Below, piece by piece: positions 1 to 64,000 of a DNA stretch of 64,000 bases. The position numbers were made by a program, and so were the translations under genes. The number at the start of each line of letters is the position of its first letter. The stretch's first letter is position 1. A model generated the notes under the pieces. That model saw only the letters and a program-made list of their open reading frames with translations. It made no database searches and was not told where the DNA came from. The stretch spans positions 6,386,001 to 6,450,000 of the forward strand of contig OY783223.1 of NCBI GenBank assembly GCA_963678705.1, written 5' to 3'. This stretch comes from Panorpa germanica (lineage: Eukaryota > Arthropoda > Insecta > Mecoptera > Panorpidae).

Positions 1-1546
1 TGTTAACTATAAACAATAACGGTTACTGTGAATTATTGATTTATAATAATTTTAAACAATTACTTTCGTTATAAAGTGTTTTTTTAAATAATTTCTTAAC
101 CTGAAAAGTGAAGGTACATTTTGAAGTTTAGAAATGACAGCGATTTAATACTATCTGCCAAATTTTACAAGGTATGTATGCTTATTTGTATTGTAAAATG
201 TTCTTCTATGATTCATTTAATGAAATAAACTTTAAATATAAGTACATTATGTTTACCTCGAAGAAATCTAACTCAACTATATTTGGTTTAAATTATTTTA
301 AATAAATAAGTAATTAAAACGTCAAAAAAACAAACGTATGTAAAAAAAACTAACCTAAATGTTGTGCTAACTAATTCAGTAGTTTTCCTACTAAATATCT
401 AACACCTAGAGCACAGCGGCATTCGTTTGTTTTAAGCCGTTTGAACAAAACATTCAACAGGTGATTTCACCTGATGCTGCGGCTGCTCTCTTGTGGTCCA
501 TGAGGTTAGAATACTGTTATGTTCACAAAGTTATGGATCACATATTTTATTCATGTCAAAAATAAAGTATGTTCTAAAAGTATCTATTACATAACTAGAC
601 TTATATGTATAACAAAAAAATCTGGTTTTTATTTTTATAAAAATCGTTTATATAAATATCAGTTTTAGGAGCCTTTAAAACAAAGAATACTACTGTAAAA
701 CATTTAATATATATTTTTGCTTATAACTTTTTTATTACAAAATTTACAACAAAAAGTTGTTAACAAAAGTTGTAGATAAAGTTATTATCTACAAAAAAGC
801 TCTTTACAAAATTTTTGTGGGAGTGATAGTTTTCAACATAAGCAAAGAAAATTATTACACTGTTATTTTCAATATGGCGACCGAATAGAGTCCTGAAAAT
901 TCAAATTCAAATTCAGGCCATGGAATGTCGAATAATTATAAAATAATAATTTCACTTGCTGTAAAAAATATAAAATAAAATTGAATAATTTGTTATTCCG
1001 AGAGTGAATTTATAAAATTAACAAATATTTTAATTAAAATAACATTAAAAAAAGTATAATTATTTTTAATTGAAATATAATGAAAACGCAAGAATAGAAA
1101 GGAATTATTTACAGTGTGGTACTGATACAAAACACTGCGATGTATTATGTGTGTGTGTGTCGTGTGTAAGAATTAGAACAAAGAAATTATTAAATATTAT
1201 AAAATAATATGAATACTACGGTCTTGTAATATAATGCTCTCATAATGGAATAACGAATGCAGTAAAAGTACAGTGCATATGTTAGAAGGTGTCGGATTGT
1301 CGGATTCAAATGGCAAGGCACCAACTGCTGAATTCAATACAAAACTACATTACATAAGAATTAGAACTAGAACATTTACATGACAAACAAATTGCTGCCT
1401 TCAATTCAATTTCAACAAACAATAAATAATTATTTCAATCTGAAAATGAAAAAATCACCTACGATGTATCATATTTTCTATATATACATTCCGTAAAAAA
1501 GTTCGATTCAAAAATTTTAATAAGTTGTCAATTTAATTTATATAAT
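1..1546. other. AT-rich non-coding DNA with one repeat
   Basis: I see no gene here. A segment at about 718-828 recurs, inverted and diverged, at about 19310-19412 and marks a dispersed repeat. It contains the words AAAGCTCTTTACAAAATTTT and AACTTTTTGTTGT or their complements in both copies. The rest is AT-rich sequence without open frames of note. Confidence 0.6.
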
Positions 1547-1948
1547 GCCGGTTTCACGCCAGAGAGACAGTTTTGTTGTCAAAAAGAAGAACAAAATCAT
1601 ATTTTGTTTTATTTTAAAACAGTTCTATTTTTCGAAAACAGACTGTTTACACTGAACAGACTGGTTTTATTTTTAGTGTTTTTCTGTGTGTCCTATAAAA
1701 ATTATAAACATGATAAACAACAACTGACAAGCGTAAATGTTCACAAAAAACAAAACTACGTATTCAAACCAAACAGACTAAAAAACAACAACAAACGTGT
1801 TTTCTTTTGATCTTATCGACTTCAGATGGGAATGTGTTTTGTTTACTAAAACAGCAACAAAAGACAAAAATGTTTTAAGAACTGTCTCTTTGGTGTAAAC
1901 ATTGGTGTTTTTGTTTAGAAAAATAAGTTTTTGTCGTGTTTTATTGAA
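1547..1948 (+). mobile_element. MITE, GCCGGTTTCAC family, copy 1 (lacks right end)
   Basis: This segment matches 43618-43968 over nearly its whole length. It begins with GCCGGTTTCACGCCAGAGAG, which is the complement of the right end of the second copy. Copy 1 stops before that right terminal repeat. The open frame at 1604-1810 lies wholly inside it and has no recognisable domain, so I treat it as chance. It is a non-autonomous DNA element of unknown superfamily. Confidence 0.7.
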
Positions 1949-3657
1949 TATGATTGTTTAATTGGATATTGCAGTAATAAAGACAGATCATTTATCCATA
2001 TTATATTAATCATTATTAAATAGTATATTAACTTTATATTTAAAATGATCCTAATACAGTATTCCTTAGACCATAGGATAAATAAAAAATATTTAAAAAT
2101 CCTAATATATCTTAAATGTTAGCAATTTTAATAATTAGAAAAGTGTTGTAACAGTCCTAAATAAATAATTCAGTCCCTGATTGCAATTGCACGACAACAA
2201 ATCGCACTGCATTTTAATTTGTTTATTTATGCAGTCGCATGCCTGCCAACGCCACAGTTAACAAAAACAACCTAGTAACATTAATCAAAAATGGACGCCA
2301 TTGCGTTTAATTTTTATTTTAGTCGTATTTTATAGCCTGCTTTAAAATCAAACACAGAATACAGAGGCGTAATTAGTTGTATCACACAACTATTTTTCTA
2401 GTTATCGATCTTTTTGTTCCGAATTATATTTTTTTACTGAAGTGAGGCTGGTTTTGAGTCTAGATACTTCCGGAGTGCAACATCATGTCAGTGATAATAT
2501 TTTGTCGTAATTAACACTTTAGTTACGTTCTTCTTTTTAGATTTATTAGGTAATTTGAGTATTAGATATGTAGGAAGACTTTTCTATAGCTAGAATGTTT
2601 TCCACCGGAAATACCAATAGGTGGCCGCCCTTAATATGTAGGCAACACATTTTTTTAATAGTTCTGAAGAAATAAAAACACTATAATCAGAAAATGTTCA
2701 TTCTGTGGTACAAGTACATATTTCCCGTTGTTATATTTGTTATTGGACATTTAAAAATAAAACAAAACACTATAATAGACATTTCATGTTTTAAATCATA
2801 TAAAAAACAAATTTCGACAAAGCACTTTCTCATAAAATAACTGCAAATTAAAAAAATATATATTTATCTACAATATGTTATGGTTTTAATTAATTTAAAG
2901 CTATTTCCAATTGGTTTTATATACAAATTTATTGAATATATAAACATACTTGCATAATATTCTCCAAAAACATCCAAAACTGCTTCCATTAGGTACTTCT
3001 CCAGCATAGGATATTGTCATATTTAAATGTGTTTAGTTATTCCAAAATTCACAGCACTTTTATTTAAATTCTAATATTAACAAAAAAAAAACACTATTTT
3101 AAGAAGCACTATTTCTCTATCACTAACATCTTATTAACATTTTACTTAACTAATATTTAATTCATAAATATTTTAAATAATTGTTACACTGACGCGTATG
3201 CAATACTCTTTTTATTTTTATTATTATTATTATTAATGTAATAATCGCTGGGTTTGTATAATAATAATAATAATAACAGTCAACTAAATTTAGTTTCGGA
3301 TATGCTTGTTCGGTATTTGTTAGATATGTTATTCGTTTTTTTTTTATTAAATGTAAATTATTTTAGTTATTACACTTGGATAAGCCACGAGTTATATGCA
3401 CTAGTACCACTGGTTATTCCTTGCGAGTTGCGACTGGCAGACCCCATTCCCCAGACCCCAGACCTGTTGCTTGTTGCTTGTGCTTGTGAGTTGTCAGTAT
3501 CAGCATGAACACCTGAAGAGCTTCTCCCACCACGTTAGCGGTCAACGGATCCAGTGCCGTGCAGAATAAGTGGATCCCAAAGTGCAAAAACGATTCCAAT
3601 GCTAAATTTATCGTTCGTATGTTGTTCTGTTTATTCTTTAACTACCAAATGACCCTT
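1949..3657. other. Non-coding AT-rich DNA with ATT/AAT microsatellite
   Basis: I see no supported gene. A trinucleotide run (ATT)n followed by (AAT)n lies at about 3215-3275. The open frames at 3254-3508 and 3414-3599 start in or next to this low-complexity tract and resemble no family I know. Confidence 0.5.
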
Positions 3658-4818
3658 AGGCCTATCGCACACTGCAAGCGTATTTAAGCGACTCGTGTGT
3701 TCTTTGCATGTGTTGTGTCACAATACATACATACCACGTACCGATACGACAGTACGCCAAATCAAACTTGTACAGAAGACGACTGATTGCAAACCATAGC
3801 CCCGAATCTGCCTGAACCAATTGCGAATGGAACTGTGTTGTTAGTGAGAGAAGGAATGTGAGAAAACACACGGCACAAACGAAACTAAACTGGTTTTGAG
3901 CACGTTTTCAGCGACTCTGTTTCTCGGTCGCAGGGCAAACTTGGTTGCATGCTTTTGATGGTGAATAATAGCAAGGTTACTGCAGTAATGGCATTTGGGT
4001 TAACCGAATTATATCACAAAACTTAATAGTTCGTAGGATGGTATAGGAATAGCGCTACTATTGGCACAACCGTATGATTTTTAGATAGTAACAACCTTCA
4101 AACGATAAGTGTCAAAATTTCATGACAAAAATCTGAATTTTTTCATTTCAACGAACAATTAAAACAATACTGTTATTCATATTTATAGATTTATTCCAGT
4201 AGATTACAATCTTTCTGTAAATTGTTTCGGCTATAAATGTTACTTTCGTTAAACCTACTTACTAAATTAAATTACACTTGCATGAGCGCCGGCAGAATTA
4301 CTTTCAGGGAGGTACATAAGAAAGGGTACATGAGGAGGACACTAAATTCATCGACAAAGTGTTGAATAAAATTAGACACGTTATATTTTTATTCAAATGG
4401 AGACTTTAGTAATAAAAATTAATTATTTAAGCTTTGTCTGTGTATTTACTTTCATGACGAGTGGGAGAGGGGGGGGGGGTTAATGTGAGAAAACACACGG
4501 CACAAACGAAACTAAACTGGTTTTGAGCACGTTTTCAGCGACTCTGTTTCTCGGTCGCAGGGCAAGCTTGGTTGCATGCTTTTGATGGTGACATCCTGAG
4601 CAAAGTTGTGCACAAATACTATTCAAAAGTATTTAAATACATACATACATACAAATACCTCATAATACGACTTAATAAAATCACATATTATGCTATTGTT
4701 AAAAGTTCTATAGAGTCACGAAACAAGACTCGACATAGCTCGTTTTTCGTTTTCGTTCGAAACTTCGTTGCGCGACTAGTTTGCAATCAGTTGATGACTC
4801 GTGTGCAGAGTGCCTAAC
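3658..4818. mobile_element. TIR element (TTAGGC...GCACAC ends), interrupted
   Basis: The left end reads TTAGGCCTATCGCACACTG and the right end is the complement of TTAGGCACTCTGCACACG, so the ends are inverted repeats. Internal parts match 40246-40650, for example the words GACTGATTGCAAAC and ACGAAACTAAACTG and the stretch around TATAGAGTCACGAAACA. A second element (3964-4482) lies inside it. A 105-bp stretch is present on both sides of that insertion, at 3857-3962 and 4483-4590. A related inverted fragment may continue to about 5060. The superfamily is not determined. Confidence 0.55.
3964..4482 (+). mobile_element. Dispersed element with 3' poly-G, copy 1
   Basis: It matches 6053-6640 closely, starting at AATAATAGCAAGGTTACTGC and ending in a G run after CATGACGAG. 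Partial relatives occur near 28538-28665, 45150-45240 and 51010-51130. No coding capacity is seen. The 105-bp repeated flank suggests the insertion, or a later crossover, duplicated the target. Confidence 0.65.
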
Positions 4819-5059
4819 ATAATTTATCATGAGAGCAAACTTTTACTTTCATTTTTATCGATACACCACTGTTATGAAAGAAACTATTGCATTATCTTCA
4901 TTTGGTTAAAATTCGCTGATATACGGTTCCAGTATGAGACCTTCGTAACGCCCGTATTCGGACGACTATGTCGCTTGCAGTGTGCGAAGGTTCATTACCT
5001 TTACAGGGTTCGGATAGGTAAAGCGTAGTAGCGCGTATACGTCTGGTCAAAATTCGCTT

Positions 5060-5440
5060 AAATACGTGAACTGTATTTTAAAGACATATATATTACCGCA
5101 TCAAAATATTGTATTGCATTTGTTCAACGTTTTTGTCGTTAGGCGTTTGCATTACATTCTTTTACACTTAATTCTACCAACTTACCATTACCATAACATT
5201 ACCTTTATTCTGATTGTCGTATTGTTATTCTCTTTGTCGACCACTGTACCGTTAAGTTTGCAACATTTTCAACTCCATTTCTCTCTTTACCTCTTTGTAC
5301 CTCCTTCTTCTCTGTACCTCTGGCATCCACGTCCTTCCTTCCTTGTCTTTCTTGTCTTGTCTTATATACACTTATCTAGGTGCTTACATTTCAATAATTA
5401 CACGGTGTGGTGATGATTGCTCCAATGAACAATTCTACAT
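5060..5440 (-). mobile_element. Probable 3' untranslated part of a Jockey-like LINE
   Basis: Read on the minus strand this stretch follows directly after the end of the LINE reverse-transcriptase frame at 5440-5770 and is purine-rich. Its base composition resembles the purine-rich LINE tail at 14310-15080. The plus-strand open frame at 5066-5413 is low-complexity (Leu, His, Tyr, Ser) and is the complement of this tract, so I do not accept it as a gene. Confidence 0.4.
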
Positions 5441-5770
5441 GATTAGGTTACTAGGTCCGAGGGTTTAGTCCTGCGAAGTCTTCGAACATCATTACTATCA
5501 AGCAACATTTGCGTCACGGCGATGTTTTCGTGGTTACGAAGTCTCAACTCGTGATTTGCTACTATAGATTTGATTTCTTCTCCGACTGTGTTAATCTTCA
5601 GGTCTCTATGTATGTCATCATTGCGGATATACCACGGTGCATTAACTATTCCTCGCAGAACTTTATTTTGGAACGTTCGATTTCTAGCTTTAGCATTTGT
5701 TTATATATAAGCAGTTTGTTTTCAATGTTTAGTTCACAGCGTCGCCCAATTAGCCAATACATATTTCTGT
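5440..5770 (-). mobile_element. Jockey-clade LINE fragment, ORF2 C-terminus
   Basis: On the minus strand one frame reads NKVLRGIVNAPWYIRNDDIH, then a region ending RRLRRTKPSDL and a stop. This is the typical C-terminal end of Jockey-clade non-LTR retrotransposon reverse transcriptases. Further upstream another frame gives IGRRCELNIENKLLIYKQML, which in intact relatives lies a little before the first block. A short piece between the blocks appears deleted, so the copy is dead. Only the last part of ORF2 is present, as expected for a 5'-truncated LINE. Confidence 0.8.
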
Positions 5771-5819
5771 ATTTTATGTTTTTATGTATTCATCTTTATT
5801 TGTGAACCCTACTTCCCAC

Positions 5820-6052
5820 CGTCACTGGATTTAATATTTATTTACATTTAGTAACTCATTGAAAGCCGATCACCTAGTGGTAATACCATGAACTATTTAG
5901 CCTGTACAATGCATTAACATAATAATAAAAGTACATACACATACTTATAGTTTAGTTTCATTTGTTGATGCAATAACGCAGCGCTTGCCAACGCCGATAC
6001 CTCGAAATCACCGTACTATTGTCCACTAGTCCATTACTCATGCGGACTTCCA
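5820..6052. other. Short non-coding spacer
   Basis: I see no gene or repeat boundary in this AT-rich spacer between the LINE fragment and the next dispersed element. Confidence 0.4.
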
Positions 6053-6640
6053 AATAATAGCAAGGTTACTGCAGTAATGGCATTTGGGTTAACCGAATTA
6101 TATCACAAAACTTAATAGTTCGTAGGATGGCATAGGAATAGCGGTACTATTGGCAAAACCGTATGATTTTTAGATAGTAACAACCTTCAAACGATATGTG
6201 TTAAAATTTCATGACAAAAATCTGAATTTTTTCATTTCAACGAACAATTAAAACAATACTGTTATTCATATTTATGTTAAAATTTCATGATAAAAATCTG
6301 CATTTTTTCATTTCAACGAACAATTTAAACAATACTGTTATTCATATTTATAGATTTATTCCAGTAGATTATAATCTCTCTGTTAAATGTTTCGGCTCTA
6401 TAATGACTATAAGACTATAATGTTACTTTCATTAAGCCTACTTACTAAATTGAATTATACTTGCATGAGCGCCGGCAGAATTACTTTCAGGGAGGTACAT
6501 AAGAATTCATCGATAAAGTGTTGAATAAAATAAGACACGTTATATTTTTATTCAAATGGAGACTTTAGTAGTAAAAATTAATTATTTAAGCTTTGTCTGT
6601 GTAATTACTTGCATGACGAGGGTGAGGGGGGGGGGGGGGA
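6053..6640 (+). mobile_element. Dispersed element with 3' poly-G, copy 2
   Basis: This is the second long copy of the element at 3964-4482. It starts with the same AATAATAGCAAGG and ends in a G run. It carries an internal tandem duplication of about 75 bp (about 6200-6275 and 6276-6350, around the word AAATTTCATGA), absent from copy 1. Confidence 0.65.
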
Positions 6641-6910
6641 GAGTGAACATACTTACACCGTTCTCCCGGCGCCCATGTTACTTGCTTATTTACTAATTTG
6701 ATTTTATAAATTATGCCTTATTAACCATGATTTAATTTCTACAAAACTGCACCATATATTAATAAAGTTGACTACTGGGACCTCAAAGACTTATTTTATA
6801 TTTTATTAGTCGCAATATTATTTCTTGCAGTTTTATAGTAATTAAGACATGGTTTATAACCTCATTTGATTATATTTAAAAGAACAATTAGATTTTTATT
6901 AAATTATTGC

Positions 6911-7572
6911 AATGGGCTTGTGTCCTGTGTCTTAATAAAGTGGGTTACTAAAACCTCAAATGTTCAATTATTTTTTAATAACTCCTTATACGTTAGGAGA
7001 TATTAACAATTAAAAAAGTCATTTTGTCTCTTTAATTATTAAAGGGATTTAACATTGTACTACATTCCAAATGTATACGTGTTCTCACAACCGTTGGTTG
7101 CTATCTCTTTTATACAACAGAGCGTAAAAGATGACAGAACTCTGACAAGTTTACAGGTTACCAACGTTACAGCTCATAAATCTCGGCTATATGTATTTAC
7201 ATATCAAATATTATTTACAACTATTTCAAGGAACAATAAAATTCCAATATTATGTCTGCCGTAACAGGGTTAAATAAAATAAAAACTTATCATTCTTTGA
7301 CTTGACTTGATTATTTCGACTACCAGCAGCTACAAAATATTACCACAGCACTGATCTACTCAACAAATAACTGACGTATACAATGCATTTCACGTCATAC
7401 AAATATGGCCGACCATTTCTAGCGCTAAAACTACAATTCAAACTTTTAATTGCTATATCTCCGTCAACATTTAGATATTTAATAAAATAGACACGCCAAT
7501 ACACATTTATTAACATCAATTTCAATCAGCAATTGAAAAATCGACCACTAAAAAATGAGGACACAAGCCATT
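6911..7572 (+). mobile_element. MITE family GGGCTTGTGTCC, copy 1
   Basis: This is one of eight copies of a roughly 610-660 bp element whose left end is AATGGGCTTGTGTCCT and whose right end is its complement. This copy is full length; its right end has lost one C. The open frames at 7055-7264 and 7340-7525 lie inside it, and the second recurs at 56499-56693, so they are repeat-borne and not host genes. No consistent target-site duplication is visible. Confidence 0.85.
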
Positions 7573-9414
7573 AATAAATTTAATAAACCCACTGAGATTT
7601 TTTGTGTATTAGTGTCTTACATTTAAAGCACAACTCAAATAGCTGCACGATGCAATAAAGTTAGTTCCGCTTTATTGGACTTTTTAATGAATTATTTTAT
7701 AATTTATTACATTATTACAACATGGTTCTATTTTATATTAATGCTGCAATGAAATATTGCACCAGTGGAAACGCATTCTTGTTATCATTCATTCTTACAT
7801 ATTTTCATTCACATTTATAAAATTTTCTCCAATAATTTCGTTTCAAATTTAATCAATAGTATACTTTTAAGTTTTTAAAATTGTCTTAAAAAGTTAGCAC
7901 AGAAATAAACCTTTTATATTTATACTAAGTATTCTAGTGCATTAATTTAACGCAATAAAAGATTGGCAGCACTTACTAGCTGTTTATTGTTTTTTAATAT
8001 AAAAACTACAACCATAGAAAAGTGTAATTCTAGCGTAAAATTGTATATACTGAAATTGGTGTTGCTTTATTCGATATATGAATAAAATTTAATTGATTCT
8101 TGCTGCTTAAATAATGCATTTTCTTTTAGTTTAGATTTTAACACAATTTTTAGCTTGTTAAATTAATGACAGGTTGCTGAACTCATAATTATTATTATCA
8201 CTGTAAGTGGTAATGTTAAATAACTTTAGCGATAACTATGGGTTCAGCAACTGGCCCATGAGGGCCCTTATAAGCCTAATGGTGTAATATATATTATATA
8301 AGGAAAAAACTGTATTAAGAACTTCAGAGCTTATATACTGTAGCACATAAATTGTATGCCTTAACTTTTAACCTAGTTCAATTGTTAAAAATCAATGTGT
8401 TAATTTCTACTGTATAACAGGTTGCAGATTTTTCAGGCGCATTTAAATTACTAGTTAAGCATTATAATCAGTGCCGCATCAATCTTAAAATTTGCTGTTA
8501 ATCACAATTCTTAGAATGAAAAAGATAATGCCAGGAGCCAAGGCTTAATAATCCAGAGCTGATTACAATCATAAACTTTTCAGCTTTATAAATATCTTGG
8601 TGCATATATTATATATTCATTTAAATCTATTTTTAAAAATAAATATATTTTATTCTTATGTTATTATCTTATAACTAATAGTGAAACACGGCCTGAGGTT
8701 TCAAGAGGTAGATTTTGTCATTATTAAACAATTGTCATATTTGCAATTGTTTATTTTTAATGTTTAACTCAATAAAAACATATAATTATAATTATTATAT
8801 TATAAAAATTACCAAACATTTATAATTTTGATTCCTTAAATTTTTATTTTTATAACTATATATATATCTTAACTAATTTTAATTAATTCTTTTTTTTTTT
8901 TGACATGCCTAAATAGTTTAATTTTGATTTACTTATTAAATTTATTTATTAAACACAAATATGTCAAAAAATTTCTTACATACGATATAAAACAGAGATT
9001 GAAATTGGATTATTCAGTTAGTTCATTTAAATTAAGTGGTAGCAAAGAATGGCTGCAACAATTATCACCTACTTCATTATCTAAAGATTTTACTCAGAAC
9101 AGAATCTTAATATTAAATAAATAAAGTAAGCGTAATGTATTGCATAAGCTCCAGGCGTACTACTATTGAAAATATCACAAATAAATTGTTGCGAATTGTT
9201 TTTCGATTCTATTTTCTTGAAATAATGACTCAGGCCTCTCACCAGGGATCAAACTGTAGAAAAGGGCTTACCGTAAATTAATTTCACAGTATGATATTAT
9301 TAGGGAGAGTTGAAACAAAACAACGAATCTTTGAAATAAGGGCGAGGAGGTGCCTGTAATATTATGAGACCGACCCTGATTATTATCATAAAAATGTAAG
9401 AGTCTGTATATCTA
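7573..9414. other. AT-rich intergenic DNA, one unexplained open frame
   Basis: Mostly featureless AT-rich DNA. One frame on the plus strand (about 8926-9124) stays open for some 65 codons and ends at a stop after a segment reading SKEWLQQLSPTSLSKDFTQN. It is preceded by a T-rich tract and AATAG, which would fit a splice acceptor. I recognise no family and found no partner exon. Confidence 0.35.
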
Positions 9415-9422
9415 CTAGTAAC

Positions 9423-9982
9423 CAGAGCGGATTAAACAAGCGAAGGGCTTCTAGCAAAAATATGATTGTAATTTCATTATATTTACAGCTGCCTTGTCAC
9501 AACGAGTACTTGTGCATAGTTCCATACTCTTCCCAGTAAACAATTTGGTGAAATGTTCTCTTCTCTCTAGTCTATCACTATTTCACTTCAATTATAGTTC
9601 GCATCAACTTTATCTTCATTTGTATTCCGACAGGTAGAGTGGTTCCATCATCTGTAGCCGATAAAACAGACATTTCATATGAACGACTGTGAGAAACTGA
9701 ACTATAAATGAACTCTTTCATGACAAAAAAATCATACGCATCTTCAATATGATGTCAAAGTGACTCCAAAATGTTTACTGGTTACAATTTATAAAATTGC
9801 AGTTTATACTCATAAAATTTCTGGACCGCGTGAAATTTTTGTAATGTAGCATGGCATTACCCAGTTATTGCTAGACATCTGAAAAAAGTATTTCAACCAA
9901 TTTTTACAAGCTAAACATTTGCTGCTCTAGGTGCGGTGCCCGTAGCATTTACTATTAATGCTATATAGCTAATCCTGCACTG
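9423..9982 (+). mobile_element. hAT-type MITE with perfect 8-bp target duplication
   Basis: The element starts CAGAGCGGATTAAAC and ends CTAATCCTGCACTG, which are inverted repeats of the CAGTGCCGGATTAA type found in hAT elements. It is flanked by the identical octamer CTAGTAAC at 9415-9422 and 9983-9990. A second MITE (9532-9781) is inserted within it. The remaining sequence aligns with the copy at 19886-20254. It is non-coding. Confidence 0.85.
9532..9781 (+). mobile_element. CCCAGTAAAC MITE, copy 1, nested in the hAT MITE
   Basis: It starts CCCAGTAAACAATTTGG and ends TGTTTACTGG, an inverted repeat. It aligns with 10303-10552 and 50781-50990. It interrupts the hAT MITE 9423-9982, so it is the younger of the two. 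Confidence 0.8.
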
Positions 9983-10302
9983 CTAGTAACCTTGAATAGG
10001 TTACTACCTTAATAGATATTAGATAATGTCAATAAGTTATAACTGTTGCATATCACTTTAACTGCAGGCATAAATACATCAAATGTATGGAAAGAACATA
10101 ACCAGACATTATTGCGAATCGCTACCACTTAATTTGAACGTTTTAACTGAATATTAAAGGTTATTATTGAAGCAATCTGTTCTTAAAATCTGCAAGCATG
10201 TTTCTTAGATATAATATAACTTTGTTAACTCAATCAGATCAGTGGTCGGCAACTTGCGACTGTTTGGCTATTTGAGAGAGTAGATACTGTACTATACATA
10301 TA

Positions 10303-10552
10303 TTACCCAGAAAACAATTTGGTGAAGTGCCCCATTTTGTGACGTTTCTCTCACTATTTCACTTCAATTATAGTTCGCATCAACTTTATCTTCATTTGTA
10401 TTCCGACAGGTGCAGTAATTTCGCCATCCGTAGCCGATAAAGTAGACATTTTATATGAAAAAATGTGAGAAACTGAACTATAAATGAACTCTTTTATGAC
10501 AAAAAAATCATGACGCATCTTCAGTATGATGTCCGAAATGTTTACTGGGTAA
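10303..10552 (+). mobile_element. CCCAGTAAAC MITE, copy 2, TA-flanked
   Basis: The ends TTACCCAG and CTGGGTAA are inverted repeats and are flanked by TA on each side (10301-10302 and 10553-10554), compatible with a Tc1/mariner-type target. About 250 bp, non-coding, close to the copy at 9532-9781. Confidence 0.75.
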
Positions 10553-11179
10553 TAAGTTTGCCGACCAATGAACTAGACTGTTTAAATATTATTACTTAAA
10601 TATAATACATATTTGACGACTAACAATATATATACTAATAAATTTTTCCATTTTTCAACAATATGTCCGACCATACAATATTTTCACTTGCATAAATATC
10701 TCAAACACTACATAATAAAATAGACATTTCTCTTATAAATAAATATAGCTTCTGTACAAAAATAAAACCTATACATATACATTAATATATTAATCTCAGG
10801 TATACCAATGTTAATAAATTTATTTATTTTAAAAATAATAATACATTTAAAAAAAAAACACTTAAAACGTATAAAATGTTAAAGGGATCAACTGCTATAA
10901 AAAATAACTTGTCTGTGACGTCAAATACTCTTCCTTCTATGAATTGCTATCTCTTTTATATAACAGAGGGTAAGTTCATTAAAAAGCAATGCAGACAGTA
11001 GTATAAAATGTATAAAAGTAGATAAGAACCAATTGTTCATGTTCTATACAGATGGAAGATAACAAGTAATAATAACAAAATCGTATCAAGTGTTTAAAAA
11101 AAAATCACACGATGGTTTCTTCGAGTCAACTTAAATACTGATGTGATAAAACGGAACGAAACAAAATAACTAAAACGGT
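10553..11179. other. Spacer downstream of LDH-A
   Basis: No gene is seen. The stretch lies 3' of the LDH-A stop codon and presumably includes its 3' untranslated region, but I cannot place the cleavage site. Confidence 0.4.
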
Positions 11180-12631
<1,452 letters not shown>

Positions 12632-12958
12632 CTTGAAATCTGAAATTTTTATAATAAATTTATAATCGAATTCTCAATACTCCTAACAAAATAACATTGT
12701 TTAAAACATATTTATTTTAATCTGTATAATCTGTATAAAAGAGTACGTTTATAAGACTTCTAAGCAATATACTTCAGCCTGGTTGAACGTATACAAATTT
12801 CAAAAGTATAATTAAAGATTATGTATTAAAATTCAATTAATATAAGCAAGCCATGTTAAGTCACACACAAATAAAAATAAAACAGGCAATTCAAAATCGA
12901 TTATTTATGCATTTATTATTTACTGAAAGTTATCAGAAAGTTTTTATCGAATATAAAT

Positions 12959-13530
12959 AAACTAGCTTTTACCCCCGTAGCAAGCGACGTCTGTTTTTTG
13001 TGAGTGGCTTGAATTTCATGTCAAAATTTAATTCCATTTTTAAATTGAAATAATAAATAAACTTGTCCTATATTAATTTTACATATAATAACAATTAATT
13101 TTTCATACAAACTGACTAAGAAAATATATTTTTTATATCAAAATAAAAAATATTTTCAATTTATGCGTTATTTGACCAACTTTTTTTCAAAATTTGGGAT
13201 TTTTTTTTTCGATTCGTAAATAAGTTACCAAGGTTAGCCTATATACAAAATTTCAACTTTTTACTCTCGGCAAATACTGCCCCCGTGCCAGAATATGAAC
13301 TTTCTCCAAAGTTTTGAGAAATGTCAGCATTGAATACCATTGAATACACATGCAAAATTTCAACTTTCTATCTTTTACGAATTAAAAGTAATACAGCAAA
13401 AAAGGGCTCACTTTTTTTCCAGTTTTTCCAGGTTTCCAGGAAATTCAGGGAAAAATCCGGGGACGCCAAAAGTCTTAGAATTTTTTTCTCTACGAAATAG
13501 GAAATTTTCAAAAACATTGACGGAGCCGTT
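12959..13530 (+). repeat. Dispersed repeat starting ACTAGCTTTTACCCCCG, copy 1
   Basis: It begins ACTAGCTTTTACCCCCGTAG and includes the words AACTTTCTATCTTTTACGA and TTTCCAGGAAATTCAG. The same blocks occur at 49893-50166 and, inverted, at 51795-52457, where the outer end reads as the complement of ACTAGTGTTTACCCCCGTCG. No coding capacity is seen and its class is unknown. It lies in the presumed first intron of LDH-A. The open frames at 13340-13576 and 13408-13593 belong to it. Confidence 0.65.
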
Positions 13531-14309
13531 TTCGCGCTGCCATACAAAATTCAGTACCAAACATTTAAGATTATAAACATATAGTTGGAACATTATAATA
13601 TAGGAATAAAAATTAGCTTAATTCATTAGATAACAGATGTCACAGCAAGCGTTAACAAAATATATTAACAATCTATGTAAATACTGTTATCAGCCGTCTG
13701 GATTTAAATATCCGTTACGCTGTTAGGAAGTTGCACCTATCTGACCATAACAGATAAAATATAAGTCTATATTTATTAATATTTTTCGAAAATAACGCAT
13801 AGTTTTTAATTCCATTTATCAGATTTTAGAGTCAATCAAAATATTATTATGTACCACTTTTCGCTTGATCGCCATTCTGAAACGTTGTAATTAATATCTG
13901 TTTTGTACATGCACATACTCATTAAAATATAAAAAAAACAACTTTGTTTATGGAAATAAAACTCTATTTACATCCCATATCATATTCTACATATCGTATT
14001 ACATACAAATAATATAAAAACGTATGAATGCTTCATTATTTGTTCCTATTTTCTAGCAAAATATTCAGCAATTGATATTACTTTTTTGGTTACGATCACG
14101 GATTGCATTGGTTCACACTTTTCCGAATTTTATTCTTTATTTATTGGGTGTATAAATCGATTCTTACACATTGTTAAGAAATGCAACGTCTATAACTTTC
14201 TTGACGCTCATGTTGTTTATTTATTTCGATCTTGATCTCTATCTTCTTATCACTATCAGCACTACTCCCACTATTCTTTCTTTTTTTAATATTTAATCAG
14301 AGATATAAT

Positions 14310-15080
14310 AATTTAACTGGAGCACATTAAGTTTGAGTGTAAGGAAAAAGTAGCGAGCGGAAGGAATATTGGCCAGCTATTAAAGGGAGGCAGTGAAGGA
14401 AAGAGGTGGATGGCGGAAATAGTAAAAAGGAAAGGAAAAACAGGACAATAAATAAGCTGGTGGCTGAGTTGCACAAGGAACAGGAAGAGAAAGGAAGTAC
14501 TAAAAGAGGCAGTGAAGGGAAGCAGAAAACAGTTAAACTTCAGTCCAGAAAAATAGAGGATTTTCGGAAAGGAGATAAGGACAAGAGGTAGATGACGGAG
14601 ATAGAGACAATAATAACATAGTAAAGGAAGAGAGTCAAGAAGGAAAGAGTAAAGTAAGAGAGTCAAGAGGAAATAGTAAAGACAGAGCGTCTAGGCCTGT
14701 GATAGACATAAGTGGAGAAGTGAAAACGAAGAGAGAAGGCAGGAAGGATAGTAAAAAGATAATAAAGGGTCTGTCGAGAGGAGACAAGGAAGGCAAGAGG
14801 TGGTAGATGAAAATACAGGCTATAAGAAAGGAGAAGCAGGAAACGGTTTGCCGAGAGGAGACAAAGAAGACAAGAGGTGAGGAAACGGTGAGAAGGAAGA
14901 AGGACTAGGGAAAATGAAGGAAGAGGGTCAAGAGAAGAAGAAGCAGAAAGTACTTTTGGAAATAAAAAGGTCTAGAATAGTTTAAATTTAATTTTAAGTT
15001 GAAGTTCTATGAAATGTGTTAAGAATGTAGATTGTAAAGCTGAAAGGAGCCGAAACAATTAATAATAATAATAATAATAA
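14310..15080 (+). mobile_element. Probable LINE 3' untranslated tail ending in (AAT)n
   Basis: A long purine-rich tract (many AGGA and GAAG words) is followed by about 120 bases ending GGAGCCGAAACAATT and then an (AAT)n run. The same 3' block with an AT-rich tail occurs at 49615-49790. A purine-rich 3' region with a simple-repeat tail is typical of Jockey-type LINEs. No reverse-transcriptase reading frame remains. The open frames at 14313-14666 and 14406-14591 are low-complexity products of the purine bias. Confidence 0.55.
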
Positions 15081-15367
15081 TTTAAGACAAAATTTCTACT
15101 GTTTAAAACAAATCTCTACATTCTACAATTCACAAAATATAAATTTGGCTAAAATAGTTTAACTTAAGATTTATTAATTTTTAACGCGTATCTTCTGCAC
15201 AACGATACTTACTTTAGGGGCACCACTTTAAAAATAAAAGACTCGTCAAAAAACGTGTCTAGTTGAAAAGCATAGTAAATACACTGAGGCCAAATGTGAA
15301 CCTCTGAAACTACCAGGTAAATAAAAAAGATCGAAAACCAGTTTTTAAGTTTTACAGAAAATGAAAA

Positions 15368-16006
15368 AATGGGCTTTGTCCTCATTTTTTAGTGGTCGAT
15401 TTTTCAATTGTTGATTGAAATTGATGTTAATAAATGTGTATTGGCGTGTCTATTTTATTAAATATCTAAATGTTGACGGAGATATAGCAATTAAAAATTT
15501 GAATTGTAGTTTTAGCGCTAGAAATGGTCGGCCATATTTGTATGACGTGGAATGCATTTTAACGTCAGTTATTTGTTGAGTAGGTCAGTGCTGTGGTAAT
15601 GTTTTGTAGCTGTTGCAAGTCGAAATAATCAAGTCAAGTCAAAGAATAATAAGTTTTTATTTTATTTAACCTTGTTACGGCAGATATAATATTGAAATGT
15701 TATTGTTCCTTGAAATAGCTAAAAATGTTATTTGATATTTTGATCTATAAATACATATAGCAGAGATTTATGAGCTGTAAGGTTGGTAACCTTACACAAG
15801 GATTTTGATGTCACATGCATTTGGAATGTGTACAACATTGAATCCCTTTAATAATTAAAGAGACAAAATGACTTTTTTAATTGTTAATATCTCCTGAAAT
15901 ATAAGGAGTTATTAAAAAATAATTGAACATTTGAGGTTCTAGTAACCTTCTTTATCAATATATAGTACACTTTTGTAGAAATTAAGTAATAGGACACAAG
16001 CCCATT
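15368..16006 (-). mobile_element. MITE family GGGCTTGTGTCC, copy 2
   Basis: Full-length inverted copy. It begins AATGGGCTTTGTCC and ends AGGACACAAGCCCATT. It lies in the presumed long 5' intron of LDH-A. Confidence 0.85.
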
Positions 16007-16739
16007 CGTTCAGGATTAAAAATATTTCTTTGCTAATTCTTTAAAGGTGCTAGGATTAATATTTAGGTCTGCTGAATAATAAATAATAGATTTTTATTTA
16101 TCCTTGTTTATAATCTTTAAAAAAATCAAAACTTTTTGAATCTGCTCTTAAGGACTCCCTTATAATACTGACGCAACTGTGAGAGCGTTCACTTTCTTTT
16201 AAGCTAAGCGTTCACAGGTCGCTATTACTGTATTGAATTAATATTATTAGAATCGCTCAATCGCTATAGTTTTATTGGTATTTCAATGAATCATCGTAAT
16301 ACGCTGTCAGTTCCAAAGTGCCATGGCTTAATGTTTATCTCAGATAGCCGGCGGCTGTAACATCTCAGTTGTTATCTCCATAGACTCGTAATACGTAATT
16401 GAAAATTTTTGATTGTTAAAAAGGAACAGTTTTCAGAAAAACATGGTTTTTAAGGTTACAAGGTTACTGGTTATTGTCTTGATTCGTTCATGATTATGTC
16501 CAAACTTGTTCCTTAGCTACAACAAGGCTGCTACAAAATTTAAAGAAAGAGAAATCAAGAAAATTCGATTCACTTATTAACAATCACATATTTTTCATTT
16601 TTTCATTAAATAAATTATTCACAAATCATATATGCTACATTATGGTTTACAAACTTTTCAATATACAAAAATTTAACTAATTTAAAAGCAGAAAATTCTC
16701 ATTCAAATAAATTAATTATAAAATAACGATAATACTTAC

Positions 16740-16860
16740 AAATAAAATACTACTGGAGATAAAGAAATGACCAAAATGTCACTGACTTGACAGGAATCAC
16801 TCACTCTGGCATACGCGCACTCACACGGAGACACTCAAAATAAAAATGCGCGGATTTTCT
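16740..16860 (-). promoter_or_regulatory. Possible non-coding first exon and promoter of LDH-A
   Basis: Directly before the LDH-A ATG the minus strand reads AAATTTCAG/ATTTCAAG, a good splice acceptor. A strong donor (GTAAGTATT) lies at 16731-16739, and a TCAGTG initiator-like word lies near 16780. Together they would give a first exon near 16740-16860 and an intron of about 4.1 kb. I see no TATA box. The upper limit of this feature is a guess. Confidence 0.35.
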
Positions 16861-17464
16861 GTGTGGTGTGTGTGGTATACACAATATACGACTGGACGTT
16901 TTTTTGAAGGTGACCTTGGTTTCGTTTTCTATAGCTCGGAAATGGGATGGTGAATGTTCAGCAGTCGGCAGGGTGTGTGTTGGGAAAGACCAGCGGCTCT
17001 CAACGTATTTCAAAATCATAAGAATAATAAAAAAAACAGTTTCATTAAAATCTATAAATTTGAGAATACTTTTAATCCTCCTTGTGAACTGGGTCTTTGA
17101 GGGAACAGTTGAGCTTTTACAGTTTTCGAAGATTTAAAGAAATCTGAAAATATTCTGGATTACTTCTTGAAGTGTCTACTAGATGGTCCAGAAATTGCCA
17201 AAGTCCAAAGTTTAAAACCGTTGTTAATAAAAATTCACAAATAGTGAAAAACGCGTAAAAAACGGAATATTGTTTATAACTTTATAACAAACAAATATTA
17301 AGAAAAACGGTTGTAGACTTTTTTATTTTAAATTATAAGCTTATGAAAGAATGTAGTGTCTTTGGCGTGTGCTCCAAAAAGTTGAATTATTTGTGCACCT
17401 GAAAGTGGGGAATATTTTACGGATTCAGGCATGTCATAATAAACGGAACGGTGATTATTCGGCA

Positions 17465-17522
17465 CAAATATAATATATATATATATATAATATTCGGCAA
17501 TATATATATATATATATATAAT
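17465..17522. repeat. TA microsatellite
   Basis: Two (TA)n runs separated by a short TATTCGGCAA interruption. The open frame at 17417-17617 is made mostly of this repeat. Confidence 0.85.
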
Positions 17523-18266
17523 CTAATAAATACTATTAAATTACATAAAACATTTATTTTAACATTGAAAAAATTGTAAACCAACGAGAAAAGCAAAAAA
17601 AGTGCATTTACTAACATTGGAAAATACTAACGTCGTGTGTACACTGACCCTTTTAGGGCTGCTGGAACCTTAAGTCGTAACCACTACCTAGAATTTTGAA
17701 AGGGCATAGGTGAAGCGCGCTGTACACTCATGAGAGAGATATAGGAGTCTGAAATTTCAACTGTTCACGCAGGGTTAAAAATAAAGAATCTTATTTTTTG
17801 TTCCCATTTGCTCCTCTTGCGTTACGTTTCAAGCAACTGCCGCAGACGCTGGTTAAGAACCACTGTAATAGACTACACATGACGCATGCGTCACTGTTTC
17901 TGATAGAATAACGTAAAACGTTTTAGATGTATACGAGGAAATATTCGGAATATCATTAGTTGAAAAGGGAAAGCGATATACGAATAACTATACTTGAACT
18001 TGAGATAGATATAGACTTACACTTTCCTTGAATTTATCTTTACTGCTACAAGGTGTTTCACAATCAAATGTTTTTGTACAATTTATCAGAAACGTATGTT
18101 TTACAAGATATGTAAAAGCCATAATTTAATGTCATTTTCCACCTTCATTTTACGACCTTTTTAGATCGATGAAATCTATTATCTGTCTTTAATATTCGGT
18201 TTCGATTTTACTTTCATTTTATGTATAATACTTTAGAGGCTGGGGCGTTAATGCAATCTGATTCGA

Positions 18267-18877
18267 TTTAAAAGTGTACTATATATTGATAAAGTGGGTT
18301 ACTAGAACATCAAATGCTCCATTATTTTTTAATAACTCCTTATATGTTAGGAGATATTAACAATTAAAAAAGTCATTTTGTCTCTTTAATTATTAAAGGG
18401 ATTCAACGTTGTACACATTTCAAATGCATGTGACATCACAATCCTTGTGTAAGGTTACCAACCTTACAGCTCATAAATCTCTGCTATATGTATTTATATA
18501 TCAAAAAAATCAAATCTTATTTACAGCTATTTCAAGGAACAATCAAATTTCAATATTATGCCTGCCTTAACAGAGTTAAATAAAATAAAAACTTATTATT
18601 CTTTGATTTCACTTGATTATTTGACTACCAACAGCTACAAAACATTACTACAGCACTGACCTACTCAACAAATAACTGACGTTAAAATACATTTCACGTC
18701 ATACAAATATGACCGACCATTTCTAGCGCTAAAACTACAATTCACATTTTTAATTGCTATATCTCCGTCAACATTTAGATATTTAATAAAATAGACACGC
18801 CAATACACATTTATTAACATTAATTTCTATCAAAAATTGAAAAATCCACCACTAGAAAATGAGGACACAAGCCCATT
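18267..18877 (+). mobile_element. MITE family GGGCTTGTGTCC, copy 3 (left end lost)
   Basis: It aligns with the family from AAAAGTGTACTATATATTGA to the right end GAGGACACAAGCCCATT. The left terminal repeat is missing. Confidence 0.82.
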
Positions 18878-19602
18878 GTGGCTAGAAAATTTTCATTATT
18901 AAAACTGACCCTCAAAAAGTTCACCTCGCTCTGCAAACTTTCAAGACAACTGATTGTGAGCGATCGGTCGATCGGTTTATTTATACATTAACTATACGAT
19001 TTCTCAAATCTGATTGCAATGAAAAATCGTACAGAATGATTTTCTTCCATCTACATTCAGATTTTAGTATTTTCGATGCACATTCGATAAACGACAGACC
19101 TGATCACTTAAATAAGATTTAAAATATTCAAATAATGAAAACGATATTATAGTTTGTTAGATTTATAGGAAAATTCTGCAATGAACTATGCACTCAGACT
19201 TAATTTCTTTTTTACATCATGTAAAATAGTGGTTGTAAAATTCAGTTTTAAATATTGAAAATGAGTGTTTAATCATTTTTTTTGTTTATCTTGAAAACTA
19301 CAACTTACACAAAAATTTTGTAAAGAGCTTTTTTGTAGGTAATAATATTATGTACAACTTTTATTAATAACTTTTTGTTGTGACTTTTACAATAAGAAAG
19401 TTATAAGCAAAAATAAATTATAAATTAGGTGGTGTATTGAACAAACTGTACTACTGAATTTCTTTTGCAGTATGTGTATAATGCGTTTTTCTAAATTTAG
19501 TTTTTCAATACATTAAATAAATTTAAAAGTAAAAATTACTTAGCACAAGTTTTTATTTCTGTTATATGGGTTACAAGTATATAGAGTCCTGCTGATGCTG
19601 AT
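18878..19602. other. Spacer between LDH-B and the LDH-A promoter region
   Basis: No gene is seen. It contains the inverted repeat copy at about 19310-19412 that matches 718-828. Confidence 0.45.
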
Positions 19603-22600
19603 TTATTTAGCCCGATCAGATGTATCTTTATTGTCGTCCTTTTCGTCAGATGGCGAATCTGGATAGGGTAGTATCATTGACGCTATTTCGTGAAAATAAA
19701 CAGCTGATGTTTGAAGAGTATCTCTTTCCCATTCTCCCAAAGGTTGCTTTGCTATCTGCTGCACGCCGTGTGCCCCAATTATACAAGGCAAGGACATAAA
19801 GACGTCCTTGTTGATGGCATGGCGACAACCCTGAAATTATTGTAAGAATCATCTGCTTATCTATGTTTGTTTTATGGGGTTTTCTCAGTGCCGCATTAAG
19901 CCAGCCCCGTCGGGGACTCTACCAAAAATATTATTGTAATTTCATTATATTTGTAGCTGTCTTGCCACAGCGAGTGCTTGTGCATTACTTTTTCAATTCA
20001 TAATTCTCTGGACCTGGTGGTATTTTCGTAATGTATTTTATGAAAAATAATACAGTTTTTACTTTGGTTTAAACTTTTTTTTAAATAACACAAATGTAAT
20101 AATAAATTTTAAAAATATCTCACGCGCCTGTGCTGCTCTAATGCTAGATCAGAAGAAAAATATTTAAACAAAATTTTACAAGGTGAACATTTTCTGTTTT
20201 ACTCGCGGGGCCCGTAGCATTTGCTACTTCTGCTGTAAGGCTAATGCGGCTCTGGGTTTTATCTGTGGACGTACTTTGATGTATGTACTTAAAGTAAAGC
20301 ATTCTTGTGTGTTGTGTAGCACTGCTTTAGCTACTTGTGCTAAAATGACGCCTGGTGCCCAACACGAGGGCTTGTTGTTCTTGATGCACCGAATTTGTTG
20401 CTCTCTGCGAAAGAAAATAAATTTAAAATTGTCAGTAGGATATATGGTAACTATTGAAAGTAGGATGTATTGGAGTTGTTTCGCATTAGCATACTGATCA
20501 TGGAACAAACTTCTACTTTATTGTTCATCAATAATAACAGAAAATAAAGGCGATTATGATTAGTTCAAGAGAACCTTGCAGATTTACGGGTTTGTCTAAG
20601 TAAATTACAAATTTTATTCGATTTATTATTTTTAATCGATTACGTGTTTTCTTACAATATTCGAAATTTTAAATTTGTCTAATAAGTTAATTTCTTAAAA
20701 GAAGAATTACATTTTCTTTATTTTATTTGATGTAATTACTTTCCTTATGCTCTAAAATAAAGAACTGCTTAATTACATTTTAAATAACTAGGCACATTTC
20801 GCTATTACGCGACCTTTTTTAATTTCATGGACATTTTCTTCTAAACAATTTTGTTGGCCTTTCTGAAAATTTTTGATGCAGTTATGTTCGTTATGATTTA
20901 AAATAAAAAACTGCATCATTACATTTTAAATAACTAGACACGTCTGGCTTTTATGCGACCTTTTTTAAATTCATGGACTACTTTTTCTAAAATATTTTTT
21001 TTGGATTTTTGGAAAATTTTTGATGCAGTTATGTTCGTTATGATTTAAAATAAAAAACTGCTTCATTTATTACATTTTAAATTACTAGACACGTCTGGCT
21101 TTTATGTGACTTTTTTTAAATTCATGGACATTTTTTTCTTAAATTTTTTTTTTGTTTTCTTGAAATTTTTTGATGCAGTTATGTTCGTTATGATTTAAAA
21201 TAAAAAACTGCATCATTACATTTTAAATAACTAGACACGTCTGGCTTTTATGCGACCTTTTTTAATTTCATGGACTATTTTTTCTAAAATATTTTTTTTT
21301 GTTTTTTTGAAATTTTTTAATGCAGTTATGTTCGTTATGATTTAAAATAAAAAACTGCATCATTACATTTTAAATAACTAGACACGTCTGGCTTTTATGC
21401 GACCTTTTTTAAATTCATGGACTATTTTTTCTAAAATATTTTTTTTTGTTTTTTTGAAATTTTTTAATGCAGTTATGTTCGTTATGATTTAAAATAAAAA
21501 ACTGCATCATTACATTTTAAATAACTAGACACGTCTGGCTTTTATGCGACCTTTTTTAAATTCATGGACTATTTTTTCTAAAATATTTTTTTTTGTTTTT
21601 TTGAAATTTTTTGATGCAGTTATGTTCGTTATGATTTAAAATAAAAAACTGCATCATTACATTTTAAATAACTAGACACGTCTGGCTTTTATGCGACCTT
21701 TTTTAAATTCATGGACTATTTTTTCTAAAATATTTTTTTTTGTTTTTTTTGAAATTTTTTAATGCAGTTATGTTCGTTATGATTTAAAATAAAAAACTGC
21801 ATCATTACATTTTAAATAACTAGACACGTCTGGCTTTTATGCAACCTTTTTTAAATTCATGGACTATTTTTTCTAAAATATTTTTTTTTGTTTTTTTGAA
21901 ATTTTTTAATGCAGTTATGTTCGTTATGATTTAAAATAAAAAACTGCATCATTACATTTTAAATGACTAGACACGTCTGGCTTTTATGCGACTTTTTTTA
22001 AATTCATGGACTATTTTTTCTAAAATATTTTTTTTTGTTTTTTTGAAATTTTTTAATGCAGTTATGTTCGTTATGATTTAAAATAAAAAACTGCATCATT
22101 ACATTTTAAATAACTAGACACGTCTGGCTTTTATGCGACTTTTTTTAAATTCATGGACGTTTTTTTCTAAAATTTTTTTTTGGATTTTTGGAAATTTTTT
22201 GATGCAGTTATGTTCGGTATGCTTTAAAATAAAAAACTGCTTCATTACATTTCAAATAACTAAACGTGTCTGCCTTTTATGCGACTTTTTAAGATTCATA
22301 TTTCTGAATTTTCTTTTTATTTTTTAGGCCAGAAACGTCTAGTTATTTAAAATGTAATGATGCAGTTTTTTATTTTAAAGCATAACGAACATAACTGCAT
22401 CAAAAAAATTTAAAAAATCGAAAAAAAAATTTTTAGAAAAAAAAGTCCATGAATTTAAAAAAGGTCGCATAAAAGACAAATGTGTCTAGGTATTTAAAAT
22501 GTAATGAAGCAGTTTTTTATTTTAAAGCATAACGAACATAACTGCATCAAAAAAATTTAAAAAATCGAAAAAAAAATTTTTAGAAAAAAAAGTCCATGAA

Positions 22601-25570
22601 TTTAAAAAAGGTCGCATAAAAGACAAATGTGTCTAGGTATTTAAAATGTAATGAAGCAGTTTTTTATTTTAAAGCATAACGAACATAACTGCATCAAAAA
22701 AATTTAAAAAATCGAAAAAAAAATTTTTAGAAAAAAAAGTCCATGAATTTAAAAAAGGTCGCATAAAAGACAAATGTGTCTAGGTATTTAAAATGTAATG
22801 AAGCAGTTTTTTATTTTAAAGCATAACGAACATAACTGCATCAAAAAATTTAAAAAAATCGAAAAAAAAATTTTTAGAAAAAAAAGTCCATGAATTTAAA
22901 AAAGGTCGCATAAAAGACAAATGTGCCTAGGTATTTAAAATGTAATGAAGCAGTTTTTTATTTTAAAGCATAACGAACATAACTGCATCAAAAAAATTTA
23001 AAAAATCGAAAAAAAAATGTTTAGAGAAAAAGTCCATGAATTTAAAAAAGGTCGCATAAAAGACAAATGTGCCTAGGTATTTAAAATGTAATGAAGCAGT
23101 TCTTTATTTTAAAGCATAACGAACATAACTGCATCAAAAAAATTTAAAAAATCCAAAAAAAATGTTTAGAAAAAAAGTCCATGAATTTAAAAAAGGTCGC
23201 ATAAAAGACAAATGTGCCTAGGTGTTTAAAATGTAATGAAGCAGTTCTTTATTTTAAAGCATAACGAACATAACTGCATCAAAAAAATTTAAAAAATCGA
23301 AAAAAAAAATGTTTAGAAAAAAAGTCCATGAATTTAAAAAAGGTCGCATAAAAGACAAATGTGCCTAGGTATTTAAAATGTAATGAAGCAGTTTTTTATT
23401 TTAAAGCATAACGAACATAACTGCATCAAAAAAAATTTAAAAATCTAAAAAAGCATTTTTAGAAAAAAAGTCCATGAATTTAAAAAAGGTCGCATAAAAA
23501 CCAGATGTGCCTAGGTATTTAAAATGTAATGATGCAGTTTTCTATTTTAAAGCATAACGAACATAACTGCATCAATATGTTTCAATGAATCTAAAAAAGG
23601 TCGCATGTAATGAAGCAGTTCTTTATTTTAAAGCATAACGAATGTAAACGAAGTGATTTTTTTTAAAGAAGCTCATGAATAAAAAAAAGTTTGTGAAAGT
23701 GGCGGAAAACCGTAGATATTGTAATTTTAACTAAATAATTCATCTACTTAACGTGCAGCGGATATAGATCAATTAAAAAAATACACACATTCGAAATATG
23801 AATTATTTATAATAAACAAATTGTGCAAGACTTCATATTTTAAGACTTTAACTCACACACGTTGTATTGAAACGGGGCGAACATCTATTAAATATAAAAG
23901 GTTACATATATTAAGTATAGTCTCCGTAGAAAATATATGAAGTATATCCTATATGAAAAGCACTAAACGCTTGTAGTTAGTATCCGACAATACGACTTTA
24001 AATTTATAAAGTAATTAATATTATTAGTTACATATTCGCTGCATGGTTTCCCATTTCCAGCCAAACTTCTGGGTCATCCTCGAAGCCAGCCTGTGGATTT
24101 ATATCCTGGATCCTAACTCCTCCAGCTGAGACTCCAGCCCACAGGGGCACTAGAATATAAGGAATATTAACACCTTGCTAAGAGTATGAACAATTTTATA
24201 AAGAACTAGGTACACAACTACTAGAAACAAAAAACACGCGAGTATTCAAATACAACGTTTTGTCAAAATTTCAAGTCAATCGACCGACTACTTTTCGAGT
24301 TTTGCGAACTTACCACTGTTGGGCCCTGTTTCCCCGATAAACATGGCCCTGCAACTGCTGGTGGCGATGCCAACATATTTACCGACGAGAAATTTCAGCC
24401 GTGCAGACGATACACTGGTTCCCAATCCGACGACTCTATGTGAAGCGAATTTATCGTTCACGCATCTCGCTAGTCTGAAGATCACATAAGTCATAACGTC
24501 ATCTGAAATATAGGAATCATTTTTGTTTTTAAATATTTTATCCAGGACTCAAACCAAAATTCCTACTTACAAGGAAACGCTCCATTGATGATAACAGAAT
24601 TAGGACTCCTAAACACTAAATGCGGGATAACATCCTTAAGAATGGTGATGTTTTTGTTGATACTAGCCCTAGATAATTCTTCATCTTCGCTGAGGTTGCT
24701 GTAGTCGGAAGTGACGATGATAACTTTTGACCCTGCTGTGTCACAAACCTGACACGAAGCAAATATCTTCGCGTTATTTAAATAAACATTTGCAGTCTGG
24801 AGGTCCATTATCTCTGCTGATGCTTTCATCTCATCGGTGTCGAAGATAATAATCTCATTAGTTATATTCTGTTATAAAATATGGTAATGAAAATATTACT
24901 TTAAAATAAAGATATACTCTGCCTGATTTGATGCAACACATTGTACACATGTTACTTTGTACGTATGCAATTCAGGCGCTAATTTTAAGTAATTTTTGAT
25001 ATAATCTCACCTGAGCTAAAAGTGTTAAAACTACTGCCATGGCAGAAGCACCTGCTCCTAAAACTGTTACTTTATGACACAGTGGTTGAATTGGGTCAGC
25101 TATCTTAGCTAGCAAAATTTCGGGAGTTGATACATGTGCCATTTTCTGAAATGTTAAAATTTGCGTTCATGTTAACACATTGTCATTAAATTTTTTGTTC
25201 AAACTTACGTTACTATTACTTTCAAAATCGAAAATTTGGCAATACGTACCTTAGGAATGGGGTACCTGGTATTATCCTCATTCAGAACATTTTCATAATT
25301 CTCTTTCTGTCTAAAATAAGCGCAAGGATTTTTCGTTATATTCAAATTGCACGGCCCATTATTTTTAATATTGGGTTTAAACAAAAAATTTCCATCCTTA
25401 TCAAAAAGATCGAATGTTACAAAAGAATTGTTTTGCAATAAATCTGAACATACGACACGCGAGCAGCAGGGTTGGCCGTCCCCTCTGGTTCTGGTATTTG
25501 CTAGATTGGCGTTTGATGAACACGAAGAGCACGAATTTACATCCCCCTGGTTTGCTTTTTTGTTCGACAT
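19603..25570 (-). CDS. LDH-like pseudoenzyme with Cys-rich N-terminal extension (LDH-B)
   Basis: Seven exons: 25250-25570, 25011-25145, 24571-24868, 24314-24502, 24032-24149, 20275-20404 and 19603-19830. Borders are GT-AG, phases agree, total 1419 bases or 472 residues. Residues 1-107 are an extension not found in LDH, with cysteine clusters (CSSCSS, CC). The LDH fold follows: G137-A-G139-A-S-A142 replaces GxGxxG. The catalytic Asp is Ser283, the His is Thr310 (GETGPNS), while Arg286 remains. The C-terminal end keeps VFMSLPC and adds an acidic, Asp/Lys-rich tail. It is unlikely to convert lactate, and a structural, regulatory or ligand-binding role is only inference. Intron 5 (20405-24031) holds a large inverted satellite and intron 6 a hAT MITE. 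It lacks the intron at the AST/D position that LDH-A, -C and -D have. The second exon contains an in-frame ATG at 25142 that could be an alternative start. Confidence 0.88.
19886..20254 (+). mobile_element. hAT-type MITE in LDH-B intron 6
   Basis: The ends CAGTGCCGCATTAAG and CTAATGCGGCTCTG are inverted repeats. The flanks GGTTTTCT (19878-19885) and GGTTTTAT (20255-20262) are a 7-of-8 target duplication. It aligns with the hAT MITE at 9423-9982 outside that copy's nested insertion. Confidence 0.82.
20700..23660. repeat. Inverted tandem satellite of about 147-bp units in LDH-B intron 5
   Basis: About ten or eleven units lie head to tail from about 20700 to 22330. About nine units in the opposite direction run from about 22331 to 23660. 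A unit is marked by GCAGTTATGTTCGTTATG, then AAAACTGCATCATTACATTT, TAACTAGACACGTCTGG, TGCGACC and TTCATGGAC. Within each unit TGATGCAGTT and AACTGCATCA form a small stem. Inner units of the left arm are nearly identical, pointing to recent homogenisation. The outermost units of both arms share AGGCACATTT where inner ones have AGACAC. The open frame at 22133-22327 is part of it. Transcribed as part of LDH-B pre-mRNA it could fold into a hairpin over 1 kb long. Confidence 0.93.
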
Positions 25571-25866
25571 TTTAATTTCCTTTTTAAATTTTTTTGTAAT
25601 TCATATTTTAATTTTCAATTTTTTAAATTAATACTTTTAAGCGCCATACTGTTTATTTTGAAAGTTGAATCATGGGTAACATGATAATACATGGCAAACG
25701 GAAGTGATGAGTCTATTTTTTGATTTAAATAAATTCTAATAGCGATGCACCTGCATAAGTTTTGATAATTTCAAAATACACATTAAAAAATAATTTAAAT
25801 ATAGGTATTACTTATTGTTTTTATTAAAAAAGAAATTATATTACACAAAAGTAACATTTATTTTTC

Positions 25867-28800
25867 CTAAAGGTTTAATTTTTCAACTGGTTCAACTTCC
25901 TCTTCTTCTTTTTCAGGTCGAGCACTAGGTGCTTCTGGCTCTACAACTTCTGCAGGTAAAACAAGCTGTTTAATTTTCTCCAAGACCATTTCTGCGGAAT
26001 CAGCCATTTTATCTTGTTCTTCTTCGGTCATTACTTCTTTTATCAGATGAGAGACACCGTTGCTGCCCAAAATGCACGGAAGAGACATGAAAACGCCATC
26101 AGAACTACCGTGGCGACAACTCTGAAAATATATTTATTCGACATTAAACTTTTCGCTAATATCTTGTTCGACCTTTTTACACGAATCATTGTTTCCAAGA
26201 TGGCTGCCAATTTGAATTGAGTGAGGTTTTGTGCAAAAAAATTTCTTTTAAATAAAGTATTAGTGTTTATAATAAATAATTTAATTAATAAATATATTAG
26301 TAATAGTGTTGTTATATATAATGCAAGAGTTAAACATCCAGTGAAATTTAAATCTCAACGCTTTGTTCAAATTATAACCTTTAATAGTGCAGTGTACAGC
26401 GTGCGAGACTTGTTGAATTTTGTTTGCAATGAAATAACTACATATGTAATAATATTTGTAAGTTTTTCGTTCGGTTGTTAAGTTTTAGGGCTCCGAGCAA
26501 AGTAAAACATTAAAAACTCTATTTGCTTGCATTCGGTGCAATGACTGACTTAACACATGAGATAGACCTGGTGTTTGGGGCCCATCATAAAATTCATAAA
26601 GTGTTAGTGTAGTGTTAGTGCTTTGTTGACATTCTGCAGCTGCCCTACTACTAATGGTGAGTCATTTTTAAACATTTTATGCTATTGTATCTGCAGCCAA
26701 ATCATTTTTATTTAAATTTGACATTTGTGTACATATTTATTTAGAAATAAGGATCTTACTGCAATGTATGTTGATGCCATAAACATTTCTCTTGTGTTGT
26801 TGATAATGGCATTAATCATAGAGCACATTATAACTGCAGCCCCCCACCTTGAAGTATTACTTTGTTTCTTTTCTCTGATTATATTATCTCTGCAATTTAA
26901 ATTGAGAAAAGTTAGGTTATGACTATGATCATCTAGGTTCAGTAACAAGTTATTAGCTATTTGATTAGAAACATCAGTTACGAGTAGTTTTCCAGCACTT
27001 TAGTCGGTTTTGCAAAAACAGATTTTGTACTAACTATTAGAAATGATTGATTTGTTAATATAGGTTAGTCATTTGCATTTTTCGTTGTAAATCTTTTCTT
27101 CGTTGTAAAACACAGTGGCATTTATGCTTGTCAGATTGTTATGGGTGTTTAGGATCGATTGCTGGATCAGCTAATTGCTTATTATTAAATTTTAATTGAT
27201 TTTATCCTCACATACACCTGTCTACTGTAAAAGAATTTGGTCGAAAAAAAGCTTTACTGCGATTGGAATCATATAAATGTACACACACTCTCCTGATTTA
27301 GAAGTCGACGGAAATTATTATTTATAGTTTTATTATTATTATTCTCCGCTATTCGCTTTCGCAGTATACTCTTAGCCTAAGAAAGAGGCGTTTGAAGCGT
27401 TATTTGGACGAATATTTTACAGTGTACTATGAGAACAATCTTATTGACGTTAAAAAAAACTGTTTTGCATTTATTACGATTCATAGCCGATGAAAATATT
27501 TGAAATTTTGTAATTAAATTAAAGAGATTATTATTAATATTTTCTTTTAATATATTTTTTTCAAATTCTGTAGGAAAATGGTTTTATTAGTGACTTTTAG
27601 AAATATATCTTAGCTCTTATCAGTTGAGTTACATTATTGAGGATTTCTGAACAGCATCCGTCCATTCATCTCCTTCCTCGGTTGCTATTGCTGGATTAGC
27701 GTCCATAAGTCTTGTCCCGCACATAAAAATGCTTGTCCAAATTGGCACTGAAATTAAAATTATATTTTCGCTCAAGTTTTATATGCACTTTTTTCGCCCT
27801 TCAGTCTTTTGCTGCATTACAAAAATGTTTCGTTATTTTAAATTTTGTAAATGTAATAAAGTAGTAGAGATACCAGAGTTTATGAGGGTCTGTTGTAACT
27901 GATTAAATTATATTTGTTTCGGAATATTTGTTTAGGATTAGGTTTCATTTGTTGTCTGGTTTATAATTATATAATAATTGATTTTTATAAATATCGTATA
28001 TAAAGCGGAACAATATTATGGAATCAATCTTTAAGAAAAAGATGTTTTATAGGTACTTATGGACTAAAATAGTTCTTTTCATAATTTTTTGCATGGTTTT
28101 TGGAACAAAATATACTTCTTTTTTAATCTTACATGGTTCTTTTAAATATATTTTAAGTTGTGAAACACATATTCAATTTTACCATATGCAACATGCACTT
28201 TTTTACACGATTTCTTTTCTCGCAGATAAGGTGTATGTACAAATACTTACAACACCTTATTTATTTGAAACTACCTAAATTTGTTCCCTCCATTCCTGAC
28301 ATGGCCACCACACAATCCGATTCCGAACATTTAAATTTTCTTGCCATGTAATTTCGAAAATAAGCGGCACTAGTATTAGTGCCAACACCTACAATGCGAT
28401 GGGGTTCGAAATTTGTGTATTTCCAAATAGCATACTCCATGAGGTCTCCTAAAAATATAATTGTGTTTGGTAATTGAATCAATTCATGCTTAAAAGGAGT
28501 TAGGACAGAACGGGAGTTACTAAAACTAAGACTGAATACAAAATTACAAAAGTAGCAGCACTAAATTCACTGTAACTCGTAAAGTAATAGTCGAAATGTC
28601 GTGAAATTTTCACACATCTCGTTTGAAGGTTGGTACAATCTAAAAATCAAATGGATTTACCATGGATCCTAGCGTAAAAAGTCGCGTAGGTTTTTTTGTG
28701 AAATTAAAATATGTTGAATAATACTGTTTCAAAAAAAAGGCATTTCACAGGATTCAAATAACTTTAAAAGTAGTGGGGTATTTTACCTGATTTAGCATAA

Positions 28801-31718
28801 TTCAAAATAATGCTATTTTCGGATGCTGCTTTTTTAAGGTATTCTAAGGATTCCTTCATTAGTGCAACATTCGAATTCGTAAGGTTTGAATCGATATAAG
28901 ACCCTCCGCTGTTCGCCATTCCTCTCAAATCGGAGGTATAAACGTAAACTTTAGAATTATCTGTATCCGCTAAATCTGTAAAAAAATAAAACTTTGTTCA
29001 AGTTTTCTTAATGAATATATTGCTTTAAGGGGTTATATACAGTTTATGAGGCCCAAAAAAAGCGATTTTTTACAAAAGAAATTCCTGATAAGACTTTTAA
29101 TTGTATTAATGTAAACTTTTAGCTGTATTGTAAAAATTTTGCGCTCTTCTCAAAAAAGCCATTTTGCGGTGACCACGATATCTCTGGACTGGATCATCTA
29201 AAATGAAAACACCAAACGGATTTCGTTAAAGTAATGTATAATCTAGTAATTAATCGAAGAAATAAGCAAAATACATTTCGATCTCAAAATAAAAATCGAT
29301 TTTTTATCAAAATTTTGGCATTAAATTGTTTATAAAAACAATATTTATCAGTGAGAAAAAGCCTTCGATTAATTACTAGAGAATATACTTAAGAAGCTTG
29401 TGTTAAAATTTAAGACTGATCGGTTCAGTCGTTTCCGAAAAATCTTAGTCAGAGTTTTCAGAAAAAGAGTATACAATTTTTTTTCAACTTACATAACTTC
29501 GAAAATAATCGCCGGATTGTCTTGAAATTTTCTGTGTGTGTACTTAAATATATGTACATTACGAAAATGAAGAAAAAAAATAGATTTTTTGAAAATATTA
29601 ACTGCATATAACCCCTTAAATAAAATCTTTCATGACCATTTCTTACCATGCGTTGAAATAATCTTAGCATGGAGGGGGTAATATGGAGAAGCTGCTATCA
29701 AGTCCATTGTCAAAGCAGTTAAATTGTTGTAAGATGCTGGCCCGTCGTATAAAACTATTTCTCCTGTTACTCCCTAATTAAATACAGGAGAGGCATTTAC
29801 TTTCACAGGTCGTTTTAATCATATAACACATTAACAATTTTAGCACAATGAATAATGTCAACATGGAATAACTTTAAGGAGGTACAGGACGTTAACGTAA
29901 ATGATGAAAACGTTGTGAAATTTGGAGGGTCGATACAAATAGTTAAAATACATGCTGTCTCAAAATTTTAGAGACCTAGGGTTCATAGTTTTCTTTTTAT
30001 ACATGATTAAAAATAGTCATTTTCCATACAAATCATAATTTTTAGCTCAATTTCACCACATAATATAACTTTTAACTATAAAAAATGGTGACATGGCTTT
30101 CAAAAACTAGGTGTATATAAAATAATCTCTTCTGAAACTATTGCAAAAAGAAAATTATCAAAAGGATACCTATTTACGAAAATATTTAAATAAAACCTTT
30201 AAGAAACAGTAAATGTAGGTTATAAGCCGGCAACGTTGCAAATGCCAATTATGCCAATAAATATTATATAAAATATAACAATTTATTTGTCGAAGAACCA
30301 AATCACGCATGCGTCAACACACGTAAATTTGCAGCGTTGCAAAATTTATTATTCCCTTTTCAAAATATTTAATTTGTATTTAAATTAATATAAATTTTGA
30401 TATTAATTATAGGTAATTTTTAATTTATTAAACTATTATATGCATAAGAAATCATTTTAACAAGCAAAAAACAATTTAATAGGGAATTGAAAAATTCATT
30501 TTCAAAGGTACAGTCCCAATATTTGCTCGTCCCTCATGTACTTCGTATTTTGCATTTCGTATTACCGAGAGATAAACTTTTTGCATTGACAGTACGTCAT
30601 GTACCTCCTTAAAAGTATTTTGTTGGAGATTTTGGGAAGAATCGTGTAATACGTATAATAATATATTAGATTCGAATGTTTCTAAGTAAAATTGTTTGTC
30701 GACAATAGTGTGACATTCAATAAAATAAATTTAAAATTAAAATAAATCCGGCAACGCCGCTTGCTAAATTATCTCGATAAGTATTGCATAAATAATTGGA
30801 ATTTTAAATCTTTGATAGTACTAGTATTGCAACGTTGCCAGATCTCTGCAACAATGTTCCAACTGCGTTTAAATTAATCTTAAGGTGTTACGTTTGATAA
30901 TAATAAGAAAGCCAGAGCTCCAGCGCATTTTCCAGATCCAAATATCGTCACTTTAAAACAGGGTGAGAACATCGATAGGTTACAAACTTGCGAGAGTATA
31001 ACTTTAGCCATGTCCAACGGCTGACCAGCGATGGATGCGTCCTGAAATTTTTGTAGTTATTTGTTAGGATCTGGAGGATTCTTGTTGATTTTATTCGTTA
31101 GAATATTGCTCTAAAAAGAGGAGAGTAAATTATAATTGTCTATAAACACTATATTTGTCGAGACATGGTGTTACATTGGGTCTTTGAGGGAAAGACACGC
31201 AGGGTTAATAATAGCAGTAGTTTTATGTGGTGTAGTGGTTAATGCGACTGCTTACAATGCGTAAAACTTCCGAGTTTGAATCCGAAAGACAAAACATTAC
31301 ATTACGATACATTGGACGTATATCATATAAGCCTATTCTACATTACATAAATATTAATATTATTACATAATATCTCCTTGTGTAATAAAAAAATAACAGC
31401 AATTGCAATTTCAAGCGTGCTACAAGCCAATTCCAAGGTTCATTTTCTACCTAAGATGGTCTACATTTTTTTAAATCATACCTTCGAAAATCCATATTGT
31501 GAGTTATCTGCATGAAAGTGTGAATTTGCTTTCGCCCTTGGCTTTATAGGACGATTGGGAGGCGCAACTTTACTTGTATCTGCTTTCGGTTTTACAGTGG
31601 TTTGTTCACTTTGGCGTTCAAAATCAAAATTCCCTAAATAAACACTATCTGCGTCCTCAAAATCATCTTCCTCTTCCTCAATAATTGTTTCTTCGCTGTC
31701 AAAACTATGATTCGACAT
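25867..31718 (-). CDS. LDH-like pseudoenzyme with acidic N- and C-terminal tails (LDH-C)
   Basis: Eight exons: 31482-31718, 30892-31041, 29647-29773, 28787-28975, 28275-28448, 27633-27747, 26760-26889 and 25867-26121. Total 1377 bases or 458 residues, all GT-AG and in phase. Residues 1-79 are an extension with an acidic run (EEEEDDFED) and a later basic/Pro stretch. The start chosen is the ATG giving MSNHSFDSEE, since LDH-B also starts MSN. The nucleotide motif is G114-S-G116-K-C-A119. The catalytic Asp is Ser261, Arg is Tyr264 and His is Glu288 (GMEGTNL), so it cannot work as a normal LDH. The last exon keeps VFMSLPC and GVSHLI, then ends in a Glu-rich tail (EKEEEEVEPVEK). It sits about 290 bp downstream of LDH-D and about 300 bp upstream of LDH-B. 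Its function is unknown. Confidence 0.87.
28538..28665 (-). repeat. Fragment of the poly-G element family in LDH-C intron 4
   Basis: The words AAATTTTCACA and TCGTTTGAAGGTTGGTAC match, inverted, the region around CCTTCAAACGATA in the copies at 3964-4482 and 6053-6640. Similar fragments lie at about 45150-45240 and 51010-51130. Confidence 0.5.
29029..29615. mobile_element. TTAA-flanked MITE (GGGGTTATATACAGTT ends) in LDH-C intron 3
   Basis: The left end GGGGTTATATACAGTT and the right end AACTGCATATAACCCC are near-perfect inverted repeats. TTAA lies on both sides (29025-29028 and 29616-29619), the target duplication typical of piggyBac-type elements. About 587 bp. The open frame at 29458-29670 spans its right end and is not a gene. 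Confidence 0.85.
29878..30608. mobile_element. TTAA-flanked MITE (GGAGGTACAGGACGT ends) in LDH-C intron 2
   Basis: The ends GGAGGTACAGGACGT and ACGTCATGTACCTCC are inverted repeats flanked by TTAA at 29874-29877 and 30609-30612. About 731 bp, non-coding. A different family from the TTAA element at 29029-29615. Confidence 0.83.
31222..31335 (+). mobile_element. tRNA-derived SINE head in LDH-C intron 1
   Basis: TGTAGTGGTTAATGCGACTG resembles an RNA polymerase III box A. GAGTTTGAATCC at 31272-31283, about 40 bases downstream, resembles box B. The sequence does not fold as a full tRNA (I could not pair an acceptor stem), so a SINE head is more likely. A possible relative is near 39962-40030 (GTGTAGCACAGTAGTTAGAC, then TACTTGAATTC). 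Confidence 0.5.
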
Positions 31719-32007
31719 ATTTTTAAAAAAATAACGCCAAAAGAAGAAGATCAATAGCAAAATCAATGCAAATTATTTTTCAAATTTTTTTTTATTATTT
31801 TATACTATTTTTGTTCAAAACATTTTTTTTGTTACATAAATTTTTTGTTTTTTATTTTTTGTGACGACATCAAAACATTTTAAAACAAAGTAATTTTGAT
31901 TTGAATTTAAAAGTTCTCGCAAAAATATACATATATATAAATTATTAAAAAAATAATGTTTTTTTTTATATATCTTCTTGAATTATTATATTCTCCTATT
32001 TCTCCTT

Positions 32008-35000
32008 CTAAGTTGCATCTAGCGTTTCATCTTCAGTGTCTCCAATATTTGTAGGATCAGTTTTCACTTCGTTGTCATCTTCTATCTTTTTTGTATCACC
32101 TAAGAGATATGCGGGGATGAATTCATCATATGCGTCGTTAATGTCATTCGCTGTTGCATCCATTTTTGCTTTTTCTTCTTCAGATAAATACTGCTTGACT
32201 ACAACGCTAGCACCCCCACTGTTGATGACGCAGGGCAGTGAAATGTATATATCCTTACTGCCCGAATGTGGGCACCCCTAAAATCATAAAACTTTTATTA
32301 TTAATATGGGTAATAATAAGAAGAAATATCTACCCTATTAGATATATATAAATGCCCTGTCAGGCCCTCATAAGGCTCCGATCGGGCAGACGTGAGATGA
32401 AAAACTATTTTTTATTTATTTATTTGCCATAGCCACCATCAAACTTTTTTATACATATTTCACACATTTCTAAATATTTAAATAATTCACTAATTAATTT
32501 TGAACCACTTAACATAAATTTAGTATTAACAGGAAAAGTTTTAATCACATCTAATATTTCACTATTGAATTTTAATCTTTCTAAACTATAATTTATGCAT
32601 TCAAATATAATAAGATCTTAAAGTTCCTTCTTCACCACATTGATATCTATCGTCGGATTTAATTAATATATATTAATTTTGATTCTGATTATAGTTGATA
32701 TAATTTTGCGGGACTCATTTCTAAACCATCTCTTCTTACTTAAATTTGGATGTAACATATAATAATCTCTTCCTTTTAACTGACTTTTGTTAATGAAATC
32801 TGTGTTTCTCAAATTGAAGTTTAATTTTTTGTTGATATTAAAACTTTTTTTTGAAGGTAATTTCACTTTCATCTCAATTTCCAAATTTATTTATTCCTTT
32901 GCCAATTTATCCGCAATTTCATTTCCTCTTATTCACATAAACTTTATGGTATTATTTTTATTTATTATATTGAAATACATCTCCTTAACTTTGCATGTCA
33001 AAATATCATTATTTGATTTGTGATCATTAGAATTTAAATTTTTTAAAACAAATTTAATTTTATTATTGTTCATATTTTCATTAATTTCCAATGCTTTTAA
33101 TATTGCTAATTTTTCACCAGTATAAGAGCAAACTTTGTTATTCAATTAATTAATTTTAACCTAAAGTAAAACCCATTAAAGTTGAGGCCCTCACGTTTTT
33201 TTCCCTAGTAGAACCTTATCATACCTTATAAGTGCCTGATAGTAATATTATCTAAACTGTCTTACCTGAATATAAGTACAAACTGTGAAAACTTCGTTCG
33301 AATTGTGGACAACAGATGTAGTTAGTTGCGCCAGTAGAACAGCAGAAGTATAATGAGATGGTTCATTCCATAAATTGAAGAGTTCCGTTTCCCTAAATTT
33401 TAATTATTATATTTTTTAAACTTTCAACAAAATATTTAGAATTGAAAGTATGTTCTTACATGTAAGCAGCTTTTTGGTGAATATCACTATAGTTCTCTGG
33501 GTCTTCCTCTAATCCGATGTTGATATTAACATCTTGCAATTTGACTCCGCCCACAGAGACGCTTGACCAAATTGGAACTACAATTATAATTATACAGATA
33601 CTCATATAAAATACTTATATAAAATACTCATATAAAATACTTCTAAAGTGGTGCAGCTTACCGCTGTTAATGCTCCCCCTTCCAATACAAAAAGCTTGTG
33701 TTTCCGTAACAGCAACTGCTAATTTTTCCGCTAACAGTTGCCGAAATTTTGAGCACGTCACAGAATTTCCAAGACCTATTATTCGGGAGGCAGAGATTTC
33801 TGGGAAAATGGATTTACCAACGAGATACATGACGTATGTTATTATTTCATCTGCAAAATGGAAACCAGAAGAATAAATAGATCCTGATGGCTGCCCAGGT
33901 AGAACATGGAGTTTCTAGCTAATTCTAAGGTTCATTTTCTACTTCCTATATGAAATTTGTACTGTTAAATTGCGTTACATTTTCTACCTGGGTGATTGTC
34001 TGAGCTTTTCTTTATAAAAAATGGCCACTATTCGTACTTGGTTCTATACAGTTAATAACTACAACTTCCGGTCTGCATTTTGGTAGAATTTTTTCCATCA
34101 AATTTTTAGCTATATCCACATGTTTCTTTGTGACGTCTTTTTGGTCCAAAAAATTCGCTGTTTGTGGAAATGATTTCACATTCTCTGCTTCTTGAGTAAT
34201 AATCAAAACAGTGGTTCCCAAAATATCTTCCACATCTAATGAAAATAAGAAAAAACTTTGCAAGGACATTCTCAAAGTAGATATCTTAAGGAGAAACGAT
34301 ACTTGGCCATTTTTTCTAGCGAAATATAGATGGCGATACTATACAGCAGGTTAAATATTATCAAAAGAATCATGTTTTTTATGTTTAAATCATTTTATGT
34401 AAGTAACTATAAACGCGAATCTAAATCTAAAGCTGCAATTAGTTAGATGAATAACGTATCTACATTTTAAGCTTTCTTCCACTGACTTTTAATGAGTTGG
34501 ATAATTTTTATATGACTGGTAACATTTCTAAGGGTTTTTCATAAATTTTATAACCTTTATTATGGTTCTCAAACTTACGCTTAGGACTTAAAAATATATC
34601 GATTATTCGATAATATCCCAGTCATATAAAAATTGGAATTTAACTAGAAAATATAGCAATATTCATTTTCAAAACTTATTTTTGCAGTTCCAACTCAGTT
34701 TTTTTGATAATTTTTATCCTGCTGTGTAGTATCGCCATCTATATTTCACGAGAAAAAATGGCCAAGTATCGTTTCACCTTAATTTGAAAGTAAAATATAA
34801 ATTATATAAAGAAAAGTCGAAGAAATTGGTCATCGAATGGTGCATTTTAAGTAGCTTAAAGTTGGGTAGTATTTTTTAAGTTACCGTTGGTGAATTTAAC
34901 ATTGGCGGATTTGTTTATAAATGCAGACGCAACACAGAAGTCTGTTTCTTCGGCGTCTAAAGCGTTGGTGTTTGGGTCGTACACATTAACAAAAAATCCG

Positions 35001-35308
35001 AAACCCTGAAAACGTATTGATATCATTACTAAGAGTAACATGACGTCAGAGACTTTAAAACTGCTTTTAAATTTATACATTGACAATATTGTCACTAATT
35101 AAACAGTTGAAGTTGTCATAGACAAATTTATCAATATATAATGCAATTTTATAATATGTGAGGTAAAAAATGTTATACATTATTAAAATACAATTACCAT
35201 GTTCATTAGACTCATAAGACAGGCCATTGCGGTCTCCCCACAACCGACTATCGTTACCTTAGCCGGGCTGCAAACCAATTCTTCTTTATCGATGTTGAAA
35301 TCACTCAT
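32008..35308 (-). CDS. LDH-like pseudoenzyme (LDH-D)
   Basis: Seven coding exons: 35198-35308, 34885-35005, 34038-34235, 33662-33850, 33460-33577, 33266-33392 and 32008-32277. Total 1134 bases or 377 residues with the start MSDFNIDKEE. The frame of the first listed exon stays open upstream to an acceptor at 35345-35346, so a further 5' coding exon, as in LDH-B and -C, is possible but not found. The nucleotide motif is G22-C-G24-E-T-A27. The catalytic Asp is Thr175, Arg is Lys178 and His falls on Gly202 (GRGSINS). The last exon keeps ISLPC and ends in an acidic Asp/Glu/Thr tail of about 40 residues. Exons for the 189- and 118-base blocks have exactly the same lengths as in LDH-B. Intron 7 holds a LINE fragment and intron 3 a TTAA MITE. 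Function unknown. Confidence 0.86.
32290..33165 (-). mobile_element. 5'-truncated LINE with RNase H remnant in LDH-D intron
   Basis: On the minus strand one frame reads TGEKLAILKALE, further on GNEIADKLAKE, and then a downstream segment with IIFECINYSLERLKFNSEIL. The first two are typical of the RNase H domain of I/R1-like non-LTR retrotransposons and the third of their C-terminal region. Several stops and a gap lie between them, so it is dead. The insertion lies between the exons at 33266-33392 and 32008-32277 and in the same orientation as the gene. The frames at 32663-32884 and 32933-33145 are its pieces. Confidence 0.72.
34290..34778. mobile_element. TTAA-flanked fold-back MITE in LDH-D intron 3
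   Basis: Arms of about 65 bp are inverted copies of each other: left GGAGAAACGATACTTGGCCA, right the complement of GGTGAAACGATACTTGGCCA. TTAA flanks both sides (34286-34289 and 34779-34782). Shorter relatives lie at 43182-43553 and 60227-60530, the latter again followed by TTAA. Confidence 0.87.
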
Positions 35309-35344
35309 AAGGTAACACTTAAGGTCTTCTTCTGGATCGCAAAT

Positions 35345-37603
35345 CTGTAACAGAGAGAGAGATGATACAACAGACTGTAGAATAGATGTTAGACAGAGAT
35401 GCTTACGAGTGCGTGCGATGCTACGTCATTTATTACTAACAGCTGAGTTTGGCATCCCTTCAAGTTTTATATTATGATTGTTGTGAAAAAATAAAAGTAA
35501 TATCGATTACTTATTTCTTCTGTGACGTCATACGCAGAGCTAACAGTTATTCGAAAAAACTGAAATTCATTTCCGTCAACACTTTGGATATTTAAATAAA
35601 TAGAAACACCAATATATGAATCTATATTTTAATGAGATCTTCGTGAAGTAGTAAAAAATGGAGAACTTGCTGAAACTTTGTAAATTTGCTCTACGATAGT
35701 CAATAATTAATAAACAAATTAAATAAGGGTAGGTTTCCAAAACTTTTAAGGAAATAATTAGTTTCAGAAATGGAAATTTCACGTACAAGTATATGGGGAT
35801 TCATTAACTTGTGCATTTGAATGAAAATTTCATGTAAGTATCTAATGTATTTAATTGAATATGGTTCAGAAAACATCAAGCTTTCGATTAAAATAATAAA
35901 AATAGTATGTTTCCGAAGTAATAACAAGAATAATTGACATTTTTATAAAAAATATTATCACAATCATCCGTTACTTCCGTTGTTCAAAACACGATGTAAA
36001 ATTTGGCAACGTCGCTTGCTCAGTTAGTGTTGCCACATGAGTGTTTTATTATTTTTAATCAATTGAATGTCTAAAAAAATTTAGTAATTACATTTTTTTT
36101 AAATTTATAGTGTAAATATTATCTATAAATTTTAAAATTATTTGTCATATGCTAGGCATTTAAAAGCTACAAAAAATGAATTTGTTATAAACTTTTATAT
36201 TGTTCTTTTTCGAGTTCGAGTTTTTACCGATTTATACGGTCCAATAAGATGAAGGAATGGCATTTAAGTTCAAAATATCTGGTCAACCCAATGTGACACC
36301 AAATAAAATACTAGGATAATTAAATTGCAAATTAAAAAATATACAATTTTTTTAATTTTACAGTAAATTACAAATGTATTAAAAAACATTTTAAATAACG
36401 AGAAAGGATTAAAAGCAAATTAAATTAATTAGGATGAAATTATATGCCGGCCAGAACAAATTACCGCGTTAAATAGATTTAGCTTGTAATTTGATAAAAC
36501 TTTAAGTTTAAATCAGATTCTGGATGATCTCGCTTTAGTCAACCTCGTGATTAATTTAAATAGGTAATTGTTAACTCCAGTGCCGGATTAAGTTTGCGCA
36601 GAGCCTCTAGCGAAGATACGATTGTAATTTCATTATATTTGTAGGTGCCTTGTTACAACGAGTGCATATTAAAGTCGTTTCTTATATACTTATCATAAGG
36701 TGTAACAAGGAATGCACATAATTCAGGCGCCAAAAATGTTATATTTATAAAGACATGAGTTTGAAAGCCATATCTTCGTAAATTTATACTTTAAATTTAA
36801 CTATACGTAAATTTAAACTATATATGTGTAAAGAAATTATATTTTTTTAGTTAGTCGTCTGTCGGTAAAACAGTGACCGTTCAATGAAAATATATACTTA
36901 TGAACGCAATAGATGTTACTGTAGGAATAGTTGATATTTGGAGTCGACTGAACCCACGTTTTTAGTTAGTTAGTCAGTCAGATAAAAAGGAATTGACAAT
37001 TTATGGTAAATAATAAACTTTAATTATCATTTCTTTTAATTTCAGGTATGATTTAAGTTAAACAATGTAATTATTAAAATATGTATGTAAATTACCTAAA
37101 TAAACTTTAAATTTCAGAAGCAACAATTTTTCAATTCCTAATAAGACTGGAGACATTGTCTTATACATACTACAACAATTTGTTTAGTAAAAAAATCTTG
37201 GTGTCAGTATAAATATAGACAATAAGAATTGAAGTCGGAAATGAACATTACATTAATTGCTTGGCACTACACAATCATTTTTTGTTCCTTCTCACCGTAG
37301 TGTACAACTGAACAATCATAAAATATTTTAGGCGTTTAATTTGAGAAGCCGGTATTACCCTCATTACCAGCCCGGTGAAAAGAAAGCCGGTAATTACAGC
37401 TTTAGATAATGACAAGACTTATTCACCTTTGCTATGAGACTGTAATATTCTAACAATGATACAACTGAATACTCTGAAACACCTGTAATCCTTTAAATTG
37501 TTGAATGGAGCCCGTCCCGCTTGCCCGAACAAATTATCCCAATTATTAAAAATGACTCTAGAAATAAAGATACACCTTTATTAAAAAAGTGAAGCAATTG
37601 TTG
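35345..37603. other. Upstream flank of LDH-D, mostly unique AT-rich DNA
   Basis: I looked for a 5' coding exon of LDH-D and found none I can defend. A partial hAT-type MITE starts at 36578 (CAGTGCCGGATTAAG) and matches the family up to about 36667; its right end is not clear. The open frames at 35576-35788 and 35700-35927 are AT-rich and match nothing known. Confidence 0.45.
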
Positions 37604-38151
37604 AATTTTTTAGTGGTCGATTTTTCAATTGTTTATTGAAATTGATATGTTAATAAATGTGTATTGGCGTGTCTATTGTATTAAATATCTAAATGTTGAC
37701 GGAGATATAGTAATTAAAAGTTTGAATTGTAGTTTTAGCGCTAGAAATGGTCGGCCATATTTGTATGACGTGAAATGAATTTTAACGTCAGTTATTTGTT
37801 GAGTAGGTCAGTGCTGTGGTAATATTCTGTAGCTGTTGGTAGTCAAATAATCAAGTCAAATCAAAGAATAATAAGTTTTTATTTTATTTAACCGTGCTAA
37901 GGCAGACATAATATTGAAATTTGATTGTTCCTTGAAATAGCTGTAAATAATATTTGATATTTTGATATATAAATACATATAACAGAGATTTATGATCTGT
38001 AAGGTTGGTAACCTTACACAAGGATTGTGATGTCACATGCACTTGGAATGTGTACAACGTTGAATCCCTTTAATAATTAAAGAGACAAAATGACTTTTTA
38101 ATTGTTAATATCTCCTAAAATATAAGGAGTTATTAAAAAATAATTGAACAT
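37604..38151 (-). mobile_element. MITE family GGGCTTGTGTCC, copy 4 (both ends cut)
   Basis: An inverted copy from TTTTTTAGTGGTCGATTTTT to TTATTAAAAAATAATTGAAC. Both terminal repeats are missing. Confidence 0.82.
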
Positions 38152-39025
38152 GGTTGATTTTTCATATCAGACTGAGCCACAGGAAGCGAGGTCGAGTTTA
38201 GTTAGTCTTCAATAAAACTTAAGAAGATTAAATTGGAACACGACTTTAAAAATATTTAACAATTATGTCAGTTTCCCCGATTCTTTTATTGATACGTATA
38301 AACATATACAGATGCATACATACAAACATATATAAATATAAATGTCTTGAGATTGAACATTGTAATAACACCCCTGTCCCTCTCACCCCTTCCCTTGTAC
38401 CCGTAACTAAGCTTTAAAATGAGAATTTAATTTAATTAATGCCAAGCAACGCAAAGCAACTCGCGAAGATAAAATACCAACATGGATAATAAAAATGTTC
38501 ATTTCTTGAAGTTTTTATTTTATTTTATTTTTTTATGAAAACATCAGAATAAAAAAATAACTGAAATATACCTAACACGTTTCTGAAGTTAAATTTAAAT
38601 TTATTATTGATTTAAATAATACATATTGATTTTAAATCAAAGGTGCAAGGTGTTTTTAAATGGGGTAATTATATTTGCAATTAAAATTTGTTTGTTATTG
38701 AAGTAAAACACAAAGTGACATATTTTTGCCTTAGTTGTAAGAATTGTACAAAAAAAATTTACCTTTTTTTCTTTCTCATAAGATTGCAACTTTATTAGTC
38801 AAAATCCGGCCGATTTCGATTTTTTTAGAGAACCAAATCTAAATTACTTTTTTTTACCTCTAACACAAAATCAATTGTATCTAGTCTCAATTGCTTTTCT
38901 AAGCATAGAGAAAATTTAGCACGTCGCATTCGAAATAACTTTCTTCATTTTTATAACACGTCTGTATTTAGTCTTTCAACTAGGTGACGCTAAAATCTTA
39001 ATTGTATCTAGTCACTATTTATATT
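38152..39025. other. Non-coding AT-rich DNA
   Basis: I see no gene. A C-rich tract (CCCCTGTCCCTCTCACCCC) lies at about 38370-38400. Confidence 0.4.
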
Positions 39026-39220
39026 CAGGGCCGGATTTAGAAATGTGGAAGCCCTGTGGCAACGAAGGAGCGGAAGCCTCTAATTATTTTCCGAATAAAA
39101 GGAACAGTTTTTTTACGTCAAGTCTTTTCAAAAATTTATTTATTTTATATCTATTCCCACCCTTTTTTGTGGAGGCCCCGGGGCAGTAGGCCCGCCTGCC
39201 CTTCCTTAAATTCGGGCCTG
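39026..39220. mobile_element. Short hAT-type MITE (CAGGGCCGGATTTA ends)
   Basis: It begins CAGGGCCGGATTTAGAAATG and ends TTAAATTCGGGCCTG, its inverted counterpart. The flanks TTTATATT and CTTATATC are a plausible, imperfect 8-bp target duplication. Only 195 bp. The open frame at 39056-39247 overlaps it and is not a gene. Confidence 0.75.
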
Positions 39221-40245
39221 CTTATATCTGAATTATTCTTTGCATAATATATTTAATAAATTAAAAAACTATGTTGCCATTTTCTTTATAATTTGAACCA
39301 AAAAAACGACAATAGTAGTGTAAAACTATATAATAAAGCGCAACATTTTATAGTGTTGCACTGGCAGTGTAAAAGAAGCAGTGAGTAACACAACAAATGA
39401 CCTTTCTTAGAGTAAGCATGATAGATAAGAAAGTAATATTTTTGAGACCCTTTAAAATCGATAAGTCGCTAAATTCTACAATCTTCAGTCTACTTGGCAG
39501 AAAGTGATCTTTTTTTTGGTCACAGTCACAGTTTATTGCGTTGGGGGCCTCCTACTCCCTAACAAAACCCCGCTCCCCTCCCCTTCACACACACTTGCCT
39601 TATTTTTCTATATATCATATAATTTATCTAACGCATATAACAATAAAATCATCAAACAGTTTTATCGTCCTGAGCATAAATGTCCATTAATTGTTTTATA
39701 GCCAACATATAAAAAATAAAATGATTAATTAAAATAGATTGGAACCAAAACAAGTATTTTATGTCCTTACATGTCCAGACTAAGGCCATGACCACGTCGA
39801 CGTCCAAGCTTAGGTTTAGGTCATAAATGTTTGACTAAGCTGGTTAGTTAACAAACAAGATAGATGGAGCTGCAGTGGTTCTCAAATGGTGTCAGAATAC
39901 CAGTGCCCGCAAAATTATTCATTGCAAAAACTTTCCACAAATAACCACTTTCCACTTTCAAAAACATTTTACGTGTAGCACAGTAGTTAGACTTACATTC
40001 AATTTATCATCAAGGTCTGATACTTGAATTCTTTTTTAAAACATTTTGAAAGATGACAAAAATATAATAACAAGCGCGTTAGGGCCCAGGAACAAACTTA
40101 GGAAAAACTTAGAGACAAACTAGGCCTAATTTCCTGACAGAAACGGGCGATTGAAGCGGGCATAAAAGTATTACGCAAGCGCAAATGGTATCAAACTAAA
40201 AAAACACAAATTTTAAATCAATTTCCTTTTTATGAGAATTTGGTT
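39221..40245. other. Non-coding spacer with possible SINE remnant
   Basis: No gene is supported. GTGTAGCACAGTAGTTAGAC at about 39974 followed by TACTTGAATTC resembles the tRNA-like head at 31222, so a diverged SINE is possible. Confidence 0.35.
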
Positions 40246-40650
40246 TTTTCAGTCCACACATGGGTCGACTGATTGCAAACGCGAGCCCCGAATCTGCCCG
40301 AATGAGAATGCAACTGTGTTATTAGTGAGAGAACGAATGTGTATTCGAGTGAGAGAACATATACGGCACGAACGAAACTAAACTGATTTCAAATTGGTTT
40401 TAAGCACGTTTTTATTGACTATGTTTCTTGGTCGCAGGGCTATTACGTTGCATGCTATTGATGGCGACATCAATGGCAGTGATGTGTACATACAAATACC
40501 TCAGAATACGACACAATAAAATCCCCTGTTATGTTATTGTTAAAAAGTCTATAGAGTCACGAAACACGGCTCGACATGGCTCGTTTTTCGTTGGAAACTT
40601 CGTTACGCGGCTAGTTTGCAATCGGTCGACCCGTGTGCAGACGGCCTAAT
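40246..40650. mobile_element. TIR element, second copy of the 3658-4818 family
   Basis: The left end (TCCACACATGGGTCGACTG) and the right end (complement of CTGCACACGGGTCGACCG) are inverted repeats continuing into GATTGCAAAC. The interior aligns with parts of 3658-4818 and lacks the poly-G element found there. The open frame at 40428-40649 lies within it. Confidence 0.6.
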
Positions 40651-41029
40651 TATGCTTCTGTACCACAAAAAAAGAACCCGATATAAAACGAACATACCCG
40701 AATGTACTTAAAACTTTCTAAGATTCAAATGGTTTTCAAAAGAATGCTTTAACTGAACTAGATTTCAAAAGGCTACGTGTTATTGTGAAATTTTGTGTCA
40801 GCGATGTCCATCGCGGGTGGTGCACTTGGACACATCACCAAATGGACGTTAAATATACGCAAAAAGTGGTACGCAAAGTGTACAGTGCATAATTCTAAAT
40901 TTATTCCAAATCTAAAATCATAAATAAATAATTGATAATGTTACGCCCATTTCGACTACGAAGTCGTGTTACAACCTGAACAAACCTCTCGCAATATTAA
41001 ATAACAAATATCAATAATTATCGGTGAAC

Positions 41030-41215
41030 CTTCGCGTTTGCGTCGAAAAGAACACAATACATAATATTTCACTTCCGGATTGCAATACTACATTATTCTC
41101 AGTCTTTGGTCGGCCGGGATACTCCCATTCCCCATCCGAAGGGGGCCCTTTTGAGATGCCAGAGCTGCACCTACTCGTATATCGACGGAGCTGCAGGCTA
41201 ACTAATATAAATATA
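41030..41215 (-). other. GC-rich block, possible transposon fragment
   Basis: This block has clearly higher GC content than its surroundings. On the minus strand it stays open, with a segment SKGPPSDGEWEYPGRPKTEN. The composition and proline/glycine content suggest an older coding or transposon-derived piece. I cannot assign a family. Confidence 0.3.
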
Positions 41216-41309
41216 TGAATGCAGTATTGCAACTATCATATTCATATCTTAACACAGGGTGTGAGATCCATCGGTGTCTAATATGAAAGTAGAGGTCAAA
41301 AGAAACAAA

Positions 41310-42015
41310 CTAAAGGGTGGAAGGGGGAGGGGGTAAGGTTGCAACCGTTCTTTTATATTTATATTAATGTACAACATATTAAGTTTATTGTGTAAAAATT
41401 TGAAGTCGGTTGGAGTAAAACTGTGGGAGATATAGAGTTTTAAGTTTTCTCCTCTCTGGTCTGGTTTCGTCTTTCTTTGAAACGTTTATACGCCTTTTCT
41501 CACACTTAGGTTTTTTAGAGTCGGTGCCCTCTCTAGCTCAAAATCTACTGCACCGATCCTTTTGAAATTTTACACACTCTTTCTTTACATAAATGCCGAG
41601 GTAACGCTGTCGAGTTTTTTTTAATTTTTTAGTTTTAACGTATTTTAAAATAACAAAACTTCTGATTTTCTTCCATGAAAAATCGGTATTTTGATTTTTA
41701 AGTGCTGTAATAAATTGAAAAATCAATAAAAAAGAAAAAACCTGACAGCGTTACCTGCAAAAACTTATCAACTTATGAAATCATTTTGGTTTTTCGATTT
41801 CAGATATCCAGTGATGAGTTATGAGTGGCACCGCAATGTTACTTTTTTTTGTGACGTCTGCGGAGATTCGCTGTCAATACCTCATTTCTTGATATTTATT
41901 TATGAAAATTTCACAAAGTATTCTTCAAATGTTATTTTATCATGTAGTAATTATATAAATAATTATATATCAACTGTGTCGTCAAAAAACATTATCGAAA
42001 ATATGCTTTTTTAAT
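41310..42015 (+). repeat. Long dispersed repeat, copy 1
   Basis: Blocks at 41330-41440 and 41695-42005 align with 53835-53950 and 53995-54305, for example TTGTGTAAAAATTTGAAGTC and TCAACTGTGTCGTCAAAAAA. The middle part (41440-41695) is absent or replaced in the second copy. The open frames at 41538-41726 and 41775-42014 lie in it, and the latter recurs as 54120-54323, which marks it as repeat-borne. Confidence 0.7.
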
Positions 42016-43181
42016 CGTTTTGAAAAGGAAATTATCGTCTGTCTAATTAATAGAATCAGAAAACTTTTTAAGAACACATCCAGGATACAAACTATAAGAC
42101 AAAACATTCTTGTAAAGTGTTGGGTGGTGTAGTATTTAATCCTTTAATATTTTCCCACCCCTCTGAATGATAAGATCTTCACAGAACTGTTAGAACAACT
42201 ATACCCATGCACTTCCGGTACGGCGGCTTTGATATATTTTGTTCAAGCCGCATTCTTTTCATATTAGCACTGATTCTTTAATATTCAAAAACATAATGTA
42301 TAAATACTTGTAATAGCCCGGTGTATTGTGTTAGCACGGACAAGCTGACAAGTGGAGCTCCTTCTGTGTTTTGTGAGGAACAAGTTCCCATGAAGAAATA
42401 CGTCCAATCCAATTATTTGCTATGTTCTAAAGTGTTAAGATTTTCACATTTTTCGAGTATGGGACGAACATACGAATTATTATAATGTTAGCAAGCGATG
42501 CAAAAGTTACAAACTGTTTAAAATGAGGCAATAACTTTTTAATAGGGCATGTTGGAGGTGTCAAGAAGAAGTAGTGGTGTAAAAAATGTCTTTTGCAATA
42601 TCTACGTACCTTAAGATTAAAACAGTTATTAACTATCTGATGGAAGACTCAATTTGTGTAAACAACATTGCTGTAACACTAAAATATTTCGCTAATATTT
42701 ATTATTTGAATATATCGAGTATACCCAATGATACTTGGCCAGAATGAAGGCACAAAGTGCCGATGGTCATGTCGTCTATGTTCATCGTCCATGTTTCTTT
42801 ATTTCAATAAACTTTCAAACCTGGAAATTCTTTTAAAATAAAAGAAAGAATTAAAAACTAAAGAAATAGCAAGAGAAGAAAATGTACTAAGAATTGAAAT
42901 AAACTCCTTTTCTAACGATGCTGATACCCACGCTCTAACGTTGAAATAATGTCGATTCAAGCAAGACTTACTATACCTATGTAGCTAAGAACTGAGCTAG
43001 CTAACAATAAGCCAAGACCAGTGTACGTAAACACAGACTGTAGAGGAAGAAGACGAAACTAGTCCAGGAGATTTAGGTCGCACTATAAACTAATTATTGT
43101 TTTGGTTGCAACTTAGACCGCTATTTTGTAACAGTTTAACAGACATCATTATTCAAAAGCCTACATGTTCCAAATTAGACT
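42016..43181. other. Non-coding spacer
   Basis: I see neither a gene nor a clear repeat boundary in this stretch. Confidence 0.4.
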
Positions 43182-43553
43182 ACTGGGATATTATCGAATA
43201 CTCTATATATTTTTAAGTCTTTTTTAAAGGTTATAAAATTTATGACAAACCCTTAGAAATGTTACCAGTCATATAAAAATTGGAATTTAACTAGAAAATA
43301 TAGCACTTTTAATTTTCATAACTTATTTTTGCGGTTCCAACCCATTAAAAGTCAGTGGAAGAAAGCTTAAAATGTAGATACGTTATTCATCTAACTAATT
43401 GCAGTTTTAGATTTTGATTCGCGTTTATAGTTACTTACATAAAACGATTTAAACATAAAAAAACATGGTTTTTTTTTGATAATATTTAACCTGCTGTATA
43501 GTATCGCCATCTATATTTCGTGAGTCAAAAATGGCCAAGTATCGTTTCACTTT
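43182..43553 (+). mobile_element. TTAA fold-back MITE family, truncated copy
   Basis: It aligns with the right part of 34290-34778, including AAATGGCCAAGTATCGTTTC at the end. The left arm is missing and the right TTAA has decayed. Confidence 0.7.
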
Positions 43554-43617
43554 TTACGTTATCACAACATAACAAATTTTACCTATTACTTAATTTTTTA
43601 GCTTAATATAATGTAAT

Positions 43618-43968
43618 ACCGGTTTCACAACAGAGATACAGTTTTTAAAACAGTTCTGCTTTTCGAAAACAGACTGTTCACACTGTTTTAGTGTTTTTCT
43701 GTGTGTCCCATAAAAATTACAAACGTGATAAACAACATCTGACAAACGTAAATGTTCACAAGAAACAAAACTGCGTGTTCAAACCAAGCAGACTAAAAAA
43801 CAACAACAAACGTGTTTTCCTTTGGTCTTACCGACTCCAGATGGAAATGTGTTTTGTTTACTAAAACAGTTTTTAAAAACAGAAATGTTTTAAGAACTGT
43901 CGCTTTGGTATAAGCATTGGTGTTTTTGTTCGTGTTTTATTGAACTGTCTCTCTGGTGTGAAACCGGC
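43618..43968 (+). mobile_element. MITE, GCCGGTTTCAC family, copy 2
   Basis: The start ACCGGTTTCACAACAGAGAT and the end (complement of GCCGGTTTCACACCAGAGAG) form terminal inverted repeats of about 26 bp. The interior matches 1547-1948. No clear target duplication was seen. Confidence 0.75.
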
Positions 43969-44893
43969 ATATCATATTTTTACATTTAATTTATATTTTC
44001 TAACGTTAATAAACATTTTTACATTTATTAAGTGACAATGTAACTTCGGTAAATAACAAAACGTAACATTAGGTCAATAATGGATGCGTTTAAGTTTGGA
44101 TTTTGCTGGCATGGTGTATTTTGTTAACGCAATATCCCTGTTCGATAAGGCTACTTGTGGCACGTATGAAGCGCACTCCAATCACGAATGTTCACAAAAA
44201 ACAAATTCCATTTGCAATTTGTCTCTTCAAGTACGACGTAGAACAATTTAAAAAAAGATGACTAAAAGAACGTTTATTTAAAATATTTTTAGTCATAGTT
44301 TAACTGGACAATGAAGGTATTTCTTAAGAATAAAACGATAAAAAACGAACGTACGTTGTTTGTAGTGTTTGTGTGCACATGCACATGTACCACACATAAA
44401 ATGTGGAGGACATAATCTATTGAGGTACAGTACAACGCAAAGCAAAGCATTACAACGACGTAAAGACCGCAGTGAATTTATTCTTGCCTGCCTGCCATGT
44501 GGTTTTTTGTGGAATATTAGTGATGGTAATCAAACTTTATTAACTATATTTTAATTTCGAAATTAGAAAAAGGTATAAATAAAAAAATGAAAACGTTCAT
44601 GAAATTTATGAAGTCACCATTATTACGTTGCTACCATTGCAGCACTTGTAGAGCATTGGCCTTCTTTAAATAAAAATCTTGCTCCTTCCATCTCGCTCTG
44701 GATATTACTCTCACTCTTACACTCTCTGGATTCCATAGTTTCTTAGTCGTTCTGTTTCGATCCATTATTTCTACCATTAGAATCTTATCCTACTGATTTT
44801 TGTTACAATGTGTCTTCTTCACTTTCCATTCAAATCGGAAATAATTTTATTGAAAAAAAATAATGTTCAAGCAAAGAAATGCATTTGCAAGCA
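43969..44893. other. Non-coding spacer
   Basis: No gene is supported. The open frame at 44369-44554 has no recognisable motif. Confidence 0.4.
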
Positions 44894-45086
44894 ATGCTTT
44901 TGGAATGTGTACAACGTTCCATTCCTATAATAATTAAAGGGAAAAAATGACTTTTTTAATTGTTAATAACTCCTGAAATATAAGGAGTTATTAAAAATAA
45001 TTGGATATTTGAGGTTCTAGTAACCAACTTTATTAATATATCAATATATAGTAGAGTTTTATAGAAATTAAGACATAGGACACAAA
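44894..45086 (-). mobile_element. MITE family GGGCTTGTGTCC, copy 5 (fragment)
   Basis: Only about 190 bp remain, from TGGAATGTGTACAACGTT to AAGACATAGGACACAA. It is more diverged than the full copies. Confidence 0.75.
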
Positions 45087-45850
45087 TATTTTAATTAATA
45101 TTCCCAGCCCAATAGCCCATTAACATTGTTTTATTGTTTTAAAAATTACAAAAGTAGCGTCACTAACACTACTGTAACTTGTAAATTAATAGTCAGAATG
45201 CTATGAAATTTTGACACTTGTCGTTTGAAGGTTAGTACTATACCTCGATGTGTTATTTCAATTCGAAAGTAAATCCGGAGATTTATATCTTCGAAAATTG
45301 AACATTTTTGTATGTATTGACATCACTATTCGAATAACATTATTATATATTATTTATATTATTTTTATACATCTCATAATATATAAGATGTAGGCGTGTT
45401 TGAACATTTAATATAATATAAAAAATAATATTGAATGTTTAAAATTTTCTTTTATGCATTTTTTTTTTATTGAAGTTTTTCTTTATTTTTGTCTTTTAAG
45501 TTCATACTATGGGTTTGTTTATTGAGATTATGCCATTGTATATATTAATAGGGAGAGTAAGAACAAGAACAAAGTGAAGTGAAGGGGGGGTGTGCAATAT
45601 ATTTTTATATTCATAAATATAACGCAATTTTGTACGTTCTATTTATGTTTTGAAATATGTATGATTTAGTAAAATTATTTAAAAGTACGTCGGCCGAAGG
45701 AATGGGTAGGGGGAAGGAGGGAAGGCGTATGCAGCGACAGTTACGATACAGTGAGGTTTAGTTATCAAATATCCTATCAAAAAATTCACGGAGATATATC
45801 TATTTAAAGTTTGAATTTTGTTTTACCGCTTACTTTACCGTATTAAGTCT

Positions 45851-46303
45851 CATTCCCACTCACTGTTTTGATATTTAATTTACTGTTTTTCATCTAATAT
45901 TTTAATCTAGATTTCAGGTTTTCAGAATAGGCATTCCTCGTCACATTCGTGTTTTAATTTTAGTTTAGTTAATTTAGTTGGTGCGCATGCGTCTTTAGTA
46001 ATATAAATTTTGACAGTTGGACAAAATCTTTATTTTTGACAAACTAACATTAAACTTCTTTTAAAAGTAAATCCTACTGCATTTTGACAGATTGTCACAT
46101 TTTGGAGGTTATAATATAATATAGTTTTTCTTAATTTAATATTTTTAATTTAAAACATTGGACCTTGTAAGGTTTTAAAAAAACTAATAAAACTTAAAAA
46201 ATAAACTTAATTAAAAATGGTACTGTGCATAACTACGCGTATTGCCATATGCTAAACAATTTAAATTAAATACAAAATAAAATTAAAGCAGTGAGTGGGA
46301 ATG
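45851..46303 (+). mobile_element. MITE, CATTCCCACTCACTG family, copy 1
   Basis: It starts CATTCCCACTCACTGTTTT and ends AAAGCAGTGAGTGGGAATG, a 19-bp inverted repeat with one mismatch. The interior matches 59637-60140. The piece CACTCACTGTTTT near 50670 may be a fragment. No coding capacity is seen. Confidence 0.78.
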
Positions 46304-48232
46304 ATACTTTACTCAATAGAATATAATAAGTAATCTTGTTTATATATCCTTGTATATTTATATGCACGTTTGATTTTGCATCTCCTTCACACTTATCTTG
46401 TTTAACAGCGATGGCAATGGTCGTGGGGAAGAGGATAAGGAAGAATATGACATCATTAACAACTTCTACAATTTTGCGAATTGAATAAAAATAATTAAGC
46501 ATTTGAGGTGCAGTTTTCTATAAATTCAGTTATGGCTCACAACAAAAATAATATATAAAATAATGTAAAATATATAAATTTACCATCAGATTTCATAGTG
46601 TTGTATGATATAGTATCCTACCACTTTGATTCGATGATTCTGATGATAGATTGAGTCAACATTTAAATTCAAGGAATACATTTCTATGTCTGATCATTAT
46701 CTGTGAAGAAGACGTCAAAGAATTCGTCGAAGTCGAATGTCGAGAACTCGAGAAATCGTCAGAGAGAAGCGAGGGGGGATAGTGATAGTTCCTATAAACC
46801 ATGACAGCAAAAAAAAAACAAACAGAAATAATTGAGAAAGGAAAGAAACTAACAGTGTTGTTTCGCTGTGGGGGTCCTTATTGACATTTATCACCCCCGA
46901 TCTCCCGAGGACAGATAGGGGATGATTAAACATAACTTGGGACGTTATTTATGAAAATTAGATTTCACCGTAGCTATTAATATTATTACAAAACGTTTTA
47001 TCAAAGAGTAAGGCCAGGCCCTCATTAGGAGCCCAAACTAGATCTTCAGTATGTGTCAAGGAAACGATAATTGTCATCACCGTGGTCATTAGAATCTCAG
47101 CACATAAATTTGACTATATATAACTAAAAGTTGTCAAGACCCTGATGAGGTCCTTGTCGGGTAAATCCTATAAAGGCCATTCTGGCAGATTTTTATTTGC
47201 AACCAGACTTCAGAAATTGTAAAAATAATAAAATATCTGATATGTAAACAAACACGCCATCAGTTCTCTTGAAAATATGAGGGATAGGGGGAGGGGGGAG
47301 CATAAGCATTGTGACGTCACTAGTTTGTTAGAGAATCACGAAATTTGTGCTTAAAAACTTGTTGTCATAGTACTTTTTTTATTGATTAAGAACAAATAAA
47401 TCATCATCCAAATGTATTTCTTATTAAGAGAAGATGTGTGCATTTCTTTTTATCTACAATTACAGTTTCGTAATTTTTCTATCACTTGTGTAAGAAGTAC
47501 AATAGCTTTTAAATTATAATTAAGAATAAGAAAGTGATATATCACTTAAACTCCAAGTAAATTAAGTTTATTTTTTTGACAACGGTTCAACTAAAAAACG
47601 TAATTTATGGCAGAAAAAACCAACAAAAAACCTGACAAATTTATAACATACAAAATTAACATTTTTATAACATAAGTTACTTTTTATTCAGCCATAATTA
47701 ACTGGCATTACATAAATATGTCCAGCGAAGTGGCAGGCAGCGGCAGTCAACTTACACGTGCCCTCCTCCCTCCCCCCACGCCACCATCACTGTTATTATA
47801 AATTCGGTTAAAATCTGTTTCTACCATTCCAAAGCAAATTTTTATTTGAAAATTAATTAAATTGATAATAATTTGTTTTTTTAAAGCTAATATGAATAAA
47901 TTTAAAAATTCAATGATCTCTTAACTAAAGAAGAAATCAATAAAAATTACAATTTATTTCTTTAATATTGGACAATTATAACACGTGTAGCAGTGGTGGT
48001 AAATATTATCAAGTAAAAGGGTTTGAGAGGTAGCTGTCCGTTTAATATAGGCCCCCAAAAGTCGGTTCAATTGTAACTATAGATACAAGTAATTTTGTGT
48101 AGGATGTAGAAAAAAGGTAACGGTTTGTTTAGATAATTGTCCCCTACCACTCTTGGTACGCTACTGCTTTTAATCAGAGTAGAATTTTGCCCTAATTGTT
48201 CGCTTACTAGTAACTAAAAATTCTTTTTTTTT
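46304..48232. other. Non-coding spacer with G-rich and C-rich tracts
   Basis: No gene is supported. Sequences of the type GGCCCTCATTAGGAGCCC (about 47010) and GACCCTGATGAGGTCCTTG (about 47140) resemble the LINE-derived GGCCCTCATAAGGCTCC near 32361, so LINE 3' remnants are possible. The open frames at 46266-46502 and 46715-46933 match nothing known. Confidence 0.4.
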
Positions 48233-48819
48233 AATGGGCTTGTGTCCTATGTCTTAATTTCTATAAAAGTGTACTATATATTGATAAAGTGGGTTACTAG
48301 AACCTCAAATGTTCAATTATTTTTTAATAACTCCTTATATGTTTGTCTCTTTAATTATTAAAGGGATTCAACGTTGTACACATTCCAAGTGCATGTGACA
48401 TCACAATCCTTGTGTAAGGTTAGCAACCTTACAGATCATAAATCTCTGCTATATGTATTTATATATCAAAGTATCAAATATTATTTACAGCTATTTCAAG
48501 AAACAATCAAATTCCAATATTATGTCTGCCTTAGCAGGGTTAAATAAAATAAAAACTTATTATTCTTTGATTTGACTTGATTATTTCGACTACCAACAGC
48601 TACAAAACATTACCACAGCACTGACCTACTCAACAAATAACTGACGTTAAAATGCATTTCACGTCATGCAAATATGGCCGACCATTTCTAGCGCTAAAAC
48701 TACAATTCAAATTTTTAATTGCTATATCTCTGTCAGTATTTACATATTTAATAAAATAGACACGTCAATACACATTTATTAACATCAATTTCAATCAACA
48801 ATTGAGAACACAAGCCCAT
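48233..48819 (+). mobile_element. MITE family GGGCTTGTGTCC, copy 6
   Basis: Both ends are present (AATGGGCTTGTGTCCT and AACACAAGCCCAT). Internal deletions near 48345 and close to the right end make it shorter than copy 1. Confidence 0.85.
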
Positions 48820-49547
48820 GACATTTGGCAGATATTGTGTTTTATAATTAACCTCAGAGTTTGTACTTTAGATTAAAATAAAAATATCTGCACTTTTCAC
48901 GAAAATATTGCGTTTTCCTATGGTTTTAAAATGACCGCTCTTGTTGAAACATCAACAAAATGATTTCTCTTGTTTAAAGACCTTATATTTGCCAAACAAC
49001 GTAATGTATTAAATTGAAAACGACGTGACGCGACGGAAGCTATATTATATAGCTTTTATTTAAATTAGATAAAAACACATTTAAATGCCTTCTATACGAA
49101 ACACCAAAATACGTTTTTAAAAGAATGAAAAATACGAGTATTTTAAATAAATTCAATGTTAAACATGTTAAAATAAAATTCAAGCTAATTTAAAATTGAT
49201 TGATATTAACTATTAATGAAAGACAACAACACGTATCCGTTTATAAATTAGATTGGTGCTGTAATTAAAATAATTATAAAATTAACAAATAGTTAAATAA
49301 AAATTCTTGAGAGTATAGTGCAGCCGGTGTTTTGAAAAAAACTATCGATTAATTTTTCTCGTTATATCTTTTTAAATTAAGAGTATTCTATTTTAAAATA
49401 ACAAAGAAACAGAAGCAGAAAGTGAAAACTTGTGATATCTTTATTCAATTTAAAGGTTAGTAATGAATCAAAATATCTGCTAAATGTCACCACGAAATTT
49501 AGAATAATACCTCTTGTTGAAAGATCTTATACATTCATTTTTTTTAA
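48820..49547. other. Non-coding AT-rich spacer
   Basis: I see no gene or repeat boundary here. Confidence 0.4.
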
Positions 49548-49860
49548 TCATATATCGTAACAATATATCATGATAATATATCGTGATAATATATCGTAAC
49601 AATTCATCGTAGACATGATCGATAGAGGATCAAGAAAAGAAGAAACAGAAAGTACTATTCGAAGTAGTAATAGTCTAGAATAGTTTAAGTTTAGTTTTAA
49701 CTTTGAATTTATATGAAATGCATTAAGAAATATAATAATGTAGATTGTAAAGCCGAGAGGCACACAATTAATATAATAAATAATAATATTGTGACAATAT
49801 ATCGTGACAATATATCGTAACAATATATCGTAACAATATATCGTTACATATATTAATATT
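49548..49860. repeat. ATATATCGTRAYA short tandem repeat split by a LINE tail
   Basis: Units of about 13-16 bases such as AATATATCGTGAT and CAATATATCGTAA repeat at 49551-49605 and again at 49795-49850. Between them, at about 49615-49790, lies a block matching the LINE 3' end at 14910-15080. The tail insertion therefore seems to have split an existing array. The long minus-strand open frame at 49548-49916 is produced by this repeat. Confidence 0.65.
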
Positions 49861-49892
49861 CTTTTATTAATAATATACTTAATTATTCGACA

Positions 49893-50166
49893 ATCCAGAA
49901 TATGAACTTTCTCCAAAGTTCCCTACCGGGCACTCAAATTTTTTCAACTAACCCCCCCCCCCCCATTTTTAATTTTGGAATTTATTATTTTTGGAAAATG
50001 TCAGCATTAAATACCTTAATACACATGCAAAATTTTAACTTTCTATCTTTTACGAAATAAAAGTTATTAGAAATACAGGAAAAGTAATGATTTTTTTCCT
50101 AGTTTTTCTAAATTACAGATTTCCAGGAAATTCAGAGAAAAATTTGAGGACGCAAAAAGTCAGAAA
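49893..50166 (+). repeat. Dispersed repeat of the ACTAG...ACCCCCG family, partial copy
   Basis: It matches the middle of 12959-13530 (CCAGAATATGAACTTTCTCC, then AACTTTCTATCTTTTACGA and TTTCCAGGAAATTCAG), with a poly-C run at about 49953. Confidence 0.6.
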
Positions 50167-50780
50167 TAAAACTACACAGTTCTTGTTTAAAAAACAAATA
50201 TTATAATTGTATAAAGTAAATACCCACTGCGCTATCGGCGTATCAGTTAACACAGCTTTGACCTTACAATTAAACACACATTTTTTCTTGAAATCACATA
50301 AATAAATAATTTAAACAAAATATATTACGTACGTATAAAATGGTCTACGTACAATTTAATGGTTTGAATTTCTTAAAGCATTTGTGAACATTTCTTAAAG
50401 ACATTTACAGAGTTCTAATAATTTACGTTAATTTAAGGTATTGGACAATACAACTGCAATGCGTAGCCACAAATACGATGGTCGAGTTGTGTTCTGTGCC
50501 GGTAACTTGTTAAAATAGGAATGAGCCAAGATAGGTATGCTGGCAAACGAACCAAGTTATAAGCAATGCAGGTAAAGTAACATTCCCATCTACTGTTTTA
50601 GCTTTAATTTTAAACTTTAGTTGCAAGAAGAGAATAGCATCATTTCTTATATTGTATGTTTCAGTTTTAAGCCCTATTTCCACTCACTGTTTTTTAATTT
50701 TATAATATATACATAGTAGAAAGTCGTCAGCATCGAAAATTAAATATATAATAATAAAATTAATAATATTCTAAGATATA

Positions 50781-50990
50781 TGACGTTTCTATCACTATTA
50801 CAGTTCAATTATAGTTCGCATCAACTTTATCTTCGTTTATGTTCCGACTGATGGAGTGGTTTCGCCATTTGTAGCCGATAAAATAGACATTTCATATGAA
50901 CGATTATGAGAAACTGAACTCTTTGATGACAAGAAAATCATACGCATCTTTAATATGATGGCAAAGTGACTCCAAAATGTTTACTGGGTT
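50781..50990 (+). mobile_element. CCCAGTAAAC MITE, copy 3 (left end lost)
   Basis: It aligns with 9532-9781 and 10303-10552 from GACGTTTCTATCACTATT to TGTTTACTGGGTT. Confidence 0.72.
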
Positions 50991-50999
50991 TATACTACA

Positions 51000-51794
51000 T
51001 TACTCAATAAGTTCCATGTGATTTTTAGATAGTACCAACCTTCAAGCGATATGTGTCAAAATTTCATGACAATCTGACCATTAGTTTACGAGTTACAGAA
51101 GTTTTAGTGACTCTACTTTTGTGATTTTCAAAATAATAGAAACATCTGAATTTCGTGTGTTGATAAAGCATTGCTTTTTAATGGGAAAAAATACCGTATA
51201 AGAACTATTGCTATTTATTTAAATATTAGATACTGTATTACAGATTCTGATAGCCAATTTTATCAATATATAGTACAGTTTTATAGAGATGACTTATGTT
51301 CTGAGCTCCCGTGCCTGTCGGTCATTCAGCATTTATTTCCCTGTGCTGCTGCGTTGGATTGTCACGCGCTTCCTTGTCATTATATCTTCGATTTATTGAT
51401 GAAGACATTAACTGTACCTTATTGATGACTTGATCAGGAATCGGACAGGAGAGGCGAACGGAGGGTAAGAGGGGGATAAGGAGGACGTGTCGGATGGATT
51501 CATTCCATTAGTTTCACGGTGATCTCGACGCGATTACTACCGTGGACGTTTTATTAATTTATCAGAAAGTTTCAAATGAAGAAATTATTTGAATTGTGAT
51601 ATCGTTGTGCTGGTCGTGTCAAAGCCTGTTGACAAATTGAACATATGGTGATAGAAATAGGAGAACTATTCTGGCAATTCAAATAAGGGTCTCCTCTCAC
51701 ACTGGTCTGTCGTTTTCAGTAGGGAGTAGTCGCATTAGCACATTTTGAAGATAAATTATTAAAAATTATTTATATTATTAAAACGGCTCCTCGT
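51000..51794. other. Spacer with a poly-G element fragment
   Basis: A fragment of the 3964-4482 family lies at about 51010-51130 (ATTTTTAGATAGTACCAACC). The open frame at 51171-51425 resembles no protein I know. Nothing else is supported. Confidence 0.4.
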
Positions 51795-52457
51795 ATTTTC
51801 CTGAAAATTGCCTATTTCGTAGAGAAAAAAATTCTAAGACTTTTTGCGTCCTCGGATTTTTCCCTGAATTTCCTGAAAACCCGTAATTACTTTTTTTTAC
51901 TTTTTGCTGTATAACTTTTATTCATAAAAGATAGAAAGTTGAAATTTGGCATGTGTATTACGGTGGTTAATGCTAACATTTTTTGAAAATTAGAAATTAA
52001 AAAATTGGAAAAGGAGGCGTTGAGAAAATTAAGGGGCGCCGTAGGAAACTTTAGAGAAAACTCAAATTTTGGATTACTTAATAATGGAATATGTTATTAA
52101 GAAAAAAAAAATCAAAATTTAAAAATTCTATTTGGGGGCACAAGGGCGGTTTTTGCCGAGGTTGAAAATAGGGCTAGCAAGTTGAAATTTTATATATGGA
52201 CTAACTTTGGTACCTAATTTACAAATCGAAAGAAAAAATCCCAAATTTTGAAAAAAAGTTGGTCAAATAATGAACAAATTGCAAAGAAATATATTTTTTT
52301 AGTCAGTTTACATGAAAAATTATTTGTTGTTATATGTAAAATAAATATGGGACGAGTTTAATATTTCAATTTAAAAATGGAATTAAAATTTGAAATGAAA
52401 TTCAATTTATACATAAAAGACAGTTGTCGCTTGCGACGGGGGTAAACACTAGTATCA
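51795..52457 (-). repeat. Dispersed repeat ACTAG...ACCCCCG, inverted long copy
   Basis: The right edge is the complement of ACTAGTGTTTACCCCCGTCG. The left part, complement-read, gives TTTCAGGAAATTCAGGGAAA as in 12959-13530. This is the longest copy in the window, and no frame is kept. Confidence 0.65.
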
Positions 52458-53829
52458 TTATATATCGGTATTCATAATACAAAATAACTATAAATAACGC
52501 AAAATAACGCTATAAATAGCGTTAACATTATTTAGCGTTATTCATAACGTTATTTAGCATATATAATTCAATAAGGAGAAAAATTACTTTATGGTTTTTC
52601 CTGTAAAAATATATTATACGAAATTTGCACAAAGTTACATATCTGCAAAAATTATATTTCTCTAAATTCTAAGCAATCTTAAAATAGGTATTTTGGTTAA
52701 AAATATGATATCCTGCATATTTAACGTTTAAATGCTTTGGATACGTTTAAAATTTAAGCCCCTTGAGGCTGCGTTTGTGAAGGTCTGCCAATATGTTCTG
52801 AAATTTCTGGCTTTCAAAATACCCAATCAATTTAGTTCTGAATTCAATCTATAATGACATCAAATCGCTGCTGTAGTTATCAATACATAATCGATATATG
52901 CAATACAGAAATGTTTTTTTCCGGGTGACTTAATGTTATTTTCTTGCGCGCGGTTTGGAAGTGTTTCACACGTAGGACGTAATATGCGTGACATTTGTCG
53001 CTATAAAATCAAGAAAATAATAATCACTGTTTTTGATTGAACCTATTGTTGGGTGGTTTTATTTTGAAGGTATTATTGCATGCAAGGCGAACGATACAGG
53101 ACGGACCTATTTTATGCAACCTATTTTTAACTCATTTGATTTTTAATTTTAACTCAAATTTTAAATCATTGACAGTTCAAAAATTGTGCAAATTAATATA
53201 TGAATATCGCGACCCCTAATTCGGCTCTGACATTCTCAGCGTACACCAAACTATAGGGGTCTTACCCGATCATTAAGAGGTCTGATGAGAGAACTACCCT
53301 TAGTTATAACAAACTCATTCGGTAACATAATACAACCATAAGGGTAGAATTTTATTTATAAGGGTCTTGTAATTATTTTCAAATATATGTGGTTTCAAAT
53401 TAATTCACCAAAAGTGTTAGAAAATGTCAAAATAAATTATTTTAAAATACGAAATACAAAAAAACAAACACAAATATTGTAAATTAGTTAAATTTCTGTG
53501 AAATAAGGGAGGTTTTTTTGAAACAAGAGATGCGAAGGGAAAGTTTAGGAATTTATGTACTTTGTAAACATAAGCAGTTGTGTATTAGGGCGGTCACATA
53601 CTGGAGGCAGTACTGTCTTAAGATTTCTTTATATTTGTAGTAGAGAGAGAGGGACATCAATATATCAATTACGTTGAAAGAACAAAGACAATGCTAACAA
53701 TTTTGTTTTAAGAAATCCATAATCAAATGTTTTACTATTTACAGCCGTCTGAAACAACACATACAATTTTGATTTTATAAATGTGGTATACAAGACTAAA
53801 TAATGTCAGTTACTTATTATTCAACTATA
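52458..53829. other. Non-coding spacer
   Basis: A short inverted repeat (ATAACGCTATAAATAGCGTTA) lies near 52506. No gene is supported. The open frame at 53037-53219 has no recognised motif. Confidence 0.4.
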
Positions 53830-54310
53830 TTTAAGGGGTGGGAGGGGTAAGGTTACAACTTTTTTTTCTTCTATTATTTATTTATATTAATATACAACAT
53901 ATTAAGTTTATTGTGTAAAAATTTAAAGTCGATTGGAGTAAAACTTTTGGAAATATATTATTTAATATATATTATAATATTGTATTTTGACTTTTAAGTG
54001 CTGTAAAAAATTGAAAAATCAATAAAAAAGGAAAACCTACTTAAAGCGCTAGCTACAGAAACTTATCAACTAATGAAATCATTTTGGTTTTTCGATTTCA
54101 GAAAATGCAGTGATGTGTTATGAGTGGCAATGTTACTTTTTTATGTGACGTCAGCGGAGATTCGCTGTCAATGGCTCATTTCTTGATATTTATTTATGAA
54201 AATTTCACAAAGTATTCTTCAAATGTTATTTTATCATGTAGTAATTATAGAAATGATTATATGTTAACTGTGTCGTCAAAAAACATTATCGAAAATATGC
54301 TTCTTTCTAA
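53830..54310 (+). repeat. Long dispersed repeat, copy 2
   Basis: Counterpart of 41310-42015, lacking that copy's middle segment. The shared end block runs from AAATTGAAAAATCAATAAAA to ATTATCGAAAATATGCTT. Confidence 0.7.
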
Positions 54311-56451
54311 GCACCAGCATTAGATAGCTTTTGTAAAACACAAATCATTAAATTTATGTAATATTTTACATAAGCAAAACTCAGTAATATTTTTTGTATA
54401 TAACTGAAGATTGTATAAGATTTGAAAGACCACATTTTCAACCGTCCCCTCCCCCTCCATAACTCTATTTTGTTATTTTGGTCTTGTTTTTCAGAAGTCG
54501 AATTTAGTTGAAGAGGTAGATTAGATGTGACGTCACGAAGTTTGACTCTTCCCCCCTGTAACATTTTGTCACACTTTAGGAACCCCTTTCCCTCACTTGC
54601 ATGCGACGTAATTTCAAAACAATGAAATTTTGAAAGCAACCCCTAAGAGTGAGTCCGTACCAAATTTAAAGAGACTGCAATCTCTCTCCTAATTTAAAAC
54701 CTACCACAATTAAAATATGATTAATTTAATAAACCGGTGAAACAAATTATACATTTTATATATAATAGTCTGGAGCATAGTTACACATTAATTCTCATAC
54801 ATAGATAAATCTTGCTAAAAAAACCGACAAAACTTTACCTGAACGTGTATATATATCTCAATTAAGTTAAAAATTCTAAAAAAAAATAAAGAAAAAACAA
54901 AACCAACCGCAGCAACAGGTATACTCGTATATGTAGAATGAGAGATATTAACAGTGTAATCTTTGATACTTTTATTATATATACACATATAAATATATAT
55001 ATACTGGTTCTGTTTATATGCTTGCATCAATTTACGAACAAGAACAAGCTCTCTTTCAGTCGTTCAAGAAACTCAGACGTGAGTGGGTCGATGGGGGATC
55101 CCTCAAGTGTTTAAAACAATATTACGACTTTGTTATATTGTGTATTATAATTATTTACAGTCGAACAACTTGTTAAAATATTCTTTTTATTGTTATAATA
55201 TATTTGTTTATTTGAACCCTCAAATTTACAACCTGGCGCCATCACAAAATTAACATTAAAGTGTTAAAATTTAATTTAAAAAAGTTTAGTTATGAAATAA
55301 TATTAGTGCGTAAAAAAATGTTTTAAAAATATTAATAAATATATCTGTGATATACTTTTAGTATATATAAATATTACATAACACATATATCAACGATTAT
55401 GTAATAATTAAGTAAATTACTTTCACTAATAACAATTTTGTGATATAAGTTTAATATATTCAAGTGTTTATAGCATATATATATAACCCTACTTTTAATA
55501 CTCAAAATCTTTTGACATAACTAAATTTATAGTTAAAATAACCGTCCTTTAAGAACAATAGAAGCTTGTTTATTTGCAAAGTATAAAAGCCCTTAAATTT
55601 GTATTTATAATATAATAAAAAGAACGCCAAACAATAAATAAAAATAAAACAAAAATGTATTTTTAATAGGCGTTCGTTCATTTTGCAAAGTCAGACAACA
55701 ATAGTGAAAAAACAATACTTTTAAATCACTGTTATCTTTATTTTGGTATCAAAATTTATACAAAGTAATATTATGATACTGCTTTAAAAAAAATAAACAA
55801 AAATAATCAATTAATTTTAATACTAATTTGAATTATCTTTAAACGTGTGTGCAAATCGATGTAATTTTTTGTTTGTGTTTTTATTAATGTTGTGTATTGG
55901 GTCATTGACACCTGTGCAATTTTAAAATAAAAGGATTTGCGAGTGATGTGTATTGCAGATTAATCTTATCTTCTGTTGCTGTTGCAGGTATGTTCTTGCA
56001 ATGATTTTATACATTTTAAGGAGGTTTAATACCCTTATAACGTATTTAAATGCATGTTGAAATTACAGATTGAAAACGTTTGGCAGAAACGAAAATAACT
56101 TTAAAAATTGTGAGTGAATATATGATAAACAACATTCAATAATAAACACCCACATCTTTAACAACAGTAATACTATCTGCCAAACACAATTACATATCTC
56201 AAGGCTTATTAAACATAAGAAACTTTACCTTTTATATAAATTTTTTTAGGTTAATATATTGAAAAGTTATTAAACAAAAGTTATTTTTAGGCAATGTAAC
56301 ACAATTATGTTAAACTTCGGTAAATAATAAAGTGTCACGTTAGGTAAAATATATAACTTTACAATAGTTTATATATGTATATCCGACACTTCATTGCTTA
56401 AAAGTTAAACCATTGCAAACCTGTCATTTCAATTTTGTTTTCAATATGGAA
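54311..56451. other. Long AT-rich non-coding stretch
   Basis: I see no gene and no clear repeat. The open frames at 54307-54639 and 54815-55030 match nothing known. Confidence 0.45.
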
Positions 56452-57067
56452 ATGGGCTTGTATCCTCATTTTTTAGTGGTCGATTTTTCAATTGTTGATT
56501 GAAATTGATGTTAATAAATGTGTATTGGCGTGTCTATTTTATTAAATATCTAAATGTTGACGGAGATATAGCAATTAAAAGTTTGAATTGTAGTTTTAGC
56601 GCTAGAAATGGTCGGCCATATTTGTATGACGTGAAATGCATTTTAACGCCAGTTATTTGTTCAGTAGGTCAGTGCTGTGGTAATGTTTTGTAGCTGTTGG
56701 TAGGCAAATAATAAAGTCAAGTCAAAGAATAATAAGTTTTTATTTTATTTAACCCTGTTACAGCAAACATAATATTGAAATTTGATTGTTCCTTGAAATA
56801 GCTGTAAATAATATTTGATATTTTGATATATAAATACATATAGCAGCTGTAAGGTTGGCAGCAGTTGTTATGTCACATACATTTGGAATGTGTACAACGT
56901 TAATCCCTTTAATAATTAAAGAGACAAAATGACTTTTTTAATTGTTAATATCTCCTAACATATAAGGAGTTATTAAAAAATAATTGAACATTTGAGGTTC
57001 TAGTAACCCACTTTATCAATATATAGTACACTTTTATAGAAATTAAGACATAGGACACAAGCCCATT
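56452..57067 (-). mobile_element. MITE family GGGCTTGTGTCC, copy 7
   Basis: Full-length inverted copy with ends AATGGGCTTGTATCC and GGACACAAGCCCATT. Its open frame at 56499-56693 is nearly identical to that of copy 1 at 7340-7525. Confidence 0.87.
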
Positions 57068-58077
57068 ATCTAATACGGAAATCTTCAATATAGAAAATGG
57101 ATTAGGATTATCATTTTATTTTTGTTTGTAAATGTTTGTCTGGTTAAGCGGTTTTAGCATTGACTTATTCATTTAATAACTTTTATCTTTTGTCTGGCTA
57201 AGCCTGAAGAATAGGGTAAATGTAGAAGTAATTTTGTAGTTGCGCTATACGGCAATGTGGACACGACCCCAAACGTTTGGGCATCCCTGTTATATATCAT
57301 AAATAATTCCCATGTATTAATTTAACAATAAATTAAGAAAATCTGAAATATCTTAATTATTTTATGTTTAATTTAACAAACAAAACAATCAGCTGCTATT
57401 GATACACTATCTATTCATATTAAATATCAATTCAATGATAGTTTGATATAAAAAACATATGTAGAACTTTTTGAATCATGATTAGCCAATTGTAATTTAA
57501 TTGTTACGTAATTCTAATGAAAAAATATCAATCAAAGTCTTGATAATAATAAAACATTCACATAAAAGATTTGAACTGTATGTTACAACTTGTAGAATAC
57601 AATACAAGCCAGTGCTGCCGCGCGCGGTCGACAATTGCAACACAATTTTAAATGTCATAATACTATCTTATATTTTGTATGGGTACGTTTTACATCATGA
57701 ATTAAAATTTTATAAGAATGCTGTCTTTTCTGACCTAGTTAGATGTGAGATATGTTATTAAAGTCATATATATATATAATAGTAATCAAATGAATCATAA
57801 TTCATAATTATAATAATAATAAAACGTTACAATTATTACATAGGCGCCTGCAGAAAATTTTACGTGGGTTATCAAGGTTTAAATTAGATTCGATTGTCTC
57901 CAGTATAACTTTTACTTGTACTATCAACTTGAATCTAAATAATATATACCATAAATACAGTTACAAATAAGATTGACAAATAAATTCGCAATACTAAATT
58001 TTGGTAATATGAAAAAAATATTTTAATATTGAACACCTGCTGTTAAAGGAATTCAAACCAAATTTAATTGAATAGAA
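57068..58077. other. Non-coding spacer
   Basis: No gene is supported. The open frame at 57501-57761 has no recognised motif. Confidence 0.4.
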
Positions 58078-58690
58078 CGGGCTTGTGTCCTATGTGTTAA
58101 TTTCTATAAAAGTGTACTATATATTGATAAAGTGGGTTACTAGAACCTCAAATTATTTTTTAATAACCTTATATGTTAGGAGATATTAACAATTAAAAGT
58201 CATTTTTTCTCTTTATATATTAAAGGGATTCAACGTTGTACACATTCCAAGTGCATGTAACATCACAATCCTTGTGTAAGGTTACCAACCTTACAGCTCA
58301 TAAATCTCTGCTATATGTATTTATATATCAAAATATCAAATATTATTTACAGCTATTTCAAGGAACAATAAAATTTCAATATTATGTCTGCCTTAGCAGG
58401 GTTAAATAAAATAAAAACTTATTATTCTTTGATTTAACTTGATTATTTGACTACCTACAGCTACAAAACATTACCACAGCACTTACCTACTTAACAAATA
58501 ACTGACGTTAAAATGCATTTCACGCCATACAAATATGGCCGACCATTTCTAGCGCTAAAAATACAATTCAAACTTTTAATTGCTATATCTCCGTCAATAT
58601 TTAGATATTTAATAAAATAGACACGTCAATACACATTTATTAACATCAATTGAAAAATCGACCACTAAAAAATGAGGACACAAGCCCATT
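58078..58690 (+). mobile_element. MITE family GGGCTTGTGTCC, copy 8
   Basis: Near full length, from GGGCTTGTGTCCTATGTG to GAGGACACAAGCCCATT, with small internal deletions. Confidence 0.86.
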
Positions 58691-59636
58691 ATAAAAATGG
58701 GCTCTTGAAATAAGGATATATGGATTTAATTTCAAATTCCTTGATTTTAATACTTTTCACACTGTTACGTAATTAACAGCCTGCGTGTTTGTTACATAAA
58801 TATTACATAAATCTAGAATGGAGGTAAAGACATGTTTCATAAGCCCTTTTTACGCGAAACGTTGGATATTTATGGTTACTGGTTTCTACAACAAAATCCA
58901 GTTGAATAAAACAGTTACCGACCTTACCGACATGTTCGTCTGGCTTAGTCAAGCTTCACTGAACTTTATTGTAGGTGAAACACTATACAAGCACACGCTA
59001 TATCTTACATTTGCGGTATTTCAAGTAATATATATCGAATTTCAGATACAAAATTTTATGTAATTATGTAAAATGTTAAATATATTGGAAACAAACTTTA
59101 GAACGTGAAAAATCAGAGTCAGGGTATATATTTTTGGATGTTACACTAAAATACTATATTAGTTGAGTAAAAATTGACACTAATTAAAAGGGGAACCGAT
59201 AAAATCTTATCCGAAATCGTTGATATTCTTTTAATGTTGATAATTTAAAATATTAAAATCTTTACAAGCCAAAAATTAGCGTAAGAACTTGAAAAATTAA
59301 AACTATATACCTGTCTCGTTTGTTCTCATACTTCGTGTAGATAAGTGCATCGCACTTACTCATTCATAGATATTGAATGAATCATTAGAATTATATGAAA
59401 AAGTGATTTTCTAATTATTATTCAATTCTGTGTACATCTGCTACAGTCAGTATAAATTTGTTAAAAGACTCGTTGTAGGTAGTCCGTTTTTTCATAGAAT
59501 AGAACATATTTTAATTTAGGTTGTGAACAATATCTTTAATTCTAGATATGTATTATATATGTACTGATAAAGTACTAGTAACTATCAGTATCTCAAATAC
59601 GATTTTTAGCAATTAAAATAGTCATTCAAAAAAGCG
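58691..59636. other. Non-coding spacer
   Basis: No gene is supported. The open frame at 58818-59063 does not resemble a known family. Confidence 0.4.
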
Positions 59637-60140
59637 TCATTCCTCCCACTCACTGTTTTGATATTTAATTTACTGTTTTTATTTAATATTGTAATCTAGA
59701 TTACAGGTTCTCGTTTAAGCATTCCTTTTCACATTTGTGTTTTAATTTAAGTTTAGGTAATTAAGTTGGTGCATCGTTAGTAATATAAATTTCGACAAAA
59801 TTGTATGTGAAATAATTTAAATTGCTATTCTTAATAACAATTAGTAATAGAAATTGTTTTCACTTCTATATTTTTCAAAAATTGACAATAAACTTCTTTT
59901 AAACGTAAATCCTACTGCATTTTGACAGATTGTCACATTTTGGAGGTTATAATATAATATAGTTTTTCTTAATTTAATATTTTTAATTTAAAACATTGGG
60001 CGTTGTAAAGGTTCTAAAAAAACTAAGAAAACTTAAAAAATAAATTAAATTAAAAATGGTACTGTGAATGACTACGCGTATTGCCATATGCTAAACAATT
60101 TAAATTAAATACAAAATACAAAATTAAATTAAAGCAGTGA
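59637..60140 (+). mobile_element. MITE, CATTCCCACTCACTG family, copy 2
   Basis: The left end CATTCCTCCCACTCACTG has a small insertion and the right end stops at AAAGCAGTGAGT. The interior aligns with 45851-46303 and carries an extra segment near 59795-59880. Confidence 0.72.
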
Positions 60141-60226
60141 GTAACCGCAAAAATAACTTTTGAAAATTAATATTGTAATATTTTCTAGTTAAATTCTAAA
60201 TTTTATATTTTTATACTCTATTTATT

Positions 60227-60530
60227 TTTATGTCTTAAGCGTAAGTTTGAGAACCATAATAAATTTTATAAAATTTATGACAAACCCTTAGAAATGTTAC
60301 CAGTCATATAAAAATTGGAATTTAACTAGAAAATATAGCAATATTCATTTTCAAAACTTATTTTTGCGATTCCAACTCATTAAAAGTCAGTGGAAGAAAG
60401 CTTAAAATGAAGATACGTTATTCATCTAATTAATTGCAGCTTGAGATTTTGATTCGCGTTTATAGTTACTTACATAAAACGATTTAAATATAAAAAACAT
60501 ACAGAAAAAATGGCCAAGTATCGTTTCACC
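60227..60530 (+). mobile_element. TTAA fold-back MITE family, copy 3 (partial)
   Basis: It aligns with the right half of 34290-34778, ends GGCCAAGTATCGTTTCACC and is followed by TTAA at 60531-60534. The left arm and part of the right arm are missing. Confidence 0.72.
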
Positions 60531-60959
60531 TTAAGTAAATATCTTAATGGTAATAGAAAAATGTTAAAATTAGTTTAAATATTTTTAGTTATAAATAAGT
60601 ACGTTTATTTTCAAACACCCTATGTTCCTTTTGGGTTGATTCAATTTACCATCTGCATTAGGGGATGCCTTTACACATTTTACAAAATTGGAACCGTTAT
60701 AAATGCTACAACAATCTCTAATGCAGCATCATTTTAATAAACACCAACCTATATCTCTTTAAAACGATGATTCCATATAAGGTAATGATATTATAATAAA
60801 ACCACTGATTAATATTCACAAAAGTGGGCAGAAATTACTTCATGTTCTATGTGGGTTTGTAAAATGGATTCGTCCATGGACCAAGCCTCGTCGTTCTGTA
60901 ACTGTTCAATACGTGTGGAGGGGGCTTCCTCCGCACGGTCTCACCAATTCAACGTCGCG

Positions 60960-61030
60960 TTGGCATCACGTGATGCGTGACGTCACTTTTTCTATATAAA
61001 CCGCTCGCAGGACAACTGCACTTCATTCTG
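60960..61030 (+). promoter_or_regulatory. Alpha-tubulin core promoter
   Basis: TATATAAA lies at 60993-61000. An E-box in a palindrome (ATCACGTGAT, 60965-60974) and a perfect cAMP-response-type site (TGACGTCA, 60978-60985) lie just upstream. A TSS about 30 bases after the TATA box, near CTTCATTCTG at 61021-61030, would give a 5' leader of about 100 bases. Confidence 0.7.
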
Positions 61031-61126
61031 GTTGTTTGTGTGGCTGCATCACTGGCCTATTCATAAACTACTGATAGTAGTCAATCCTTTGTTTCTTCTC
61101 AAGAAAAATTAACAAAACATCTCAAA

Positions 61127-63328
<2,202 letters not shown>

Positions 63329-63444
63329 ACACTGCTCTCATTTAATGCCTCATTATTTGTTTCTGTTTTTTTTTCGTCCCGATTATTTATTTTTCATTTT
63401 ATAATAATTATTTGACTTGACTTATTCAGAAGCATTCCTTGGAA

Positions 63445-63450
63445 AATAAA
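63445..63450 (+). terminator. Poly(A) signal of alpha-tubulin
   Basis: AATAAA about 117 bases after the stop codon, followed by a T/G-containing tract (TTTTGTCTTTTATTTATG). Confidence 0.75.
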
Positions 63451-63479
63451 ATATGATTTTTTACTGAGCAGAAATTTTG

Positions 63480-64000
63480 TCTTTTATTTATGTTATTTGT
63501 TTTTCAGATGTTCTACATTCACAAGAGTCCTAATAATTATTAATTAGCTTTTTAATAATAATATAAATAAATTTAATATCTAATTCGATTAAATTACAAT
63601 ATAAAATTCTTTATTGCAAAGTATAATGGTTAGATTTTATTAATTTTCAATTCAATTTTTTTAAGCTTTTAATTTTTGAATTAATTTTATAAATTAAATG
63701 AAATTACTTTGTGAGAACAATTAATCATAACGAATTTACAGATAGTTTTTTTTAGAAATCTTATTCGATTAAGGGTGCAAATTTTCTTTAAATTTTAAAG
63801 TAATGAGAATTAAAATTAAAATGAATGGAAGAATTATAATTTTAAATTGTTACGTTCTTTCATTGCATACATTTATTGATAAGGTTTCTTTAATAACTTG
63901 ATAAGCTCAACTATTTTTTAAATTATAGAATAATTTAAGGCGACACTAATTATTAAAAGCAGGCTTAAAGACAAGCTGTGATATTTGCCTAAAGACAGTC
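63480..64000. other. AT-rich DNA downstream of alpha-tubulin
   Basis: I see nothing but AT-rich sequence to the end of the window. Confidence 0.5.

Follow-up and report, generated by a model that had tools for sequence, protein, structure and literature searches.

Putative LDH-fold pseudoenzymes encoded in tandem beside a canonical lactate dehydrogenase gene in Panorpa germanica

Why would an insect genome keep three lactate dehydrogenase genes whose catalytic residues have been replaced? The minus strand of the window (the whole 64,000-nt stretch of Panorpa germanica DNA analysed here, bases 6386001-6450000 of contig C20) carries four L-lactate dehydrogenase (LDH) genes in a single orientation, one of them canonical (LDH-A) and three (LDH-B, LDH-C, and LDH-D) with altered active sites. 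The reading that we favour, with moderate confidence, is that the latter are working genes for LDH-fold pseudoenzymes that descend from an old dead duplicate, were expanded in tandem, and would serve as structural subunits, with the sperm tail as their likeliest site.

Gene models and active-site residues

We rebuilt the four gene models from the window sequence and checked splice sites, phases, and frames by script. Together they comprise 28 exons; introns are GT-AG throughout (24/24), phases are consistent, and every frame ends in a stop codon. All on the minus strand, they are the canonical LDH-A (11180..12631, six exons, 331 aa) and the pseudoenzyme genes LDH-B (19603..25570, seven exons, six introns, 472 aa), LDH-C (25867..31718, eight exons, seven introns, 458 aa), and LDH-D (32008..35308, seven exons as modelled, six introns, 377 aa). 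LDH-D, -C, and -B are arranged head to tail, with 289 bp from the LDH-D stop to the LDH-C ATG (31719..32007, AATAAA 152 and 212 bases past the stop) and 296 bp from the LDH-C stop to the LDH-B ATG (25571..25866, AATAAA 5, 42, and 210 bases past the stop). The LDH-A ATG lies 7 kb past the LDH-B stop on the same strand. Scans of the window for tRNA genes and Rfam families gave no matches. A preliminary description had placed LDH-B, -C, and -D at 19603..35308, which is exact and leaves LDH-A outside the span, and had credited them with open frames, correct splice sites, and an intact LDH fold. The rebuilt models bear out the first two, and both Pfam domains of canonical animal L-LDH (PF00056 and PF02866) score above their gathering thresholds in each of the three. 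The chance of frames this long staying open at the stop frequency of introns is 10^-12.7 to 10^-15.9, a rough figure because the exons had been chosen as open pieces.

LDH-B, -C, and -D were aligned with 17 canonical rows, namely LDH-A, three solved LDHs, and 13 unnamed database LDHs, 12 of which are near copies. We take Q99, R105, N137, D165, R168, H192, and T247 to be the substrate-contact or chemistry positions of LDH. The alignment, including the solved LDHs, confirmed the replacements already described for LDH-B, -C, and -D, respectively: H192 by Thr, Glu, and Gly, D165 by Ser, Ser, and Thr, and R168 retained as Arg or replaced by Tyr and Lys. They fall in LDH-B exon 4 (24314..24502, SSAR and GETG at the Asp and His positions), LDH-C exon 5 (28275..28448, SAAY and GMEG, with Asp, Arg, and His replaced), and LDH-D exon 4 (33662..33850, TCSK and GRGS, likewise all three), all on the minus strand. 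N137 is replaced by Phe, Lys, and Glu, and a mild change of T247 to Ser is common to the three. Every copy also has Q99 and R105 of the loop replaced, the facing residue being alignment-dependent (two alignments disagree for LDH-C and -D). LDH-B thus retains one of the seven active-site residues (R168) and LDH-C and -D none. Of the 149 further positions at which four animal-type LDHs do not vary, LDH-B keeps 79, LDH-C 59, and LDH-D 63, and 29 of 156 animal-type-invariant positions are kept by all three alike. The contrast between active-site and other invariant positions is weak, both on the animal-type rows (Fisher p of 0.059, 0.045, and 0.042 for LDH-B, -C, and -D) and on the 17 rows, 12 of them near copies (p of 0.065, 0.020, and 0.030).

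The cofactor site is altered more mildly. In LDH-B, -C, and -D the GxGxxG of the NAD motif has become GxGxxA (G31 to Ala) with the first two glycines intact, many structural glycines are conserved, and NAD cofactor binding may persist because D51 is kept in all three. Their top solved-structure matches are named L-lactate dehydrogenase, yet in contrast to canonical LDH they fall below the cut-off of the NCBIfam L-LDH equivalog TIGR01771 (303.55 bits), with 181.0 (LDH-B), 121.9 (LDH-C), and 127.3 bits (LDH-D) as against 394.3 bits for LDH-A. Identity to LDH-A is 28 to 36%, whereas LDH-A is 61% identical to 2v65, presumably a fish LDH. The replacements, read from sequence, support the pseudoenzyme status given to LDH-B, -C, and -D in the preliminary description, and we infer that the three are without catalysis.

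Both ends of the proteins are extended. An extra first exon adds 107 residues to LDH-B and 79 to LDH-C, in each case ending in phase 0. The LDH-D frame is open upstream of its modelled ATG, beyond the acceptor before 35344, with no in-frame stop within 90 bases upstream of that ATG. A probable first coding exon (35787..35876, minus strand, 30 codons, phase 0) joins this acceptor at the place that matches the extra exons of LDH-B and -C; in-frame stops precede its ATG, its donor (score 6.7) ranks sixth among the 175 GT sites of a 3.6-kb stretch, and among AG sites scored between 35290 and 36000 the acceptor (6.9) shares first place. It is very likely, on these signals, that LDH-D has this further exon and a 30-residue start. 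Before the common core, LDH-B has 130 residues with 8 Cys and LDH-C 107 residues of acidic character. No Pfam domains were found in these N-terminal parts, and a PDB search with that of LDH-B returned chance-level matches only. Past the last common block, tails of 32 (LDH-B, 8 acidic and 4 basic residues), 41 (LDH-C, 12 and 5), and 46 residues (LDH-D, 15 and 3) compare with 12 residues, one of them acidic, in LDH-A.

Common origin and retention

LDH-B, -C, and -D form a single clade with 100/99 support in a 20-row tree (the three plus the 17 canonical rows; long branches flagged, bootstrap not settled) and again with 100/99 support in a 13-row tree that includes two bee proteins. A 99/99 split in the 20-row tree separates these three and the four animal-type LDHs from the bacterial-like rows. 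Their clade sits beside all four active LDHs and not next to LDH-A, at a weak node (67/89). Introns at positions 41, 197, and 277 (LDH-A numbering) are common to all four genes and one at 81 is present in LDH-A, -C, and -D, so that LDH-C and -D share four intron positions and phases with canonical LDH-A and LDH-B three. Introns at 139 (phase 1) and 234-236 (phase 2) occur in LDH-B, -C, and -D and are absent from LDH-A; the LDH-A intron at 122 (phase 0) is missing from the other three. The introns of human LDHA lie at 42/0, 81/1, 139/1, 197/1, 236/2, and 278/0. If this set is right, LDH-C and -D have retained all six old introns and LDH-B five of them, the LDH-A set is the altered one, and the split of LDH-B, -C, and -D predates the intron changes of LDH-A.

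A single shared loss of catalysis is likelier because the three genes form one clade and have introns in common; it probably occurred once, in a shared ancestor before the tandem duplications. The preliminary description had taken loss of the same chemistry in three full-length genes as a sign of selection for another role and not of decay. Retention over decay is supported; over the implied repeated loss, the tree and shared introns favour one event. At eight positions LDH-B, -C, and -D have a common residue that no row among the 17 canonical ones carries, where 5000 shuffles gave a mean of 0.24 such positions and a maximum of 4. The count is favoured toward matches because the alignment held the three together; one of these residues, Ala at 67, is also found in both bee proteins.

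For codon comparisons, we made a separate alignment of each copy with canonical LDHs, matched the copies pairwise by LDH-A position, and added a shift control, because a shuffled-codon control had revealed bias in direct pair alignment, in which the C-D second-position identity of 0.561 lay inside the shuffled range (maximum 0.568). Amino acid identity was 0.335 (B-C), 0.287 (B-D), and 0.248 (C-D) against shifted means near 0.06, and second codon positions were identical at 0.604, 0.612, and 0.538, where shifted values reached 0.343 at most. At third positions identity was 0.293, 0.248, and 0.355, the C-D value exceeding its shifted maximum of 0.320. Codon agreement at sites with the same amino acid was 0.352, 0.253, and 0.423; codon usage predicts 0.377, 0.388, and 0.401. 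Where both members of a pair differ from LDH-A, the new residue was shared at 0.288, 0.229, and 0.210 of sites versus about 0.06. Synonymous sites thus look saturated while amino acids have been held, for which long-term constraint is the best reading, and decay is unlikely for the same reason. Neither broken frames nor lost introns were found as pseudogene marks in the three genes, which appear still to be kept by selection, as this within-genome codon proxy for constraint supports.

Relatives in bees and known systems

A protein database search with LDH-B matched two bee proteins and three unnamed proteins. The best match was an L-lactate dehydrogenase A-like 6A of Habropoda laboriosa (E 1.6e-57, 34%), followed by the protein of the same name from Anthophora plagiata (E 7.7e-57); both bees belong to the Apidae. 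The two (P0014 and P0015) share 91% identity; with LDH-B, -C, and -D they share 26 to 33% and with LDH-A 37%. LDH-like as the Panorpa copies are, and characterised here by their sequence and database name, they have the catalytic His replaced by Asn or Asp, N137 by Ala, and R105 by Ser, and Q99 is replaced as well. Unlike LDH-B, -C, and -D, they retain D165 and the third glycine of the NAD motif (G31); R168 is kept, as in LDH-B alone of the three. They lack a long acidic tail (15 residues past the last common block), and their N-terminal part is shorter than that of LDH-B and -C. Loss of the catalytic His is common to all five proteins (5/5), as is a single inserted residue (Cys) ahead of the His conserved in the C-terminal half; the insertion is present in 5/5 dead rows and 0/4 animal-type LDHs. 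The bee proteins group with LDH-B, -C, and -D at 81/85 in the 13-row tree, where long branches meet; trees that place the bee proteins (p-AU 0.113) or LDH-B, -C, and -D (p-AU 0.153) with the active LDHs were not rejected. This is apparently a real pseudoenzyme family shared between insect lineages, and by sequence the bee and Panorpa proteins likely belong to one family of dead insect LDHs in which loss of catalysis may have been stepwise, because the bee proteins without His still hold Asp and Arg.

Database searches with LDH-D and LDH-C found no named insect relatives. LDH-D matched 13 unnamed LDHs of 304 or 313 aa, which were taken for prokaryotic, and LDH-C had no matches at all. Pseudoenzymes are common, but our literature search found no description of dead L-LDHs retained as a family in insects, and its results named no insect LDH pseudoenzyme in sperm. 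Several L-LDH copies occur in Daphnia and a leech according to passages of a 2008 survey that mention no such copies for insects (PMC2570690). In excerpts of two further papers, Drosophila CG13334 is called another lactate dehydrogenase and is expressed in muscle precursor cells (PMC4772804), and is weakly LDH-like (PMC7033134). It may belong to the dead-LDH family, a lead taken from its description and not from its sequence.

Identity with UEVLD, in which an LDH domain is joined to a UEV domain, was rejected: the UEV domain is missing from Pfam scans of LDH-B, -C, and -D and of the N-terminal parts of LDH-B and -C. The sole UEV match of the genome lies on another contig (C17). Structure 2i6t scores 105 with LDH-B and 81 with LDH-C and is absent among the 60 matches listed for LDH-D, as compared with LDH scores of 242, 137, and 148.

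Two groups of proteins offer functional parallels. Among the sperm leucylaminopeptidases (S-Laps) of Drosophila, S-Lap1 and S-Lap6, the two that were assayed, had no activity and the group is structural in sperm mitochondria in the account excerpted from PMC6388916, and S-Laps make up the sperm paracrystalline material (excerpts of PMC6388916 and PMC11012351). As there described, they resemble LDH-B, -C, and -D in being an expanded paralogue group of a metabolic enzyme with catalytic residues replaced. They differ in belonging to the M17 peptidase family, unrelated to LDH, and in their established testis expression, whereas LDH-B, -C, and -D are known from genes alone. Malate dehydrogenase and LDH are of the same superfamily. 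Radial spoke 3 of the axoneme carries an MDH1A/MDH1B dimer in its head (passages of PMC11779644 and PMC12399478); PMC12399478 adds that its radial-spoke assays did not recover the Tetrahymena malate dehydrogenases. The dimer is thus a dehydrogenase built into the axoneme, although, unlike LDH-B, -C, and -D, of the malate dehydrogenase branch and from mammals.

Putative role and alternatives

In the history that we propose, one old duplicate of an animal LDH gene would have given rise to the ancestor of LDH-B, -C, and -D. This ancestor would have lost catalytic and substrate residues and acquired both an additional first exon and an acidic tail at the C terminus before it expanded in tandem. 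The proteins, which we infer to be made, would act as folded, non-catalytic building blocks or docking subunits, the most likely role because they retain the scaffold of LDH and some of the NAD pocket. The dead copies and their bee counterpart suggest reuse of a protein for a non-enzymatic job, perhaps structural in sperm. By analogy, we consider a structural role probable and give expression in the male germline an even chance; the likeliest site would be the sperm tail, either the axoneme, as for MDH1A/MDH1B, or the mitochondrial derivative, as for the S-Laps, and it is favoured because of these two precedents only. Muscle precursor expression of CG13334 would count against a role in sperm if that gene is related. 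We would advance only tentatively the wider proposal of an ancient LDH pseudoenzyme family of this insect and bees, possibly with CG13334 as a member, which split off before the LDH-A intron changes, lost first His and then Asp, was expanded in tandem here, and supplies a structural part of the sperm tail as the LDH equivalent of the malate dehydrogenase dimer in the axoneme. LDH-B, -C, and -D offer a simple test case for the turning of a core metabolic enzyme into a building block and bear on whether sperm tails repeatedly recruit dehydrogenase folds. Naming by similarity labels such genes lactate dehydrogenase, as in the bee records, and they would then be counted as enzymes, probably wrongly.

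The intact first two glycines and D51 of the NAD pocket would also suit regulatory subunits or sensors that bind NAD(H) or a metabolite, or that form mixed tetramers tuning LDH-A, the only active-type LDH found and a neighbour on the same strand. We regard this as unlikely: the third glycine of the motif is Ala in all three copies, and a tetramer interface shared with LDH-A is doubtful because identity to it is so low next to that between LDH-A and 2v65. The retained scaffold, NAD-site Asp, and structural glycines, with R168 still in LDH-B, could be read as signs of enzymes that catalyse an altered reaction on other residues. This is improbable given that His, Asp, and Asn are gone from all three; moreover, the residues at the His and Asn positions differ from copy to copy and the two bee proteins differ at the His position, and because of this variation these positions look relaxed and not like a new conserved site.

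The long branches of LDH-B, -C, and -D (0.67, 1.59, and 1.52 changes per column) would fit decaying pseudogenes, against which stand open frames of 377 to 472 codons with intact splice sites, amino acids conserved at synonymous saturation, shared new residues, and a bee relative that is 91% identical between two genera; we hold decay to be very improbable. Least credible of all is a hidden exon or assembly error, with an alternative exon restoring the active site. Such an exon, with His and Asp, was named in the preliminary description as something that would remove the pseudoenzyme claim, and none that was convincing was found in the window. When both strands were scanned for motifs between 9000 and 40000, GEHG and NLDSSR matched in LDH-A alone and EHGN matched once (minus strand, 35204), within LDH-D exon 1 but out of its frame and outside any LDH-like context. 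Searching the window by tblastn with LDH-A and with its catalytic stretch gave no extra copy of those exons.

The mitochondrial contig of this genome has an insect gene order, with I-Q-M and W-C-Y, which speaks against ditrysian moths and Neuroptera; four 3-kb contig ends contained no telomere motifs. LDH-B, -C, and -D make up a single cluster, as far as searches of the 464-Mb genome (249 contigs, 14 or 15 candidates scored per search) reach. Among the candidates scored, all matches at E up to 1 lie in the window for LDH-B (16/16), LDH-D (16/16), and LDH-C (14/14), and no further copy of this group was found elsewhere; much more diverged copies could escape because the searches mostly missed malate dehydrogenases. 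For LDH-A, the sole active-type LDH among the matches scored, 13 of 14 matches lie in the window, and the remaining one, a weak match on another contig (C15), reads like a cytosolic malate dehydrogenase. The malate dehydrogenase group of the same genome includes a copy with the catalytic His replaced.

Dehydrogenase-type genes on contig C3 and in bees

At least three malate dehydrogenase-type genes are grouped on the minus strand of contig C3 of the Panorpa germanica assembly (C3:7638000–7660500). As read by eye, the GGHS motif is retained in two genes of this group, while one carries GGQDS together with a changed LDVxR motif and, on account of these motifs, looks catalytically dead too, as do the lactate dehydrogenase (LDH) copies LDH-B, -C and -D. 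The catalytic His is likewise absent from the bee proteins P0014 (Habropoda laboriosa) and P0015 (Anthophora plagiata), so the label of their genes, L-lactate dehydrogenase A-like 6A, overstates them.

Intron content of LDH-B and LDH-D

The fifth intron of LDH-B contains two arrays of a 147-bp satellite (window positions 20726–23575; 10.7 and 8.4 copies), which were judged by eye to lie in opposite orientations. Short frames inside the sixth intron of LDH-D (32423–33145) resemble the remains of a transposon. A Pfam scan of two of these frames gave no match for one and, for the second, a match below threshold whose meaning is not clear.

Alpha-tubulin frame and COX1-like matches

The plus strand carries, at window positions 61979–63325, an alpha-tubulin reading frame that is nearly complete and encodes 449 aa. 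Outside the mitochondrial contig (C249), COX1-like matches were found at 19 places on other contigs of the assembly, 18 of them with in-frame TGA codons, and these 19 matches are probably nuclear mitochondrial insertions.
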